From NCBI RefSeq assembly GCF_003352005.1, contig NZ_CP024848.1:1683001-1747000 (forward strand): a stretch of DNA of 64,000 bases. The letters are read 5' to 3'. Positions 1-64,000 of the stretch are shown here, one piece after another. Source of the DNA: Oceanobacillus zhaokaii (GTDB lineage Bacteria > Bacillota > Bacilli > Bacillales > Amphibacillaceae). A program made the position numbers and the translations under genes. Every line of letters begins with the position of its first letter. The stretch's first letter is position 1. Below the pieces are notes generated by a model. The model did no database searches, was not told the DNA's origin, and saw only the letters and a program-made list of their open reading frames with translations.

Positions 1-317
1 TTTGGTTATGTGACAACCGTCTAGTCGATGAGAAGGTAATGCAGCAGTTTGTTCGTAACATAAGAGGAAGTAGAACATATGGCTCTGCAGCACTCGAATT
101 TGCATATGTAGCAGAAGGAATTGTTAATGGGTATTTAACGATGAGTCTTGCTCCGTGGGATATTGCAGCAGGAATAGTAATTGTCAATGAAGTTGGCGGA
201 GTGACAACTGATATTGATGGTGCGAAGCTGAATATGCTGGCAAAGAATTCTGTATTGACTTGTAATCCAAATCTGCAACAGGACATTATCATGTATCTTA
301 AGAAAGGAAGAAAGTGA
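1..317 (+). CDS. Inositol monophosphatase family protein, C-terminal part (5' end outside window)
   Basis: The reading frame is open from position 3 to the stop at 315-317, about 104 residues. It is the C-terminal part of an IMPase-family phosphatase (YktC/SuhB type), Mg-dependent enzymes that dephosphorylate inositol phosphates or related sugar phosphates in the cytoplasm. The diagnostic second motif is visible as APWDIAAGIVIVNEVGG, where the WDxAAG aspartate is a metal ligand in the family. It is preceded by GSAALEFAYVAEG, which is also typical. The N-terminal metal motif (DPxDGT) lies outside the window. In B. subtilis the homologue yktC lies upstream of the yla region, so the position fits. 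The exact substrate cannot be read from this part. The stop codon sits two bases from the end of the convergent gene at 319-489. Confidence 0.85.
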   Translation, partial: WLCDNRLVDEKVMQQFVRNIRGSRTYGSAALEFAYVAEGIVNGYLTMSLAPWDIAAGIVIVNEVGGVTTDIDGAKLNMLAKNSVLTCNPNLQQDIIMYLKKGRK

Positions 318-318
318 C

Positions 319-489
319 TCATGTCACTTTCTTTTTTCTTGCTAAGCCTATAGACATCAGGGAGAACCCTAAAATTAAAAATAACAGGATAAGCCAGATG
401 TTACGTAATGCAATTGACAATCCTACTCCTAGGAACATCACGATTACTAGGATAGAAAGCAACAACATAAGAACATTTACTTTTTTCAC
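319..489 (-). CDS. ylaF: YlaF-like small membrane protein (DUF5325 type)
   Basis: This is a 56-residue ORF on the minus strand with a GTG start at 489-487 and TGA at 321-319. The start is supported by GAGGTG eight bases upstream. The protein is two hydrophobic stretches joined by a short polar turn (ALRN, residues 27-30), ending in a basic tail RKKKV, so it should be a hairpin of two membrane helices. I recognise it as the YlaF/DUF5325 type from this architecture and from its place between yktC-like and ylaH-like genes. Its function is unknown. It converges on the IMPase gene with one base between the stop codons. The assignment to the family is moderately sure; that it is a real gene is fairly sure. 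Confidence 0.7.
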   Translation of the reverse strand: MKKVNVLMLLLSILVIVMFLGVGLSIALRNIWLILLFLILGFSLMSIGLARKKKVT

Positions 490-570
490 GTAATTAGCAC
501 CTCATTTTTTATAAATAAAAGCAGTTATTTAATTGAATTTAGTATCTTAATAATTTTAGTATATCCTAAA

Positions 571-644
571 ATGTAAAGGGATTCAAAATGTAGTTTTCGA
601 AATCCTTTACTTTTACTGGCAGGGAAAGAGAAGTTTTAGTATGA
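571..644 (+). promoter_or_regulatory. Hairpin and candidate promoter before ylaH
   Basis: An imperfect inverted repeat GTAAAGGGATT / AAATCCTTTAC spans about 571-612. It is followed by a good -10 box TATGAT at 639-644. The -35 is poor. A start site near 651 would rule out translation from the TTG at 657 and supports a downstream start for ylaH. Confidence 0.35.
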
Positions 645-782
645 TATACAAAGAGTTTGAATTGTTTTAAGTTAGTTGAATGCATTTATTTGTTCAGTAA
701 GCAGCGTAATTCTAGTTCAATAAATAGAAAAATGAATTGGTCTGAAGCATCATTTGATATGAAATGGGGGAAGAGATTAAGT

Positions 783-1076
783 ATGTTTTTTGATTTGATT
801 GTAGATAACAATGGTACGAAAAATATTTTCTGGATATTCTATTTTATGAATCTTATTCTTGCAGCAATTGCGTTTAAACTAGGTTTTGCAAGAAAGCTAA
901 CTCTTTTAAAAAATATTTTTGTTTATGCTATGCTCTTTGTTGGTACATATATTATAACGATTTTCAGTATTTTGAGAATGCCAATGACGGAAAGTTTGAT
1001 TATTATCATTATCGTGCTTGCAATCTATCGGACCAGGCTTCATCTCCAACGTAAGGATAAAAAAAATAATGCATAG
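783..1076 (+). CDS. ylaH: YlaH-like membrane protein
   Basis: This is a small membrane protein of the YlaH family, function unknown. From the ATG at 783 it has 97 residues with three hydrophobic segments: around residues 16-30 (FWIFYFMNLILAAIAF), around 40-60 (LLKNIFVYAMLFVGTYIITIF) and a third near 70-83 (SLIIIIIVLAIY). The motif KLGFARKLTLLKN between the first two is what I associate with the family. The start is ambiguous: 783 has GGGGGAAG ten bases upstream, but in-frame ATGs at 732 and 759 would give 114 or 105 residues without an obvious ribosome site. In B. subtilis typA lies between ylaF and ylaH; here only 240 non-coding bases do. The stop codon lies inside a strong terminator hairpin. 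Confidence 0.7.
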   Translation: MFFDLIVDNNGTKNIFWIFYFMNLILAAIAFKLGFARKLTLLKNIFVYAMLFVGTYIITIFSILRMPMTESLIIIIIVLAIYRTRLHLQRKDKKNNA

Positions 1077-1107
1077 AAAATGCCAAGATTTCTTGGCATT
1101 TTCTATG
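1071..1107. terminator. Bidirectional terminator between ylaH and ylaI
   Basis: A near-perfect 17-bp stem (GCATAGAAAATGCCAAG, then ATTT, then the complement) is A/T-rich at the base on both sides. It overlaps the ylaH stop and faces the end of the convergent ylaI. It can serve both strands. Confidence 0.8.
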
Positions 1108-1127
1108 CATGTATATTGTTCTATTGA

Positions 1128-1331
1128 TTAAAAGAAATCATCAGGTTTTTTCTTTTCCCGATATAAACGGAAATTACCTGTTTCATGACGTTGTGTTGTC
1201 TTATATTCGATTCTATCATAACAAGATTTACATAAATACATATAAATTCGACGATTTCTTAATCGTTTAGCCTTCGTGGCATTATCATCAATGACATCTA
1301 TTTGATCACAAAGCGAGCATTTTACTTGCAT
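1128..1331 (-). CDS. ylaI: YlaI family zinc-ribbon-like protein (DUF2197)
   Basis: A 67-residue protein of the YlaI/DUF2197 family. It has two CxxC pairs (CSLC near the N-terminus, CKSC in the middle), as in a small zinc ribbon. Between them is the basic stretch KAKRLRNRRIYMY, and after them the conserved TGNFRLY. The function is unknown; a nucleic-acid or protein-binding zinc finger is the usual guess. I chose the ATG at 1331 because AGAGGTGA lies just upstream; the GTG three codons earlier is part of that ribosome site. It runs convergent to ylaH and shares its terminator. Confidence 0.8.
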   Translation of the reverse strand: MQVKCSLCDQIDVIDDNATKAKRLRNRRIYMYLCKSCYDRIEYKTTQRHETGNFRLYREKKKPDDFF

Positions 1332-1510
1332 AACTGTCACCTCTAACTAGAAAAGTATGTTAATAAGTATAGCATAAAGGATGGATAACAACTATCAGTG
1401 GAAATCATCTTATCTTAAAACTTAAAAAAAGATGCGATATGTGGACGTTTTAAAATAGATCAAACGGGGAAGATAAGTACAAATGCTCTTTTTAAAGAAG
1501 GGATGATATT

Positions 1511-1801
1511 ATGAAAAAACGTTATTTATTTTCAAGCATTGGTGCAGTAAGCGCAATCGGTGCATCGGTTGCGGGGTACTATTTAAAAGAGAAGGGAAAT
1601 AGAGAAAAACTAAAAGAGAACTTTCAAAGTCTGAAAAACAAGGTGTTGAATAAGCAAGATCAATACTCAACATTTGATAATGCTGGCGTTCCAGATGAAG
1701 CACCAAGTATGGATCAGGCTCAATTAGAAAATTCAAAAATGGTGTCAGAAGGTTCCCAATTTGGTGTACAGTATTATAATGAAAAAAAAGAAGAAGATTA
1801 A
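1511..1801 (+). CDS. Hypothetical protein with one N-terminal membrane helix
   Basis: This 96-residue ORF has AAGGGATGAT eight to nine bases before its ATG. Residues 1-4 are basic (MKKR) and are followed by a hydrophobic, small-residue-rich segment to about residue 25 (LFSSIGAVSAIGASVAGYYL). A lysine-rich stretch (KEKGNREKLKENFQSLKNK) and an acidic, glutamine-rich C-terminus ending EKKEED come next. The single membrane helix followed by a charged region recalls YtxH-like proteins, but no family motif is clear. It stands alone between ylaI and ylaJ on opposite strands. I assign no function. Confidence 0.6.
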   Translation: MKKRYLFSSIGAVSAIGASVAGYYLKEKGNREKLKENFQSLKNKVLNKQDQYSTFDNAGVPDEAPSMDQAQLENSKMVSEGSQFGVQYYNEKKEED

Positions 1802-1878
1802 TTATGGTAAATAGTTAGTAGCCAGGATAAAATGTTTCCTGGCTACTAACTATTTTATACTATTCTGATTTGGTATGG

Positions 1879-2478
1879 TCAATTATCTTTATGGTGGTTC
1901 GATTGTTCATCTTCCACGTCTTTTAATTTGCTCCTATCCCCTTGAGGAATCGATTGCTTATTTTGATCTGGCTCAGTTGGTTGATTTTCGTTAACCGGAA
2001 ATTCAGGCATAAATCTTCCGACAATCGCTGCTAGCTCATCTACAATGCCTTGAACAGGATAACCTTGTTGAATTTTATCTGCCATTCCACGAATTCTTTC
2101 CGTTGCATCTGCGTCAGCTACAACTACAGCAGATTTTCCGTACGGGTCATGATAAAGTGCCTCCGATACTGAATATTTGATGGATCCTACGCGTGTCCGA
2201 TCAAGATCTTTATCTACATCTATACCTACAACAGCATATGGGCCGGCGACGACAGCGGAGGCACCGTTTACATCAGGTACTTCGGCCGCAAGATGCGCTA
2301 AATGGTCGGCGATTTCGCCATTGGATAGATTCTGTAATTCTGTAGGCGAGGAATTCTTGACCTGCATCAATTGATCATCATTATGTGACTTAGGTGCAAG
2401 GGAATTTTCATTTGTGTCTGCACAACCAGTAATAAAAAATGTAGTTATGATAAAGAAGATACTTAAATATAATCTCAT
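1879..2478 (-). CDS. ylaJ: YhcN/YlaJ family sporulation lipoprotein
   Basis: The 199-residue protein begins with a lipoprotein signal peptide (MRLYLSIFFIITTFFITGC; lipobox ITGC with the modified cysteine at residue 19). An acidic, asparagine-rich linker follows, then the YhcN/YlaJ domain at about residues 55-165. That domain contains AVVGIDVDKDLDRTRVGSIKYSV and AVVVADADATERIRGMA. Members are spore or forespore membrane lipoproteins of poorly known role in germination and outgrowth. The C-terminus is a charged low-complexity tail rich in Q, D, E and H. The start has AGGAGGG nine bases upstream. B. subtilis has ylaK (PhoH-like) next; it is missing here. Confidence 0.85.
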   Translation of the reverse strand: MRLYLSIFFIITTFFITGCADTNENSLAPKSHNDDQLMQVKNSSPTELQNLSNGEIADHLAHLAAEVPDVNGASAVVAGPYAVVGIDVDKDLDRTRVGSIKYSVSEALYHDPYGKSAVVVADADATERIRGMADKIQQGYPVQGIVDELAAIVGRFMPEFPVNENQPTEPDQNKQSIPQGDRSKLKDVEDEQSNHHKDN

Positions 2479-2628
2479 TTTATTTTCCCTCCTAATAACT
2501 TTCGATATTGTTATTTTGGTTGGAATAGGAAAAAATATACGGTAATTAGAAGAACTAAAGTGAAAATGGACTGTTAACGAGTAATATTAAAAAAGCTGTG
2601 ACTAATAATAGTAACAGCTAGTTAGAAT

Positions 2629-3108
2629 CTAATTAATGATAATCTTTTTTACATTTTTAATTGGATTGTCTTTATTTGACCCATCTTGATAGAAGAAATA
2701 TACAGGGCCATCTTTTAATGGTTTGCCATTCATTGCGAATTGCAAATAACTGTCTTCTAATTCCTTTAATGTAATTGTAATGGTATCTTGTTGATCATCA
2801 TTAATAACTAGTATTGCATTTACAGCATCTGACTGGATTTCTGCATTTCTAATAAAATCTTTTATCGGCATCACGTACGAATGCTTTAAGATTTCTTCTC
2901 CTTCTAATCGTGTTATTCCTTTATTTACGGGTGGATTAATTGCTCGTTCCCATCTTTGTGAAGCTTCTTCAAGCTCATTATTTTTACTAGAAGCAGGCAA
3001 TGGCTGATTAAAGGCTTCTTCAAATTTTATTTTTCGATCATCAAAAATCCAAACAGTCGGATCTAGTGTTATTGAATAATTCACTTTTCCAGTAATTGGC
3101 ACAATCAT
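2629..3108 (-). CDS. YlaL-like protein
   Basis: A soluble protein of 159 residues with no signal peptide. The N-terminus MIVPITGKVNYSITLDPTVW continues into the phrase WIFDDRKI, which I associate with the YlaL group. Some annotation pipelines label that group peptidyl-prolyl isomerase, but I see no FKBP, cyclophilin or parvulin motif and do not adopt that label. The start has AGGGGGA eight bases upstream. Its place between ylaJ and ylaN matches ylaL in B. subtilis, with ylaK and ylaM missing. The function is unknown. Confidence 0.55.
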   Translation of the reverse strand: MIVPITGKVNYSITLDPTVWIFDDRKIKFEEAFNQPLPASSKNNELEEASQRWERAINPPVNKGITRLEGEEILKHSYVMPIKDFIRNAEIQSDAVNAILVINDDQQDTITITLKELEDSYLQFAMNGKPLKDGPVYFFYQDGSNKDNPIKNVKKIIIN

Positions 3109-3251
3109 TTTCTTTTCCCCCTAATAATGTATGTATCTTTGTCAAGAATACCAGACCTAATAAAATATTTCACTTTATATCATTTGCATTTTCTTATATC
3201 TAACGATAATATAATATAAAAGAGAGTGTTTATCGGAGGGGATGATCTAAA

Positions 3252-3536
3252 TTGATGCCGGAGGTAACTATAAATCATCGTGAAAACGCCTATGCCCTTC
3301 TAAAGGCTGACGCAGACAAGATTTTACGACTTATAGAGGTTCAAATTCAAAACTTAACAATGCCACAATGTCCTGTTTATGAAGATGTTTTGGATACGCA
3401 AATGTTTGGACTTTCTAGAGAAATAGATTTTGCAGTTCGCTTACAATTAATTGATGAGAATGAAGGTAAGGCCCTTCTTGATAACTTAGAGAAGAAGCTT
3501 AATATATTGCATGAAGCATCACAAACGGCTTTGTGA
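3252..3536 (+). CDS. ylaN: YlaN family protein (DUF1507), Fur-associated iron-responsive factor
   Basis: A small helical protein of the YlaN family with the very conserved core [22 protein letters not shown]. In B. subtilis and Staphylococcus, YlaN has been reported as essential under iron-poor conditions and as acting on Fur; that is literature knowledge, not visible here. The protein is 94 residues from a TTG at 3252 or 93 from the ATG at 3255. The ribosome site GGAGGGGATGAT at 3235-3246 fits the TTG slightly better in spacing. The gene is followed by a terminator and ftsW is next on the same strand, as in B. subtilis. Confidence 0.9.
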
Positions 3537-3577
3537 ACATTAAACATGCATTTCGGCGTTAGAATTATTAGCAAAAA

Positions 3578-3610
3578 CTTTGCCCTAAAGGAACATGGCA
3601 AGGTTTTTTT
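3578..3610 (+). terminator. Terminator after ylaN
   Basis: CTTTGCC at 3578-3584 pairs with GGCAAGG at 3597-3603 (one G-T pair). Seven T follow directly. Confidence 0.75.
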
Positions 3611-3739
3611 GTCTAAGATACTTGATTTTAATAAGTAAAATAGTTGACTATTACAACGTAACAAAACTAGGCCTATCACTTAAAAAATGGGCCTTTATCG
3701 AATTTTGAATGATGAAATTAGAATAATAAATTTAAAATA

Positions 3740-3865
3740 TTACACTATTTACATAAATGTGTTATACTAATAAAAATTTCTAATTCATCTCAACTTATCA
3801 AACTATTTTGAAAATAGGCGAAGGAGTTCGCAAATTGTTGCTTCAGGGATACAGGTACTTATAAT
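3740..3865 (+). promoter_or_regulatory. Two candidate promoters for ftsW
   Basis: The first reads TTACAC (3740-3745), 17 bases, then TATACT (3763-3768) with an extended TG before the -10. The second reads TTGCTT (3838-3843), 16 bases, then TATAAT (3860-3865). Either would give a long ftsW leader, about 190 or 280 bases. Confidence 0.5.
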
Positions 3866-4050
3866 AAATATGTATCAATCGGACAAGTGATTATTCACAT
3901 TGCCATGTTGTAAACGATTAGAACTTCCTCTTATTAGTTAGGAAAGTATAAAAAACGTTCTTACTACATAAGTGCAGCCATGGCTGTCACCGATAATTCT
4001 GGTGACAACCAAGTTTTCTAATAAATACATATTTAGTAGGGAGAAGTAAG
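3866..4050 (+). other. Structured 5' leader of ftsW
   Basis: This is a stretch without an ORF. It contains the palindrome CAGCCATGGCTG near 3976 and, overlapping its end, a hairpin GTCACC-GATAATTCT-GGTGAC at about 3986-4006, followed by a modest T-rich run. I see no known riboswitch or T-box in it. The ribosome site of ftsW (TAGGGAGAAG) follows. Confidence 0.4.
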
Positions 4051-5169
4051 ATGATTCAGAGATTAAGAGATTATGATTTTACATTAATAATTACACCATT
4101 ACTTTTAACTGCTTTCGGTCTTGTGATGATATACAGTGCAAGTATGGTATCAGCTGTTGTTGAGGGGTTGGAAAGTACTTACTACCTTAAGCGGCAGGCA
4201 ATGTGGTTTGCAATTGGGCTAGTTGGATTTACTGTAACTAGTATATTTCCATACAGGCATTATCAAAAATTAATAAAACCGATTATTTTTGGCGTTATTT
4301 TACTATTACTTGCTGTTTTGATTTTTGGAGCTGTGGTAAATAATGCAAAATCATGGTTTAGAATTGGCCCTTTCAGTCTCCAACCAGCAGAATTTGCAAA
4401 AATAGCATTGATTATGTATTTAGCCTCTGTATATTCAAAAAAGCAATCCTACCTAGATAATTTTTCTAAAGGTGTATTGCCCCCACTAATCATGACAGGG
4501 ATAGTCTTAGCTTTAGTCGTCTTACAGCCGGATATTGGTACAGCTTCGATTATCTTTCTAATTGCTTGTTCTGTTATTTTCAGCTCAGGTATAAGATTCA
4601 AGCATTTGTCACTCCTAATTGCTTTGGGAGTTGGACTGGTTATTTTAGCTATACCGTATATGGTGACAGATGAACGACTATCAAGGTTTACCGGTGCATA
4701 CCAGCCTTTTGAAACTCCAGATTCTGATGGGTATCAATTAATACAATCGTATTTAGCGATTGGTACTGGAGGAATTACTGGTGTAGGACTTGGTCAAGGT
4801 GTACAGAAGCTTGGATACTTGACCCAAGCGGAATCTGATTTTATTATGGCAACAGTTGCTGAAGAGCTAGGGTTTATCGGTGTCATCATCGTGATAGGTT
4901 TAATAGCGATTATTGTGTTAAGGGGAATTTTTATTGCTAGGAAAAGCGAAGATAGCTTTGGGGCATTACTGGCAATAGGTATATCCTCAATGGTCGGGAT
5001 CCAAGCATGTATCAATTTAGGTGCAATCAGCGGTTTACTTCCGATAACTGGTGTTCCATTACCTTTCGTAAGTAATGGTGGATCATCATTATTTGTTTTA
5101 CTTATTTCTATGGGGGTACTAAATAACGTAGCAATGAATGTGAAAAGGAAAGAACATGAACAAAGCTAA
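4051..5169 (+). CDS. ftsW: Cell-division lipid II polymerase FtsW (SEDS family)
   Basis: The 372-residue SEDS-family polytopic membrane protein has about ten hydrophobic segments. Diagnostic stretches are LVMIYSASM near the N-terminus, NAKSWFRIGPFSLQPAEFAK (the family's W...QPSE-type loop), LQPDIGTASI, the large loop EELGFIGV, and GVPLPFVSNGGSS near the C-terminus. SEDS proteins polymerise lipid II glycan strands with a cognate class B PBP; FtsW works at the septum with PBP2B. The position between ylaN and pycA is that of ftsW in B. subtilis, which separates it from the spoVE paralogue at 42 kb. Compared with many FtsW proteins, which run near 400 residues, it is somewhat short. Confidence 0.92.
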   Translation: MIQRLRDYDFTLIITPLLLTAFGLVMIYSASMVSAVVEGLESTYYLKRQAMWFAIGLVGFTVTSIFPYRHYQKLIKPIIFGVILLLLAVLIFGAVVNNAKSWFRIGPFSLQPAEFAKIALIMYLASVYSKKQSYLDNFSKGVLPPLIMTGIVLALVVLQPDIGTASIIFLIACSVIFSSGIRFKHLSLLIALGVGLVILAIPYMVTDERLSRFTGAYQPFETPDSDGYQLIQSYLAIGTGGITGVGLGQGVQKLGYLTQAESDFIMATVAEELGFIGVIIVIGLIAIIVLRGIFIARKSEDSFGALLAIGISSMVGIQACINLGAISGLLPITGVPLPFVSNGGSSLFVLLISMGVLNNVAMNVKRKEHEQS

Positions 5170-5218
5170 ATTACATGACTATTCACAATACTAACAATAA
5201 TAACAGGGGTGGATTACT

Positions 5219-8200
5219 ATGACAGAAGTGAAGGAAATTAAAAAAGTTTTAGTCGCAAATCGTGGGGAAATTGCTATTCGTGTTTTCAGAGCATGTACAG
5301 AGCTTAACATTCGCACCGTTGCAATTTATTCAAATGAAGATAATTCATCATTCCATCGTTTTAAAGCAGACGAGGCTTATTTAATTGGTCAAGGATTGAA
5401 GCCGATTGACGCGTATTTAGATATCGAGGGAATTATTCGGTTAGCAAAAAGTGTGAATGTAGATGCAATTCATCCAGGTTATGGATTCTTATCTGAAAAT
5501 ATTCAATTTGCTAAACGATGCGAAGAAGAAGGAATTATTTTTATCGGACCAACGAGTGAGCATTTAAATATGTTTGGTGACAAGGTAAAGGCAAGAGAAC
5601 AAGCATCGAACGCAGGAATTCCAATTATTCCTGGAAGTGATGGACCTATCGAATCTGTAGAAGACGTGAAAACATTCGGCAGTAAATATGGCTATCCTAT
5701 CATTATTAAAGCTTCCCTCGGTGGAGGTGGTCGTGGAATGCGAATTGTTGAAGATGAACAAAGTGTGTCTGAAGCATATGACCGTGCGAAATCTGAGGCA
5801 AAAGCAGCATTTGGTAATGATGAAGTATACTTAGAAAAATTAATTCAAAATCCAAAGCATATTGAAGTTCAAATTATTGGTGACCAAAACGGAAACATCG
5901 TTCATCTATATGATCGCGATTGCTCGATTCAGCGTCGTCATCAAAAAGTTATTGAAATTGCTCCAAGTTTATCAATTACCGATGAGCTGCGTGAGGAAAT
6001 CTGTAATGCTGCAGTACAATTGATGTCAAAAGTAAATTACTTAAATGCCGGTACAGTAGAGTTTCTTGTGACAGACAAAGAATTTTATTTCATCGAAGTT
6101 AACCCACGTGTTCAAGTAGAACATACAATTACAGAAATGGTTACTGGTATTGATATCGTTCAAACCCAAATAAAAGTTGCAGAGGGAAGAAGTCTGCACG
6201 ACGATTCAATTAATATACCTGAACAAGAAAAAATTAGAACAGATGGATATGCAATTCAATCACGAATCACAACGGAAGATCCGTTAAATAATTTCATGCC
6301 TGATACAGGGAGAATCGTCGCATACCGCTCTGGTGGAGGGTTTGGTGTCCGTTTGGATGCAGGTAATGGATTCCAAGGTGCAATTATTTCGCCACACTAC
6401 GACTCTTTACTAGTAAAAGTATCAACATGGGCGACGAGCTTCGAACAAGCGGCAAGCAAAATGATTCGAAATCTAAAGGAATTCAGAATTCGCGGAATCA
6501 AAACGAATATACCGTTTTTAGAAAATGTTATTCAGCATGAACAATTTTTAACAGGAAAATGTGATACAACGTTTATTGATAAAACACCTGAATTATTCAT
6601 TTTCCCAACACGTAAGGACCGCGGAACAAAAATGCTTACATATATCGGAAATGCAACGATTAATGGTGTAGAGGGTACAATTAAGAAGGATAAGCCACAA
6701 TTTACAAAACTAAGTATTCCCGCGGTAGATACTTTTGAAGAAATGCCTCGTGGTACTAAGCAAATTCTAGATGAACTTGGACCTGAGGGGTTAGCAAAAT
6801 GGTTGAAGGAGCAACAAGAGGTTTTATTAACGGATACAACTTTCCGTGATGCTCATCAATCTCTATTTGCTACAAGGGTTAGAACGAAGGATATGTTACA
6901 AATTGCAGAGCCAACAGCACGTCTGCTACCAAATCTGTTCTCAGTTGAGATGTGGGGTGGAGCAACGTTTGATGTTGCCTACCGTTTCTTAAAAGAGGAT
7001 CCGTGGACAAGATTAATTAAGCTCAGGGAACAAATGCCGAATATTCTATTCCAAATGCTTCTTCGTTCGAGCAATGCGGTTGGCTATAAGAATTATCCAG
7101 ATAACTTAATTCGGGAATTCGTTGAAAAGAGTGCCAATGCTGGTATTGATGTTTATCGAATCTTTGATAGTTTAAATTGGGTTGAGGGCATGCGACTTGC
7201 GATTGATTCAGTGAGAGAAAACAATAAAATTGCTGAAGCCACGATGTGCTATACAGGAAATATCTTAGATGTTGGCCGTAAAAAATATGATTTGAATTAT
7301 TATATCGATTTAGCCAAAGAGCTTGAAGATGCTGGAGCACATATTCTAGGTATTAAAGATATGGCGGGATTATTAAAACCGGAAGCAGCATATCAATTAA
7401 TTACTAGCTTAAAGGATGCACTTGATATCCCGATTCATTTGCATATGCATGATACTAGTGGAAATGGAATTGTGACGTATACTCGTGCAATTGATGCCGG
7501 GGTTGATGTAGTCGATGTTGCAACAGGTGCAATGGCAGGACTTACATCACAACCAAGTGCACAATCCTTATATCATGCATTAGAAGGTACAGGTCGCCAG
7601 CCTAAAGTAGATATTGCAAACTATGAGAAAATATCAAATTACTGGGAAGGTGTTCGTGAATATTATCAAGATTTCGAAAGTGGAATGAAGGCACCACATA
7701 CAGAGATTTACTTCCATGAAATGCCTGGCGGACAGTATAGTAATTTAAAGCAGCAAGCAAAGGCTGTCGGATTAGAAGAACGCTGGGATGAAGTTAAAAA
7801 GACATACCATCAAGTGAATGAAATGTTTGGTGATATTATTAAGGTAACACCATCATCAAAGGTTATTGGAGATATGACACTCTTTATGGTGCAGAATAAT
7901 TTAACGGAAGAAGATGTTTATGAGCGTGGTGCAACAATTGACTTCCCAGATTCTGTTATTGAATTCGCGCAAGGATATATTGGACAACCATATCAAGGCT
8001 TCCCAGAAAAATTACAAAAGGTTATCCTGAAAGATAGAGAGGCAATTACAGTACGACCTGGTGAATTATTAGAACCAGTTGACTTTAAACAAACGAGAGA
8101 TTACTTGTTTAAGGAACTAAATCGACCAGTTTCAAGCTTCGATGTTATTGCGCACGCACTTTATCCAAAAGTGTTTATGGAATACAATAAATTCACAGAA

Positions 8201-8662
8201 ACTTATGGAGACATGTCAGTACTCGATACACCAACATTTTTCTATGGAATGGATTTAGAGGAAGTAATTGAAGTGGAAATTGAAAAAGGTAAAACATTAA
8301 TCGTTAAACTGAATTCGATTTCTGAACCTAAACCAGATGGCACACGTGTTGTTTATTTTGAATTAAACGGTCAATCAAGAGAAGTGATCATTAAGGATAA
8401 CAGCGTGGAATCGAAATTAACAACGAGGCCAAAAGCAGAAAAAGGGAATAATAAGCATATTGGTGGTACGATGCCTGGTACAGTCTTAGCAGTAAATTGT
8501 GCACCAGGAGATCAAGTAACAAAAGGCGACTATATTATGACTACTGAAGCAATGAAGATGGAGACAACAATTCAAGCTCCATTTACAGGTGTTATAAAAG
8601 CGATTCACGTGTCAAATGGAGATGCGATTAAAGTTGGAGACTTACTAGTTGAATTAGAATAA
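5219..8662 (+). CDS. pycA: Pyruvate carboxylase
   Basis: The 1147-residue biotin enzyme carboxylates pyruvate to oxaloacetate to refill the TCA cycle. Domains in order: an N-terminal biotin carboxylase starting KKVLVANRGEIAIRVFRA, with the glycine-rich ATP loop KASLGGGGRGMRIV and ligands around EVNPRVQVEHTITE; a carboxyltransferase barrel from about residue 535 (LLTDTTFRDAHQSLFATRVR, then MHDTSGNGI and MPGGQYSNL); and a C-terminal biotinyl domain with AMKME, whose biotin-accepting lysine is about residue 1113. The length is normal for single-chain Pyc. The ribosome site GGGGTGG lies eight bases before the ATG. It has its own terminator and the convergent ctaA beyond. Confidence 0.98.
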   Translation: MTEVKEIKKVLVANRGEIAIRVFRACTELNIRTVAIYSNEDNSSFHRFKADEAYLIGQGLKPIDAYLDIEGIIRLAKSVNVDAIHPGYGFLSENIQFAKRCEEEGIIFIGPTSEHLNMFGDKVKAREQASNAGIPIIPGSDGPIESVEDVKTFGSKYGYPIIIKASLGGGGRGMRIVEDEQSVSEAYDRAKSEAKAAFGNDEVYLEKLIQNPKHIEVQIIGDQNGNIVHLYDRDCSIQRRHQKVIEIAPSLSITDELREEICNAAVQLMSKVNYLNAGTVEFLVTDKEFYFIEVNPRVQVEHTITEMVTGIDIVQTQIKVAEGRSLHDDSINIPEQEKIRTDGYAIQSRITTEDPLNNFMPDTGRIVAYRSGGGFGVRLDAGNGFQGAIISPHYDSLLVKVSTWATSFEQAASKMIRNLKEFRIRGIKTNIPFLENVIQHEQFLTGKCDTTFIDKTPELFIFPTRKDRGTKMLTYIGNATINGVEGTIKKDKPQFTKLSIPAVDTFEEMPRGTKQILDELGPEGLAKWLKEQQEVLLTDTTFRDAHQSLFATRVRTKDMLQIAEPTARLLPNLFSVEMWGGATFDVAYRFLKEDPWTRLIKLREQMPNILFQMLLRSSNAVGYKNYPDNLIREFVEKSANAGIDVYRIFDSLNWVEGMRLAIDSVRENNKIAEATMCYTGNILDVGRKKYDLNYYIDLAKELEDAGAHILGIKDMAGLLKPEAAYQLITSLKDALDIPIHLHMHDTSGNGIVTYTRAIDAGVDVVDVATGAMAGLTSQPSAQSLYHALEGTGRQPKVDIANYEKISNYWEGVREYYQDFESGMKAPHTEIYFHEMPGGQYSNLKQQAKAVGLEERWDEVKKTYHQVNEMFGDIIKVTPSSKVIGDMTLFMVQNNLTEEDVYERGATIDFPDSVIEFAQGYIGQPYQGFPEKLQKVILKDREAITVRPGELLEPVDFKQTRDYLFKELNRPVSSFDVIAHALYPKVFMEYNKFTETYGDMSVLDTPTFFYGMDLEEVIEVEIEKGKTLIVKLNSISEPKPDGTRVVYFELNGQSREVIIKDNSVESKLTTRPKAEKGNNKHIGGTMPGTVLAVNCAPGDQVTKGDYIMTTEAMKMETTIQAPFTGVIKAIHVSNGDAIKVGDLLVELE

Positions 8663-8668
8663 TCTAAA

Positions 8669-8706
8669 AAACAGGAAGGAGAATCTGCGGATTCTCCTTC
8701 CTGTTT
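8669..8706. terminator. Bidirectional terminator between pycA and ctaA
   Basis: A perfect 17-bp stem, AAACAGGAAGGAGAATC (8669-8685), TGCG, and the complement (8690-8706). It separates the convergent pycA and ctaA genes. Confidence 0.9.
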
Positions 8707-8737
8707 CCTTGTTTTATTTACTAGCTTTAATGTGATG

Positions 8738-9688
8738 TTAGTTAATCTGCTTATCTAACACATTATTCTTATAGTTCGAATCAGCCAACATCTTCTCCTG
8801 TCTTGCGCTTCTGGCTGACAGAAGAATGAAGTAGCTTAACATTCCAAAATAACAAGATATTACCAGTGCATGCATTAAGGCGATTCCAAGATTGAGCATT
8901 GTAAAAATAATCATCGCGCCAAAAAATACTTGTAAGGTAATAAGTGCGAGCGTTATACTCCATCCCCATCTCATTACTCTACTCGAACGGTAATGTTTGA
9001 CCATCTTTACAACTATAAGAATGGTCCAAATAAATAAGATGCCTGCCAATAATCGATGCCCCATTTGCACCCATTGCTGAAAGTTATAGTCTGCGAAACT
9101 AAGCGGTGCTCCATTATTACAGAATGGCCAGTCTCCACAAACCATATTCGAATTGGTGTGCCGCACTAATGCACCAGTATACACGACGATTAGTGTATAA
9201 ATGGATAAGGCCAATATCTCTGTTCGATGTCTCTTTTCAATGTAGAGTGAATCTGCATCGAATTTCTTATCAATTTCAAAGATAAGTAGCATTAGTAAAA
9301 ATACAGATGCAAATGAAAGTAATGATATACCAAAATGTGAAGCCAGAACGAAATCAGATTGGCCCCACATGACGGCTGCCGCACCAATCAAAGATTGTAA
9401 AACGATAAAGAAAACGGATAAAAAAGATAGCAGTTTTACTTCGCGGATATGTCCAATTAATCTCCATGAAAGAATGGAAAGTGCTAGAACAATAATCCCA
9501 ACACCTCCAGTAACTAAACGGTGACTGACTTCCACAACCATTTCAAAAGAAAATTCAGCATTACATAACGGCCAACTATCTCCACAGCCATCTTCAGAAC
9601 CTGTTTTTGTTACAAGTGCTCCACCTAAGAGGATAAAGAGCATACCAATCGTAGCAATTACAGATAACCACTTTAAGTATTTAATCAT
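8738..9688 (-). CDS. ctaA: Haem A synthase
   Basis: The 316-residue membrane protein oxidises the haem O C8 methyl group to make haem A for the cytochrome aa3-type oxidases. It has eight hydrophobic segments in two similar halves. Each half starts with a GxxVxxTGS-like turn and a cysteine pair in an outer loop (CGDSWPLC and CGDWPFC). Each half also has haem-ligand histidines (EVSHRLVTG, MGHRLLAG, MHALVISCY). The ATG at 9688 is chosen because GAGG lies eight to nine bases upstream; the longer frame to 9751 lacks a ribosome site. It is divergent from ctaB, as in B. subtilis, so the two haem A steps share the 480-bp region between them. Confidence 0.95.
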   Translation of the reverse strand: MIKYLKWLSVIATIGMLFILLGGALVTKTGSEDGCGDSWPLCNAEFSFEMVVEVSHRLVTGGVGIIVLALSILSWRLIGHIREVKLLSFLSVFFIVLQSLIGAAAVMWGQSDFVLASHFGISLLSFASVFLLMLLIFEIDKKFDADSLYIEKRHRTEILALSIYTLIVVYTGALVRHTNSNMVCGDWPFCNNGAPLSFADYNFQQWVQMGHRLLAGILFIWTILIVVKMVKHYRSSRVMRWGWSITLALITLQVFFGAMIIFTMLNLGIALMHALVISCYFGMLSYFILLSARSARQEKMLADSNYKNNVLDKQIN

Positions 9689-10166
9689 TATGTAGTCCTC
9701 ACTTTTCAATCTATAAAATAATGTTAAATCCATTAATTTTATCTTATACAAAATTACTTTGCATCTTAATAAAAGTATCTAGGATTTAAATACCATTCTA
9801 ACATAATTAATTATATTCTCACGTTGTGTATTGTAAAAAACCGCTTGCATTATTGGAAAGAGTTTGCTAGAAATAGTATAGAGGGAAATATAAGGAAACT
9901 CTTAAACACAATAATGGCAAGGAATCCACTACTTTTATTGTGTTTCTGCATACATAATGATATTTACAAGAAAGAAATAAAAGATTCAACATTTTGTCAC
10001 AATTTGTTAGTAAGATATCTATAAATATCAAATATTATGAAGTAGTTACCTAGAATCAATTAACTTTCCATGGTACAATTGAGTTATTAGTGATTTATAA
10101 AACGGATTCATTTCTATTATTCCACAATAATCGATACATATCGTGGTATTGGAAAGGGGGACAAGA
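9689..10166. promoter_or_regulatory. Divergent ctaA-ctaB control region
   Basis: This is an AT-rich region of about 480 bp without a convincing gene. Before ctaB there is an extended -10, TGGTACAAT (10071-10079), with a weak -35. A TTTTGTCACAATTTGT stretch near 9992-10007 loosely resembles redox-regulator sites such as ResD, but the match is too weak to name a regulator. Confidence 0.35.
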
Positions 10167-11105
10167 ATGGATAAAGTGGATACGTCCTATTCTGAAATGG
10201 ATCTACATACCTCGGATTCAAATAGTGCAAAGATAAAAAAACTATTTACGGAGTTAAAATCACTAATTAAAATAGGGATAATAAATTCAAATTTAATTAC
10301 AGCCTTTACCGGATTTTGGCTGGCAATTTTCTTTACTAATACCTCCATCACGATGCATTGGGATACTTTTTTCCTGACGATGATTGGAAGTGTGTTAGTA
10401 ATCGCAGGTGGCTGTATTCTTAATAACTGGTATGATGTAGATATAGATCCAATAATGACAAGGACGAAAAATAGACCAACTGTAACTGGTTTCTTTTCTT
10501 TAAGGTCTGTCCTGATTATGGGGATTATTACTAGTTTAATTGGATTTATTTTATTATCTTTAACCACAATTATAGCAACAATATTTGGATTTATTGGTTG
10601 GTTTATTTATGTTGTGTTGTATACGATGTGGTCTAAAAGAAAGTATACGCTTAATACGATTGTTGGTAGCTTTTCAGGGGCAGTGCCTCCATTAATTGGC
10701 TGGACAGCTGTTAGTCCTGAATTACATATTGTACCAATTGCATTATTTTTAATTATGTTTATTTGGCAAACACCACATTTTCTTTCGTTAGCAATGAAGA
10801 AGAGGGATGATTATCAAGCGGCGAATGTGCCAATGCTTCCCGTAGTGTATGGTTTTGAGTTTACTAAGCGACAAATTGTAATATACATTGCTTGCTTGTT
10901 ACCGTTGCCATTATTATTAACTTCCTTGGGAACGACATTTGTTGTAATCGCTACAATTCTTAATATAGCCTGGTTAATTATTGGTTTTAGAGGATTTTTC
11001 ACTAAGGATAATCTGAAATGGGCAAATATGATTTTCTTTTATTCTCTAAATTATTTAACCGTGATGTTCTTATTGATGGTAATTGTCACATTACCAATAT
11101 TCTAA
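10167..11105 (+). CDS. ctaB: Protohaem IX farnesyltransferase (haem O synthase)
   Basis: The 312-residue polytopic prenyltransferase of the UbiA superfamily adds a farnesyl group to haem B, giving haem O, the substrate of CtaA. Its prenyl-diphosphate motif is NNWYDVDIDPIMTRTKNRPT, of the NxxxDxxxD type with the following R-T-KNRP. The second motif region is YTMWSKRKYTLNTIVGSFSG followed by GAVPPLIGW. A hydrophilic N-terminal tail of about 40 residues precedes the first helix. The ATG at 10167 has AAAGGGGGAC just upstream; the longer frame from 10143 does not. ctaCDEF follows on the same strand. Confidence 0.95.
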   Translation: MDKVDTSYSEMDLHTSDSNSAKIKKLFTELKSLIKIGIINSNLITAFTGFWLAIFFTNTSITMHWDTFFLTMIGSVLVIAGGCILNNWYDVDIDPIMTRTKNRPTVTGFFSLRSVLIMGIITSLIGFILLSLTTIIATIFGFIGWFIYVVLYTMWSKRKYTLNTIVGSFSGAVPPLIGWTAVSPELHIVPIALFLIMFIWQTPHFLSLAMKKRDDYQAANVPMLPVVYGFEFTKRQIVIYIACLLPLPLLLTSLGTTFVVIATILNIAWLIIGFRGFFTKDNLKWANMIFFYSLNYLTVMFLLMVIVTLPIF

Positions 11106-11169
11106 TTATAGTCCTTAATTTATTTATTAATATATAAGGAATCAACAAGGAGAAAGAGAGGTATAATTC

Positions 11170-12228
11170 ATGAATGGTTGGATGGGGAAAATTAGAGCAG
11201 TTCTGATGTTAAGTATTCTATCCCTTGTGTTAGCGGCTTGTGGTAAAGAAAACTTAACGGCGCTTGATCCAAAGGGGTACGGTGCAGATACATCGATGGA
11301 TATGATTATACTGACAACATTAATCATGGTAGTAGTGTTTCTAGTAGTAATCATTGTTTATTCAATCGTATTAGTTCGATTCCGTCGAAAGAAGGGTCAA
11401 GAAAATTACATACCAAAACAAGTAGAAGGCAATCACACCCTTGAAATGGTATGGACAGCAATCCCGATTGTATTAGTTCTTATCATGGGAGTTCCAGCTG
11501 TAATGACTGTTTTTGATTTAGCGGATGAATCAGAGGCAAGTGATAGTATCAATATTGAAGTTACTGGTAATCAGTATTGGTGGCATTTCAACTATGCTGG
11601 CGAAGAAGTAGTAACGAGTCAGGATCTATACATTCCTACTGGCGAAAAAGTATATTTGAATATGCAATCCTCTGATGTAATTCACTCTTTCTGGGTGCCA
11701 AGTATTTCTGGGAAAATGGATGTAAATCCTGAAAACGTAAATACAATGTATATTGAAGCATATGAAGAAGGCGTATATTGGGGCAAATGTGCTGAATTAT
11801 GTGGACCATCACATTCACTGATGGACTTTAAAGTAATTGCTGTAAGTCCAGAAGAATTTGATCAGTGGATTGCGGATATGCAAAGTGTTGATCCTGCTGA
11901 CGAGCCACAGGATGCTGTTGCCCAGGAGGGTAAAGAATTATTTGAAGCGAACAATTGTATGGGATGTCATGCTATCGGATCATCACCATCTGCAGTTGGT
12001 CCTAACCTAACCAACTTTGGTGACCGTACGAAAATTGCTGGTTTCTTAGAGCCTACAGAAGAGAATTTAGTAGATTGGATTATGGACCCTGAATCTATTA
12101 AACCTGGTAATAAGATGACAGGGAATTATCCGGATTTGTCTGAGGACGAGGCAAGTAGTATTGCAGCATATTTAATGCAATTGAAACCATCAGAAGTTAC
12201 TCCTGAAAGCGTAGGGGGAATTAATTAA
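11170..12228 (+). CDS. ctaC: Cytochrome caa3 oxidase subunit II with fused cytochrome c domain
   Basis: This 352-residue lipoprotein carries electrons from cytochrome c to the oxidase core. A lipoprotein signal peptide ends at LVLAAC. Two membrane helices follow (MIILTTLIMVVVFLVVIIVY and the AIPIVLVLIMGVP region). The cupredoxin domain has the CuA ligands in HSFWVPSISGK and CAELCGPSHSLMDF. A fused C-terminal cytochrome c domain has the haem motif CMGCH with a likely axial methionine in GNKMTGNYPD. The fusion defines the caa3 type, as in B. subtilis CtaC. The ribosome site is AGAGAGG. It starts the ctaCDEF operon. Confidence 0.97.
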   Translation: MNGWMGKIRAVLMLSILSLVLAACGKENLTALDPKGYGADTSMDMIILTTLIMVVVFLVVIIVYSIVLVRFRRKKGQENYIPKQVEGNHTLEMVWTAIPIVLVLIMGVPAVMTVFDLADESEASDSINIEVTGNQYWWHFNYAGEEVVTSQDLYIPTGEKVYLNMQSSDVIHSFWVPSISGKMDVNPENVNTMYIEAYEEGVYWGKCAELCGPSHSLMDFKVIAVSPEEFDQWIADMQSVDPADEPQDAVAQEGKELFEANNCMGCHAIGSSPSAVGPNLTNFGDRTKIAGFLEPTEENLVDWIMDPESIKPGNKMTGNYPDLSEDEASSIAAYLMQLKPSEVTPESVGGIN

Positions 12229-12279
12229 AGAAATTTAAGAAGCTAAAATGGGATGAGAGACAAAAGGGAGGTTTATAAG

Positions 12280-14136
12280 TTGAGTATAGCAACTACTCAA
12301 AAAAAGGGCTTTGGTGCTGTTTTATGGGATTATTTAACGACAGTAGACCATAAGAAAATTGGTAATATGTATATTGCCGCTGGTGCCTTCTTCTTCTTAA
12401 TTGGGGGATTAGAAGCTCTAATAATACGAATTCAATTAATTAAACCTGAGAATGATTTTATTAGTGCAGGTTTGTATAATGAAATGATTACGATGCATGG
12501 AACTACAATGATATTCTTTGCAGCCACACCGATATTAATCGGTTTTATGAACGCAATTATGCCTTTACAAATTGGGGCGCGAGATGTTGCATTTCCGTTT
12601 TTAAACTCGTTAGGTTTTTGGTTATTCTTCTTTGGAGGAGTTCTTCTAAACCTAAGTTGGATTTTTGGCGGAGGAGCTCCTGATGCAGGTTGGACTTCAT
12701 ATGCACCGTTATCGCTCCAATCACCAGGGCATGGGGTAGATTTTTATGTTATGGGTCTTCAGCTTTCAGGTGCGGGAACATTGATGGGTGGTATTAACTT
12801 CATTGTGACTATCGTAACAATGCGTGCTCCTGGTATGACCTATATGCGTATGCCATTATTTACATGGACAACGTTTGTTACAAGTATTTTAATTTTATTT
12901 GCATTTCCAGCGCTAACTGTAGGTTTGTTCTTACTAATGTTTGATAGGATGTTTGGGTCAGCATTCTTTGATGTTGCTTTGGGCGGTAATGCCATTATAT
13001 GGCAGCATTTATTCTGGATATTTGGACATCCTGAAGTTTATATTTTGATTCTGCCAGCGTTTGGAATTTTTAGTGAAATTATTCCAGCGTTTTCTAAGAA
13101 GCGTTTATTTGGATATACTTCCATGGTATTCGCAACATTCTTAATCGCATTCTTAGGATTTATGGTATGGGCTCACCATATGTTTACGGTTGGACTTGGA
13201 CCTGTGGCAAACGCAATTTTTGCTGTTGCAACAATGGCAATTGCGGTGCCAACGGGAATTAAGATATTTAACTGGTTAGCAACAATGTGGGGCGGAAGTA
13301 TAACGATTAACTCAGCAATGCTTTGGGCATTGGCATTTATTCCTTCATTTACGATTGGTGGTATGACAGGTGTAATGCTAGGTGCTGCATCAGCTGACTA
13401 CCAATACCATGATACGTATTTCGTTGTCGCCCACTTCCACTATGTAATTGTTGGTGGGGTAGTGTTTGGTATATTTGCAGCAACACATTATTGGTATCCA
13501 AAAATGTTTGGAAGAATCTTACACGAAGGCCTTGGTAAGCTATCATTCTGGCTATTCTTTATAGGCTTCCATTTAACTTTCTTTATTCAGCATTTCCTAG
13601 GGCTAATGGGAATGCCACGTCGATATTGGGTATTCTTGGAAAACCAGGGATTAGATACAGGAAACTTAATTAGTACGATTGGTGCCTTCTTGATGGGGCT
13701 TGGTACAATCGTCGTATTAATAAACGTAGTCTATACTGCTGTAAAAGGTAAAAAGGTTTCGGGGGATCCATGGGATGCACGTACATTAGAATGGGCAATT
13801 CCTTCACCACCACCTGAATACAACTTTAAGCAGCTTCCTTTAGTTCGTGGTTTGGATCCATTGTGGATTGAAAAGACAGAAGGAAAAGGAAAAATGACAC
13901 CAGCAGAACCTGTAGTTGATATTCATATGCCAAATGGGTCAATATATCCATTTATTATGACAATTGGATTTTTCATAGCTTCTATTGGATTTATATTCCA
14001 AGTAGATAATAATTTATGGTTACTTGCGGTTTACTTTGGAATGGCACTTGCTCTTGGAACAATGGTTGTTAGATCACTAAAAGATGACCACGGTTATCAT
14101 ATACACAAAGAAGACCTTGAAAGGGAGGCTGACTGA
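12280..14136 (+). CDS. ctaD: Cytochrome caa3 oxidase subunit I
   Basis: The 618-residue haem-copper oxidase catalytic subunit reduces O2 to water and pumps protons across the membrane. Recognisable elements are the low-spin haem histidine in MITMHGTTMIFF, the CuB/haem a3 ligands in WIFGHPEVYILILPAFG (the family's His-Tyr cross-link lies here) and HH in VWAHHMFTVGLG, and the haem ligands in DTYFVVAHFHYV. The C-terminal PPPEYNFKQLP and DDHGYHIHKED are typical of Bacillus CtaD. I chose a TTG start at 12280 because GGGAGG lies eight bases upstream and residues then align with Bacillus CtaD; the longer frame from 12253 has no ribosome site. Confidence 0.97.
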   Translation: MSIATTQKKGFGAVLWDYLTTVDHKKIGNMYIAAGAFFFLIGGLEALIIRIQLIKPENDFISAGLYNEMITMHGTTMIFFAATPILIGFMNAIMPLQIGARDVAFPFLNSLGFWLFFFGGVLLNLSWIFGGGAPDAGWTSYAPLSLQSPGHGVDFYVMGLQLSGAGTLMGGINFIVTIVTMRAPGMTYMRMPLFTWTTFVTSILILFAFPALTVGLFLLMFDRMFGSAFFDVALGGNAIIWQHLFWIFGHPEVYILILPAFGIFSEIIPAFSKKRLFGYTSMVFATFLIAFLGFMVWAHHMFTVGLGPVANAIFAVATMAIAVPTGIKIFNWLATMWGGSITINSAMLWALAFIPSFTIGGMTGVMLGAASADYQYHDTYFVVAHFHYVIVGGVVFGIFAATHYWYPKMFGRILHEGLGKLSFWLFFIGFHLTFFIQHFLGLMGMPRRYWVFLENQGLDTGNLISTIGAFLMGLGTIVVLINVVYTAVKGKKVSGDPWDARTLEWAIPSPPPEYNFKQLPLVRGLDPLWIEKTEGKGKMTPAEPVVDIHMPNGSIYPFIMTIGFFIASIGFIFQVDNNLWLLAVYFGMALALGTMVVRSLKDDHGYHIHKEDLEREAD

Positions 14137-14137
14137 T

Positions 14138-14761
14138 ATGAGTCAAGATCATTCCTTGAATCCAGAAACAATGCCACATGATCCGTCAAAGGCTACTACA
14201 GAAGGGAAACACAAGTTCCTTGGATTATGGTTTTTCCTAGGTGGAGAGACTGTTTTGTTCGCATGTTTCTTCGGAACATTTATTGCGCTAAGAAATTCAA
14301 CAGCAGGCGGTCCAACCTCTCAGGAATTATTTGGGTTAGAATTAGTGTTTCTTATGACAGTATTATTATTAACTAGTTCATTAACTAGTGTATATGCAAT
14401 CTATCATATGAAGAACAATGATTTTAAAAAGATGCAATTATGGTTTGGAATTACCGCATTGCTTGGGATTGGATTTTTAGCTTGTGAGTTATATGAGTTT
14501 GCACATTATATAACAGAATATGGCTTTACATTCCGTTCCTCAGCATTTGGATCAGCGTTCTATACGTTAGTAGGCTTCCATGGTGGGCACGTTATATTCG
14601 GACTTAGCTGGTTAATTGCACTGATGGTTCGTAATGCTAAACGTGGACTTAATTTATATAACGCACCAAAGTACAACACTTTTAGTCTGTACTGGCATTT
14701 TATTGATGTTGTTTGGGTGTTTATCTTTACGGTTGTATATTTGATGGGAGCGGTGAGTTAA
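14138..14761 (+). CDS. ctaE: Cytochrome caa3 oxidase subunit III
   Basis: The 207-residue subunit III of the oxidase has five hydrophobic segments. Landmarks are KFLGLWFFLGGETVLFACFF, the glutamate-containing helix LGIGFLACELYEFAHYI, LVGFHGGHVIFGLSWL and the C-terminal SLYWHFIDVVWVFIFTVVYL. It stabilises the core and supports proton uptake in the family. The start at 14138 is one base after the ctaD stop, with GGGAGG inside the end of ctaD, so translation is probably coupled. The longer frame from 14084 is only the overlap with ctaD. Confidence 0.96.
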   Translation: MSQDHSLNPETMPHDPSKATTEGKHKFLGLWFFLGGETVLFACFFGTFIALRNSTAGGPTSQELFGLELVFLMTVLLLTSSLTSVYAIYHMKNNDFKKMQLWFGITALLGIGFLACELYEFAHYITEYGFTFRSSAFGSAFYTLVGFHGGHVIFGLSWLIALMVRNAKRGLNLYNAPKYNTFSLYWHFIDVVWVFIFTVVYLMGAVS

Positions 14762-14764
14762 TTT

Positions 14765-15088
14765 ATGAATAACGAGAATATGAATATTGATAAAATTAAT
14801 TCTTTCCAAAAACAACAAAATAAAGAAGAAATGAAAAAACAGATTATTACGTTTGTCTTAATGATTGCTTTTACAGTTGTTGCTTTTGCTGTAGTTGCAA
14901 GTGGATTAGAAGCCATTTATGCTGTTCCACTAATATTAATTCTAGCTGTAGTACAAGTTGGCTTTCAATTCTATTATTTCATGCATATGAAGGATGAAGG
15001 CCATGAAGTACCCGCTGCATTAATTTATGGGGGAATTTGGGTTGCGATTTTAGTAGCATTAACAATGACAACAATAATTTGGTGGTAA
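14765..15088 (+). CDS. ctaF: Cytochrome caa3 oxidase subunit IV
   Basis: The small subunit IV has 107 residues and three hydrophobic helices after a charged N-terminus rich in N, K, Q and E. The second and third helices are separated by FQFYYFMHMKDEGHE, typical of the COX4-like family. It is thought to assist assembly of the CuB site. It starts three bases after the ctaE stop, with GGGAGCGGTGAG inside ctaE as the ribosome site. A strong terminator follows, so ctaC-ctaF is one transcription unit. Confidence 0.92.
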   Translation: MNNENMNIDKINSFQKQQNKEEMKKQIITFVLMIAFTVVAFAVVASGLEAIYAVPLILILAVVQVGFQFYYFMHMKDEGHEVPAALIYGGIWVAILVALTMTTIIWW

Positions 15089-15107
15089 GTTTTATACCTA
15101 AGATACC

Positions 15108-15135
15108 GATCGGAGTTAATTACTCCGATCTTTTT
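15108..15135 (+). terminator. Terminator after ctaF
   Basis: GATCGGAGT (15108-15116), loop, ACTCCGATC (15122-15130), followed by TTTTT. Confidence 0.88.
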
Positions 15136-15227
15136 CACTTTTTACTTAAATCGTCACAATATCAATCGTTTTTACCAAAATGAAAAGGTATAATAAATAG
15201 ATAGGCCAATAATTGGAGTGAGTTATC

Positions 15228-16121
15228 ATGTGGTTAAATTTACAAATTTTTGGTTTTCGTGCTTTGTGGAGTCCGTATTTTTTTATCTTTCTTATATTTA
15301 TTGCAATAGCGTATGCATTAATTACAGGCCCATATCGACATCGCTTTGGCGGAGAAGATAAACCCAGTCTAAAACAACAATTTTTGTTTTATTTTGCGAT
15401 ATTGTTAATTTATGCTGTAAAGGGATCACCCGTAGATTTAATGTCGCATATTACGTTAACTGCACATATGACACAAATGGCAATTTATATACTTATCGTT
15501 CCAATTCTCATTATTAAAGGGTTACCAGAATGGATTTGGAAGAAGATTATTTATGCACCATTTATAAGACCGGCATTAAAGGTACTTGCCAATCCAATCA
15601 TATCTGTATTATTGTTTTATAGTCTGTTTAGTTTTTATCATGTCCCATTTGTATTTGATTTTTCAAAGTCATCAACGATTGCTCATACTTTAATCCATTT
15701 AGTTTTATTTATTGCAGCATTTAATATGTGGTTACCAGTTCTAGCTCCTGTAAAGGAATTGGATCGATTAAAACCATTACTTAAAATTGCTTATGTATTT
15801 ATTAGTGCAGTGTTAATGACACCAGCTTGTGTAATTATTATTTTTGCATCGGAACCGCTATATGCCTCTTATTCGAGTGGCGGAGCATGGATAACGGCAT
15901 TAAGTCTATGTGTGCCAGTTGATGTGTTACAGGGTATATCTAGTACTTTAACAGGTCCAGGGTTATTTACTTCGATGGATGTATTAGAAGATCAGCAATT
16001 GGGTGGAATTGTAATGAAGGTCATTCAAGAAATTACCTATGGATTTATTCTAGCAGGAATATTCTTTAAATGGTTTTCTAAGGAAAGTTTGAAGGTTGAT
16101 CCGCTGCCATCTGATTCTTAA
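15228..16121 (+). CDS. ctaG: Cytochrome c oxidase assembly factor CtaG
   Basis: This is a polytopic membrane protein of the Bacillus CtaG (YtaF/caa3_CtaG) family, 297 residues, with about seven hydrophobic segments. Conserved histidines lie in SHITLTAHMTQMAIYILIVP and FYHVPFVFDF, and in the helix IAHTLIHLVLFIAAFNMWLP. In B. subtilis it is needed for active caa3 oxidase, probably for copper delivery. The ATG has GGAGTGAG upstream. It follows the ctaF terminator with a 100-bp gap, so it likely has its own promoter. Confidence 0.92.
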   Translation: MWLNLQIFGFRALWSPYFFIFLIFIAIAYALITGPYRHRFGGEDKPSLKQQFLFYFAILLIYAVKGSPVDLMSHITLTAHMTQMAIYILIVPILIIKGLPEWIWKKIIYAPFIRPALKVLANPIISVLLFYSLFSFYHVPFVFDFSKSSTIAHTLIHLVLFIAAFNMWLPVLAPVKELDRLKPLLKIAYVFISAVLMTPACVIIIFASEPLYASYSSGGAWITALSLCVPVDVLQGISSTLTGPGLFTSMDVLEDQQLGGIVMKVIQEITYGFILAGIFFKWFSKESLKVDPLPSDS

Positions 16122-16231
16122 ATTAATATGGTAGAGTCCATGGTATTTATATCAGATTAGTAATAAAAGTTGAAGGAATCGATCAAGCTAGCTTCGTTTT
16201 TAATTATTATTTTGAAAGGAACATGTAAACG

Positions 16232-16687
16232 ATGCCTTTTTTACCAACAATTAGTACATTATTTATTATATTAAGTGCCGTTTTAATGGCAATTGGCTGG
16301 AATTTTATCATTAAAGGGAAGGCAAAGGCGCATAAAATAACGATGATTTCATCCGCGATTAGTGCATTGCTTTTCCTTATAATCTATATGTCTCGAACTA
16401 TTTTTATTGGCAATACTAGCTTTGGGGGTCCTGAGGATCTAAAAATCTATTATACGATTTTTCTAATTTTCCATATTATTTTAGCAACATCTGGTGCAGT
16501 TTTTGTAGTAGCTACGCTAATTCTGGCATTCAAACGAAAAATTAGAATACATAGAAAAATAGGACCTGTTACTGCAGTAATTTGGTTCTTTACCGCCATA
16601 ACTGGTGTGATGGTATATTTATTTTTATATATCTTCTGGGATGCTGGTGAAACGACTAATCTCTTCCGGGCAATCTGGGGATTCTAA
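16232..16687 (+). CDS. DUF420 membrane protein, CtaM/YozB type oxidase assembly factor
   Basis: The 151-residue protein has four to five hydrophobic segments and belongs to the DUF420 family. Visible family features are the histidines in AKAHKITMIS, IFHIILATSGAVFV and KIRIHRKIGPVTAVIWF, which could bind haem or copper. In Staphylococcus aureus the DUF420 protein CtaM is required for aa3-oxidase function, and in B. subtilis yozB sits next to ctaG. The position here, right after ctaG, supports the same role; this is inference. AAAGGA lies 11 bases upstream of the chosen ATG. Confidence 0.8.
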   Translation: MPFLPTISTLFIILSAVLMAIGWNFIIKGKAKAHKITMISSAISALLFLIIYMSRTIFIGNTSFGGPEDLKIYYTIFLIFHIILATSGAVFVVATLILAFKRKIRIHRKIGPVTAVIWFFTAITGVMVYLFLYIFWDAGETTNLFRAIWGF

Positions 16688-16695
16688 AATAAAAC

Positions 16696-16735
16696 AAAAA
16701 GGTGGAAGCAGTGTTGTTCTGCTTTCACCTTTTTA
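16696..16735. terminator. Bidirectional terminator between the DUF420 gene and ylbA-like gene
   Basis: The stem AAAAAGGTGGAAGCAG / CTGCTTTCACCTTTTT has a 7-base loop and one G-T pair. It lies between convergent genes. Confidence 0.85.
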
Positions 16736-16740
16736 TATGT

Positions 16741-17124
16741 TTAGTTGCTTTCTGTTACTTCCTTTTTAAAGCTTGTGAGCTCTTCTGCTACTTTTGCTGT
16801 TAATGTATGTGCGCGTTCAACTAGACTTTCTGGGAAATCCTCTTCTTCTCCGTATTCAATTCCATGTGGGTAATAATGCTTCCCTAATAGTGGTGGAAGT
16901 AATTTGATTATGGCATTTCTTCTATCAACATCTCCTTCGAGAGCATAGCCTTGGATACGAATATAATATGTAATGTTTTTTTCTTTGGAACCAATCTTAT
17001 AATCGTAAGTTACTCTTTCGTAATCCCACTGACCTGCACGGATAAAGGCGTGTTTACCAGTAATGTGATCCAAAGGTTTTAAATCAACAATAATGTCTTC
17101 AATACCTGTGTTTTCTAATCTCAT
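16741..17124 (-). CDS. YugN-like family protein (YlbA position)
   Basis: The 127-residue soluble protein of the YugN-like family has the characteristic stretch AGQWDYERVTYDYKIG, followed by a YYIRIQGYALEGDVD strand region. It ends in a helical charged tail (TLTAKVAEELTSFKKEV). No catalytic motif is visible and the function is unknown. I chose the ATG at 17124 because GAGGTG lies six bases upstream; a GTG three codons earlier is inside that site. In B. subtilis ylbA occupies this spot between the ctaG/yozB genes and ylbC, so it is probably the orthologue. Confidence 0.7.
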   Translation of the reverse strand: MRLENTGIEDIIVDLKPLDHITGKHAFIRAGQWDYERVTYDYKIGSKEKNITYYIRIQGYALEGDVDRRNAIIKLLPPLLGKHYYPHGIEYGEEEDFPESLVERAHTLTAKVAEELTSFKKEVTESN

Positions 17125-17467
17125 TTTATACACCTCTTATGTTAATCATCTTCTATTAATCATATTACGAAAACGCTTAAGTTGCAATGAAAAACATTCT
17201 ATTTAGGTAGTTTAGAAAGTTTAAAAAGTTTTTAAGCGAATATTTGCAACTAAGACTGTCGTAAAAAAGCTTTCCTAAACTCAAGTTTTTAAAACTTCTC
17301 CAAATATAGTCACAGGCATTACATTGTGCTGAGTAGAATTTTTCTATAATATAAAACGCAAAAGAGAGAATAAATGCCTTGGTTTAACATAAACTCTATT
17401 ATTGTTATTTTTGGAGAAAGATCTTTTCAGATTTGCAATGGCTAGTAACTAAGAGGAGAGTCATAGA
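17125..17467. promoter_or_regulatory. Divergent region before ylbC
   Basis: This is an AT-rich 343-bp gap without an ORF. It carries a clear -10 box TATAAT at 17345-17350 for ylbC with a weak -35 (ATTGTG, 16 bases upstream). An imperfect inverted repeat CTTAAGTTGCAA / TTGCAACTAAG flanks about 17176-17255. Confidence 0.35.
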
Positions 17468-18544
17468 ATGAAATTTATTCGAAGTTTAATATTTATCACT
17501 ATTATTGCCTTCATTGCTTTTTATATTTTAGAAGAAAAGAATATGTCACCAAATGTAGCAATCGATAGTATTGTCAGTGAAGTTAAAGAAAAGTCCAATA
17601 TGTTAGAGAATAAATCTGCTCCTAAGGATGAGGGGAAACAAAGCAAGCTTCCGATAGAGGGAGATTTATTTGGTTGGATTGGTAGGTCCAGCGAGCAGCT
17701 GATTGAAATATATGGTGAGCCGATTCGAAGGGATGCTAGTGCATACGGCTATGAATGGTGGGTGTATACCGATAGTCAATTAGAGTATATTCAGTTTGGT
17801 ATTGAAAATAACCAAATCGAAACGGTATATGCAACCGGGTCTAGTTTAAAGGATGAGCGTGCTTCCATCGGACAAAGCTTTACTTCATTAGATGAACAGT
17901 TTACTTTTGAAAATGAAGTATCATTTAATGAAGGCTTGTCATCGTATACGTTTAAACTAACTAATGAAGAGCGGAATATGCGCCCATTGGTGAAGCTGGG
18001 CGACCATTTATTTGCACAATTTTATTTTGATACCTTTACAAATAAATTATCGTCTATTCGTGTATTAACGGCAGGAATATTATTAAAGCATCGTCCATAT
18101 CAAATTCAATACCGTGGAGATTTACCTGAAGGATCAACCTTAACAGAAGAGGAATGGGCAAATGTTGAGTCTGGAATGGAACAGCAAGTATTTGATATTA
18201 CAAATGTCTTTCGTAATCAACAAGGACTAAAATCTTTGCTATGGGAGGATCCTGTTGCTCAGGTTGCGTTCAGGCATAGTAAAGATATGGAGGAAAACAA
18301 TTATTTTTCCCATGATAGCTTAAATGGAAATGGACTTAAAGAAAGATTAGCCGTTGAAGATGTGTTTTATTCTGCAGCTGGGGAGAATATTGCTGCAGGG
18401 TATACCGACGCACCAGCAGCGATGGAAGGATGGTTAAATAGTGAGGGTCATCGTGAGGCGTTGTTCAAGAAAGAATACACTCATTTAGGTGTAGGTGTCT
18501 ATAAATTATATTATACACAGAACTTTCTAGCCAAACCGCTATAA
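17468..18544 (+). CDS. ylbC: CAP-domain protein YlbC
   Basis: A membrane-anchored or secreted protein of 358 residues. An N-terminal hydrophobic segment (LIFITIIAFIAFYIL, residues 6-20) serves as anchor or signal. A CAP-associated N-terminal domain (about residues 65-200, GRSSEQLIEIYGEPIRRD) follows, then a C-terminal CAP/SCP domain (about 235-355). The latter shows ITNVFRNQQGLKSLLWEDPV, the HSKDMEENNYFSHDS signature and AAGENIAAGYTDA followed by GHREALF. Bacterial CAP proteins are of uncertain function, several being sporulation or envelope proteins. AGAGGAGAG lies upstream of the ATG. The gene order with ylbD, ylbE and ylbF matches B. subtilis. Confidence 0.9.
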   Translation: MKFIRSLIFITIIAFIAFYILEEKNMSPNVAIDSIVSEVKEKSNMLENKSAPKDEGKQSKLPIEGDLFGWIGRSSEQLIEIYGEPIRRDASAYGYEWWVYTDSQLEYIQFGIENNQIETVYATGSSLKDERASIGQSFTSLDEQFTFENEVSFNEGLSSYTFKLTNEERNMRPLVKLGDHLFAQFYFDTFTNKLSSIRVLTAGILLKHRPYQIQYRGDLPEGSTLTEEEWANVESGMEQQVFDITNVFRNQQGLKSLLWEDPVAQVAFRHSKDMEENNYFSHDSLNGNGLKERLAVEDVFYSAAGENIAAGYTDAPAAMEGWLNSEGHREALFKKEYTHLGVGVYKLYYTQNFLAKPL

Positions 18545-18622
18545 GTTCTTTTTTCTTGCACGTATGTCAGTAGCCCGCATAAATTATTAGTAAAAGAGAA
18601 CGATTTATGTGGGGTGAATATA

Positions 18623-19012
18623 ATGGAAGTTCAACATCTTGATCCAACGGTGCTTGCGTTTAAAAAATTTATTAATGAACATCCAGCTTTAATTAAAGAA
18701 GTAAGAAAAAATGGTAAGTCATGGCAAGAGTATTATGAAAAGTGGGTTCTTCTCGGCGAAGATGATCCACATTGGAAACAATATAAAGAGGAGCAAGTAA
18801 AAGAAGACGAAAACAAAAGTGAACAGAAAAATTTTGAATTAATGAGCCAACTCATGAAGCTTACCGAAAACTTTGATATAAATAAAGTACAAGGTCAAGT
18901 GCAGCAGCTAAGCAACACGATTTCTACCATTCAAGAGGTAATTGGTCAGTATCAACAATCAAAGAAGCCAAGTGAACCAACAAAGGACCCATTTAACTGG
19001 TTTCGTGACTAA
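18623..19012 (+). CDS. ylbD: YlbD coat-protein family protein
   Basis: The 129-residue protein belongs to the YlbD family, described as a spore coat component in B. subtilis. It opens with VQHLDPTVLAFKKFINEHP and has the aromatic motif KSWQEYYEKWVLLGEDDPHW, then a charged linker and an amphipathic segment rich in Q (QLMKLTENFD...QVQQLSNTISTIQEVIGQYQQ). It ends with DPFNWFRD. I use the ATG at 18623; the GTG at 18614 is part of the GGGGTGA ribosome site. ylbE follows 11 bases after the stop, so the two are cotranscribed. Confidence 0.8.
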   Translation: MEVQHLDPTVLAFKKFINEHPALIKEVRKNGKSWQEYYEKWVLLGEDDPHWKQYKEEQVKEDENKSEQKNFELMSQLMKLTENFDINKVQGQVQQLSNTISTIQEVIGQYQQSKKPSEPTKDPFNWFRD

Positions 19013-19023
19013 GGAGTGGTTCG

Positions 19024-19257
19024 ATGGATCAATATAGTTATCAGTATATAATTGAAAACCCGCAATTAGCTAATTTTATTCGCTATAATCCTATGTGGTA
19101 TCGCTACTTATCTCGAGACCCGAATAATATTTTAGAGATGGAAAAGGAGGCAAAGAAATTTTACGGGAAAACCCTTCCACAGCGACTGGAAAAAATCAGC
19201 AGTAATATGCAAATGGTTGGGATGTTAATGCAATTTGCTGATGCAATGAAAGATTAA
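19024..19257 (+). CDS. ylbE: YlbE family protein
   Basis: This is a 77-residue protein of the YlbE-like family, function unknown. It is rich in aromatic residues at the N-terminus (MDQYSYQYIIENPQLANFIR, then NPMWYRYLSRDP) and ends in a helix MQMVGMLMQFADAMKD. The short repeat-like LANFIR...WYRYLSRDP also appears in B. subtilis YlbE. The ribosome site AAGGAGTGG lies just upstream. It is paired with ylbD, which suggests spore-coat related expression, by context only. Confidence 0.78.
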   Translation: MDQYSYQYIIENPQLANFIRYNPMWYRYLSRDPNNILEMEKEAKKFYGKTLPQRLEKISSNMQMVGMLMQFADAMKD

Positions 19258-19318
19258 TGAGCCAAGTTATTTTCATTCGCAACTTAAAATGGTAATATAC
19301 TAGTTGGGGGTGTTAATC

Positions 19319-19750
19319 TTGATTGCAACATTAGAATATGTTGAAATTCTCGACCAATCAGAGCAACTTGGCAAGATGATTATGGAATCAGAAGTAATGG
19401 ATGATTATAAGAATAGACAAGTTGCGCTTTATGAAGATACAGAAGCACAAGAACTTATTCGTGCTTTTACAGATATGAAACAACATTATGATGATATTCA
19501 GAGATTTGGAAGATATCATCCGGATTATAACGAAATAATGAAGAAAGTTCGTTCTACCAAAAGGGAAATGGATATGAACGAAAAAGTCGCAATGTTTAAG
19601 GTTGCTGAACGAAACTTGCAAAATTTGCTAGATGAGATCAGTAGCTATGTTGCATTAAGTGTAAGTGAACAAATTAAAGCACCTAAGGACGGAGCAGCAT
19701 TAACAGATAGTGGCTGTGGTCATGGTGGGGCATGTGGATGCTCACATTAA
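19319..19750 (+). CDS. ylbF: RicF (YlbF), subunit of the RicA-RicF-RicT (Y) complex
   Basis: The 143-residue YlbF/YmcA family protein is mostly alpha-helical, with the conserved DVQRFGKYHPDY-like segment seen here as DDIQRFGRYHPDYNEI. With YmcA (RicA) and YaaT (RicT) it forms the Ric complex, which binds iron-sulphur clusters and guides RNase Y in mRNA maturation, affecting competence, biofilm and sporulation. The C-terminal cysteine cluster CGHGGACGCSH, absent from YmcA paralogues, fits cluster binding. I chose the TTG at 19319 (GGGGGTG seven bases upstream) because the protein then begins MIATLEYV, like B. subtilis MYATMESV. A strong terminator follows. Confidence 0.9.
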   Translation: MIATLEYVEILDQSEQLGKMIMESEVMDDYKNRQVALYEDTEAQELIRAFTDMKQHYDDIQRFGRYHPDYNEIMKKVRSTKREMDMNEKVAMFKVAERNLQNLLDEISSYVALSVSEQIKAPKDGAALTDSGCGHGGACGCSH

Positions 19751-19752
19751 CA

Positions 19753-19793
19753 ATTCAATCAACTATCTAAAGCGATAAGATAGTTGATTGAAT
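19753..19793 (+). terminator. Terminator after ylbF
   Basis: A perfect 16-bp stem ATTCAATCAACTATCT / AGATAGTTGATTGAAT with a 9-base loop, followed by AAATTTTTT. Confidence 0.85.
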
Positions 19794-19881
19794 AAATTTT
19801 TTAAATTTTAATGGTAATTATTTGGAATACATAAAGTATCGTTAGATATCCTATATGGAAACATAATAGGGAGGGTAAGGA

Positions 19882-20163
19882 ATGAGAACGAATCGGCAAG
19901 GTATTATCGTGTGGTTTCAACATACGAAAAATATTAAACAAATTAAGCGTTTTGGTAACTTGATTTATGTATCCAAGAAGTTAAAATATGCTGTTATTTA
20001 TGTTGACCAAACGGAAATAGATAAAATCGAATATAAATTATTAAAACTGCCATTTGTTTCTAAAGTAGATAAATCTTATAAGCCGTTCATCAAAACCGAC
20101 TATGAAAATGCGAAACCTGATGAGGCAAAGCAATATGATTATGATTATAAAATGGGAATATAA
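19882..20163 (+). CDS. ylbG: YlbG family protein (DUF2129)
   Basis: This is a 93-residue protein of the DUF2129 family, cytoplasmic and of unknown function. Typical features are the opening RQGIIVWFQHTKNIKQIKRFG, then NLIYVSKKLKYAVIYVD and the C-terminal LPFVSKVDKSYKPFIKTDYE. The ribosome site GGGAGGG is ten bases before the ATG. It has its own terminator and is separated from rsmD by a 690-bp region with a dispersed repeat. In B. subtilis ylbG and ylbH are close neighbours. Confidence 0.85.
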   Translation: MRTNRQGIIVWFQHTKNIKQIKRFGNLIYVSKKLKYAVIYVDQTEIDKIEYKLLKLPFVSKVDKSYKPFIKTDYENAKPDEAKQYDYDYKMGI

Positions 20164-20166
20164 AAG

Positions 20167-20205
20167 CCATTGTAGTGAAATATCCTACAATGGTTATTTT
20201 TTATT
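20167..20205 (+). terminator. Terminator after ylbG
   Basis: CCATTGTAG (20167-20175) pairs with CTACAATGG (20185-20193), followed by TTATTTTTTATT. Confidence 0.8.
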
Positions 20206-20211
20206 ATGGAT

Positions 20212-20517
20212 GATATAAAGTGCGAACTAGTAGTAATTGTGATTTCAGATCTGGACAGAAGTTGCTATTCACAAGTCTTTATTCCTTTGCTAAAATTAAA
20301 CCACGTTAGTTAGTGGGTAAGTAATTCTTATGTCTCTAAATTCAGTCCCCTCCCCAGCGGAAGAAATACACGAAGACTACTGGGAGTAACGGCCTCGGTG
20401 AGACTCTGAAGTGCGTTAGCACAAAGAGGCTCACCAGCCGCCCTAAGGTGCGCGTAGTGTATTTCTGGAGCGACCAGCCAGGAAGCAAATATCATCCTAA
20501 GTTAGTTCGGATTTATC
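20212..20517. repeat. Dispersed TIR-bounded element, copy 1
   Basis: The ends are imperfect inverted repeats: GATATAAAGTGCGAACTAG at 20212-20230 and TAGTTCGGATTTATC at 20503-20517. The inside holds a nested palindrome: AGAAATACAC pairs with GTGTATTTCT, and GGTGAGACTC with GAGGCTCACC. The GC-rich block at about 20345-20480 is the same module, inverted, as in the copies at 43 kb and 58.6 kb. There is no ORF of interest in it. Confidence 0.8.
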
Positions 20518-20561
20518 TAACATAGTAGCAAATGATTGATTAAATCTAGAAAACAAAAAAT

Positions 20562-20600
20562 CCTGCAGAGAAAGACTCTGCAGGTCCTTTTGTTTTTTAG
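20562..20600. terminator. Hairpin terminator between repeat copy 1 and the ylbH leader
   Basis: CCTGCAGAG / CTCTGCAGG with a 5-base loop, flanked by A-rich sequence on the left and TCCTTTTGTTTTTT on the right. Either strand could use it. Confidence 0.75.
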
Positions 20601-20637
20601 TATAAAAAAACAAATAGGTAAAGGGAGAGGAGAAACC

Positions 20638-20673
20638 GGAGAAGAACTTATGGGGAAGTATAAGTCCTTCTCC
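20638..20673 (+). other. Stable hairpin of unknown role
   Basis: GGAGAAGAACTTAT pairs with ATAAGTCCTTCTCC (13 of 14 pairs) around an 8-base loop. No T-run follows, so it is not a simple terminator. Confidence 0.5.
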
Positions 20674-20740
20674 GTATTGAAACAACCAAGCTAACAATTA
20701 GTTGAATCATTATGTTATTATGTACAAAGAGAAAAATAAT

Positions 20741-20835
20741 ATACCTAAACAGGGAATCTTTTCCTAACGCAGCGAGAGTTAGGTAGTCATTCTGCTGAAC
20801 AAAATGCTTGTTTGTGGTAATATTAATTTTGATTA
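20741..20835 (+). ncRNA. Possible ylbH leader RNA
   Basis: The region just before rsmD (ylbH) has a hairpin CCTAAC-GCAGCGAGA-GTTAGG at 20763-20783 and further pairing potential. A conserved structured motif called the ylbH leader is known upstream of this gene in Bacillaceae. The call rests on position and the presence of hairpins; I could not align it to the covariance model. Confidence 0.4.
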
Positions 20836-20856
20836 GTTGGATAACGAGGTGATGAC

Positions 20857-21913
<1,057 letters not shown>

Positions 21914-21920
21914 TATTAGA

Positions 21921-21959
21921 AAACAACACTCTCGCTAATTATCAGTCAGAGTGTTGTTT
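21921..21959. terminator. Terminator between coaD and ylbJ
   Basis: AAACAACACTCT / AGAGTGTTGTTT, a 12-bp perfect stem between convergent genes. Confidence 0.8.
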
Positions 21960-21968
21960 CATTATGTT

Positions 21969-23177
21969 CTATTGCTTTTTTATATTTCTCCGATAAAGTA
22001 TAGTGATTCCGATTCCCAAGAAAAAGAAAGTAAACAGTGCACCGTTTTCCGCTATTAAATTGAATATATTAGTCCAAACATTATAATCTGACTCTTGAAA
22101 TCCTGGCATGTTGCTCGTCTGGGAGGTTTCCTTATCAAGATACAGCGGTTTGAACAAGATAATTGTTAATATACTTGCAATGCTGCCATGTAATAAACGT
22201 GCAAAGAAATACGGTAAGAATCGAATATCTGTTTTAGCTAAAATACTGGCAACCTGAGCTTGCACGGAAAACCCGTTAAATCCAAGAATAAAGCTAACCA
22301 GAATTAATTGGGGTAATAATGAGTCTGTCGTAATTTGGGTTATCATATTTGCTCCTATTGTTATTTCGAATAATCCTGATAAAAAAGGAAGCGCAAATTC
22401 GATTGGTAGACTGAACAGTGATAAGATACCTTGGATTAATTCTGCGATCGCCGGTGTAACTCCAACCAAGAAGAGGAGCTTTATTAGAACGGAAAACAAG
22501 GTTATAAAGCCTCCGACCATGACTAATGTTTTAATCGAATTTAGAACTGCATCTCCGAGAATTTCCCCGAATGGTCTTTTGTCTTTTAATCTTGTCCGAT
22601 GCATTGCTTTAAAAGCCGTTGTCAAGGATACTCTCTTTTGCTTCTCCAACTTAATCCCTTTTCGATTTCTCCCATGAAACCGCATCGCAACGCCAACAAT
22701 TGCGTTACTAGTATAATGACAAACAGCAATCAATATCCCTAAAGAGGCATCGTGAAAAAATCCTACAGAAATAGCACCAAAGATAAATAAAGGACTCGAA
22801 TTATTTGTAAATGCGACTAGTCGCTCTGCTTCAACCTGTGTAAGTTGGTTTTCCTCTCGCAGCCTGGCAGCAATTTTCGCCCCTGTCGGATAGCCACTAG
22901 CCATTCCCATCATCCATCCAAAGCTTCCGACACCAGGTATATTAAATAATGGCCGCATAATTGGCTCAAAGAGTACCCCTATGAAATTTACAACGCCAAA
23001 TGCTAGTAATAACTCTGCAGTGATGAAAAACGGCAACAGTGAAGGGAAAACTACCTCCCACCATAAGTTTAATCCACGAATACTCGCTTCCAAGGCTTGA
23101 TCCGGAAACTGAATAAGTGAAATCGTAATGAAAATGGTCAATCCTGAAAAGAGTAATGTTTTTATTATTTGTATCAA
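21969..23177 (-). CDS. ylbJ: Sporulation integral membrane protein YlbJ
   Basis: The 402-residue polytopic protein of the SpoIIM/nucleoside-transporter-like YlbJ family contains Gate-type repeats. Landmarks are LLPFFITAELLLAFG, GMASGYPTGAKIAARLREE (a signature of YlbJ), FTNNSSPLFIFGAISVGFF and ILGFNGFSVQAQVASIL. In B. subtilis ylbJ is sigma-E dependent and needed for heat-resistant spores. The start is TTG at 23177 with AGGGGG eight bases upstream. It lies between coaD and the YlbL-type protease gene as in B. subtilis, on the opposite strand to both. Confidence 0.9.
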   Translation of the reverse strand: MIQIIKTLLFSGLTIFITISLIQFPDQALEASIRGLNLWWEVVFPSLLPFFITAELLLAFGVVNFIGVLFEPIMRPLFNIPGVGSFGWMMGMASGYPTGAKIAARLREENQLTQVEAERLVAFTNNSSPLFIFGAISVGFFHDASLGILIAVCHYTSNAIVGVAMRFHGRNRKGIKLEKQKRVSLTTAFKAMHRTRLKDKRPFGEILGDAVLNSIKTLVMVGGFITLFSVLIKLLFLVGVTPAIAELIQGILSLFSLPIEFALPFLSGLFEITIGANMITQITTDSLLPQLILVSFILGFNGFSVQAQVASILAKTDIRFLPYFFARLLHGSIASILTIILFKPLYLDKETSQTSNMPGFQESDYNVWTNIFNLIAENGALFTFFFLGIGITILYRRNIKKQ

Positions 23178-23491
23178 TGGGAGTCCCCCTACATCTAGTA
23201 AGTAAAAAGTGGCATTTTTACGGTTGATTTTACAAGTGATTTTTGGCTGGGATGCTAACCCAGGGTTCTGTACATCTAATTAACTTAGTAGTAAAATAAA
23301 TTTTAGCTTGTTTAAATAATGGATTACGCTTTGTACAAGTTCTCTACTAATATACGCACTTAGAGCGGATAATTATGACATACACTTTTTTTGAAATGGA
23401 AATTGCATGGATACACATACATGTTACAAGCTAGTGTGAATATGTTTTATAATATGTGAACGGATTCTGAATAAGTATATCTGGAAGGAGT
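23178..23491. promoter_or_regulatory. Divergent region between ylbJ and the protease gene
   Basis: This gap of about 310 bp has no ORF. For the plus strand TTACAA (23424-23429), 18 bases, TATAAT (23448-23453) is a plausible vegetative promoter. For ylbJ I see no clear sigma-E match. Confidence 0.4.
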
Positions 23492-24517
23492 ATGAGCAAA
23501 AAAATGAATGTATCGAAGAAAAATATAATCTACTTTATCTTAATCATCGCCTTTGCTTATTTAATAGCAGGATACCAACTACCTTACTATATTCAAAAGC
23601 CTGGCGGAGCAGATGCTCTAAATCCAATTATTCAAGTTAAGAATGGATTTGAAAGTGAGGGTGATATGCATCTTGTAACGGTTAGTGGTTTACAAGCAAC
23701 GCCTTTGCAATATGTTTGGGCAAAGATTACTCCTTACAATGAGATATTGCCAATCGATCAGGTGTTTCCCGAAGGCACTACTCAGAATGAATACATGCAG
23801 GCGCAACTTCAAGTTATGGAAAACTCGCAGGAAGCAGCGACCGTTGTTGCATATCAAGCAGCGGGAGAGGACATCACAATTTCGTATAATGGTGTTTATG
23901 TTGCTTCTGTTGTCGAAGGAATGCCTGCAGAGGAAAAACTATTAATTGGCGATCGGATTACTGGAATTGATGGGAAAGAAATACAAGAATCAGAACAATT
24001 AGTAAGTTATGTTGAAGATAAAAAAGCAGGAGAAACCATTACAATAGACTTTGAAAGAAAAAATCAAAAAATGTCAACGGACATAATTTTGAAAGCTTTT
24101 GAAGCAATCGATAATAAAGTTGGGATTGGCATAAGCTTAGTGACCGACCGGAGTGTCGCAGTTGAACCAGAAATAGAATTCTCAAGCGGTAATATTGGAG
24201 GACCTAGTGCAGGGCTCATGTTCTCACTTGAAATTTATGACCAACTAATAGAGGAAGATTTGACAAAAGGATATCAAATAGCCGGTACAGGTGAAATTGA
24301 TTACGATGGTAATGTACTACGAATCGGTGGAATCGATAAGAAAATCGTTGCGGCTGATAAAGAAGGAATTGATATTTTCTTTGCAGCAAATGAAAATGGT
24401 GCGATTGATTCAAATTATCAAGTGGCAAAACAAACCGCAGAGGAAATTGGGACTAAAATGGAGATTGTACCTGTTGATACATTTGCAGAAGCACTCAAGT
24501 ATTTAGAAAATCTTTGA
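23492..24517 (+). CDS. ylbL: PDZ and Lon-like (S16) membrane protease, YlbL/SepM family
   Basis: A 341-residue protein with one N-terminal membrane helix (IIYFILIIAFAYLIAGY), an extracellular PDZ domain (about residues 125-205, with VVEGMPAEEKLLIGDRITGI) and a C-terminal S16 protease domain. The catalytic serine is in GNIGGPSAGLMFSLEI and the lysine in RIGGIDKKIVAA. In B. subtilis YlbL degrades the SOS division inhibitor YneA together with CtpA; in streptococci SepM processes a peptide pheromone. The start is uncertain: the ATG at 23492 abuts AAGGAG, whereas one at 23504 is 13 bases away. A terminator separates it from the convergent tmcAL. Confidence 0.9.
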   Translation: MSKKMNVSKKNIIYFILIIAFAYLIAGYQLPYYIQKPGGADALNPIIQVKNGFESEGDMHLVTVSGLQATPLQYVWAKITPYNEILPIDQVFPEGTTQNEYMQAQLQVMENSQEAATVVAYQAAGEDITISYNGVYVASVVEGMPAEEKLLIGDRITGIDGKEIQESEQLVSYVEDKKAGETITIDFERKNQKMSTDIILKAFEAIDNKVGIGISLVTDRSVAVEPEIEFSSGNIGGPSAGLMFSLEIYDQLIEEDLTKGYQIAGTGEIDYDGNVLRIGGIDKKIVAADKEGIDIFFAANENGAIDSNYQVAKQTAEEIGTKMEIVPVDTFAEALKYLENL

Positions 24518-24627
24518 TTTCCTTATTTTGTGAGTAGGTTGCATCTAATTTTGAAAATATTTCGCTAGCAAATCGGTAAACTAAGATTAAGCCTAACTCA
24601 AAAACAGCAGGATCTATATGCAAAATC

Positions 24628-24665
24628 AAAATCGACCTTCTTCGATGTAAGAGGTCGATTTTCTT
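24628..24665. terminator. Terminator between the protease gene and tmcAL
   Basis: AAAATCGACCT (24628-24638) and AGGTCGATTTT (24652-24662), followed by CTTT. Confidence 0.8.
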
Positions 24666-24674
24666 TAATAGATT

Positions 24675-25886
24675 TTAATGGATAATTGGTCCTTTGTATT
24701 CTTGTTTAATTGCCTGTATTCTTGCTTCCGGCGGGAGAATACTATAATACGCATTACTTGCTCTTTCTTCTATTCTAAGCATCAGTGGTGCATCACGCTT
24801 AATGTTTGAAAAAATCGGGACCTCCATTTTCTTTTTTTTCATATTTAAGTAATTTTTACCAGTATTGGTTAATCCAAGTACTCGGACATAAGGTACAGAA
24901 GGTTGATCAATGATAGACGTAATTTCAGACTTTTTCGTATTGGTTAGGAGATGAACAAATAATCGTTGAATCCTCGTCCATGTATAGCGTTTCGTTTTAA
25001 TTAATGTCACCCATTGCTGAAATGAAGTTGCCTGTTTCGCAGTTCTTTTGATACGATGCTCTAATCCTTCATCAATCCCGTGAATCATGCCCAGTTCCTC
25101 TAACGGCATTGTCATCGCCCGGTAATGAAGAATTGGAAAGTAAAGTTCCCATGTATGCCAAAATGATGCCATGCGATTATAGGATTGTAATTGAATTACA
25201 GTTTCTTTTGGTATGGTCTGTTTTACAGTAGCCGATAGCTCATTATGCTCTATTAATAGTTTTCGGATGCTTGTTGCACTAGCGATATTACTAGTTATCG
25301 ACTCATCATGATAATTATTCTTTGTTCGTTTTATTGTAATGGGATCAATTGGCAGCTCATTATCTAAAATTGCTCTTACATAGCTAAATCCAAGAATATT
25401 ATTCGGCTTTGCAAGGTCTATCTCTTTCGTTGTTAAGTTAATCTGCTCATATGCAGCTCGGCTTGCCTCTGGAAATGACTTTCCGTCTGCTAGCACTTGT
25501 TTTAATGCAAGATTATAGATGTTCTCATTATTTTTAAATGTTTCGTAGCTACTTAGAAAAGGGGAAATGTTTCCAGATTCACTTCCGAAACAAATACTCG
25601 ATACACCAATCTCATTTAAAATATGTACTGCCCCATGCGCAAAGATATCACTATTTTGTACTGCATATACATACGGAAGCTCAAGGACAATATCGATACC
25701 GGATTTTATTGCAGCTTTCGTTCGATGATATTTATCAATAATGGCCGGTTCCCCGCGTTGTAAGAAACTACCACTCATGACAGCAATGATACAATCAGCG
25801 TCTGTCGCTTTTTTTGATTCCTCTATATGATACATATGTCCATTGTGAAATGGATTATATTCAACAATTAGGCCGGTGGCTTTCAT
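24675..25886 (-). CDS. tmcAL: tRNA(Met) cytidine acetate ligase TmcAL (YlbM)
   Basis: The 403-residue nucleotidyltransferase-fold protein has an N-terminal adenylate-binding site (GLIVEYNPFHNGHMYHI, with the HxGH-type motif HNGH). It also has AVMSGSFLQRGEPAI and LELPYVYAVQNSDIFAHGAV, which distinguish the YlbM/TmcAL group. TmcAL acetylates the wobble cytidine of elongator tRNA(Met), making ac4C with acetate and ATP. Its C-terminal half contains RVLGLTNTGKNYL and is RNA-binding in the family. GGAG lies eight bases before the ATG. It is divergent from yceD/rpmF as ylbM is in B. subtilis. Confidence 0.93.
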   Translation of the reverse strand: MKATGLIVEYNPFHNGHMYHIEESKKATDADCIIAVMSGSFLQRGEPAIIDKYHRTKAAIKSGIDIVLELPYVYAVQNSDIFAHGAVHILNEIGVSSICFGSESGNISPFLSSYETFKNNENIYNLALKQVLADGKSFPEASRAAYEQINLTTKEIDLAKPNNILGFSYVRAILDNELPIDPITIKRTKNNYHDESITSNIASATSIRKLLIEHNELSATVKQTIPKETVIQLQSYNRMASFWHTWELYFPILHYRAMTMPLEELGMIHGIDEGLEHRIKRTAKQATSFQQWVTLIKTKRYTWTRIQRLFVHLLTNTKKSEITSIIDQPSVPYVRVLGLTNTGKNYLNMKKKKMEVPIFSNIKRDAPLMLRIEERASNAYYSILPPEARIQAIKQEYKGPIIH

Positions 25887-26101
25887 ACATTCAGCTCCTA
25901 TAGTATAATGGAATTATTGTATCAAAAAAATAAGTCAATAGCATCTTTGATTTAATTAACATTATGATCAGAACAATGCTAAGCTTATAAAAAATTTCAT
26001 GCTATGATAGGTGAAGTGTGTTAATGTATCTGTAAAGAAAATATGTTGACAAAAGTACATTTTTCTTTTAAAATTACTCTTGTTGCCTTGAGGTGATAAT
26101 A

Positions 26102-26632
26102 ATGAAATTTGCATTAAGTCAAATTAAAAAAAGTGCTTATAATGAACCGTTTAAATTTGATGATTATGTGGATGTTTCTGAACTGGAAACGATGAATAAT
26201 GATATACGTAAAATACAGCCCGTAAGAGTACACGGGTATTGTAGCGTACAAGGAGAACAAATCTTATGCTCTTTTGAAATTGAAGGAGAAATGATTTTAC
26301 CTTGCGCACGTACACTAGTGGATGTACCTTATTCGTTTAAAATTGAAGCGACAGAGGTTTTCACCACATCATCTTATTATAGTACAGAAGAAGAGGAAGA
26401 TGAAATTCATCCAGTAAATGGAGAAGTGCTTGACTTAACTCCATATATAGAGGAAAATATTTTATTAGAGATTCCTTTTCGTGTATTTTCTAATGAAGCA
26501 AACCCTGAGAATGCTGCTCCGATTAAAGGGCAGGACTGGGAATATGTTACAGAAGAAAAGAAAGAAAAAACGATAGATCCACGTTTTCAAAAATTGGCGT
26601 CATTACTTGAAAATAAACAGAAAGACAAATAA
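26102..26632 (+). CDS. ylbN: YceD family protein (DUF177), YlbN
   Basis: This is a 176-residue protein of the DUF177/YceD family, encoded upstream of rpmF in most bacteria. In E. coli and plants the family is needed for 23S rRNA accumulation. Characteristic features are the CSFEIEGEMILPCARTL segment with two cysteines, and YIEENILLEIPFRVF. The C-terminus is a basic-acidic low-complexity stretch ending in KKEKTIDPRFQKLASLLENK. I use the ATG at 26102 because GAGGTGAT lies immediately upstream; the GTG at 26093 is inside that site. rpmF follows 45 bases later. Confidence 0.9.
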   Translation: MKFALSQIKKSAYNEPFKFDDYVDVSELETMNNDIRKIQPVRVHGYCSVQGEQILCSFEIEGEMILPCARTLVDVPYSFKIEATEVFTTSSYYSTEEEEDEIHPVNGEVLDLTPYIEENILLEIPFRVFSNEANPENAAPIKGQDWEYVTEEKKEKTIDPRFQKLASLLENKQKDK

Positions 26633-26677
26633 GAATAAACATTCAAACTTTGCTTTCATTTGAAGGAGGTGTTTGTC

Positions 26678-26851
26678 GTGGCAGTACCTAAACAAAGAAC
26701 GTCTAAAAAAGTTAAAAATCAACGTCGTACACACAAAAAATTACTTGTACCTGGCATGGTAGAATGTTCAAATTGTGGAGAATTAACTAAATCACACCAC
26801 GTTTGCAAATCTTGCGGACATTACGATGGTAAAGAAGTAGTTGCTAACTAA
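26678..26851 (+). CDS. rpmF: 50S ribosomal protein L32
   Basis: The 57-residue ribosomal protein starts [19 protein letters not shown], typical of L32, with a basic N-terminus. It has a four-cysteine zinc ribbon, CSNC at the centre and CKSC near the end, the zinc-bound (C+) form. The start is GTG at 26678 with the strong ribosome site AAGGAGGTG; the upstream in-frame start at 26660 is spurious. The terminator follows 20 bases downstream, so yceD-rpmF form a two-gene operon. Confidence 0.97.
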
Positions 26852-26870
26852 TCTTCTAGAATACAAATAA

Positions 26871-26900
26871 AAAACAGATCACATTTTGTGGTCTGTTTTT
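26871..26900 (+). terminator. Terminator after rpmF
   Basis: AAAACAGATCACA / TGTGGTCTGTTTT with a short T loop (one G-T pair), followed by TTTTATTTTTG. Confidence 0.85.
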
Positions 26901-26931
26901 TATTTTTGTTTTATTCGTCTCGTTTGTTGGT

Positions 26932-27160
26932 CATATAAAGTCCGAACTATGTAGTTTTTTCAATTGCTCTCTGGCCAGTCGCTCCTGAAATACACATCGC
27001 TTTCCGTGGGGAGCTGGTGAGCCTTATTCCCAAAGGAGTCTCGGTGTGTTTCTTCCACTGGGTTTGTGCCTATACTACTGATTGTTCCGCAACTATCAAT
27101 AAGCTGAAACTCTACAAAAAAATACTGTCCACTTGCTACAATCACAGTTTGTCACTAGCA
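26932..27160. repeat. Dispersed TIR-bounded element, copy 2 (internal deletion)
   Basis: The left end, CATATAAAGTCCGAACTATG at 26932-26951, matches the terminal repeat of copy 1. The core at about 26979-27065 (GCTCCTGAAATACAC ... GTGTGTTTCTTCCACTGG) is a shortened version of module A, lacking the middle palindrome. The right part, GCTACAATCA near 27135, matches the end of module B and is followed by a degenerate AGTTTGTCACT terminus. Confidence 0.65.
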
Positions 27161-27252
27161 TGTTTTCCTATAAATAGCAATATTCTTTTATAAAACAGCC
27201 TATTTTTAATCATAAAAAATGTAAACATGTATTCTAGCTTTCCTATTTTTTG

Positions 27253-27260
27253 CATACATT
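27253..27260 (+). promoter_or_regulatory. Possible sigma-E type -10 before gerR
   Basis: CATACATT fits the sigma-E -10 consensus. The -35 (GTATTCT, about 17 bases upstream) is a poor fit in spacing. The B. subtilis orthologue is sigma-E dependent. Confidence 0.35.
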
Positions 27261-27287
27261 GATACCAAAGTGATAAGGAGGGGTGTA

Positions 27288-27767
27288 ATGAACGAGACAC
27301 GTCAGGATGCCTGGACTAAGGATGAAGATATTCTGTTGGCAGAAACGGTACTGCGCTATATTAGAGAGGGTAAGACGCAGCTGGAGGCGTTTAAGGAAGT
27401 AGCGGAACAGTTGTCACGTACATCTGCAGCATGTGGATTTAGGTGGAATGCAACAATCCGTAAACAATATCAGGATGCAATTCAGTTAGCGAAAGAGGAA
27501 AGGAAGCACGGGGGCAGAAAGGATATATGGAAATTTGTGAAAGCGGATAATCCCGAGCTTGATACGATAGATTCCGCAATTCTATTATTAGAGAAGATGA
27601 GAACCAAATACCCTGATGAACATCACATACTGCAAATAGAGAAAGAAAAAGTGGTTACATTAGAATTAGAAAACAAACAATTGAAAGAAGCACTTTTAAG
27701 ATATGATCATGCATGGGAAGAAATGGGGAAACTCTGGAGCTGGGTAAAGCAAAGTAAAAATGATTAA
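27288..27767 (+). CDS. gerR: RsfA/GerR family sporulation regulator (YlbO)
   Basis: The 159-residue transcription factor has an N-terminal Myb/SANT-like DNA-binding domain (about residues 5-62: [20 protein letters not shown] ... [19 protein letters not shown]). A C-terminal coiled coil (about 110-150, [21 protein letters not shown]) follows. RsfA and GerR regulate mother-cell sigma-E or forespore genes. In B. subtilis ylbO (gerR) follows rpmF, so this is most likely GerR. I chose the ATG at 27288, with AAGGAGGGG upstream; the GTG at 27270 is inside that site. ylbP and ylbQ (panE), which follow in B. subtilis, are absent. Confidence 0.85.
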
Positions 27768-27819
27768 ACCGATAAAAGACATGAATGCAAATAATGGCAT
27801 TCATGTCTTTTATCGGTTT
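27766..27819 (+). terminator. Terminator after gerR
   Basis: A perfect stem of more than 20 bp, from AAACCGATAAAAGACATGAA at the left foot to its complement ending ATCGGTTT, with an 8-base loop. It overlaps the gerR stop codon. Confidence 0.85.
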
Positions 27820-28044
27820 AGTAAACGATTTTGAAAAATCAAGTAGTTTATAAGAATTCATTATAATACAGCGTCGATTATTTTGAAATTAAAGGCTATT
27901 ATAGAAATTAGTTTAATATTTTTACCCTAAAGATAATTCTATTTGGTACAATATATAAGAATTGTAATAGCGCTTTGATATGAAGAGTACATAATCGATT
28001 CTCCTTATTAAGGAGTAAAAGTATAAAGGAGTAAACTCAAAATA

Positions 28045-28422
28045 ATGGTGGATGTTATCATCTATATAATTGCATTCTTAACGACAGTTCCATTTGTTCT
28101 AACAGCACTTATTTATTATTTTTTCATTAAATTTCACCAACCAGTCTGGAAGGCGGTTCATAGTGCGGTAAATTGGACTACACTTTTTTATATGATAGCT
28201 GTAGTTTTAATATTAAATATGACGTTCGATCTCAATGTTATTGGTATTGTATTAGTTTTTTATCTCTTTTTACTAGGATTGTTTATTTATTTGCAATGGA
28301 AATTCGAAACGGAAGTAAAGATTACGAAGGCATTCAAACTAGCTTGGAGAATATATTTTCTGCTTTTTCTATTCTTATATATCTGCCTTGTTATCATTGG
28401 AATTATTATAGAACTAATATAA
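28045..28422 (+). CDS. DUF3397 membrane protein (YllA-like)
   Basis: The 125-residue protein is almost entirely hydrophobic, with four membrane segments (IIYIIAFLTTVPFVLTALIYY, then TTLFYMIAVVLIL, IGIVLVFYLFLLGLFIYL and the C-terminal LLFLFLYICLVIIGIII). A charged loop KFETEVKITKAFKLAWRI separates the last two, a pattern I associate with DUF3397. In B. subtilis yllA sits just before bshC, where this gene is. No function is known. AAGGAG lies 13 bases upstream of the ATG; a GTG at 28048 is another possible start. Confidence 0.65.
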   Translation: MVDVIIYIIAFLTTVPFVLTALIYYFFIKFHQPVWKAVHSAVNWTTLFYMIAVVLILNMTFDLNVIGIVLVFYLFLLGLFIYLQWKFETEVKITKAFKLAWRIYFLLFLFLYICLVIIGIIIELI

Positions 28423-28536
28423 ACTATAATTACAAAGTAAGGTTCGGATTATTCTTAAAACAGAATACGTGAAATACAACAGAAAACACTGTACAATACA
28501 TTCTGGAGATAAAGATACAAAAGGAGCAAGGAATTT

Positions 28537-30156
28537 ATGTGGATTAACCCGATAAAGCTAACGAAACAAGCAAAGCTAATAAATGATTATAGAAATAATA
28601 AGGCAGAGATAATGCAGTTTTTTGATTATAAGCCATTTGATGATTATCAGAAACGAATCCAGGATTTAAATGCACGTTCTTTTAATCGTAAAGGTTTAAC
28701 AAAGGTTTTACATAAAATCAATGGGGAATGGGGAGCGCCAGCATCAACATTCATAAATATAGAAAGGATTAATCAGGATAACAGTGTTGTTGTAATCGGG
28801 GGGCAGCAAGCTGGATTACTAACTGGGCCATTGTATACAATTAATAAAGTTATTTCGATTATTCAGTTTGCAAAACAAAAGGAAGCTGAATTAAATATTC
28901 CAGTTATCCCAGTGTTTTGGATTGCTGGGGAAGATCATGATTTTGAAGAAATGAACCATATACATTTACCGGAAAAGAACCGATTGAAAAAATATAAAAT
29001 AGCCCAACAGAATATCGGAAAATGCTCCGTTTCGCACATTCCACTTGATGAGAGAGAGAGCAAGGATTGGCTTGATAATTTATTTGTTCAATTAATGGAA
29101 AGCGAGTATACAAAGGACTTGTACGACATTATGAATGCTTGTCTAGTAAAGTCTGCTACCTATACGGATTTCTTTGCACGTGTTATTTATCAATTGTTTG
29201 ATGATGAAGGGTTAGTTTTGATTGATTCTGCTCATCCACTTATACGTGAAATGGAAAAAGAACATTTTGTTCATATGATTGAAGCCCAACCGGAAATTAG
29301 TTTAGGTGTATATCGTACATCAGAGCAATTAAAGCAAGAACAATATTCTCTCGGCTTAGATGTTACGCTTGATGACGCGAATCTTTTTTATCATAAAAAT
29401 AATGAACGGATCTTATTAACTAGAAATCAAAATCAGGAATGGGTTGGAAAACAAGAAGAAATAACATTTACAACTGAGGAATTAATGGTAATTGCCAAGA
29501 GTACTCCATCATTATTAAGTAATAATGTAGTCACTCGACCTTTAATGCAAGAATTATTATTTCCTTCGTTAGCGTTTATAGGTGGTCCTGGAGAGATTAG
29601 TTATTGGGCGCAATTGAGGGCTGCTTTTCATGCGCTGGGGATAAAAATGCCTCCAGTAGTTCCACGATTATCTCTAACCTATGTCGAACGGAATATAGAA
29701 AAAAGAATTAATAAATATGATTTGGATATCGAATTCATTGTAAACCATGGTTTAACCGATTTTAAAAATGATTGGCTCGCGGCAAAGGTTAATCCTCCCG
29801 TACATAAATTAGCGGATGATTTGAAGGAGATAATTAGGCAAGCACATGCACCATTAAGAAATATTGCCGCTGAATTACGAGTAGATCTTCGTGAATTGGC
29901 AGATAAGAATTTACTGTATTTACATCGTGATGTTGAGTTTTTAGAAAAAAGAATTGTAAGAACGATAGAAGAAAAATATGAAATAGAGATTTCTGAGTTT
30001 GACCGAATTAATTTAGCTTTACATCCTGAGGGTGGGCTTCAAGAACGGATGTGGAACCCATTGCCATTTTTAAATTTGTATGGGAAAGAATTTTTAAAAG
30101 AGGCGTTGAAGCAATCCTATTCATTTAAAGAGGAACATTACATCGTTTATTTATAA
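28537..30156 (+). CDS. bshC: Bacillithiol biosynthesis cysteine-adding enzyme BshC
   Basis: The 539-residue enzyme adds cysteine to glucosaminyl-malate, the last step of bacillithiol synthesis, in the cytoplasm. Recognisable are VVVIGGQQAGLLTGPLYT in the N-terminal Rossmann-like core, FWIAGEDHDFEEMNH with the family's metal or substrate site, and FPSLAFIGGPGEISYWAQL. A long coiled-coil insertion with RNIAAELRVDLRELADKNL occupies the C-terminal half before the closing NPLPFLNLYG. AAAGGAGCAAGG lies upstream of the ATG. The gene precedes mraZ, as in B. subtilis. Confidence 0.95.
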   Translation: MWINPIKLTKQAKLINDYRNNKAEIMQFFDYKPFDDYQKRIQDLNARSFNRKGLTKVLHKINGEWGAPASTFINIERINQDNSVVVIGGQQAGLLTGPLYTINKVISIIQFAKQKEAELNIPVIPVFWIAGEDHDFEEMNHIHLPEKNRLKKYKIAQQNIGKCSVSHIPLDERESKDWLDNLFVQLMESEYTKDLYDIMNACLVKSATYTDFFARVIYQLFDDEGLVLIDSAHPLIREMEKEHFVHMIEAQPEISLGVYRTSEQLKQEQYSLGLDVTLDDANLFYHKNNERILLTRNQNQEWVGKQEEITFTTEELMVIAKSTPSLLSNNVVTRPLMQELLFPSLAFIGGPGEISYWAQLRAAFHALGIKMPPVVPRLSLTYVERNIEKRINKYDLDIEFIVNHGLTDFKNDWLAAKVNPPVHKLADDLKEIIRQAHAPLRNIAAELRVDLRELADKNLLYLHRDVEFLEKRIVRTIEEKYEIEISEFDRINLALHPEGGLQERMWNPLPFLNLYGKEFLKEALKQSYSFKEEHYIVYL

Positions 30157-30263
30157 TCTGATATACAATTTAGAATTTCTATCGACTAATCATTTGCTAT
30201 CGAAAATAGCAGTTTTTGGGAATAGTCCCCCACTAGCTCCCACAATGTAATATTAATATAATG

Positions 30264-30297
30264 AAAAGCTGTCAAACCTTGGTTTGACAGCTTTTTC
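30264..30297 (+). terminator. Terminator after bshC
   Basis: The stem AAAAGCTGTCAAACC / GGTTTGACAGCTTTT is nearly a perfect palindrome, ending TTCT. It isolates the mraZ promoter region. Confidence 0.75.
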
Positions 30298-30361
30298 TAT
30301 GAGGGTAAAATTAACGAATTCACCTGGATTAAAATGTAAATTTACTATTTTAGATAAATGG

Positions 30362-30409
30362 GTGGTGAAGAGTGGGGGGATGTGGTAATATAAAAAATAG
30401 AAAGTGGGG
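30362..30409 (+). promoter_or_regulatory. MraZ-binding box upstream of mraZ
   Basis: Three GTGG repeats occur at exact 10-base period, at 30362, 30372 and 30382 (GTGGTGAAGA, GTGGGGGGAT, GTGGTAATAT). A fourth, out of phase, is AAAGTGGGG at 30401-30409. MraZ proteins bind such direct repeats to control the dcw operon. The fourth also overlaps the mraZ ribosome-site region. Confidence 0.8.
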
Positions 30410-30417
30410 CGTACTAT

Positions 30418-30849
30418 ATGTTCATGGGAGAATATCAGCATAACATTGATCTGAAAGGTCGGATAATCGTCCCATCCAAGTTTCGTGAAGAACTTGGAGA
30501 ATCTTTTGTTGTGACCCGTGGACTTGATAAATGTTTATTTGCGTATCCAATGGATGAATGGGAAATCCTAGAGGACAAGTTAAAGAAACTCCCATTAACT
30601 AAAAAAGATGCTAGAGCATTCACCCGGTTTTTCTTTTCTGGAGCAGTTGAATGTGAAGTAGATAAACAGGGAAGAATAAACATTCCGCAAACACTTAGAA
30701 GTTATGCTGTTCTTGAAAAAGAATGTGCAGTAATTGGTGTATCAAACCGGATCGAAATTTGGTCGAATGATAATTGGCAGGAATATGTTTCAACATCTGA
30801 GGAATCATTTGCTGAGATTGCCGAGAATCTAATGGATTTTGATATATAA
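30418..30849 (+). CDS. mraZ: Transcriptional regulator MraZ
   Basis: The 143-residue protein has two tandem SpoVT/AbrB-like half-domains, each with the DKGR-type turn: [19 protein letters not shown] near the N-terminus and [18 protein letters not shown] in the second half. It binds direct repeats in its own promoter and represses or tunes the division and wall operon; in B. subtilis it affects ftsL levels. The repeats are visible just upstream. The start ATG at 30418 has GTGGGG upstream. It heads the cluster rsmH-ftsL-pbpB-spoVD-mur. Confidence 0.95.
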
Positions 30850-30893
30850 GTTAAAGCGGGACTTTGATAAAGAAAAGTGGGTGGATCATTTAA

Positions 30894-31871
30894 ATGTTTG
30901 AACATTATAGTGTACTTAAAGAAGAGACTATCAACGGACTTGCTATTAAGCCTAGTGGTACATATGTCGATTGCACAGTTGGCGGTGGCGGTCATTCAGA
31001 AGAAATTGCATCAAGATTAAATGAAGACGGGCTATTAATAGCATTTGATCAAGATTTAGATGCGTTAGCAGCAGCGAAAGAGAGATTGTCTAAGTATCAA
31101 GACAATATTCTTTTTGTCCATTCAAATTTCCGTGGACTGGAACAAAAATTGTCCGAACATGATATTACGCATGTTGATGGAATTTTATTTGATTTAGGTG
31201 TTTCTTCTCCTCAACTTGATAGAGGGGAAAGAGGCTTTAGCTATCAACATGATGCACAGCTCGATATGAGGATGAACCAAGATCAGGAATTGACAGCATT
31301 TGAAATTGTCAATACATGGTCTTACAATCAATTAGTTTCGATTTTCTTCAAATATGGAGAAGAAAAATTTTCAAAACAAATCGCTAGAAAAATTGAAGCA
31401 TACCGAGAAACAGCAACGATAAATACGACACATGAACTAGTTGAAATTATTAAAGAGGGTATTCCTGCAGCAGCGAGAAGAACAGGTGGTCATCCAGCTA
31501 AACGTATTTTCCAAGCATTGCGAATCGCAGTAAATGATGAACTTGAGGCTTTTAATGATGCATTGCACCAAGCAGCAAGGGTAATAAGTCTGGAGGGGAG
31601 AGTTGTTGTCATTACTTTCCATTCTTTAGAAGACAGACTTTGTAAGCAGGCATTTAAGAAATGGAGTACGGCGAAAGAGACCCCTAGAAACCTTCCTGTA
31701 CTACCAAAAGATCATGAGGCGCCATTTAAATTGATTACGAAGAAGCCGATTATCGCAGGAAATAGCGAATTAGAGGATAATCGCAGATCTAGATCAGCAA
31801 AACTACGAATAATAGAAAAAGTAAAGAACTGGGGAAATGAATTTGCTTATGAGGAAGGGTGGAAAAAATAA
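30894..31871 (+). CDS. rsmH: 16S rRNA (cytosine(1402)-N(4))-methyltransferase RsmH
   Basis: The 325-residue SAM-dependent methyltransferase modifies C1402 in the decoding centre. It begins [16 protein letters not shown]. It has [19 protein letters not shown] as the SAM loop, [22 protein letters not shown], and the C-terminal [20 protein letters not shown]. It is slightly longer than the B. subtilis protein (about 311 residues). The stop codon overlaps the ftsL start (TAATG), so they are translationally coupled. The ribosome site is GGGTGG. Confidence 0.95.
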
Positions 31872-32245
31872 TGAATACAAATTATGCACGTAGCTGGCAA
31901 CAATCAAGTCCGCAGCAAGCCCCAAAAAAGGATAAGAAAGTAGCTGTCAAAGTAAAGAAGCAAGGTTGGGTTACAAAGGGAGAAAAAGTAATTTATTCCA
32001 TTTTTTCTGTAGCTCTTATTGCAATTTCCATTTTTATTGTATCTTTTTCTTCTTCTACTGATGCACTAAATCGGGAATTACAAACACTGGAGAAAACAGC
32101 ACAAAGCCTCGAACTCAAGAACGAAGCTCTCCAATTTGAAAAGAAAGAGCTCAGCAGACCTGAACGAATCATTGAAGTAGCGAAGAAAAATGGCTTGAAA
32201 ATTCAAGATGCTGAAGTAAAACAGGCACACGCATTCAACAATTAG
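31871..32245 (+). CDS. ftsL: Cell-division protein FtsL
   Basis: The 124-residue bitopic division protein has a basic cytoplasmic N-terminus (KKDKKVAVKVKKQGWVTKGEK), one membrane helix (about residues 43-62, IYSIFSVALIAISIFIVSFS) and an external coiled-coil leucine-zipper-like region (TDALNRELQTLEKTAQSLELKN). FtsL with DivIC and DivIB forms the complex that activates septal wall synthesis. I chose the ATG at 31871, overlapping the rsmH stop; GGAAGGGTGG is its ribosome site. The GTG at 31859 is an alternative but poorer. Confidence 0.9.
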   Translation: MNTNYARSWQQSSPQQAPKKDKKVAVKVKKQGWVTKGEKVIYSIFSVALIAISIFIVSFSSSTDALNRELQTLEKTAQSLELKNEALQFEKKELSRPERIIEVAKKNGLKIQDAEVKQAHAFNN

Positions 32246-32260
32246 CAAGGGGCATTTATC

Positions 32261-34489
32261 ATGAGGAAAAATAAAACAACACACGTAGTGGCAGGAGTCC
32301 TGCTCCCATTATTCATTATAGCCTTCATTGTTTTGACAGGAAGGTTCATGTATATTCAAGCAACAGGTGTTGTTGATGGTGTTTCTTTAGATGAATGGGC
32401 TAAACAAAAACGTACATCATCTTATCCTCTGTATGCAGAACGTGGAAAAATCTATGATAATAATGGGATGACTTTAGCTTACGATAGACCGATTTTTCGA
32501 ATGTATGCGGTTGTTGATGAAAAACATTCCGAGAAATCGGACACACCTAGACATGTAACTAATCCTGAAAAAACAGCAGAATTAATAGCAGAAGTATTGG
32601 AAGTAGAAACGGAAGATATATTAATGCCAATACAGAATGGCATAGAAAATGACCGTTTTCAAGTCGAGTTCGGAAATATAGCGAACGAGTTATCGCAACA
32701 ACAGCGAGACGATATCCTCGAATTAAAACTACCAGGAATTAATTTTGAAAAAGACTCCATCAGATATTATCCAAATGGAATGTTTGCGTCTCATATCATT
32801 GGATTCGCAAGAGAGACGGAAGTACAAAAAGAAAAAGAAATCAAGAATGAAATAACTGGCATCGCGGGAATTGAGAATGAAATGAATGATATTTTGGGTG
32901 GGAAAAATGGTTTTATCTCCTACCAACGTGATAAATACAATAATCGACTGCTTAATCCGAATGAGATTATCCGGGAACCAGAGGATGGAAATGATGTTTA
33001 TTTAACACTAGATCAAAAGATTCAAACTCTTGTAGAGGATGTACTTACAGAAGTAGACGAGGAATACAATCCTAAAAGAGTAACAGCAGTCGTTATGGAT
33101 CCGAAGACCGGAGAAGTGCTCGCAATGAGTAGTCGGCCAAGCTATAATCCCAATAACCCAGCAAATGTTGAAAATTGGTATAATGATGCAGTTTCTAGCC
33201 CGTTTGAACCCGGATCAACGATGAAGATATTTACTTGGGCGGCGGCGATTGAAGAAGGTGTATATAATGGAAGTGAAGGCTTTAAATCTGGAAGCTATAG
33301 AGTTAATGAGAAAATTACACCAATCCATGACCATAATAACGGAAAAGGCTGGGGAACAATTTCCTATGATGAAGGGTTTGAACGTTCCTCTAACGTTGCA
33401 GCAGCAAAACTAGTTTGGGAAAAACTAGGGGCCGATAAATACCTTGAATACTTACATGCATTTGATTTTGACAAAGTGACAGGGATCGATCTACCTGGTG
33501 AGGTCGCAGGACAAATTCTATATAATTGGCCACTCGAAAAGATTACAACATCATTCGGACAAGGTACGACATTAACACCAATTCAGCAAATGAAGGCAGC
33601 AACTGCAATTGCAAATAATGGTAAAATGCTTCAGCCATATGTTATTCAAAAAATTGTTGATTCATCAACAGGGGACATAATTGAAGAAAAGTCACCGAAT
33701 GTTGTGGGGGAACCAATTTCTGAAGAGACTGCGAAACAAGTACGGTCATTACTTGAATCAACTGTCACCTCTGAGGATGGAACTTCTGGAAGATACGAAT
33801 TGCAGGATTACTCTGTTGGCGGGAAATCGGGTACTGCGCAAATCCCTAATCCTAATGGAGGCTATTTAACAGGAAAGGATAATTATATATTTTCATTTCT
33901 TGGGATGGCTCCAATTGATGACCCACAGCTAATGATGTATGTTTCTGTTCAACAACCAGAGCTGGAAACTACAGAAACTGGATCCATGCCTGTATCATTT
34001 ATTTTTACAAATGTAATGGAAAATGCTTTGCATTATCTTAATATCGACCCTGATAAGGATACAGAGGATATTGTTAATTTAATAGAAATCCCTAACTTAG
34101 CGAAAGGGAAGGCAGCAGATATAGCTAAAAACTTAACTGACCAAGGTGCAACCGTTACAACCATTGGTAATGGAAGTAAGATTGTATCAGCTAATGTAAA
34201 AGAAGGCGACACAGTTCTATCGCAAGAACGGATTATGTTGGTAACTGACAAGCCGACAATGCCTAATATTATCGGTTGGTCTGTTCGGGATACGTTAGAA
34301 TTGGCTGATCTATTAAAATTAAAAGTTGAAATACTCGGCAATGGTTTTGCGGTGACGCAAAATATTAAAGAAGGTACTGCGCTTAAGGAAAATGATTATC
34401 TTGGGATAGAATTCAAGATTCCAACTATGCCTGACGAGGAATTAGAGGATGCAACTGAAAACCCAGAAGATGAGACTGGAAATGAGTAA
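32261..34489 (+). CDS. pbpB: Penicillin-binding protein 2B (septal transpeptidase) with two PASTA domains
   Basis: The 742-residue class B PBP cross-links septal peptidoglycan with FtsW. After a short cytoplasmic tail comes one membrane helix (LLPLFIIAFIVLTGRFMYIQ), then a pedestal with RGKIYDNNGMTLAYD. The transpeptidase domain has SxxK in EPGSTMKIFTW (nucleophile Ser), SxN in ERSSNVAAAK and KSG in GGKSGTAQIP. The C-terminus has two PASTA repeats (IEIPNLAKGKAADIAKNL; MPNIIGWSVRDTLELAD) and an acidic tail. The place after ftsL and the PASTA pair fit B. subtilis PbpB. The gene starts 15 bases after ftsL. Confidence 0.95.
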   Translation: MRKNKTTHVVAGVLLPLFIIAFIVLTGRFMYIQATGVVDGVSLDEWAKQKRTSSYPLYAERGKIYDNNGMTLAYDRPIFRMYAVVDEKHSEKSDTPRHVTNPEKTAELIAEVLEVETEDILMPIQNGIENDRFQVEFGNIANELSQQQRDDILELKLPGINFEKDSIRYYPNGMFASHIIGFARETEVQKEKEIKNEITGIAGIENEMNDILGGKNGFISYQRDKYNNRLLNPNEIIREPEDGNDVYLTLDQKIQTLVEDVLTEVDEEYNPKRVTAVVMDPKTGEVLAMSSRPSYNPNNPANVENWYNDAVSSPFEPGSTMKIFTWAAAIEEGVYNGSEGFKSGSYRVNEKITPIHDHNNGKGWGTISYDEGFERSSNVAAAKLVWEKLGADKYLEYLHAFDFDKVTGIDLPGEVAGQILYNWPLEKITTSFGQGTTLTPIQQMKAATAIANNGKMLQPYVIQKIVDSSTGDIIEEKSPNVVGEPISEETAKQVRSLLESTVTSEDGTSGRYELQDYSVGGKSGTAQIPNPNGGYLTGKDNYIFSFLGMAPIDDPQLMMYVSVQQPELETTETGSMPVSFIFTNVMENALHYLNIDPDKDTEDIVNLIEIPNLAKGKAADIAKNLTDQGATVTTIGNGSKIVSANVKEGDTVLSQERIMLVTDKPTMPNIIGWSVRDTLELADLLKLKVEILGNGFAVTQNIKEGTALKENDYLGIEFKIPTMPDEELEDATENPEDETGNE

Positions 34490-34544
34490 TATTTGCAATA
34501 GGTAAATCAAGAAAGTATAAAAATTTCCCTGATTAATTTCCATG

Positions 34545-34610
34545 ACAGTAGAAGCCGAGTCCAGCTCCAGCGCCCAAACTAGCTTTAAGCTTTTGTTCGC
34601 GAAACAGTGT
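34545..34610. repeat. Fragment of a common Bacillaceae intergenic repeat between pbpB and spoVD
   Basis: The stretch CCGAGTCCAGCTCCAGCGCC and the following CAAACTAGCTTTAAGCTTTT resemble the TCCAGCTCCAGCGCC repeats seen in many Bacillaceae genomes. It is truncated and lacks the paired right half. It lies between two genes that in B. subtilis are close neighbours. Confidence 0.5.
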
Positions 34611-34672
34611 TCTATTCAGTTTTTGACAATCATATAGTGGATACAAGCCTACCTATGAAAAGAGGATGGAAA

Positions 34673-36616
34673 ATGAAACGTGTATCTACTATAGTCGTTA
34701 GAAAAAGGATAGTCACTGTTTTTCTTTTTGGATTGTTAGTGTTAGCAGTAATTTGCGTTCGTTTAGGCTATGTACAGTTCGTTATTGGTGATCGTTTGAT
34801 GGCACAAGCGAACGAATTATGGACAAGGGATATCGTGTTCGAGCCTGAACGAGGTCTTATATTAGATGAGGATGGGGAGGTATTAGCAGAGAATGTTACT
34901 GCACCTTCACTAGTCGTAATGCCTAGGCAAATCAAAGATCCAGAGGAGACAGCGGGGAAACTTGCAAGTGTATTAGATGTATCTGTTGATAAGATTTATG
35001 ATCAGATTACAAAATCAAGATCAAGTGTGAATATTCGTCCTGAAGGTATTAAAATATCCGAAGAACAAGAATTAGCGATACGTACTTTAAATATGGATGG
35101 TGTCTACCTTGCTAAAGATTCAAAACGACATTATCCATATGGGGATTATTTATCTCATGTGCTTGGCTTCGCTGGAATAGACAATCAAGGGCTGATGGGT
35201 CTTGAACTTTATTATGATGAGCAATTAAGTGGAGATGAAGGAAGTTTATCCTTTTACTCAGATGCTAAAGGACGAAGATTAGATGATTTCGCAGACATTT
35301 ACAGTCCACCAAAAGATGGGTTGAATTTGAAGACGACGATCAATTCAAAAGTACAGACAATTATGGAAAGAGAACTTGATCTAGCCGTTTCAAAATATAA
35401 TCCAGATGGTGCGATTGCAATTGCTGTTAATCCAAAAACTGGTGGCGTACTTGGCATGTCAAGCCGACCTAATTTCAATCCAGAAAATTATCAAGAAGTA
35501 GATGCTGCAGTTTTTGACCGTAACTTACCAATCTGGAGTACATATGAACCAGGATCAACATTCAAGATTATCACTTTAGCTGCAGCATTGGAAGAAGATG
35601 TTGTGGATTTAGAAAGTGATCACTATTTTGATGATGGAGAGATAACAGTTGGTGGTGCACATCTCCATTGCTGGAAGCGTGGAGGTCATGGAGATCAAAG
35701 CTATCTTGAGGTAGTTCAGAACTCCTGTAACCCAGGGTTTGTAAATTTAGGATTGATGCTTGGTAAGGAGAAGCTATTTTCATATATCGATAAGTTTGGG
35801 TTTGGGCAAAAAACAGGGATTGACTTACAAGGTGAAGGTTCTGGAATTCTATTTAAACTTGAAAATGTTGGACCTGTTGAACTTGCAACGACAGCATTTG
35901 GCCAAGGTGTATCTGTAACCCCAATTCAGCAAGTAATGGCAGTAGCTGCAGCTGTAAATGGTGGTTACTTATATGAACCACATATTGCGAAAGAGTGGAT
36001 TGATGCAAAAACAGAGCAGACAGTTGAGTCCGTGGAACCTGTTTTAAAAGAAAGGGTTATTTCAGAAACAACATCTGAAGAAATTCGTTACGCGCTTGAA
36101 AGTGTTGTTGCACAAGGGACAGGCAGGCCTGCATATGTTGAAGGGTACCGGGTAGGCGGAAAAACCGGAACAGCGCAAAAAGTAGGCCCAGACGGAAGGT
36201 ATATGCAAAATAATCATATCGTTTCATTTATTGGTTTCGCCCCTGCAGATGATCCTGAAATTGTAGTCTATGTTGCTATCGATAATCCAAAGAATACCGT
36301 ACAATTTGGTGGAACAGTTGCAGCACCAATTGTTGGGTCCATCATTGGTGATAGTATGAGGGCAATGGAAGTAAAACCGAGAACGGATGGATTGGAAAAA
36401 GAATACCTTTGGCCAGAACAGCCAAAAGTTGAGGTGCCAGACCTGATTGGTCACACGAAGAGTGAAATTGCAGAGATGATGGTTAATCTATCGATTGAGA
36501 CAAGTGGAACAGGAGATTACATTATTGATCAGGCACCAAGTGCAGGTTCTAAGCTAGAGGAAGGCGCTCAGGTGAGAATTTATTTAGGAGATAAAAAGAC
36601 TCAAGAGACAGAATAG
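34673..36616 (+). CDS. spoVD: Sporulation-specific penicillin-binding protein SpoVD
   Basis: The 647-residue class B PBP for the spore cortex works with SpoVE. It has a basic N-terminus, one membrane helix (IVTVFLFGLLVLAVICVRLG), and a pedestal domain starting RGLILDEDGEVLAEN. The transpeptidase motifs are EPGSTFKIITL (SxxK), QNSCNPGFV (SxN, here SCN) and GGKTGTAQK (KTG). A single C-terminal PASTA repeat (VEVPDLIGHTKSEIAEMMVN) follows. Length and a single PASTA fit B. subtilis SpoVD (about 646 residues). The start ATG at 34673 has AGAGGA six bases upstream; the earlier frame start at 34607 does not. Confidence 0.93.
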   Translation: MKRVSTIVVRKRIVTVFLFGLLVLAVICVRLGYVQFVIGDRLMAQANELWTRDIVFEPERGLILDEDGEVLAENVTAPSLVVMPRQIKDPEETAGKLASVLDVSVDKIYDQITKSRSSVNIRPEGIKISEEQELAIRTLNMDGVYLAKDSKRHYPYGDYLSHVLGFAGIDNQGLMGLELYYDEQLSGDEGSLSFYSDAKGRRLDDFADIYSPPKDGLNLKTTINSKVQTIMERELDLAVSKYNPDGAIAIAVNPKTGGVLGMSSRPNFNPENYQEVDAAVFDRNLPIWSTYEPGSTFKIITLAAALEEDVVDLESDHYFDDGEITVGGAHLHCWKRGGHGDQSYLEVVQNSCNPGFVNLGLMLGKEKLFSYIDKFGFGQKTGIDLQGEGSGILFKLENVGPVELATTAFGQGVSVTPIQQVMAVAAAVNGGYLYEPHIAKEWIDAKTEQTVESVEPVLKERVISETTSEEIRYALESVVAQGTGRPAYVEGYRVGGKTGTAQKVGPDGRYMQNNHIVSFIGFAPADDPEIVVYVAIDNPKNTVQFGGTVAAPIVGSIIGDSMRAMEVKPRTDGLEKEYLWPEQPKVEVPDLIGHTKSEIAEMMVNLSIETSGTGDYIIDQAPSAGSKLEEGAQVRIYLGDKKTQETE

Positions 36617-36678
36617 AGTTTTACCAAATCAAGTTTGCCTTAAAATTGTTGGTCATTAATGAATAAAGGATGTTTGTT

Positions 36679-38151
36679 ATGAAATTAAAAGAATTGCTTT
36701 CAAGTCTATCTTTTTATAACAGAAATTCATTAATTGAGGACGTAGAAATAACGAATATTGCCATTGATTCCCGTGAGGTAAAGCAAGGAAGTCTGTTTAT
36801 TTGTATTGCTGGATTTACAGTGAATGGTCATCAATATGTTAAAGAAGCAGTAAATAATGGGGCAGTTGCTATTATTGCTGAACAAGAAGTTACCGCACCC
36901 GTTCCAGTGATCTATTTAACAGATACCCATCGGGCTTTAGCAATGCTTGCGGCTAAATTCTACCATTATCCTACACATAAGCTTGCATTAATTGGTGTGA
37001 CTGGCACAAATGGAAAGACAACAATTACCTATTTGTTAGAAAGAATGTTTAATACGAATAACATTAAGACAGGTGTAATTGGTACAATTCAGACGAAAAT
37101 TGGGCACCAAACTTATCCGGTAGAAAATACGACACCAAATGCGCTGATTTTACAACGAACATTCCATGAGATGGTTGATGCCGATGTGGAACAAGCAATC
37201 ATGGAAGTATCCTCCCATGCACTTGATTTAGGAAGGGTATATGGCTGTAAATTTGATATAGCAATCTTTACGAACTTATCTCAGGATCATTTGGATTATC
37301 ATAAAAATATGGATGATTATTTCCATGCGAAAAGTCTGCTCTTTGCCCAATTAGGGAATAGCTATCATAACAACGAAAAAAAGTTTGCAGTCATAAATGA
37401 AGATGACCCTGTAAGTAATTTATTAAAACGAAGTACAGCACAGCAGGTGATCACTTATGGTTGTCACAACAAGGCAGACATTATGGCTAGAGATATTGCG
37501 CTCACTGCCAAGGGGTCTACGTTTTATTTGGTTACGCCAATTGGAAATATAACAATAAAAAGTAAGCTAATTGGCATGTTTAATGTTTATAATATGTTAG
37601 CTGCGACTGCTGCTGCAATTGTAGCAAAAATACCATTAACCATTATAAAGATTGCACTGGAAAACATTTCAAGTATCGATGGTCGTTTTGAAACGGTATC
37701 GTTAGGACAACCGTATAGTGTCATCGTTGATTACGCGCATACACCAGACTCACTTGAAAATGTCCTGCAAACGAGTAAGGAAATAGCGAAACGAAAAGTA
37801 TATGTTGTCGTCGGATGTGGCGGGGACCGTGATCGTTCTAAGCGCCCGTTAATGGCAGCAATTGCTTTAAAGTATGCAGATTACGCAATTTTTACATCGG
37901 ATAATCCGAGAACGGAAGACCCTAAAGTGATCCTAGATGATATGACAAAAGAATTGACAGAGCCGCAGAAATTTGAGGTCATTATTGAGAGAAAAATAGC
38001 AATAAATAAAGCTATTCAATATGCTAGAAAAGATGATATTGTATTAATTGCAGGCAAAGGTCATGAAACCTATCAACAAATTGGTCACGTCAAATATGAT
38101 TTTGATGATCGTGAAGTAGCTAGAGAAGCAATTAAAGCTAAGGAGAAATGA
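36679..38151 (+). CDS. murE: UDP-MurNAc-L-Ala-D-Glu:meso-diaminopimelate ligase MurE
   Basis: The 490-residue Mur ligase adds the third residue of the peptidoglycan stem peptide. Visible are the ATP-binding GVTGTNGKTTITYLLE, the substrate and metal region MEVSSHALDLGRV, and the C-terminal FTSDNPRTEDP. The DNPR motif marks ligases that use meso-diaminopimelate rather than lysine, so the wall is DAP type. The ATG at 36679 is used because AAAGGATG lies upstream at suitable distance; the start at 36670 overlaps it. murF follows, with AAGGAG inside the end of murE. Confidence 0.95.
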   Translation: MKLKELLSSLSFYNRNSLIEDVEITNIAIDSREVKQGSLFICIAGFTVNGHQYVKEAVNNGAVAIIAEQEVTAPVPVIYLTDTHRALAMLAAKFYHYPTHKLALIGVTGTNGKTTITYLLERMFNTNNIKTGVIGTIQTKIGHQTYPVENTTPNALILQRTFHEMVDADVEQAIMEVSSHALDLGRVYGCKFDIAIFTNLSQDHLDYHKNMDDYFHAKSLLFAQLGNSYHNNEKKFAVINEDDPVSNLLKRSTAQQVITYGCHNKADIMARDIALTAKGSTFYLVTPIGNITIKSKLIGMFNVYNMLAATAAAIVAKIPLTIIKIALENISSIDGRFETVSLGQPYSVIVDYAHTPDSLENVLQTSKEIAKRKVYVVVGCGGDRDRSKRPLMAAIALKYADYAIFTSDNPRTEDPKVILDDMTKELTEPQKFEVIIERKIAINKAIQYARKDDIVLIAGKGHETYQQIGHVKYDFDDREVAREAIKAKEK

Positions 38152-38153
38152 AC

Positions 38154-39515
38154 ATGTTATTTACTACAAATTGGTTATCTGAAATATTTACGAATTTCAG
38201 TGGCGATGTTAAAAAGCCGATAGAAATTGATACTGTTAATACTGACAGTCGAGTACAAATAGGGAATTCTTTATTTGTACCGATTGTTGGTGATAATTTT
38301 GATGGGCATGAATATGTCAATCAAGCCGTCGAAAACGGAGCGATAGCATTATTATGGGAAAGAAAGAAGAGTGTCCCGGCATCAATCCCAACTGAATTTC
38401 CTGTTTTTTACGTAGAGGATACTATTGCTGGATTGCAACAGTTAGCAACAAATTATCGAGATGTTATAAATCCGATTGTTGTCGGCATAACCGGTTCTAA
38501 CGGAAAAACAACAACGAAGGATTTAGTAGCTGCTATGGTGAAGTCTACATATAGAACACATTACACGGATGGGAATTTTAATAACCATATTGGTTTGCCA
38601 TTGACAATATTATCGATGGAACGTGATACAGAAGTTCTTGTACTTGAAATGGGTATGAGTGGCTTTGGTGAGATTGATTTATTATCCAAAATTGCTAAAC
38701 CAGACTATGCAATAATAACGAATATCGGTGAGTCCCATATTGAATTCCTTGGTTCAAGGGAAGGTATTGCCAATGCAAAATTAGAGATTATCAATGGGCT
38801 TAAGAAAGATGGTGTCTTAATAATTGATGGTGACGAGCCCTTGCTTAATCAATTAAATAATTATCCAAATACAATAGCATGCGGTTTTAATATTGAAAAT
38901 GACATTGTGATTCGCAATGTTAATATATCATTAGAAGCAACAAGCTTCACTTTATCTGATGGAACATATTATGATGTTCCATTGTTAGGAAAACACCACG
39001 CAAAAAACGCAACCTATGCTATTATATTAGGGGAGCAATTGGGAATCGACATCCATAAGAGAAAGACCGCATTACTTGGTTTAAAGCAGACTTCTATGCG
39101 TTTTGAATTGATGAAAGGGAGACATGGTGTATCCATCATCAATGATGCATATAATGCTTCACCAACGTCGATGAAAGCTGCAATTGAAGTAGTGAAGCAG
39201 ATGGAAGGATTTACTAGCAAGGTATTGGTACTTGGTGATGTTTTAGAGTTGGGAGATCATTCAGAACAAATGCATCAGTCGATTGCTGAAGTGATTCAAT
39301 CGCCAATTACAGCAGTCTTTACTTTTGGCAATCATTCGAAGTTGATTTCAACTGCTGTAATGGAGAAAAATGAAACAATAGCTTGTAAACATTTTACTGA
39401 AAAAGCTGCAATACTTCAGGCACTTGAACCATACTTAGAAAAAGAAGCGGTCCTTTTGTTTAAAGCTTCAAGGGGATTACAATTTGAAACAATAATAAAG
39501 GAAATTTTGAACTAA
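38154..39515 (+). CDS. murF: UDP-MurNAc-tripeptide:D-Ala-D-Ala ligase MurF
   Basis: The 453-residue Mur ligase adds D-Ala-D-Ala to complete the lipid II pentapeptide. Motifs are VDTVNTDSR-like NTDSRVQIGNSLFVPIVGDN, the P-loop [40 protein letters not shown], and the C-terminal INDAYNASPTSMKAAIE, all typical of MurF. The ATG at 38154 is three bases after the murE stop with AAGGAG eight bases upstream; the in-frame ATG at 38148 overlaps the ribosome site. In B. subtilis murF is elsewhere, so its place here resembles the general dcw order. Confidence 0.94.
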   Translation: MLFTTNWLSEIFTNFSGDVKKPIEIDTVNTDSRVQIGNSLFVPIVGDNFDGHEYVNQAVENGAIALLWERKKSVPASIPTEFPVFYVEDTIAGLQQLATNYRDVINPIVVGITGSNGKTTTKDLVAAMVKSTYRTHYTDGNFNNHIGLPLTILSMERDTEVLVLEMGMSGFGEIDLLSKIAKPDYAIITNIGESHIEFLGSREGIANAKLEIINGLKKDGVLIIDGDEPLLNQLNNYPNTIACGFNIENDIVIRNVNISLEATSFTLSDGTYYDVPLLGKHHAKNATYAIILGEQLGIDIHKRKTALLGLKQTSMRFELMKGRHGVSIINDAYNASPTSMKAAIEVVKQMEGFTSKVLVLGDVLELGDHSEQMHQSIAEVIQSPITAVFTFGNHSKLISTAVMEKNETIACKHFTEKAAILQALEPYLEKEAVLLFKASRGLQFETIIKEILN

Positions 39516-39530
39516 TCCACTATAAGTGCG

Positions 39531-39593
39531 TGTTCAAAAAGGGCCGAGTCGGTAGAAACATCGATGTGCCATTCTTACCGGACTTTTTGAACA
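39531..39593. repeat. Inverted-repeat element between murF and mraY
   Basis: TGTTCAAAAAG (39531-39541) and CTTTTTGAACA (39583-39593) are exact inverted repeats. They enclose CGGTAGAA / TTCTTACCG, also complementary apart from one bulge. The same right half occurs near 54800. It has no T-run for termination. Confidence 0.65.
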
Positions 39594-39633
39594 ACCTTTA
39601 TAACGGACGGTAAAGGTAAGAGGAGGAATAGCA

Positions 39634-40620
39634 ATGAATATAACTGTGTTACTAATTACAATAGCAATTGGATTTCTAATCACCGTCCTTTTGTCTCCGA
39701 TTTTTATTCCATTTTTAAGAAGATTAAAGTTTGGACAAAGTATCCGAGAAGAAGGACCTCAGTCACATTTGAAGAAAACAGGGACACCAACAATGGGTGG
39801 ACTCATGATCATCTTGAGTATTGTCGTTACATCGCTAATTATGATCTATCGAGTATCAGGGGATGCCATTGGATATGAGTTCTGGTTATTGATTTTTGTA
39901 CTTGTTGGCTATGGACTATTGGGATTTTTAGATGATTTTATTAAAGTAGCATTAAAAAGAAATTTAGGATTAACATCTTTGCAGAAATTTATTGGTCAAA
40001 TCATTATTGCACTCGTATTTTTCTTTATTTTACGAAGTCAGGATTTCCCGACGTATATTCAAATACCTGGAACAGACATTCAATGGGAACTTGGTTGGGC
40101 ATACGCCTTATTAATTATTGTGATGCTGGTGGGTGCTTCTAATGCAGTGAATTTAACGGATGGATTAGATGGACTGCTATCAGGAACTGCGGTCATTGCT
40201 TTTGGAGCGTATGGAATTATTGCCTGGTATCTTGGAGAACAGGCAGAGATTGGTATCTTTACCTTAGCTGTGGTTGGCGCTCTATTAGGGTTTTTAGTGT
40301 TTAATGCACATCCTGCTAAGGTATTTATGGGGGATACTGGATCACTGGCACTAGGCGGGTCAATTGCAGCTGTAGCGATTTTAACAAAAACAGAAATACT
40401 TCTAGTTGTTATCGGCGGTGTATTTGTAATTGAAACACTGTCCGTTATTATACAAGTTATTTCTTTCAAGACTACAGGGAAACGAGTATTTAAAATGAGC
40501 CCACTGCATCATCATTATGAATTAGTAGGATGGTCTGAGTGGAGAGTCGTAACAACGTTTTGGGTTATCGGAATTATTTTTGCCGCGCTAGGCATATTTA
40601 TTGAGGTGGGCATAAATTGA
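39634..40620 (+). CDS. mraY: Phospho-MurNAc-pentapeptide translocase MraY
   Basis: The 328-residue polytopic enzyme makes lipid I from UDP-MurNAc-pentapeptide and undecaprenyl phosphate at the membrane. Family motifs are [10 protein letters not shown] after the first helix, GFLDDFIKV (DDxxK/D motif region), the [16 protein letters not shown] loop, [19 protein letters not shown], and the histidine-rich [15 protein letters not shown] near the end. About ten membrane segments are present. AAGAGGAGG lies before the ATG. Its stop overlaps the TTG start of murD, so they are coupled. Confidence 0.96.
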
Positions 40621-41966
40621 AAAAATTAAATGACTTTCCGTTCGCACATGTACTTGTGTTAGGTCTAGCAAAAAGTGGAACAGCAGCTGCTAAAGTATTA
40701 TTAGCAAACGGGAAAAAAGTACGTGTGAATGATCGAAATGCAACGAAAGAGGATGAGGTTGTTATACAGCTTCAGGAATTAGGTGCTGAAGTAATCGTGG
40801 GTGGACATCCGATTGAAGTACTTGATGAAATTGAAATTATTGTAAAAAATCCAGGCATTCCATATGATAACCCAGTAATTGTTGAGGCAGAGAGACGCAA
40901 TATTCCAGTCATCACCGAAATAGAAATTGCGTACAGCCTAGTAGAAGGTCCGATCATTGGTATTACAGGGTCAAATGGAAAAACAACGACAACAACCCTG
41001 ATAACGGAAATGTTGGAAAAGAGCCAACAACCTGTTAAGGTAGCAGGTAATATTGGAATTGTTGCAATTGATGCAGCACAGTCTTTAGAAAAAGAAGAGT
41101 CACTCGTTTTAGAATTATCTTCTTTTCAATTACAGGGAATTGATAAATTCAGACCAAAAATTGCTGTCTTATTAAATATTTTTGAAGCTCATTTGGATTA
41201 TCACAAAACCTTAGACAATTATGTACAGGCTAAATGTAATATCTTTAAGCAACAAACTAGTGATGATTATTTAGTTTATAATGCGGATGATAATATAATT
41301 ACTGATGCAGTGAGGCATGCGAAGGCAGCACTGATACCGTTCTCTACAAAGAAAAAATTGGAAAATGGTGCTTGGATTGATGAGGAATATATTTATTTTA
41401 AAGATGATAAAGTAATCAGTCGTGATGAAGTCGTGTTAGTTGGTGAGCATAATATCGAAAATATTTTAGCGGCGATTGCAGCTGCTAAATTAGACGGAGC
41501 AACAAATGAAGGGATACGTAAGGTATTATCAATCTTTTCTGGTGTGAAGCATCGTTTACAATATATTGATACGATCAATGGTCGATTATTTTATAATGAT
41601 TCAAAAGCAACAAATATGTTAGCAACACAAAAGGCACTATCAGCGTTTATGCAGCCAACGATATTATTAGCTGGTGGACTAGATCGCGGTAATGAATTCA
41701 CGGATTTATTACCGTACTTAAGTAATGTAAAAGCGATGGTATTATTTGGTCAAACTAAAGAAAAGCTAGAAGATCTTGGTCATCAAGCAGGTATAAAAAC
41801 GATTGAATTCGCTGGAAACGTAGAGGAAGCAGTGAAGAAGGCATATGCGATTTCCAATGTGGATGATGTCATTCTTTTATCCCCCTCTTGTGCTAGCTGG
41901 GATCAATATCGGACATTTGAAGAAAGAGGAGACATGTTTATACAAGCTGTGCATAAACTAGTGTAG
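40617..41966 (+). CDS. murD: UDP-MurNAc-L-alanine:D-glutamate ligase MurD
   Basis: The 449-residue Mur ligase adds D-glutamate. It has the N-terminal [21 protein letters not shown]-binding fold, [18 protein letters not shown] as the P-loop, and [18 protein letters not shown] and [13 protein letters not shown] in the central domain. The C-terminal region contains [16 protein letters not shown]. The start is a TTG at 40617 overlapping the mraY stop (ATTGA), with GAGGTGG upstream, a coupled arrangement. A terminator-like hairpin lies between its stop and spoVE. Confidence 0.95.
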
Positions 41967-42020
41967 GGGCTTGTATTATTCAGTCACAATTAAATATTAG
42001 TCATCAAAGTTATGATACTG

Positions 42021-42057
42021 CCCCTATTCCAAATTCTAGGAAAAGGGGTATTTTTTT
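42021..42057 (+). promoter_or_regulatory. Terminator-like hairpin overlapping the spoVE ribosome-binding site
   Basis: CCCCTATTCC (42021-42030) pairs with GGAAAAGGGG (42039-42048), nine of ten pairs. TA and TTTTTTT follow. The 3' arm contains the AGGGG ribosome site of spoVE, and the T-run reaches the TTG start at 42056. It could end murD transcripts and hide the spoVE site in read-through RNA. Confidence 0.7.
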
Positions 42058-43168
42058 GTTTAAAAAACTATTAAAGGATAAAAATAAACCAGATTTTCTC
42101 TTGCTGACGATTATTTTAATTTTGCTTGCAAGCGGAATGGTAATGGTGTTCAGCTCCTCCTATATTTGGGCTGAATATAAGTTCGATGATGCGTTTTATT
42201 ATTTAAAACGGCAAATACTCTTTGCTGGAGTAGGTGTAGTTGCAATGTTCTCTTTCATGTTTATCCCTTATAGTACATGGAAAAGGTATAGTAGGGCTAT
42301 TTTGTTAGTCTGTTTTGTTTTGCTCCTATTAGTACTTATACCTGGTGTGGGTCTAGTGCGCGGGGGAGCACAGAGCTGGATAGGTGTTGGTGCATTTAGT
42401 ATTCAGCCCTCTGAATTTATGAAACTAGGCTTAATCATTTTTCTGTCTGGTTTACTGGCAACAAGCCAAAAATATATTACGTCGCTAAGAAAGGGATTTA
42501 TTCCGTGTTTATTACTTGTATTTACAGCTTTTGGATTAATCATGCTGCAGCCAGACCTTGGTACTGGATTAGTATTAGTACTTACATGTATGGTGATGAT
42601 CTTTGTTGCAGGTGCGAAACTATCTCATTTTTTTGGACTAGCAGCATTAGGAATGATAGGTTTTGCTTTATTAATTGCGTCAGCTCCATACAGAATCAGC
42701 AGAATTACTGCATTTTTAGATCCATGGGAAGATCCTCTAGGAGACGGATTTCAAATTATCCAATCGTTATATGCTATTGGACCAGGAGGATTAATGGGAC
42801 TTGGTTTAGGGAATAGTCTTCAGAAGTACTTTTATCTTCCTGAGCCTCAAACTGATTTTATCTTTGCAATTCTTGCAGAGGAGCTAGGTTATATTGGGGC
42901 TTTTTTTACAATTGGATTGTTTCTGCTGCTCTTATGGCGAGGGATAAAGATTTCCTTGGAGGCACCGGATTTATTTGGAAGATTTCTTGCTTTAGGAATA
43001 GTCGTTATGCTGACTGTTCAGGCGATGATTAATATTAGTGTAGTAATTGGATTAATCCCAGTAACAGGAATTACTTTACCATTCTTAAGCTACGGTGGAT
43101 CCTCGCTCACATTAACATTATGCTCCGTGGGTATCTTGTTAAATGTCAGCATTCATTCAAAGATTTAG
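42056..43168 (+). CDS. spoVE: SEDS-family spore cortex polymerase SpoVE
   Basis: The 370-residue FtsW/RodA/SpoVE family protein has about ten hydrophobic segments. Landmarks are GMVMVFSSSYIWAEYKF, GGAQSWIGVGAFSIQPSEFM, LQPDLGTGLVLVLTC, the loop SLYAIGPGGLMGLGLGNS and GITLPFLSYGGSSLTLTL. SpoVE polymerises spore cortex glycan with SpoVD. I call it SpoVE, not FtsW, because it follows murD, as in B. subtilis, and ftsW is accounted for at 4 kb. The start is TTG at 42056 with AGGGG upstream, inside a hairpin. In B. subtilis murG and murB follow; neither is present here. Confidence 0.88.
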   Translation: MFKKLLKDKNKPDFLLLTIILILLASGMVMVFSSSYIWAEYKFDDAFYYLKRQILFAGVGVVAMFSFMFIPYSTWKRYSRAILLVCFVLLLLVLIPGVGLVRGGAQSWIGVGAFSIQPSEFMKLGLIIFLSGLLATSQKYITSLRKGFIPCLLLVFTAFGLIMLQPDLGTGLVLVLTCMVMIFVAGAKLSHFFGLAALGMIGFALLIASAPYRISRITAFLDPWEDPLGDGFQIIQSLYAIGPGGLMGLGLGNSLQKYFYLPEPQTDFIFAILAEELGYIGAFFTIGLFLLLLWRGIKISLEAPDLFGRFLALGIVVMLTVQAMINISVVIGLIPVTGITLPFLSYGGSSLTLTLCSVGILLNVSIHSKI

Positions 43169-43279
43169 CAGTTGTTTTTGCGAGGGTTGGAAACAATAAA
43201 TAGAGAATAAACAATTTGTATTAGGCAGTAATAAAAGACTGCTGCTACTTAATGTAAATAATGAAAATGTAATAAGTTG

Positions 43280-43553
43280 TTGTAAACTGCGATCTAACAT
43301 TCATATTCTGCTTAATGTCCCACCGCTCCGGAAATACACTTATACGCACCTTAGGGCGGCTGGTGCGCCTCCGCGTGCTGCCGCACTTCGTAGTCTCACC
43401 TAGGCCATACCTCCCGCAGGGGTCTTTGTGTATTTCCTCCACTGGTGACTATGCGTTTTACTATTTTTTATCTACCTCTTTCATAGGATGGAGTGGTATT
43501 TCGCGCTCTTTTACGGCTGCAATCAACGTTGCTCTTATGTAGCACTTTATATA
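43280..43553. repeat. Dispersed TIR-bounded element, copy 3
   Basis: The left end is TGTAAACTGCGATCTAAC (43280-43297) and the right end TAGCACTTTATAT (about 43540-43552), the inverted form of the left ends of copies 1 and 4. Module A (CGCTCCGGAAATACAC ... GTGTATTTCCTCCACTGG) fills about 43322-43445. The end of module B (GCTGCAATCAACGTTGC) is near 43516-43532. It lies where murG and murB stand in B. subtilis. Confidence 0.78.
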
Positions 43554-43715
43554 AATTGCGACAAACGATGCGAAATAAGCTGGTTTTATGAAACAAAGTA
43601 AGGTTGATTATTTAACAGACGACAGATAAGATTTGTAATTTAGTAGTGTTTACGTTTTAAATCGATAAAAATTGCTAAACAAATCAATGTTAACTACGTG
43701 TTTCATGATATTTTA

Positions 43716-43724
43716 TGATATAAT
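43716..43724 (+). promoter_or_regulatory. Extended -10 promoter candidate for divIB
   Basis: TGATATAAT at 43716-43724 is an extended -10 about 75 bases before the divIB start. The -35 is not clear. It would give divIB its own promoter after the gap in the cluster. Confidence 0.4.
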
Positions 43725-43798
43725 TCTAGTAACTAGATAGGAGCGGCACCAAATGATGTCGTTTATTCTTTTAATATTGAAAAAAGGAAGAAATGGGG

Positions 43799-44605
43799 AT
43801 GAGCAAAAAGAACATTGTCTCAATTGAGGATCGAATTCCTAAATTGAAACAAGCTCGCAAGAAAAAAGCAAATCGACGTTTAATTTTTTATCTTTCTATT
43901 TTTTTCTTCTTAATCTCAATTATTGTCTATTTACAATCACCTTTAAGTCACATTAAAACTATCCAAGTTCATGGCAATACTCATGTTTCCAATGAAACGA
44001 TTATCGAACAAAGTGGTTTGACAATGGATACAAATATTTGGATGCTTAATCAAAAGAACACTGAAGATGCACTAAGTAAAAATCCAATTATTGAATCTGT
44101 TAAAGTCTCTAAGCAACTGCCTTGGACAGTGAATATTCAAGTGAATGAATACAAAATAGTCGGGTATATGAAAGAAGAAACCAACTATTTTCCTATTCTA
44201 GGAAATGGTGTAACTCTAAAGCAGCTAGGACAATCTTCTTTCAACGGTAAATCTCCATTAATTATAGGATTTACAGAAGAGAAATACTTACATAGAATGG
44301 CTGAGGAGCTTAATAAACTACCACAAAATATTTCAGCACTTATTTCTGAGGTTCACTGGCAACCTTCAGATGATAATAAGAATAAAATTTTACTTTACAT
44401 GAATGATGGTTACCTGGTCGATGCAACGATTCGTGATTTTGCCGATAAAATGGAAGTATACCCTTCGATAGTTGCCCAATTAGAACCAAAAAGCAAAGGA
44501 ATCATTCATCTTGGAGTAGGCGTTTATTTCGAATCCTATGAAAAAAAGTCAGCAAGTGATGAGGAAGAAATAGATGGGGTAGAAGAGGAAAATACGACAG
44601 AATAA
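43799..44605 (+). CDS. divIB: Cell-division protein DivIB (FtsQ)
   Basis: The 268-residue bitopic division protein has a basic cytoplasmic N-terminus (about residues 1-30, with KLKQARKKKANRR) and one membrane helix (LIFYLSIFFFLISIIVYL). The POTRA domain has IKTIQVHGNTHVSNETIIEQ, and the beta domain ends in VGVYF. An acidic C-terminal tail (KKSASDEEEIDGVEEEN) follows. It partners with FtsL and DivIC in the divisome. I use the ATG at 43799 because AAAGGAAG is eight bases upstream; the ATG at 43793 is only two bases from it. It is followed by a 530-bp gap before ftsA. Confidence 0.9.
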   Translation: MSKKNIVSIEDRIPKLKQARKKKANRRLIFYLSIFFFLISIIVYLQSPLSHIKTIQVHGNTHVSNETIIEQSGLTMDTNIWMLNQKNTEDALSKNPIIESVKVSKQLPWTVNIQVNEYKIVGYMKEETNYFPILGNGVTLKQLGQSSFNGKSPLIIGFTEEKYLHRMAEELNKLPQNISALISEVHWQPSDDNKNKILLYMNDGYLVDATIRDFADKMEVYPSIVAQLEPKSKGIIHLGVGVYFESYEKKSASDEEEIDGVEEENTTE

Positions 44606-44699
44606 ATTAGTTTAATAAAGTCATATAAACTTAACTAAAATCGAATAACTATACGATGACGGTAAGACGTTTCGTTTAGATTATAAAATTAACAAAACA

Positions 44700-44825
44700 A
44701 AAGCGCAAACTCCCAAGAAACGGTGTGCGAGTGCGCCCCATTAGATTTGGGCTGTTTTGGTGTTCCGAAAAATCGTGTTGATAGGACAAGTAAAAAGCAA
44801 TCTATCACAACGCAGGAGTTTTTTT
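44700..44825 (+). other. Structured non-coding element after divIB
   Basis: AAACTCC (44707-44713) can pair with GGAGTTT (44815-44821), which runs into a T-tract. Between them are GCCC...GGGC around 44734-44752 and GATAG / CTATC at about 44780-44806. It holds no ORF. In B. subtilis this stretch carries ylxW, ylxX and sbp. It may be an elaborate terminator or a small RNA. Confidence 0.4.
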
Positions 44826-45048
44826 AAGTTAATACCTGCACTTTATTATCTTAAAATAAAGGAAAATGCTGCGCTTATGTGGAATTAACTATGTATCATT
44901 TTCTTTTTCACTGAAATTCCTTTAAAATAGTAGATTACTCTCGGTTATGTAATCCTTCAAAGACTATTAAAATTTTTGAAGTGATTAGTATTCCGTTAAA
45001 GTATTCTAGGAAATTTCATTGAATAATTGAAAAGGATAAATTTTCCAC

Positions 45049-45076
45049 TGAACAGTGTTGTGCTTTTTTGTATAAT
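45049..45076 (+). promoter_or_regulatory. Candidate ftsAZ promoter
   Basis: TGAACA (45049-45054), 16 bases, TATAAT (45071-45076), 60 bases before the ftsA start. A CACTG-AA-CAGTG palindrome overlaps the -35. Confidence 0.5.
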
Positions 45077-45136
45077 AGTAGTTTGAGATATAGTTGCAGA
45101 TAAAGCAATTGTTTTTGAAATTGGAGGTGCCTTTCA

Positions 45137-46417
45137 TTGAAAAATAGTGAAATACTAGTAAGCCTTGATATAGGAACAGCAAAAATTAAAGTAATAATTG
45201 GAGAAGTATTAAATGATTCACTAAATATTATTGGTGTTGGTACGGCAAAATCAAATGGTATGAAAAAAGGTGCGATTGTTGATATAGATCAAACCGTACA
45301 ATCGATAAGAAGTGCAGTAGAACAAGCAGAGCGTATGGTTGGCATGCATATTGAAAGTGTCATTGTTGGAATTAATGGCAATCATATTCAATTACAGCCT
45401 TGTCACGGCGTTGTTGCTGTTCAGAGTGAGAATCGCGAAATTGGTGATGAGGATATTAAGCGAGTGATTGATGGTGCACAAGTAATCTCAATTCCACCAG
45501 AACGTGAAATAATTGACGTAATACCTAAACAATTTATTGTTGATGGGTTAGACGAAATTACGGACCCTAGAGGGATGATTGGGGTTCGTTTAGAAATGGA
45601 AGGTACGATTATTACATGTTCGAAAACTGTCTTGCACAATATTTTAAAATGTGTTGAGCGTGCAAATTTACAAGTATCTGATATTTGCTTACAACCATTA
45701 GCAGCTGGAACCATTGCACTATCAAAAGATGAAAAGAATATGGGGGTTGCCCTTATTGATATCGGTGGTGGCTGTTCAACTGTTTCCATCTTTGAAAATG
45801 ATCACCTCGCTTCTACTAGTGTTATAAGTTTAGGTGGGGACAATATTACGAAGGATTTATCTATCGGACTCAGGACGTCCACAGAGGAAGCTGAGGATGT
45901 AAAATTAAATTATGGACATGCATTTTATGATGATGCACAAGAAGATGAAACCTTTGAAATTTCCATTATTGGGAGCAATACAAAGCAGACTTATAATCAG
46001 CTGCAGATTTCTGATATGATCGAAGCAAGATTAGAAGAAATATATGCATTTGCTGAACGAGAAATTAGAAGAATGGGTTACCAAGAATTACCTGGTGGTT
46101 ATGTATTAACAGGCGGTACGATGATGATGTCAGGAGTTTTAGAATTAGCTCAAGACTTATTCCGCTCGAATGTCCGCATCGCAATACCTGATTACATAGG
46201 TGTTCGGGAACCACAATTCACGGCTGGAGTTGGGATTTTGCAATTCGCACACCGAAATGCAAAAATACAAGGAAAAGAATTATATCCTTCTGTAACTGTT
46301 AGTTCAAGCGAACCGAAACCAAAACGAAATCAGAAACAAGAAAAGACAAATGAACCAAAAGAAAAGAAGAAAAAAGAATCTGGAATGGCTAATCTGTTTA
46401 AATATTTCTTTGATTAA
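45137..46417 (+). CDS. ftsA: Cell-division actin homologue FtsA
   Basis: The 426-residue actin-fold protein tethers FtsZ to the membrane. Visible are ILVSLDIGTAKIKVIIGEV (phosphate-1), GVALIDIGGGCSTVSIF (phosphate-2) and YVLTGGTMMMSGVLELAQ (adenosine motif). A lysine- and glutamate-rich linker comes next, then a C-terminal amphipathic helix (MANLFKYFFD) for membrane binding. The start is TTG at 45137, with GGAGGTG seven bases upstream. ftsZ follows 102 bases after the stop. Confidence 0.96.
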   Translation: MKNSEILVSLDIGTAKIKVIIGEVLNDSLNIIGVGTAKSNGMKKGAIVDIDQTVQSIRSAVEQAERMVGMHIESVIVGINGNHIQLQPCHGVVAVQSENREIGDEDIKRVIDGAQVISIPPEREIIDVIPKQFIVDGLDEITDPRGMIGVRLEMEGTIITCSKTVLHNILKCVERANLQVSDICLQPLAAGTIALSKDEKNMGVALIDIGGGCSTVSIFENDHLASTSVISLGGDNITKDLSIGLRTSTEEAEDVKLNYGHAFYDDAQEDETFEISIIGSNTKQTYNQLQISDMIEARLEEIYAFAEREIRRMGYQELPGGYVLTGGTMMMSGVLELAQDLFRSNVRIAIPDYIGVREPQFTAGVGILQFAHRNAKIQGKELYPSVTVSSSEPKPKRNQKQEKTNEPKEKKKKESGMANLFKYFFD

Positions 46418-46519
46418 TATTTGAAGATAGTAATGACTTAGTTTAATAGTTTTATTAAAATAAGTGATGTGCATTAGCTTCTGGTACTCTTGTCATTTTG
46501 CATATTAGGAGGAACAAAT

Positions 46520-47686
46520 ATGTTGGAGTTTGATACAAATCTTGATGAATTAGCGACGATAAAAGTTATAGGCGTCGGTGGCGGCGGAAATAACGCGGTT
46601 AACCGAATGATTGAACATGGGGTAGAAGGCGTGGAGTTCATTGCTGTAAATACAGATTCACAGGCATTGAACTTATCCAAGGCCGAATTAAAGATTCAAA
46701 TTGGTGGAAAGTTAACACGAGGATTAGGTGCAGGTGCAAATCCAGAAGTTGGTAAAAAGGCTGCAGAAGAAAGTAAGGAACAAATTGAAGAAGTATTAAA
46801 AGGTGCAGATATGGTCTTTGTAACTGCTGGTATGGGTGGCGGAACTGGAACAGGTGCAGCACCGGTAATTGCTCAAGTTGCAAAAGATTTGGGTGCATTA
46901 ACAGTTGGTGTAGTAACACGACCTTTCTCATTCGAAGGAAGAAGACGTTCGACCCAGGCAATTTCTGGAATCGAAACATTAAAAGGTAGTGTAGATACAC
47001 TAATTGTTATTCCCAACGATCGTTTATTAGAAATCGTTGATAAAAATACACCTATGTTAGAAGCATTCCGTGAAGCAGATAACGTTTTAAGACAAGGTGT
47101 ACAAGGTATCTCAGATTTAATTGCAAAACCTGGTCTAATTAATGTTGACTTTGCTGATGTGAAGACAATCATGTTTGATAAAGGTTCTGCATTAATGGGT
47201 ATTGGAATTGCAACAGGAGAATCACGGGCAATGGAAGCTGCTAAAAAAGCAATTTCATCTCCTCTACTTGAAACGTCAATTGATGGTGCACACGGTATTT
47301 TAATGAACATTACCGGTGGAACGAATCTTAGCCTGTATGAAGTTCAAGAGGCTGCTGATTTAGTTACTTCTGCAGCAGATAAAGAAGTAAATGTTATTTT
47401 TGGATCGGTTATCAATGAAGATTTAAATGATGAAATTGTTGTAACTGTTATAGCAACTGGTTTTGATGAATCAATTCAGAAACCAGAAGCAAAAATAAAG
47501 CAACAACGTCCTGTCATTAATCACAATCAACATGCAGCAACACAAGCAAATGAAGAGGCGGCACCGCAACAGCGTGAACGAGAAAGAGAGCGTGAGCAAG
47601 CCCCAGCACAACCACAGCGTCAGCGACAAGAAGAAGAAGAATTGGATATTCCAACGTTCTTAAGAAACCGGAATCGCAATCGCTAA
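46520..47686 (+). CDS. ftsZ: Cell-division tubulin homologue FtsZ
   Basis: The 388-residue GTPase polymerises into the Z ring. The nucleotide site shows [18 protein letters not shown] at the N-terminus and the tubulin signature GGGTGTG at residues 106-112. The T7-loop region is [14 protein letters not shown]. The C-terminal linker (about residues 330-370) is unusually charged and Q-rich, with alternating RE ([20 protein letters not shown]). The conserved tail [17 protein letters not shown] binds FtsA, SepF and other partners. I chose the ATG at 46520 with AGGAGGAAC upstream; the frame start at 46490 has no ribosome site. A terminator follows. Confidence 0.98.
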
Positions 47687-47695
47687 ATGATAGAT

Positions 47696-47745
47696 AAAAA
47701 ATAGCAAGTAGGCAGCTAGGTGTAGCTGCTTACTTGCTATTTTTA
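47696..47745 (+). terminator. Terminator after ftsZ
   Basis: The stem AAAAATAGCAAGTAGGCAGC.. / ..GCTGCTTACTTGCTATTTT (about 22 bp, one G-T pair) is followed by T residues. Confidence 0.9.
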
Positions 47746-47814
47746 TGTTAAACATTCCGATAGTAATTCCACTATTTCCTATAAGTCGTTATACTGCCAC
47801 TTCCGTTTTTTATT

Positions 47815-47901
47815 CATGACAAATCTTTCAATAACTAGTTAAAATTAGCCTCTTTTCGCTTACAAGAAGTGACAGACTTTGCTTATGAATATCGATATAC
47901 T
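47815..47901 (+). promoter_or_regulatory. spoIIG-like long-spacer promoter with Spo0A-box-like sites
   Basis: GTGACA (47869-47874) and TATACT (47896-47901) are 21 bases apart. The B. subtilis spoIIG promoter likewise has an unusually long spacer and needs Spo0A. CATGACAAA at 47815-47823 and AGTGACAGA at 47868-47876 resemble the reverse Spo0A box TTYGACAAA in 7 and 6 of 9 bases. The rest of the 303-bp gap shows nothing else. Confidence 0.45.
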
Positions 47902-47989
47902 TCTCTTTAACTCCTCCTATAAATATAGTAAATGAAATTTTGAAAAATAATATAAGCAATCACCAACTCTCGAAGAAAGGAAGAGTTTG

Positions 47990-48910
47990 TTGACCATTTA
48001 TCTTGATGCCGTCTGGGCCTTGAATTTTATTTTAGATATGATGCTGCTGTTATTGACACAGGCTCTATCTCGAGATAATGCGAGAAAGCGTAGAATCCTA
48101 TTAGGTGCATTTATTGCTTCGTTGCTCGTACCAATTACTATATATTTTCCAGATTCATTTATTTCTAGTGTTTTTGGAAAATTATTCTATTCTGCTCTAA
48201 TTATATTTAGTACGTTTGGTTATCGATCCATTTATCGTTTTTCTAGACTCCTCTTATTGTTTTATTTTACTACCTTTGCTATTGGAGGTGGGTTAATCGG
48301 TTTACACTTTCTCTTACAAAATCGGATTGGGGTATCGGGTAATAGTCTGCTTACGTTTTCGAGTGGATACGGGGACCCTGTCAGCTGGATATTTGTAGTG
48401 ACTGGCTTTCCAATTGTGTGGTTATTTACCAAGTCCCGTATGGACAAGCATGTCATGGAAAAAATTCGCTATGATCAACTATATGAGGTATTGATTCAGA
48501 TTAATAATCAAAGCTTTGCAACGACCGGCTATATTGATAGTGGCAATCAATTAGTTGATCCGTTGTCAAAAAAGCCAGTAATCATTTGCGATGAATTTTT
48601 CCTGAAACAGTGGTTTACAGATGTAGAATGGGAATTATTAAAGATTGCACAGGAAACATTAGATTTCGAAATTCTTCCAAAAAATTGGGAAAATAAGATA
48701 CAAATTGTTCCTTACCAAGGTGTAGGAGGCAAGAGTATGTTTTTAATAACAATCCGGCCCGAACAGTTAATTGTCTACTATAATGAACAAAAAATCGTGT
48801 CATCAAAGGTTTTAATTGGCATCCAGTTTGCTGAATTAGTAAAGGATGGAAGTTACCATTGTTTACTGCAGCCGCAAATAATTAAATTAGCATCTGTGCA
48901 TTCAGCATAG
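47990..48910 (+). CDS. spoIIGA: Sigma-E processing peptidase SpoIIGA
   Basis: The 306-residue membrane aspartic protease cleaves the pro-sequence of sigma-E in the mother cell. The N-terminal half has five hydrophobic segments (AVWALNFILDMMLLLLTQAL first). The C-terminal half is a soluble protease domain with the active aspartate in TTGYIDSGNQLVDPLSKKPV, then IVPYQGVGGKSMFLITIRPE and SSKVLIGIQFAEL. The start is a TTG at 47990, with AAAGGAAGAG upstream. The protein then begins MTIYLDAVW, like MKIYLDVIW in B. subtilis; the TTG at 47987 is an alternative. A repeat element separates it from its substrate gene sigE. Confidence 0.9.
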   Translation: MTIYLDAVWALNFILDMMLLLLTQALSRDNARKRRILLGAFIASLLVPITIYFPDSFISSVFGKLFYSALIIFSTFGYRSIYRFSRLLLLFYFTTFAIGGGLIGLHFLLQNRIGVSGNSLLTFSSGYGDPVSWIFVVTGFPIVWLFTKSRMDKHVMEKIRYDQLYEVLIQINNQSFATTGYIDSGNQLVDPLSKKPVIICDEFFLKQWFTDVEWELLKIAQETLDFEILPKNWENKIQIVPYQGVGGKSMFLITIRPEQLIVYYNEQKIVSSKVLIGIQFAELVKDGSYHCLLQPQIIKLASVHSA

Positions 48911-48959
48911 GGGATGAAAATAGCTTAGAAAATCGCTCATTATATTGTTTGTTGCCATT

Positions 48960-49240
48960 TATATAAAATGCGAACTAAGTAGGAGCAAAGTTGATTTCCG
49001 CTCTGGATAGTCGGGCATCCGGAGGGCAACGCGGTTTGCTCCTTCGGAAGAAGACTACTTCCGATGGATCTTCAGCAGTTGCGTTTCCCGCAGGAGTCTT
49101 GCCCTGTCCTCCGCTACAATCAACGGCGTATAGAGAGGTAATACCGTCGCAACATATGCTCCCTTAAGGTGCGCGTAGTGTATTTCTGGAGCGACTGGTC
49201 GAGAGCTCTTAGCACATAAAACTGGTGCGCACTTTATATC
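48960..49240. repeat. Dispersed TIR-bounded element, copy 4
   Basis: The left end ATATAAAATGCGAACTAAG (48961-48979) and the right end GTGCGCACTTTATATC (49225-49240) are inverted repeats. Module B (GTTGATTTCCGCT ... TCCGCTACAATCAACGG) fills about 48991-49125, with a piece of module A (TAAGGTGCGCGTAGTGTATTTCTGGAGCG) at about 49166-49197. It splits spoIIGA from sigE, and a TATAAT at 49251-49256 lies just past its right end. Confidence 0.85.
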
Positions 49241-49330
49241 AACTGCTGCTTATAATCCAATACTTTAAAAATATATTTATCTTATATTAAACAGCCAAAC
49301 AAATATGATTATCAAAAGGGGAGATGTGAC

Positions 49331-50050
49331 ATGAAGGTGTGGTTTATTCGTTTACGTTTAAAATGGTATAAGCTGTTAATTAAACTAGGGATCAACTCGG
49401 ATGAAATTTACTATATTGGTGGCAGCGAAGCACTCCCACCACCTTTATCGAAGCAGGAGGAAGCAGAACTATTAATAAAACTGCCGAAAGGAGATAAAGC
49501 AGCTCGGGCAATTTTAATTGAACGTAACCTACGTTTGGTTGTGTACATCGCTCGTAAATTTGAAAATACCGGGATAAATATAGAAGATTTAATAAGTATT
49601 GGTACAATCGGCCTGATTAAAGCAGTCAACACATTCAATCCCGAGAAGAATATTAAGCTGGCTACCTATGCGTCTCGCTGTATTGAAAATGAAATTTTAA
49701 TGTATTTACGGAGAAATAATAAACTAAAATCAGAAATATCTTTCGACGAGCCGCTAAATATCGATTGGGATGGAAATGAATTATTATTATCAGATGTGCT
49801 GGGAACCGATGATGATATTATTACCAAGAACCTAGAATCAAATGTGGATAAAAGCCTATTAAAAAGCGCCTTATCTCAATTAAATGATCGAGAAAAACAA
49901 ATTATGGAGCTGCGGTTTGGACTAATTGGCGATGAAGAAAAAACGCAGAAGGATGTTGCAGATATGTTGGGAATTTCACAATCTTACATATCGAGGTTAG
50001 AAAAAAAGATTATCCGCAGACTGCAAAAAGAATTTAATAAAATGGTATAA
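49331..50050 (+). CDS. sigE: RNA polymerase sporulation sigma factor E (pro-sigma-E)
   Basis: The 239-residue sigma-70 family factor directs early mother-cell genes. It begins with a hydrophobic-amphipathic pro-sequence ([20 protein letters not shown] and following, about residues 1-27) that SpoIIGA removes. It has region 2 with [22 protein letters not shown] and [20 protein letters not shown]. Region 4 has [15 protein letters not shown] and [31 protein letters not shown] lies upstream of the ATG. In B. subtilis spoIIGA and sigE are cotranscribed; here 420 bp with a repeat lie between them. sigG follows. Confidence 0.96.
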
Positions 50051-50105
50051 CCGTATTGTATCAACTTTTGATAAGATCTGGCATTTTTTTCAAGTAAATG
50101 ACGTT

Positions 50106-50135
50106 GCATAAAAACTTTTCCAGTTGGTGATAATG
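50106..50135 (+). promoter_or_regulatory. Sigma-F/sigma-G type promoter before sigG
   Basis: GCATA (50106-50110), 15 bases, GGTGATAATG (50126-50135) fits the sigma-F/G consensus (GHATA, then GGnnAnAATA) well. sigG (spoIIIG) is a forespore gene read from such a promoter in B. subtilis. Confidence 0.7.
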
Positions 50136-50172
50136 ACCATGAACAGCATCACCATCTGGGAGGGTTAACAGA

Positions 50173-50955
50173 ATGACTAGACATAAAGTTGTAATATGTG
50201 GTGTTGATACATCGAAACTGCCCGTACTTAAGAACGACGAAATGAAAAAGCTGTTTATTCGGATGCAACAAGAAGGAGATATAACCGCTAGAGAAGAGCT
50301 TGTTAACGGAAACCTTAGATTAGTATTAAGTGTCATACAGCGTTTTAATAATCGCGGAGAATTCGTTGATGACTTATTTCAAGTAGGATGTATTGGCTTA
50401 ATGAAATCCATTGATAATTTTGATTTAGGGCATAATGTCCGCTTTTCCACTTATGCCGTACCAATGATTATTGGTGAAATTAGAAGGTATTTACGAGATA
50501 ATAATCCGATAAGAGTGTCGAGATCACTAAGAGATATTGCATATAAGGCATTGCAAGTAAGGGAAAAATTGATCAATAAAACATCGAGAGAACCAACACC
50601 AGCGGAAATTGCAGAAGAAATGGATGTTCCACATTCAGAAATTGTGTTCGCATTAGATGCTATTCAAGATCCGGTATCATTATTTGAACCAATTTATAAT
50701 GATGGAGGGGATCCAATCTTTGTTGTCGATCAAATAAGTGATGATAAGGATAAAGACTCAACTTGGGTTGATAAAATTTCCTTAAAAGAGGGAATGTATA
50801 ATTTAAATGAACGGGAGAAAATGATCTTAAACAAGCGATTTTTTCAAGGGAAAACGCAAATGGAAGTGGCAGACGAAATAGGAATCTCCCAAGCTCAAGT
50901 CTCCCGCCTGGAAAAAGCAGCGATAAGCCAAATGAACAAGCAAATGTTTGAGTAA
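50173..50955 (+). CDS. sigG: RNA polymerase sporulation sigma factor G
   Basis: The 260-residue sigma factor controls late forespore genes. It opens MTRHKVVICGVDTSKLPVL, typical of sigma-G, and has region 2 EELVNGNLRLVLSVIQRFNN, GEFVDDLFQVGCIGLMKSID and FSTYAVPMIIGEIRRYLRDNN. Region 4 is LNEREKMILNKRFFQGKTQMEVADEIGISQAQVSRLEKAAI. The ribosome site GGAGGG precedes the ATG. The upstream promoter is of the sigma-F/G type. ylmA, next in B. subtilis, is missing; a repeat region follows instead. Confidence 0.96.
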   Translation: MTRHKVVICGVDTSKLPVLKNDEMKKLFIRMQQEGDITAREELVNGNLRLVLSVIQRFNNRGEFVDDLFQVGCIGLMKSIDNFDLGHNVRFSTYAVPMIIGEIRRYLRDNNPIRVSRSLRDIAYKALQVREKLINKTSREPTPAEIAEEMDVPHSEIVFALDAIQDPVSLFEPIYNDGGDPIFVVDQISDDKDKDSTWVDKISLKEGMYNLNEREKMILNKRFFQGKTQMEVADEIGISQAQVSRLEKAAISQMNKQMFE

Positions 50956-50956
50956 A

Positions 50957-51080
50957 TGAAAAGCTGAAACGACTGTTCATGTTCAGAGACGGACGCATAA
51001 GCAGGGGACCGAAAACGCGTGGTGTTCCGCGTTGAAGTGTCAACTGCTTATGACGGTAGTCTCTAGAAGTTGAAGCTAGA
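50957..51080. repeat. Large nested palindrome of the GCTC/CATAAGC family after sigG
   Basis: Three nested stems form one long hairpin: AGAGAC (50985-50990) with GTCTCT (51059-51064), CATAAGCAG (50996-51004) with CTGCTTATG (51044-51052), and AACGCG (51014-51019) with CGCGTT (51028-51033). The flanks AAAAGCTGAAACG and GTTGAAGCTAGA also resemble each other inverted. It is like the repeated CATAAGC hairpins of Bacillaceae intergenic regions. Confidence 0.7.
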
Positions 51081-51083
51081 TGA

Positions 51084-51212
51084 ATAAGTATAGCGGACTA
51101 TTCAGTATGTCTAAAACTATAGCTGATTTTACAAATTAAAAAGTTGATGTAAATATTCTTGAGCGACTAGCCTGAGAGCCTTAAGCCCTATACTAGTCTG
51201 CAATTTACATAT
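51084..51212. repeat. Dispersed TIR-bounded element, copy 6 (degenerate)
   Basis: The left end ATAAGTATAGCGGACTA (51084-51100) and the right end CTAGTCTGCAATTTACATAT (51193-51212) are degenerate terminal repeats. The inside has CTTGAGCGACTAGCCTGAGAGC, which aligns with CTGGAGCGACTGGTCGAGAGC of copy 4. It looks like a remnant with most of both modules lost. Confidence 0.55.
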
Positions 51213-51339
51213 AATCCGTACAAAATAAGCTAAAAATGGAAGAAATCGTTTGTTGCAAATACGATTTCTTCTATTTTTTTATTTCCAGATGAAAAAAACC
51301 AAAACACTCGCATATAGTTAAATAAAGGCGGTGATTAGA

Positions 51340-51621
51340 TTGGTAAAATTATCAGAGCTACAATTAAAAGAAGTGATAATTGTTGATGATGGGCGAAGGT
51401 TAGGACATATTTCCGATCTAGAAATCAATACGAATACAGGTAAAATAACAGCAATCATTCTTATAGCAAAAGATAAGAGAAACAGTTTATTTGGAAAAGT
51501 AGATGAGCTTGTTATCCGCTGGGAACAGATTATTCGAATTGGCTCAGATGTTGTTCTAGTCAAAGATGTGCATGAGCAACCCCTATCTTCCGAGGTGCAT
51601 TTTCCAAAAAAAGATAAATAA
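51340..51621 (+). CDS. ylmC: YlmC/YmxH family sporulation protein (PRC-barrel)
   Basis: This is a 93-residue single PRC-barrel-like domain of the YlmC/YmxH family, cytoplasmic and of unknown role; family members are often sporulation-associated. It has KLSELQLKEVIIVDDGRRLG, then HISDLEINTNTGKITAIILI and IRWEQIIRIGSDVVLV, the usual pattern. I chose the TTG at 51340 because GGCGGTGAT lies just upstream; the GTG at 51331 overlaps the ribosome site. ylmD follows 50 bases later, so it starts the ylm block. Confidence 0.8.
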   Translation: MVKLSELQLKEVIIVDDGRRLGHISDLEINTNTGKITAIILIAKDKRNSLFGKVDELVIRWEQIIRIGSDVVLVKDVHEQPLSSEVHFPKKDK

Positions 51622-51671
51622 CATGCAAAATATGATAAAATGATACAAACATACTTTCAGGAGGTTTATAC

Positions 51672-52481
51672 ATGTCAGAACCATTTAAGCAGTCGAATGA
51701 ATCCTATTTACATATCGAAAATTGGCAGAAACGTAATCCCAACCTGAGAGCAGGCTTTACGACTAGGAATGGCGGGGTAAGTCGTCCACCATTTGGGACG
51801 TTCAATTGCGGTCTTCACGTGAATGATAGGACAGAAACAGTCATTGAAAATCGAACGTTATTAGCAAAAGAATTAAACATGCCGCTTGAAAATTGGGTAA
51901 CAGGGGAACAAGTACATGGAACGAATATTAAAATTATTGTTGACAGAGATAAAGGGCGTGGTGCTAAGTCCTATGATAACGCAATTAAAGGGATAGATGG
52001 ACTGATTACTAATAAGAAAGGGATACTTTGTACAGCATTTTTTGCTGACTGTGTCCCTCTATATTTCTATGATCCAGTTACAGAATATATTGGAATTGCC
52101 CATGCAGGTTGGAAAGGCACAGTAAATGGAATCCAAGAACAAATGGTACAAGCATTAAAAGAAGTTGGTGTAGATACTGCAGATTTACTAGTAGCTATTG
52201 GACCATCAATATCACAGGAAAAATATGAAGTAGATGATCGTGTCATAGAGGCAATTTCTAAGGAGTATAGACAAAAAACTGTTACTCCACAAGACAATCA
52301 ACGTTATTTATTAGATTTAAAACAATTAAATGCAGAAATCCTTTTACAATCTGGTGTTTTACGTCATAATATAGAGGTAACAAATTATTGCACACATCAA
52401 GATGAAGCGTTGTTTTTTTCACATCGCCGTGATAACGGAAAAACAGGAAGAATGCTAGGATTCCTAGGATTTCAAGAGTGA
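51672..52481 (+). CDS. ylmD: YlmD/YfiH (PgeF) family protein
   Basis: The 269-residue protein belongs to the DUF152/YfiH/laccase-domain family, reported to have purine nucleoside phosphorylase and adenosine deaminase activity or, earlier, polyphenol oxidase activity. Conserved residues are visible in GGVSRPPFGTFNCGLHVND, TGEQVHGTNIK, the C-containing TAFFADCVPLYFYDP, and AHAGWKGTVNGIQEQMV, where His and Cys ligate zinc. The C-terminus has FSHRRDNGKTGRMLGF. AGGAGG precedes the ATG. The ylmD-ylmE-sepF-ylmG-ylmH order is that of B. subtilis. Confidence 0.9.
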   Translation: MSEPFKQSNESYLHIENWQKRNPNLRAGFTTRNGGVSRPPFGTFNCGLHVNDRTETVIENRTLLAKELNMPLENWVTGEQVHGTNIKIIVDRDKGRGAKSYDNAIKGIDGLITNKKGILCTAFFADCVPLYFYDPVTEYIGIAHAGWKGTVNGIQEQMVQALKEVGVDTADLLVAIGPSISQEKYEVDDRVIEAISKEYRQKTVTPQDNQRYLLDLKQLNAEILLQSGVLRHNIEVTNYCTHQDEALFFSHRRDNGKTGRMLGFLGFQE

Positions 52482-52505
52482 TGATGCTGGGAAGGGGAAT
52501 AGAAC

Positions 52506-53177
52506 GTGGACGTAGCAGCAAATTTAGAGATGATCAATCATAATATTAATGAAGCTTGTGCTCGAAGTAATCGAAAATCAGAAGAACTTACTATAATTGG
52601 GGTAACGAAATATGTTACAATAGAGCGAACGATTGAGGCAATTGAAGCAGGTATTGAAAATATTGGTGAAAATCGTAATGAAGGATTTTTAGAAAAATAC
52701 AATCAAATCGGTACAAGGGCAAAATGGCATTTTATTGGGAGCCTGCAATCAAGAAAGGTAAAGGATATTATAGATAAAGTAGATGTCCTCCATTCACTTG
52801 ATCGCCTATCCCTTGCAAAAGAAATAAATAAACGAGCGGGCAAACGAGTAGACTGTTTCATTCAAGTAAATGTGAGTGGGGAACAGTCGAAACATGGACT
52901 TGCTCCTGAAGAGGTCCTCCTATTTATAGAAAATCTTGCAGCATATGAAAAAGTTCATATTATCGGTTTAATGACAATGGCACCGCATATTGATGATGAG
53001 GAAAAGATTCGATCCGTATTTAGGCAACTTTCAGTGCTAAGAGATTCGATTCAATCTCTTAATTATGACCATGCACCATGTTCTTTTTTATCAATGGGAA
53101 TGAGTAATGACTATGAGATAGCAATCGAAGAAGGAGCAACCCATATTCGGATTGGTTCGAATTTAGTTGGGAACTAA
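52506..53177 (+). CDS. ylmE: YggS family pyridoxal-phosphate homeostasis protein (YlmE)
   Basis: The 223-residue alanine-racemase-fold PLP-binding protein of the YggS/PROSC family buffers PLP. The PLP lysine is in TIIGVTKYVTIERTIEA. Following motifs are IGENRNEGFLEKY, WHFIGSLQSRKVKDI, and the C-terminal SFLSMGMSNDYEIAIEEGATHIRIGSNLVG with the phosphate-binding site. The start is GTG at 52506, with GGGAAGGGG upstream. Like its neighbours ylmD and sepF it lies downstream of sigG, forming part of the ylm operon leading to divIVA. Confidence 0.92.
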   Translation: MDVAANLEMINHNINEACARSNRKSEELTIIGVTKYVTIERTIEAIEAGIENIGENRNEGFLEKYNQIGTRAKWHFIGSLQSRKVKDIIDKVDVLHSLDRLSLAKEINKRAGKRVDCFIQVNVSGEQSKHGLAPEEVLLFIENLAAYEKVHIIGLMTMAPHIDDEEKIRSVFRQLSVLRDSIQSLNYDHAPCSFLSMGMSNDYEIAIEEGATHIRIGSNLVGN

Positions 53178-53205
53178 AAAAATCAAATATTAGTGAGGTG
53201 TACAA

Positions 53206-53643
53206 ATGAGCATTAAAAATAAACTTAAAAATTACTTTTCGATGGATGATGAGTATGAATATGAATATGTTGAGGAATCAGAATTACCAGAGACGAGTAA
53301 AATAACAGCACCTAAACCGAAAAATCAAAATGTCGTTAGTCTATCAAGTATTCAACAACCATCGTCTAAAGTTGTACTATGTGAGCCGAGAAACTATAAT
53401 GAAGCACAGGAGATAGCGGATAATATAGTAAATCGTCGAGCGGTCGTTATTAACCTTCAACGGGTTGACCATGATCAAGCGAAACGAATTGTTGACTTTC
53501 TAAGTGGGACAGTTTATGCAGTTAATGGTGATATCCAAAAACTTGGAGCAGAAACATTCCTCTGTACACCAGATAACGTCGATGTATCTGGAACAATCTC
53601 AGAAAATTATGCCGCTGAAGATGATTATAATAAAGGATGGTAG
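53206..53643 (+). CDS. sepF: Cell-division protein SepF
   Basis: The 145-residue protein binds the membrane by an N-terminal amphipathic helix ([20 protein letters not shown]) and polymerises into rings that bundle FtsZ. The acidic, tyrosine-rich linker ([11 protein letters not shown]) leads to the C-terminal DUF552 domain (about residues 58-138) with [39 protein letters not shown] and [26 protein letters not shown] lies upstream of the ATG. ylmG follows after six bases. Confidence 0.94.
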
Positions 53644-53649
53644 CACGCA

Positions 53650-53916
53650 ATGTACGAACTGTTTAAGATACTAAATTTAGCATTAACAATCTATAATTTT
53701 GCAATAATTATCTACATTTTCATGTCATGGTTTCCAGGTGCGCGTGAATCGTCATTTGGGTTGATGCTTGGAAAAATTGTAGACCCATATCTTGATGTGT
53801 TCCGAAGATTTATCCCACCACTAGGCATGATTGATTTCTCGCCAATTGTAGCAATTTTTGTTTTGTACTTAGCAAGAATTGGGTTACAAGAATTCTTTGT
53901 AATGTTCCTTCTTTAA
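53650..53916 (+). CDS. ylmG: YggT family membrane protein (YlmG)
   Basis: The 88-residue membrane protein of the YggT/YlmG family has two hydrophobic segments (LALTIYNFAIIIYIFMSWF and IVAIFVLYLARIGL). The characteristic loop between them reads KIVDPYLDVFRRFIPPLGMIDFSPI. The function is not settled; it is thought to be involved in membrane or division-related processes. It starts six bases after sepF and ends 12 bases before ylmH, within one operon. Confidence 0.92.
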   Translation: MYELFKILNLALTIYNFAIIIYIFMSWFPGARESSFGLMLGKIVDPYLDVFRRFIPPLGMIDFSPIVAIFVLYLARIGLQEFFVMFLL

Positions 53917-53928
53917 TAAGGTGATAAC

Positions 53929-54705
53929 ATGGATATCTATCAACATTTCAGAAAAGAGGAACAGGGATTTATCGACCAAGTTCTTTCATGGAAGGAACAA
54001 GTAGAACATTCCTTTGTACCAAAGTTAACTGATTTTCTCGATCCTCGTGAACAACAGATAATTGAGATGTTAATTGGAACAAGCATTGATGAATTGAAGC
54101 TCTATCAATTTGGCGGTGCGGTTCAAAGTGAACGCAAACGTGTCATAATTGCACCTTACTATGAAGTAATTACAGATGGAAATTTCCAGCTAACCTTATT
54201 AGAGGCAACATATCAGGATAAATTCGTCACATTGGAGCATCGCGATGTGATGGGCGCTTTTTTATCTCTCGGAATCATTCGAAAAAAACTTGGTGATATT
54301 TATGTAAAGGATGGGGTCATCCAAATCATTATGACGAATGACATCGCTTCTTATGTAATTACAAATCTCACATCGATAAAGAATGCGACGATCAAGTTTG
54401 AGGAGAAACCAAGTCATTCATTGCTAACCAATGCTGCTGACTGGGTTGAATCGGATAAGACTGTCTCCTCCTTGCGTTTAGACGCAGTAGTAAAAGAAAT
54501 TTACCGGATATCAAGAAAAGATGCGACAGACCTGATTACAAAGCAATTCGTGAAGGTAAATCATAGGGTAGTCGAGGATGGCAAGTTTACAGTTGAACCT
54601 GGCGACCTTATCTCAGTTCGCGGAAAGGGTAGAAGTAAGCTAGTAACGATAAACGGTCAATCGAAAAAGGACAAATGGCGAATTACGACAGCAATGATGA
54701 AATAA
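53929..54705 (+). CDS. ylmH: S4-domain RNA-binding protein YlmH
   Basis: The 258-residue protein has an N-terminal YlmH-type domain (MDIYQHFRKEEQGFIDQVLS, FLDPREQQIIEMLIG, GGAVQSERKRVIIAPYYE). A C-terminal S4 RNA-binding domain (about residues 180-240) has SSLRLDAVVKEIYRISRKDATDLI, KQFVKVNHRVVEDGKF and GDLISVRGKGRSKL. YlmH has been reported to bind stalled 50S subunits in ribosome-associated quality control alongside RqcP. The start lies 12 bases after ylmG. It completes the sepF-ylmG-ylmH run before divIVA. Confidence 0.93.
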   Translation: MDIYQHFRKEEQGFIDQVLSWKEQVEHSFVPKLTDFLDPREQQIIEMLIGTSIDELKLYQFGGAVQSERKRVIIAPYYEVITDGNFQLTLLEATYQDKFVTLEHRDVMGAFLSLGIIRKKLGDIYVKDGVIQIIMTNDIASYVITNLTSIKNATIKFEEKPSHSLLTNAADWVESDKTVSSLRLDAVVKEIYRISRKDATDLITKQFVKVNHRVVEDGKFTVEPGDLISVRGKGRSKLVTINGQSKKDKWRITTAMMK

Positions 54706-54759
54706 AATATATCTCCATTGCAGGATTTCGCTGATTCTTGTCGAATGATATTAAAGGTA

Positions 54760-54836
54760 CATGTTTAATTAGAGGATAAACAGGATCTACTTGAAACAAC
54801 GATGTGTAATTTTTACCGAACTTTTTGAACACCTAT
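54760..54836. repeat. Right-half copy of the TTCAAAAAG inverted-repeat family
   Basis: ACAACGATGTGTAATTTTTA.. followed by CCGAACTTTTTGAACACC matches the right half of the murF/mraY element. The left half is replaced by GAGGATAAACAGGATC, another recurrent Bacillaceae intergenic motif. It lies between ylmH and divIVA. Confidence 0.55.
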
Positions 54837-54880
54837 AAAAGCGACAAATATTAAGTTAATTTTCCAAGGAGGTGGCCACT

Positions 54881-55381
54881 GTGCCATTAACACCATTAGA
54901 TATTCATAACAAAGCATTTACGAAAAGTTTACGTGGATATGACCAGGACGAGGTAAACGAATTCCTCGATCAGGTAATTAAAGATTATGAAATGGCAATT
55001 CGAGAAAAAAAGGAATTAAAAGAAAAAGTAACACAGCTTGAAGAGAGGCTGGGGCATTTTACGAATATCGAAGAAACATTGAATAAATCTATCCTTGTTG
55101 CCCAAGAAACAGCTGAAGAAGTAAAAGGCAACGCAATGAAGGAATCAAAATTAATCATTAAAGAAGCTGAGAAGAATGCGGATCGAATAATTAATGAAGC
55201 ACTAAGTAAATCACGCAGAATATCAATGGATGTCGAAGAATTGAAGAAGCAAGCAAAAGTATTCCGTACGAGATTAAAGATGTTGGTTGAAGCACAATTA
55301 GAAATGATTGGAACGGATGATTGGGATCAATTATTTGATACTGAGCTAGGCGAAGACCTGGATTTAATCGAAAATAAATAG
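54881..55381 (+). CDS. divIVA: Cell-division and polarity protein DivIVA
   Basis: The 166-residue coiled-coil protein binds curved membranes at poles and septa and positions division and sporulation proteins. It begins MPLTPLDIHNKAFTKSLRGY. The conserved DEVNEFLDQVIKDYE region precedes a long coiled coil (about residues 30-140). The start is GTG at 54881, with AAGGAGGTGG upstream; the protein then aligns with B. subtilis DivIVA, while the GTG at 54872 lies in the ribosome site. The ileS promoter and T-box follow. Confidence 0.95.
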   Translation: MPLTPLDIHNKAFTKSLRGYDQDEVNEFLDQVIKDYEMAIREKKELKEKVTQLEERLGHFTNIEETLNKSILVAQETAEEVKGNAMKESKLIIKEAEKNADRIINEALSKSRRISMDVEELKKQAKVFRTRLKMLVEAQLEMIGTDDWDQLFDTELGEDLDLIENK

Positions 55382-55387
55382 TAAGTC

Positions 55388-55416
55388 TTGACGAAAACAG
55401 GAATATTACATATAAT
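55388..55416 (+). promoter_or_regulatory. Promoter of ileS
   Basis: TTGACG (55388-55393), 17 bases, TATAAT (55411-55416), a near-consensus vegetative promoter directly before the T-box leader. Confidence 0.85.
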
Positions 55417-55454
55417 TCGTATTACAGAATTGTAACATAATATATATAATATAT

Positions 55455-55738
55455 ACGATGACAGAGACAGTATAATGGTAATTGCTGATAAGCGAATCAG
55501 GGGTTGGTGAAAGCCTGATACAGTAATACTTTTAGAAAATCACTCTTGAGTATCCATTAAGAAATTAAGTATTAATGGACGGTATTCCCCGTTATGGAAG
55601 TCGAGTGAATTTAAAAGCATGTATTTCCAGTAAAAAGAGATGCAAGTAAGGCATTTGCCTTCGCTTTCTAAATTTATAAGGGTGGTACCGCGAGTCTTCT
55701 CGTCCCTTTTTGGGATTAGAGGGCTTTTTCTATTTTTA
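55455..55738 (+). ncRNA. T-box leader of ileS (isoleucine)
   Basis: The T-box sequence AAGGGTGGTACCGCG lies at 55678-55692. It is followed by a terminator around CTCGTCCC-TTTTT-GGGATTAG and a T-run near 55735. The Stem I region carries GGTGAAAGCCTGATACAG, and a likely specifier ATC (isoleucine) at 55539-55541 in GAAAATCACTC. Uncharged tRNA-Ile stabilises the antiterminator and allows ileS transcription. Confidence 0.92.
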
Positions 55739-55778
55739 AGCAGAATGCGATTAGAATACCAATCTAGGAGGAGTTAAA

Positions 55779-58535
55779 ATGGATTACAAAGACACATTAT
55801 TAATGCCAAAAACTGCATTTCCAATGCGAGGAAATTTACCAAATAAAGAACCAATTCGTCAACAAGCATGGAGAGACGAGAATATTTACGAAAAAGGCTT
55901 AGAACGTACAAAAGGAAGACCAACGTTTATTTTGCATGATGGCCCACCATATGCGAATGGAGATTTACACATTGGGCATGCACTTAATAAAATTCTAAAG
56001 GATTTTATTACACGTTATCGTTCTATGTCAGGATATCACGCACCATATGTTCCAGGATGGGATACACATGGTTTACCAATTGAAACAGCACTTACAAAGA
56101 ATAAAAAAGTAAAAAGAAAAGAAATGAGTATAGCTGAATTTAGAAAGCTCTGTGCAGAATATGCACTTGGCCAAGTAAACAATCAGCGTGATCAGTTTAA
56201 GCAATTAGGTGTTCGTGCGGATTGGGATAATCCTTATATTACGTTAACGAAGGATTATGAAGCAGCACAGATCCAGGTTTTCGGTGAAATGGCGAAAAAA
56301 GGCTATATTTATAAAGGATTAAAACCAGTTTATTGGTCACCTTCATCTGAGTCTGCTCTTGCAGAAGCAGAAATTGAATACCAAGATAAACGCTCAGCAT
56401 CGATTTATGTAACATTTGAAGTAACCGATGGGAAGAACGTACTTGATGGTGGTGAGAAGGTTGTTATTTGGACAACAACACCATGGACCCTTCCTGCTAA
56501 CTTGGGAATAAGCATACATCCAGATCTAGAATATGTAGTTGCTCAAGTAAATAATGAGAAATATGTAGTTGCACAAGCATTATTAGACACCGTTGCTGAA
56601 GAATTAGGATGGGAAAATCCAGAAGTCGTTAAATCATTTAAAGGAAGAGAAGCAGATCGTGTTGTAACGAAGCATCCTTTCTATGATCGTGACTCTTTAG
56701 TAATGTTAGGGGAGCATGTAACAACTGACGCGGGTACAGGTTGTGTTCATACTGCTCCAGGACATGGGGAAGATGACTTCTACGTAAGTAAGAAATACGG
56801 GATCGAAGCATTTTGCCCTGTCGATGATAAGGGTGTCATGACTGAAGAAGCACCAGGGTTTGAAGGACTATTTTATGAAGATGCAAATAAAGTTGTCACA
56901 GAGAAGCTAGAAGAACAAGGTGCATTGTTGAAATTAACGTTTATTACACACTCCTATCCACATGACTGGCGTACGAAGAAGCCAACCATCTTCCGTGCGA
57001 CAGCACAATGGTTTGCGTCTATTAAAGACTTCCGTCATGATATTTTAGATGAAATCAAGAAAATTAATTGGTATCCAAACTGGGGAGAAACAAGGCTATA
57101 TAACATGGTGCGTGATCGCGAGGACTGGTGTATCTCTCGTCAACGTGCATGGGGAGTTCCGATTCCGGTATTTTATGGTGAAGACGGTACGCCAATTATT
57201 ACGGATGAAACGATTGAACATGTTGTGAATCTGTTTGGAGAATTTGGTTCAAATGTTTGGTTTGAACGTGAAGCAAAAGACTTGTTACCAGAAGGATTTA
57301 CTTCAGAGCATAGTCCAAATGGTACTTTTACAAAAGAAACAGATATCATGGACGTTTGGTTTGATTCCGGATCATCTCACCAAGCAGTATTACTTGGACG
57401 TGAAGATCATACACGACCTGCCGATGTTTATTTAGAAGGTAGTGACCAATATCGTGGCTGGTTTAACTCTTCTATCTCAACAGCTGTTGCAGTAACAGGG
57501 AAAGCACCTTATAAAAATGTCATTAGCCATGGTTTTGTATTGGACGGTAACGGTAGAAAAATGAGTAAATCTCTAGGTAACGTTATTCTTCCATCGAAGG
57601 TTCAGAAACAGCTTGGAGCAGATATCTTACGTCTTTGGGTATCATCTGTAGATTATCAAGCGGATGTTCGTATTTCTGACGATATTCTAAAACAAGTATC
57701 TGAGTCGTATCGTAAAATCCGCAACACATTCCGTTTCATGCTTGCGAACTTGGCTGATTTCGATCCAGTAAAAGATCGTGTACCAGAACAGGAATTAGAA
57801 GAAGTGGATCGTTACATGCTCCACCGCTTACAGCAAGTAGTGAGTGACGTGCGTGAGAACTATGAGAAATATGAATTCTCACCAATTTTCCATCAAATTC
57901 ATAATTTCTGTGCAGTTGATTTAAGTTCATTCTATTTAGATTTCGCAAAGGATATCTTATATATTGAGGCTGCTGATAATAAACGTCGCCGCAGCATCCA
58001 AACTGGATATTATGAAATTTTAACTACTTTAGTAAAATTATTAACGCCAATTATTCCACATACAACAGATGAAGTATGGGAGTATATCCCCGGCGTTGAA
58101 GAGGAAAGTGTACAGTTAACAGATATTCCTGAAGCGAGAGAAGTTGCCGATTACGAGAAAATCGAAGCGAAATGGGAACATTTTATGGCTGTTCGTGATG
58201 ATGTTATGAAAGCATTAGAAGAAGCAAGAAATGAGAAGGTAATTGGTAAATCATTAGAAGCTAAATTAACACTAGTACCGAAAGATGAACAAACAAAAGA
58301 AGTATTACTCTCAATGGAGCATTTGCACCAGTATTTAATTGTATCAGAAGCAAATGTAGTTGATGCCGCTGAAAATGCGAAAGAATATAAATGTGTAGAT
58401 GTTGTTGTAGAGAAACATCCTGGTGAAAAGTGTGAACGCTGCTGGGTTTCTACTGATACAGTTGGCCATGATCACGATCATCCTGAATTATGTGATCGCT
58501 GTGCGACTGTAGTGAAAGAGCACTACACAGCTTAA
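55779..58535 (+). CDS. ileS: Isoleucyl-tRNA synthetase
   Basis: The 918-residue class I synthetase charges tRNA-Ile. The HIGH motif is in [13 protein letters not shown] and KMSKS in [13 protein letters not shown]. The editing (CP1) domain lies between, with [12 protein letters not shown] and the acidic [15 protein letters not shown]. The C-terminus has the zinc site [10 protein letters not shown]...[12 protein letters not shown], which marks the bacterial-type enzyme. AGGAGG precedes the ATG. It is controlled by the T-box leader and closed by a terminator. Confidence 0.98.
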
Positions 58536-58545
58536 ATAATGAAAT

Positions 58546-58574
58546 ACTCCTCTTAACAGGGGAGTGTTTTTATC
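58546..58574 (+). terminator. Terminator after ileS
   Basis: ACTCCTC / GGGGAGT with a short loop (one G-T pair), followed by GTTTTTATC. Confidence 0.75.
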
Positions 58575-58608
58575 TTTAGGCATACTTTGACTTGTTTTTA
58601 GTTATTTA

Positions 58609-59002
58609 GATAAACTGCGGACTAACTTATGAAGATGGATGCTCACGGACCGACCGCTCCGAAAATACACTTCGCTTTCCGCGGGGGGCTGGTGAGCCTT
58701 CTTGTGCTGTCGCACTTCGAAGTCTCACCTAGGCCCTTCCTCCCGTAGGAGTCTTCGTGTATTTTCTACGCTGGGATTGTGTGAATTATAATAGTTAATC
58801 TATTTCCTTATAAGAGAGGATGGAGTCTGCCTCTCTCGTGACCGTTGATTGTAGCGGAGGACAGGAAACTCCTGCGGGAATAGCAACGGCTGAAGATCCA
58901 TTGGAAGTGATTTTCTTCCGATGGAGCAGACCGCGTTGCCCTCCGGATGCGCGACTGTTCGCAGCGGAAATCAACGTTGCGCCTAGTTCGAAGGTTTATA
59001 TC
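58609..59002. repeat. Dispersed TIR-bounded element, copy 5 (most complete)
   Basis: Left end GATAAACTGCGGACTAAC (58609-58626); right end TAGTTCGAAGGTTTATATC (58984-59002), its imperfect inverse. Module A at about 58656-58775 has AAAATACAC / GTGTATTTT arms and an inner GTGAGCC / TCTCACC palindrome. Module B at about 58840-58983 has GTTGATTGTAGCGG / CAGCGGAAATCAACG arms with CCTCCGGA and GATGGAG repeats. No protein is evident. It is the only copy with both modules complete. Confidence 0.88.
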
Positions 59003-59148
59003 ACACAATAGTTAACTGGCTACCTTTTTTTGGGTAACAGTTTATAGACAAAATGATGCGATGGAATAAAAGACTGTAGTAATTGTTGAAATTATTTGTT
59101 GTAAAGTATAAGATAAATAGGAATTAGGAAAGAATCGGGGGATAGCAG

Positions 59149-59619
59149 ATGCTTCTATACTACATTATCGCACTCATTATCATTGCATTTGATCAGCTAA
59201 CCAAATGGAACATTGTAAAAACGATGGAGCTCGGGGAATCTATTACAGTAATTCAAGATTTCTTTTATATTACTTCACATCGGAATTCAGGTGCGGCTTG
59301 GGGTATTCTGGAAGGTAAGATGCTGTTTTTCTATATTGTAACAGTGATTGTCGTAATCGGTGTTGTCTATTATATGCAAAAACATGCTAAAAACGATAAA
59401 CTTCTTGCAGTAGCTTTAAGCTTTATTTTGGGTGGTGCGATTGGCAACTTCATTGATCGTCTTTTCCGTCAAGAAGTTGTAGACTTCTTTAATTTTTATA
59501 TTTTTAATTATAACTTCCCGATATTTAATATCGCAGATTCGGCACTAACAGTTGGGGTTATTTTAGTAATTATTGCAACAATACTCGATGAAAGAAAGAA
59601 AGGAAAAACAACGAAATGA
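59149..59619 (+). CDS. lspA: Lipoprotein signal peptidase LspA
   Basis: The 156-residue aspartic membrane protease cleaves prolipoprotein signal peptides. It has four membrane helices and the two catalytic-site motifs: [17 protein letters not shown], with the first aspartate in FIDR, and [11 protein letters not shown] with the second. It starts with [19 protein letters not shown], the family's N-terminal motif. GGGGGA lies upstream. B. subtilis has ylyA between ileS and lspA; here a repeat stands in that interval. rluD-like overlaps its end by four bases. Confidence 0.95.
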
Positions 59620-60527
59620 CTTCTTTTCAACATATAGTAACAGAAGAGCAAGCAAAGGTAAGAATTGATAAACTCTTATCTGAATTAAATCCTGAAGAGT
59701 CACGATCACAAGTGCAAACCTGGATTGTGAAGGAACATGTTAAAGTGAATGACGAAATTGTAAAGGCGAACTATAAGGTTCAGGTTGGTGACGAGGTAGA
59801 ATGGTCGATTCCAGAAGTAGTTCCACTTGAATTAACTGCGGAAAATATCCCATTAACAATTGTCTATGAAGATAGTGATTTATTAGTTGTAAATAAACCT
59901 AAAGGAATGGTTGTTCACCCATCTGCGGGACATCAAGGTGGTACACTAGTAAATGCATTGCTCTATCATTGTAAAGATTTATCAGGAATTAATGGTGTCG
60001 AAAGACCAGGAATTGTTCACCGAATTGATAAGGATACAAGTGGATTATTAGTCGTTGCTAAAAATGACTTTACACACGTAAATTTATCAGAGCAATTGGC
60101 TGCCAAAAAAGTAAACCGTGTATATGAGGCAATCGTTCACGGAGAAATACCTCACTCAACTGGAATAATTGATGCACCAATTGGTAGAGATCCTAAAGAT
60201 CGACAAAAGATGGGAATTGTTGATGATGGAAAACCAGCAGTCACACACTTTAAAGTAATTGAAAGTTTTCCGGATTATACACATATAGAGTGTAGACTGG
60301 AAACCGGAAGAACTCATCAAATTCGTGTACACATGAAATATATTGGTTATCCATTAGTTGGCGATCCAAAATATGGTCCTAGAAAAACAATGGATATAGA
60401 TGGTCAAGCATTACATGCGAAAGTATTAGGCTTTACCCATCCGCGTACAAAGAAATGGATGGAATTTCAAGCTGATGCACCTGCGTATTTTGCAGAAGTA
60501 CTTGATTATATTGAAAAATTATATTGA
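59616..60527 (+). CDS. rluD: RluD-family 23S rRNA pseudouridine synthase (YlyB)
   Basis: The 303-residue pseudouridine synthase has an N-terminal S4 domain (about residues 15-70, [21 protein letters not shown]) and the RluA/RluD catalytic domain. The catalytic aspartate is in [18 protein letters not shown], preceded by [16 protein letters not shown]. Downstream [28 protein letters not shown] is typical. It probably modifies U1911/1915/1917 in 23S rRNA. It overlaps lspA by four bases (ATGA), so they are coupled. The pyr promoter lies inside its last codons. Confidence 0.92.
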
Positions 60528-60552
60528 CAGAAGCGAGTTAGTCTGTAATAAT
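60524..60552 (+). promoter_or_regulatory. Promoter of the pyr operon
   Basis: TTGACA (60524-60529), 17 bases, AATAAT (60547-60552) with TG before the -10. The -35 overlaps the stop codon of the upstream rluD-like gene. Confidence 0.75.
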
Positions 60553-60569
60553 GAATATAATTATAAATG

Positions 60570-60675
60570 ACCTTTAAGAATAGTCCTGTGAGGCTAAAAA
60601 GGAACGTGACATATATGTGGAGATACATATATCAGAAACCCCTTTTCCTCATGGAAAAAGGGGTTTTCTTGTTCT
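60570..60675 (+). promoter_or_regulatory. pyr attenuator 1 (PyrR-binding leader) before pyrR
   Basis: The PyrR-binding loop AGTCCTGTGAGGCT (60582-60595) is followed by ACCCCTTTTCC / GGAAAAAGGGGT as terminator (about 60638-60666) and TTTTCTTG. In the presence of UMP, PyrR binds the leader and favours termination. Confidence 0.85.
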
Positions 60676-60693
60676 TAGGCAGAAAGGAATTGA

Positions 60694-61239
<546 letters not shown>

Positions 61240-61249
61240 ATTATTCAAC

Positions 61250-61352
61250 TTTTAAATAAATCCAGAGAGATTTATAAGGTTGTTTTGAAGGAAATCTGTA
61301 TATATGAGTACAGGTGTACCTCTTTGCATCCTTAGGCAAAGAGGTTTTTTTT
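61250..61352 (+). promoter_or_regulatory. pyr attenuator 2 between pyrR and pyrB
   Basis: The PyrR-binding sequence TCCAGAGAGATTTATAAGG lies at 61261-61279. The terminator is CCTCTTTGC (61319-61327) with GCAAAGAGG (61336-61344), followed by eight T. It gives a second PyrR-UMP checkpoint before the enzymes. Confidence 0.9.
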
Positions 61353-61389
61353 ATGCAGAGAATTTCACTCAAAAGGAGGCATTCTATTA

Positions 61390-62343
61390 ATGAGACATTT
61401 TATTTCGATGAATCAATTATCAGTAAATGATATCTATTCGATATTAAGTGATGCTGAGAAATATAGAAAAAATGAAACTAGCATTTCGAAGCAATTATTT
61501 GCTGGTAATCTATTCTTTGAGCCGAGTACAAGAACTAAAATGAGTTTCATTGTTGCAGAAAGAAAGCTTGGAGTAGAGGTTTTGGATTTTCATATGGAGA
61601 GCTCGAGCGTATTAAAAGGGGAGTCATTATATGATACGGCAAAGACATTCGAAGCAATTGGGGCAAATTTTTTAGTTATTCGTGATGCATCCGATACATG
61701 GTTCGAAGAGCTTGAACAGGGACTAACAATTCCAGTAATTAATGCCGGTGCTGGAAAAGAGGAACATCCAAGTCAATGCATGCTAGACTTACTAACAATT
61801 TATCAGGAGTATGGTAGATTCAGAGGATTAAACATTGTTGTGGTTGGCGACATAAAACATAGTCGTGTCGCTCGTTCTAATGCCATTGCATTAAAAAAAT
61901 TGGGGGCAAAAGTATTCTTATGTGCTGCACCCGAATTCATTGATGAAACATTAGAATTTCCATATATTACGATGGATCAGGCTGTGGAACTTGCTGATGT
62001 TGTCATGCTGTTAAGAATTCAACATGAAAGACATGAAGAAAAAGCAGAAACAAATAATTACTTACAGCTATATGGGTTAACGAAAGAACGAGAAAAGAAA
62101 ATGAAAAAGAAAGCAATTATCATGCACCCAGCACCAATCAACAGAGGGGTAGAGATTGATACAGACCTTGTGGAATGCAATCGTTCCCGAATTTTTAAAC
62201 AGATGGAAAATGGTGTCTATGTCCGCATGGCAATTATTAAGCATGTATTACAGGAATGGGGGATTTATAATGAAAACTCGATTGAAAAACGCGAAACGGT
62301 TATTAGAAACCAGTGGAATAGAAGCCTGCGAAGTATTAATTAA
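61390..62343 (+). CDS. pyrB: Aspartate carbamoyltransferase
   Basis: The 317-residue enzyme makes carbamoyl-aspartate, the first committed step of pyrimidine synthesis. It has the carbamoyl-phosphate loop FFEPSTRTKMSF, the catalytic region ESLYDTAKTFEAIGANFLVIRD, EEHPSQCMLDLLTI and, for the aspartate domain, MHPAPINRGVEID. The C-terminus is about a dozen residues longer than usual (the family is near 304) and overlaps the start of pyrC by 74 bases. AAAGGAGGC lies before the ATG. It follows the second attenuator. Confidence 0.95.
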   Translation: MRHFISMNQLSVNDIYSILSDAEKYRKNETSISKQLFAGNLFFEPSTRTKMSFIVAERKLGVEVLDFHMESSSVLKGESLYDTAKTFEAIGANFLVIRDASDTWFEELEQGLTIPVINAGAGKEEHPSQCMLDLLTIYQEYGRFRGLNIVVVGDIKHSRVARSNAIALKKLGAKVFLCAAPEFIDETLEFPYITMDQAVELADVVMLLRIQHERHEEKAETNNYLQLYGLTKEREKKMKKKAIIMHPAPINRGVEIDTDLVECNRSRIFKQMENGVYVRMAIIKHVLQEWGIYNENSIEKRETVIRNQWNRSLRSIN

Positions 62344-63580
62344 CAATAATATAATTGAAAAGATAGATCGTGACTTATCAGCAGAACAAGCGGATGAAAT
62401 CATTGACCTTAAAGGGAACTTAATACTGCCAGGATTTATCGATGTGCATATCCATTTACGCGAACCAGGTGGCGAGCATAAAGAAACAATCAAGACTGGT
62501 ACTGAAGCTGCTGCAAGAGGTGGATTTACAACGGTCTGTGCTATGCCAAATACGAATCCAGTACCAGATAATGAAGCAAGCGTCCACGCGTTGTTTGCAA
62601 AAATTAACGAAGATGCAGTCATTCGTGTACTTCCATATGCGGCAATTACAAAAGGATTAAAAGGCGAGGAAAGAACAGATATTAAAACACTCACTGAAAT
62701 GGGGATGTTTGCCTTTACTGATGATGGAGTAGGAATTCAAACGGCAGATTTTATGCTTGCGGCGATGAAAGAAGCGTCAGCATGTGGTGCTTCAATTGTA
62801 GCGCATTGCGAGGATAATTCAATTGTCTATAATGGGGTCGTGCATGACGGAGAGGTTAGCAATCGCTTAAACTTACCTGGTATTCCTTCATTAAGTGAAT
62901 CGGTACAAATTGCTAGAGATGTGCTACTAGCAGAAGCAACGGGCTGTCATTATCATGTTTGTCATGTAAGTACAAAAGAATCCGTTCGTATTATTCGTGA
63001 TGCAAAGCGAGCAGGAATCAATGTTACTGCTGAAGTAACACCACATCATTTATTGATGAATGAAGGTTCGATTATGACAGATGATGCAAATTACAAAATG
63101 AATCCACCGTTACGTGCAGCAGAGGATCAACAAGCACTACTTGCAGGTCTGCTTGATGGTACGATAGATTTTATTGCAACAGATCATGCACCACATGCTG
63201 CAGATGAGAAGGAAAAAGGATTTCTTCATGCACCATTTGGAATTGTTGGCTTAGAGACGGCTTTCCCACTTCTATATACATACTTAGTGAAACAAGAAAA
63301 GGTTACATTGCATCAGCTTGTTGAATGGATAACGGTTAAACCAGCCAAAGTATTTAATCTGCCCTATGGAGTATTAGAAGAAAATCGAGTAGCTGATATC
63401 ACAGTGGTGAATTTAGAAAGAGAATCGATTATTCAAAAAGAAAATTTTTTGTCGAAAGGAAAAAATACACCATTCGACAGGTGGAAGGTTGCAGGTTCTC
63501 CAGTATTAACAATCTCAGAGGGAAATGTAGTTTACATTAACGAGGAGGATTTTCATGTACAAACGACAATTGGTTCTTGA
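62270..63580 (+). CDS. pyrC: Dihydroorotase
   Basis: The 436-residue amidohydrolase-fold zinc enzyme cyclises carbamoyl-aspartate to dihydroorotate. It has the metal motif [10 protein letters not shown] and [11 protein letters not shown]. Zinc-ligand histidines lie in VAHCEDNSI and [14 protein letters not shown], and the catalytic aspartate in [15 protein letters not shown]. The start ATG at 62270 has GGGGGAT upstream and lies inside the end of pyrB in another frame. Its 3' end overlaps carA, so pyrB, pyrC and carA are tightly coupled. Confidence 0.95.
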
Positions 63581-64000
63581 GGATGGAACGGTTTTCATAG
63601 GTAAAGGATTTGGCAGCGATCGTTTATCATCAGGAGAAGTGGTGTTTAATACAGGTATGACTGGTTATCAAGAAGTTATTACAGACCCATCGTACTATGG
63701 ACAAATCGTAACAATGACTTATCCGCTAGTCGGTAATTACGGAATAAACCGTGATGATTTTGAAACAGTAACACCATTTATTAAGGGCTTTGTGGTAAAA
63801 GAAGTGAGTGAACATCCTTCTAATTTTAGAAATGATGAAAGCCTGGATCATTTTCTAAAAGCGCATGATATCCCAGGTATTTCTGGTATTGATACTAGGA
63901 AACTAACAAAGATTATTCGAAAACATGGAACAATGAAAGCTATGATTACAGATACCAGCAAGTCAGCAGAAGATATTGTTAGTCAGTTGAAAGAAATGAA
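63555..64000 (+). CDS. carA: Carbamoyl-phosphate synthase small subunit, N-terminal part (3' end outside window)
   Basis: The frame starts with the ATG at 63555, with GAGGAGG upstream, and runs off the window edge after about 148 codons. It begins [20 protein letters not shown] and has [38 protein letters not shown] and the later [17 protein letters not shown], typical of the N-terminal domain of CarA. The C-terminal glutamine amidotransferase domain with its cysteine lies beyond the edge. It overlaps the end of pyrC by 26 bases. In this operon it should be the pyrimidine-specific PyrAA. Confidence 0.9.

Follow-up and report, generated by a model that had tools for sequence, protein, structure and literature searches.

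Miniature inverted-repeat transposable elements (MITEs) are already known, modular ones included, and a modular structure is also a property of the BOX elements of Streptococcus pneumoniae. In the descriptions available to us, the bacterial MITEs RUP, NEMIS, ERIC, Bcr1, EFAR, and Nezha are short and non-coding, have terminal inverted repeats, and often lie next to genes (PMC3733652), and the BOX elements are interspersed, strongly structured sequences that have been judged parasitic, with slow present movement (PMC3049150). The repeats bcr1 to bcr18 of the Bacillus cereus group are described as 100 to 400 bp long, with up to 130 copies of bcr1 and a mobility tied to a TTTAT motif (PMC6542083), and the TIMEs, miniature elements derived from Tn3, as carrying 38-bp Tn3-type repeats and making 5- to 6-bp duplications (PMC4133298).

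The stretch of DNA analyzed here (the window, 64,000 nucleotides of the Oceanobacillus zhaokaii genome) contains six intergenic regions that an initial annotation had joined into one element family. We consider it likely, as part of the full explanation developed below, that five of these regions, together with what remains of the sixth, belong to one large MITE family and are mostly decayed copies of it. In its complete form the element runs from the tip GGCTCTTTTC through a terminal repeat of ~60 bp, which ends inwards in ATATAAAGTGCGAACTA, to hairpin A, an AT spacer, hairpin B, and again a terminal repeat. Recognizable 8-bp AT-rich direct repeats flank about half of the complete copies examined.

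The copies are numbered in their order along the window (Table 1). Near their reported ends, the best ungapped alignments to the 18-mer GATATAAAGTGCGAACTA, which the initial annotation gave as the terminal repeat, had 0 (left) and 8 (right) mismatches at the 20212 copy, 2 and 10 at 26932, 4 and 4 at 43280, 2 and 2 at 48960, 7 and 5 at 51084, and 4 and 8 at 58609. Random window positions scored in the same way reached ≤4 mismatches in ~0.065% of draws and ≤7 in ~2%; by this measure both ends are good in copies 3 and 4, a clear end is combined with a degenerate one in copies 1, 2, and 6, and copy 5 has a right end only. The left end reported for copy 5 is not an element end, because the same sequence lies outside the full element in the sister genome G004, whose orthologous spacer has that full element where the O. 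zhaokaii genome (G000) shows an internal deletion. The shared boundaries were accordingly real and above chance for five copies, but spurious at the left of copy 5. Profile matches agreed with the module content first given for copy 1 (A), copy 4 (B plus part of A), and copy 2 (a deleted form). Copy 5 had been said to have both modules and copy 6 to be deleted, but the profiles placed both modules in copy 6 and gave no match to A or B in copy 5, from which we conclude that these two labels had been exchanged; copy 3, whose content had been left undescribed, carries A.

Table 1. Element copies in the window and their parts (positions count from the first letter of the 64,000-nucleotide stretch).
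Feature	Positions	Strand	Details
Copy 1	20212..20517	+	G-type inner end left, 20212-20229 (exact 18-mer); degenerate right inner end
Module A hairpin in copy 1	20353..20478	-	Profile match, E 1.7e-33
Left target-site duplication of copy 2, TATTTTTG	26901..26908	.	7/8 identical to 27201-27208
Copy 2 with outer tips	26909..27200	+	Left tip eroded; right tip GGCTGTTTTATAAAAGAATATTGC on minus strand, 3 mismatches
Module A in copy 2, internally deleted	26974..27062	+	Profile match, E 2.5e-17
Right target-site duplication of copy 2, TATTTTTA	27201..27208	.	Same flank: TATTTTTA in G004, TATATTTA in G001
Copy 3	43280..43553	+	Two inner ends, 4 mismatches each
Module A in copy 3	43321..43445	+	Profile match, E 9.8e-30
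Copy 4	48960..49240	+	T-type inner end 48960-48977, G-type inner end 49223-49240
Module B in copy 4	48988..49124	-	Profile match, E 4e-38
Partial module A in copy 4 (41 positions)	49158..49199	-	Profile match, E 4.5e-6
Copy 5, right-hand remnant only	51131..51212 (start approximate)	+	G004 alignment breaks between 51130 and 51156
Copy 6, most complete	58607..59002	+	T-type end 58607-58624, module A, AT spacer, module B, degenerate G-type end 58985-59002
Module A in copy 6	58649..58775	+	Profile match, E 1.2e-39
AT-rich spacer with short palindrome (AGAGAGGATGGAGTCTGCCTCTC) in copy 6	58776..58842	+	Sequence
Module B in copy 6	58844..58977	+	Profile match, E 2.1e-43

Repeats of other kinds were also observed in the window. 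A second, unrelated inverted-repeat element (TATAAGTGCGTGTTCAAAAAGG ... GGACTTTTTGAACA) lies at 39516-39633, and the spacer at 18545-18613, a near-clean empty site, is filled in G004 only, with ~206 bp that are missing in G000 and G001. A strong hairpin repeat (AGACGGACGCATAAGCAGGGGACCG ... CTTATGACGGTAGTCTCT; RNA fold z -4.9) at 50970-51085 had no Rfam match above the gathering score and has a second similar-looking unit alongside it in G004. Part of another spacer repeat (GTCCAGCTCCAGCGCCC ... GCTTTTGTTC) occupies 34490-34606; it is longer at that site in G001, and similar sequence was seen by eye in other G001 spacers and in G005. Rfam further identified two PyrR binding sites (60567-60672 and 61245-61354), a ylbH leader (20552-20677), and a T-box leader (55449-55710), all of them ordinary.

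Across the 4.10-Mb single-contig genome, the 18-mer occurred at 97 sites with ≤3 mismatches, against 4 for the reversed control pattern, and the family is thus larger than first reported. Around these sites and in the window (271 kb searched, in 85 pieces), we found 43 inverted pairs with 69 to 397 bp between inner ends, one of which (1571984-1572105) overlaps another pair and is probably spurious, as well as 36 strong unpaired ends. With the copy at 58609-59002 as query, at least 44 matches were obtained in the same genome, 40 of 170 first-look candidates being scored. The reading against which the initial annotation had set its own, namely, that the six regions are unrelated GC-rich hairpins with chance edge repeats, could draw on the spurious left end of copy 5. 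It is refuted for five of the six regions, given the 97 versus 4 sites, the common modules that the profiles detected in five of the six copies, and the 8-bp target-site duplications (TSDs) in related genomes described below, and we grant it virtually no probability.

Aligned end rows (n = 102) were mostly of two types, whose labels depend on one base plus its flanks: a G-type, AGTT-GATATAAA (62 rows), and a T-type, TTTGTTGCTATT-TATATAAA (37 rows). Counted from the element rows, 37 of the 43 elements combine one G with one T end, four have two G ends, and two have two T ends. The statement that no ORF is conserved across the copies was borne out, with 36 elements lacking any ORF of ≥90 amino acids that covers >30% of the element; the remaining seven are covered by ORFs of 90 to 127 amino acids running along the element, which we take as incidental.

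Copies in other genomes revealed conserved sequence outside the 18-mer. The true element ends lie roughly 25 to 45 bp outside it, and the 18-mer makes up the innermost third of the terminal repeat; the inverted repeats of the initial annotation are therefore real, but they do not mark the end of the element. The terminal repeat profile has the consensus TCTTTTCTTAAAGTTTGTTGCTTTTTAAAATTCGCAGTTGATATAAACTGCGAACT over 56 positions, which with the tip GGC before it and an A behind it makes 60 bp. Better-preserved copies in related genomes join the ~60-bp terminal repeat and its tip to 8-bp AT-rich duplications. At ≤3 mismatches, 25 of 156 family genomes contained the tip pattern, with 66 matches in G006 and 31 in G086, and every genome listed had 0 control matches. 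The strict tip pattern had no match in the O. zhaokaii genome, where the inner 18-mer is conserved and only some of the ends still show a recognizable outer block; searched alone there, the outer block gave 11 sites versus 7 for the control, being too eroded to be useful.

For the analysis of TSDs, 70 loci yielded 45 with a tip pair and, once pairs with >14 summed tip mismatches and duplicates were removed, 43 distinct complete elements, all picked without regard to their flanks. The flanks matched at 8/8 positions in 12 elements and at 7/8 in 10, compared with 0.23% and 2.3% of mispaired flanks, and 21 elements had ≤6 matches. Exact flank repeats of other lengths numbered three at 7 bp, two each at 3 and 4 bp, one each at 6 and 9 bp, and none at 5 or 10 to 12 bp. 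An earlier, smaller set gave an 8/8 repeat in 4 of 9 rows (8 loci) with both tips, one-base shifts being allowed; its mispaired flanks never reached 8/8 and reached 7/8 in 10.8%. Among the window copies, only copy 2 yields a TSD (7/8). Because of the terminal repeats and the 8-bp target duplications, we regard the element as a transposon-derived MITE: its terminal inverted repeats have fixed ends, its TSD has a fixed length, and no transposase gene lies inside. The original suggestion of a MITE-like element needing a transposase in trans gains support from the ~60-bp terminal repeats, the 8-bp TSDs, and the shortness of the elements, which leaves no room for a transposase.

A DDE transposase acting in trans would have moved the element by its tips, with insertion at an 8-bp stagger. 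No such gene was found beside the copies, and the autonomous, transposase-bearing copy that the initial annotation envisaged did not turn up, as both tips (≤7 mismatches) enclosed the transposase at 0 of 30 PF01610 loci and 0 of 30 PF00872 loci. ISL3 insertion sequences make 8-bp duplications, and the ISL3 family (PF01610) had matches in 82 of 156 genomes of the same bacterial family, with none in the O. zhaokaii genome, G001, G004, G020, G002, G019, or G086. When the best inverted repeat was sought at the 30 ISL3 loci, 10 had a GG(C/T/G)TCT tip (by eye, GGCTCT or GGTTCT in 8 and GGGTCT in 2), and the other 20 had no clear ends. Despite this likeness of the tips, the repeats of the two diverge after about six bases, and we rejected an ISL3 partner, or a MITE derived from ISL3, at these loci. 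ISL3 remains a lead because of the tip and the duplication length.

The IS256/mutator family (PF00872) had a match in 9 of 13 tip-rich genomes, and the 30 loci fetched were all examined for tips and 12 of them for inverted repeats and modules. The only locus with modules on both sides, L393, holds an IS256-like pseudogene behind module A, which we read as an insertion and not as the partner, and an apparent 2.4-kb pair in G004 turned out to consist of two short elements lying apart. At 11 of the 30 tip loci, of which one offered little sequence, the tip had no partner. There, ORFs of ≥100 amino acids were read by eye and three were scanned with Pfam, giving an IS110 transposase (L349), a SAP-domain protein, and one ORF without a match. 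The IS110-family gene (PF01548, PF02371) begins at about position 1591 of L349, just behind a truncated module A with an intact tip, and was also read as an insertion; the module hairpin may be an IS110 target.

Alternatively, the GC-rich modules could be REP-like palindromes moved by RAYT (Y1/HUH) transposases, the terminal repeat being incidental. Y1 transposases (PF01797) occur in 21 of 28 genus genomes, including one match in the O. zhaokaii genome, and far more genomes contain the modules than contain the 18-mer. However, module A, B, or C was found near 0 of 28 fetched Y1 loci (mostly 1.1 to 1.7 kb on each side), also when the search was repeated with profiles and a positive control, and G004 has many ends (50 sites at ≤2 mismatches) yet no Y1 match. 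Complete elements are moreover surrounded by 8-bp TSDs, which are not expected of Y1 transposition, as REP/RAYT units move without target duplication. On these three grounds we disfavor Y1 transposition and hold it to be very improbable. As a separate observation, Y1 (RAYT-like) genes in several genus genomes adjoin a ComM/YifB-like Mg-chelatase family gene, named from its translations (L185, L191, L198, L200, L201, and L202).

Comparison of sister genomes showed that the frames stay at orthologous positions, whereas the interiors differ in content and orientation. In the ileS-lspA spacer, the O. zhaokaii copy has the order T-end, A, spacer, B, G-end. The G004 copy corresponds to it in outer flanks and ends but has its interior the other way round. 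Compared with the fetched G000 sequence, this G004 interior scored highest against its orthologue in inverted orientation (309 bits versus 239 for the next). Its A part taken by itself, however, is more similar to a different G000 copy (90.8% over 174 bp), and the interior may instead have been replaced from elsewhere. At the 48960 site, the G004 and G001 spacers keep parts of the frame and hold a different interior; that of G004 matches a non-orthologous G000 copy best (339 bits), and that of G001 resembles it by eye. Also by eye, the interior (module A) at 20212 is reversed between G000 and G004, and the two genomes agree in orientation at 26932 and 43280, with G001 reversed at 26932. Altogether, G000 and G004 differ in orientation at 3 of the 5 comparable window sites. 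Of the spacers at the window sites, the emptiest (G001 at 20212 and 51084) are deletion-like and not clean empty sites. The initial annotation had the copies differ in orientation and in which modules survive; deletion is real, but the variation also consists of exchange and inversion of interiors.

In G001, the copies L154 and L155 share 240 + 66 bp (306 bp) of identical sequence, interrupted only by one block of 7 versus 8 bp (GCGGAAA in one copy, TAAGGTGC in its counterpart). Beyond the inner repeats the two are unrelated; L154 has outer tips and an 8/8 duplication. In this one pair of copies the crossover points are bounded to the inner repeats. We propose that, after insertion, dispersed copies (43 pairs and 36 single ends) would have exchanged and flipped their interiors by homologous recombination, probably gene conversion, that crossed over within the inner terminal repeats. 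As these repeats are inverted, a donor interior could be installed either way round. Gene conversion is suggested as the agent by the mosaic structure of the copies, as opposed to having been observed. Recombination between dispersed copies through the inverted inner repeats is the simplest account, although a dedicated recombinase is possible.

Such a recombinase would use the inner inverted repeats as crossover sites to flip or swap the hairpin cassette, which would make the element invertible or a minimal kind of shufflon, and the outer tips would only record how the frames first spread. In keeping with this, 3 of 5 comparable window copies are reversed between G000 and G004, and the O. zhaokaii genome has conserved the inner 18-mer, with the outer block recognizable at some of the ends. 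Interior orientation relative to end type is also near even there, with A facing the G end one way or the other in 14 versus 18 cases (32 of the 37 one-G-one-T elements carry A, counted from rows), although the two types of end are told apart by a single base with its flanks. Against it, content changes as well as orientation, as at 48960, and the 7/8-bp block differs within an otherwise identical interior, as patchy gene conversion would leave it. We therefore think this unlikely, and there is a correspondingly small chance of its bolder form, a two-layer machine in which an outer frame once transposed with 8-bp duplications and an inner ATATAAAGTGCGAACTA-bounded cassette continues to be flipped and passed between about eighty frames through dedicated site-specific recombination, a genome-wide shufflon of structured, non-coding cassettes.

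When named genomes were scanned for the point where the terminal repeat joins module A, 31 stretches were obtained, every one of them from Oceanobacillus, Virgibacillus, or Lentibacillus. The 18-mer occurred at ≤2 mismatches in 13 of 28 genus genomes (up to 61 sites) and at ≤1 mismatch in 17 of 159 genomes, far fewer than the modules: with at most 5 candidates scored per genome, module A (58652-58774 as query) had matches in 115 of 156 family genomes and 35 of 46 genera, and module B (58842-58976) in 105 genomes and 36 genera. Part of this gap is sequence drift, judging from TATAAACTGCGACGTA-like sequence at the same place in other genera. The ileS end was found beside lspA in 25 of 28 genus genomes, and eight of these loci had an A or B profile match (G000, G001, G004, G006, G016, G020, G022, and, with a partial A, G002). 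The other 17 had none, G021 showing a possible scrap by eye, and their empty spacers include six of 132 to 166 bp. Of the three genomes without a located ileS end, G010 has a B match.

Covariation was assessed on 55 aligned copies of module A (93 full-length copies, 86 diverse, 70 retained) and 28 of module B (34 full-length, 32 diverse); truncated and surplus rows of A were omitted. The 32-pair structure of A has 95.6% of cells paired, a figure favored by the derivation of the structure from the same alignment, and sliding the partner by 1 to 3 columns lowers pairing to 38 to 55%. Both sides had changed in 19 of the 32 pairs (121 cells), with 0 of 500 shuffles reaching any of five measures, and changes on one side only were less frequent (25 cells in the table), a pattern suggestive of pairing at the DNA level or of repair templated on the other arm, neither of them proven. 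In module B, where 12 pairs were predicted, double changes occurred in 4, a weaker signal. The earlier impression that the modules have structure worth keeping, whether as RNA or as DNA, finds its backing in the compensatory changes of A.

The alignments also reveal a core common to both modules, CTTTCCGCGGG ... CCCGCAGGAGTC in A and its reverse complement in B. One side of this core has two alternative forms, CGCGG or CCTTAGG, counted 81 versus 28 beside AATACAC and 50 versus 10 elsewhere in the fetched loci. A third insert, module C, sits inside A or B in several copies. In L146, L148, L157, L269, and L393, module C (GACAAGGAAAGCTTCGACAGCGTTACATC...) breaks one of the two other modules around CCCGCAGGA / AAGGAGTCTCC, in the manner of a small insertion of its own.

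The covariation of module A could instead mean that the hairpins are regulatory or structural RNAs recruited by the host, such as terminators or mRNA stabilizers, whose copy number reflects their usefulness. Folded as single-strand DNA, A and B of copy 6 do better than all shuffles (z -5.4 and -5.2), but A of copies 1 and 3 folds weakly (z -2.1 and -1.5), and covariation can also come from repair templated on the other arm. Rfam gave no match over the six copies at the gathering score in the whole window, and for copy 6 at E up to 1 only two weak matches far below that score. Copy 1 comes after a terminator-like hairpin, and the neighboring genes are unbiased, with 25 tandem, 8 convergent, and 7 divergent arrangements versus 70:17:18 for spacers of >150 bp (rough ORF caller). 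Interiors also differ or are absent at orthologous sites between close species. Host recruitment is thus quite improbable in our view. Within the MITE explanation, the hairpins were probably kept by selection, either for transposition or for being harmless in intergenic positions, or else by repair of one arm on the template of the other; they can be explained without a host function, which would appear to be absent.

No description of this Oceanobacillus family was found in the literature searched (mostly non-subscription journals), where a 12-letter piece of the core occurred only in three papers on other subjects. Modules A and B are present in most genomes of the family examined, yet have neither an Rfam match nor a literature description that we could find. 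The orthologous frames with exchanged or reversed interiors amount to a natural assay of recombination between dispersed short bacterial repeats. The in-step changes of the two arms, in a mobile and probably function-free element, offer a test of covariation arising from inter-arm DNA repair against selection on RNA.

Compared with known systems, so far as their descriptions go, the element shares with the bcr repeats a length of 100 to 400 bp and a home in the Bacillales, but differs from their TTTAT motif in that its duplications are 8 bp of varying AT-rich sequence (PMC6542083). Like the TIMEs it is non-autonomous, with inverted repeats, AT-rich targets, and mosaic derivatives, but its repeats of ~60 bp, its tip, and its 8-bp duplications set it apart (PMC4133298). 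Bhal-1 of Bacillus halodurans (74 bp, 36 copies), known to us by description, could be related (PMC2267715). The element resembles BOX in being interspersed and strongly structured; unlike BOX as described, it has a terminal frame with a demonstrable TSD and modules in most genomes of a family (PMC3049150). With the other bacterial MITEs it has in common its short length, lack of coding capacity, terminal inverted repeats, and frequent position beside genes (PMC3733652). It is distinguished from their descriptions by terminal repeats of ~60 bp, by two distinct hairpin modules (A with clear covariation) found in 35 to 36 of the 46 genera of one family, and by interiors that swap and flip, and we file its novelty as that of a MITE whose frame stays while its structured interior is traded and flipped.
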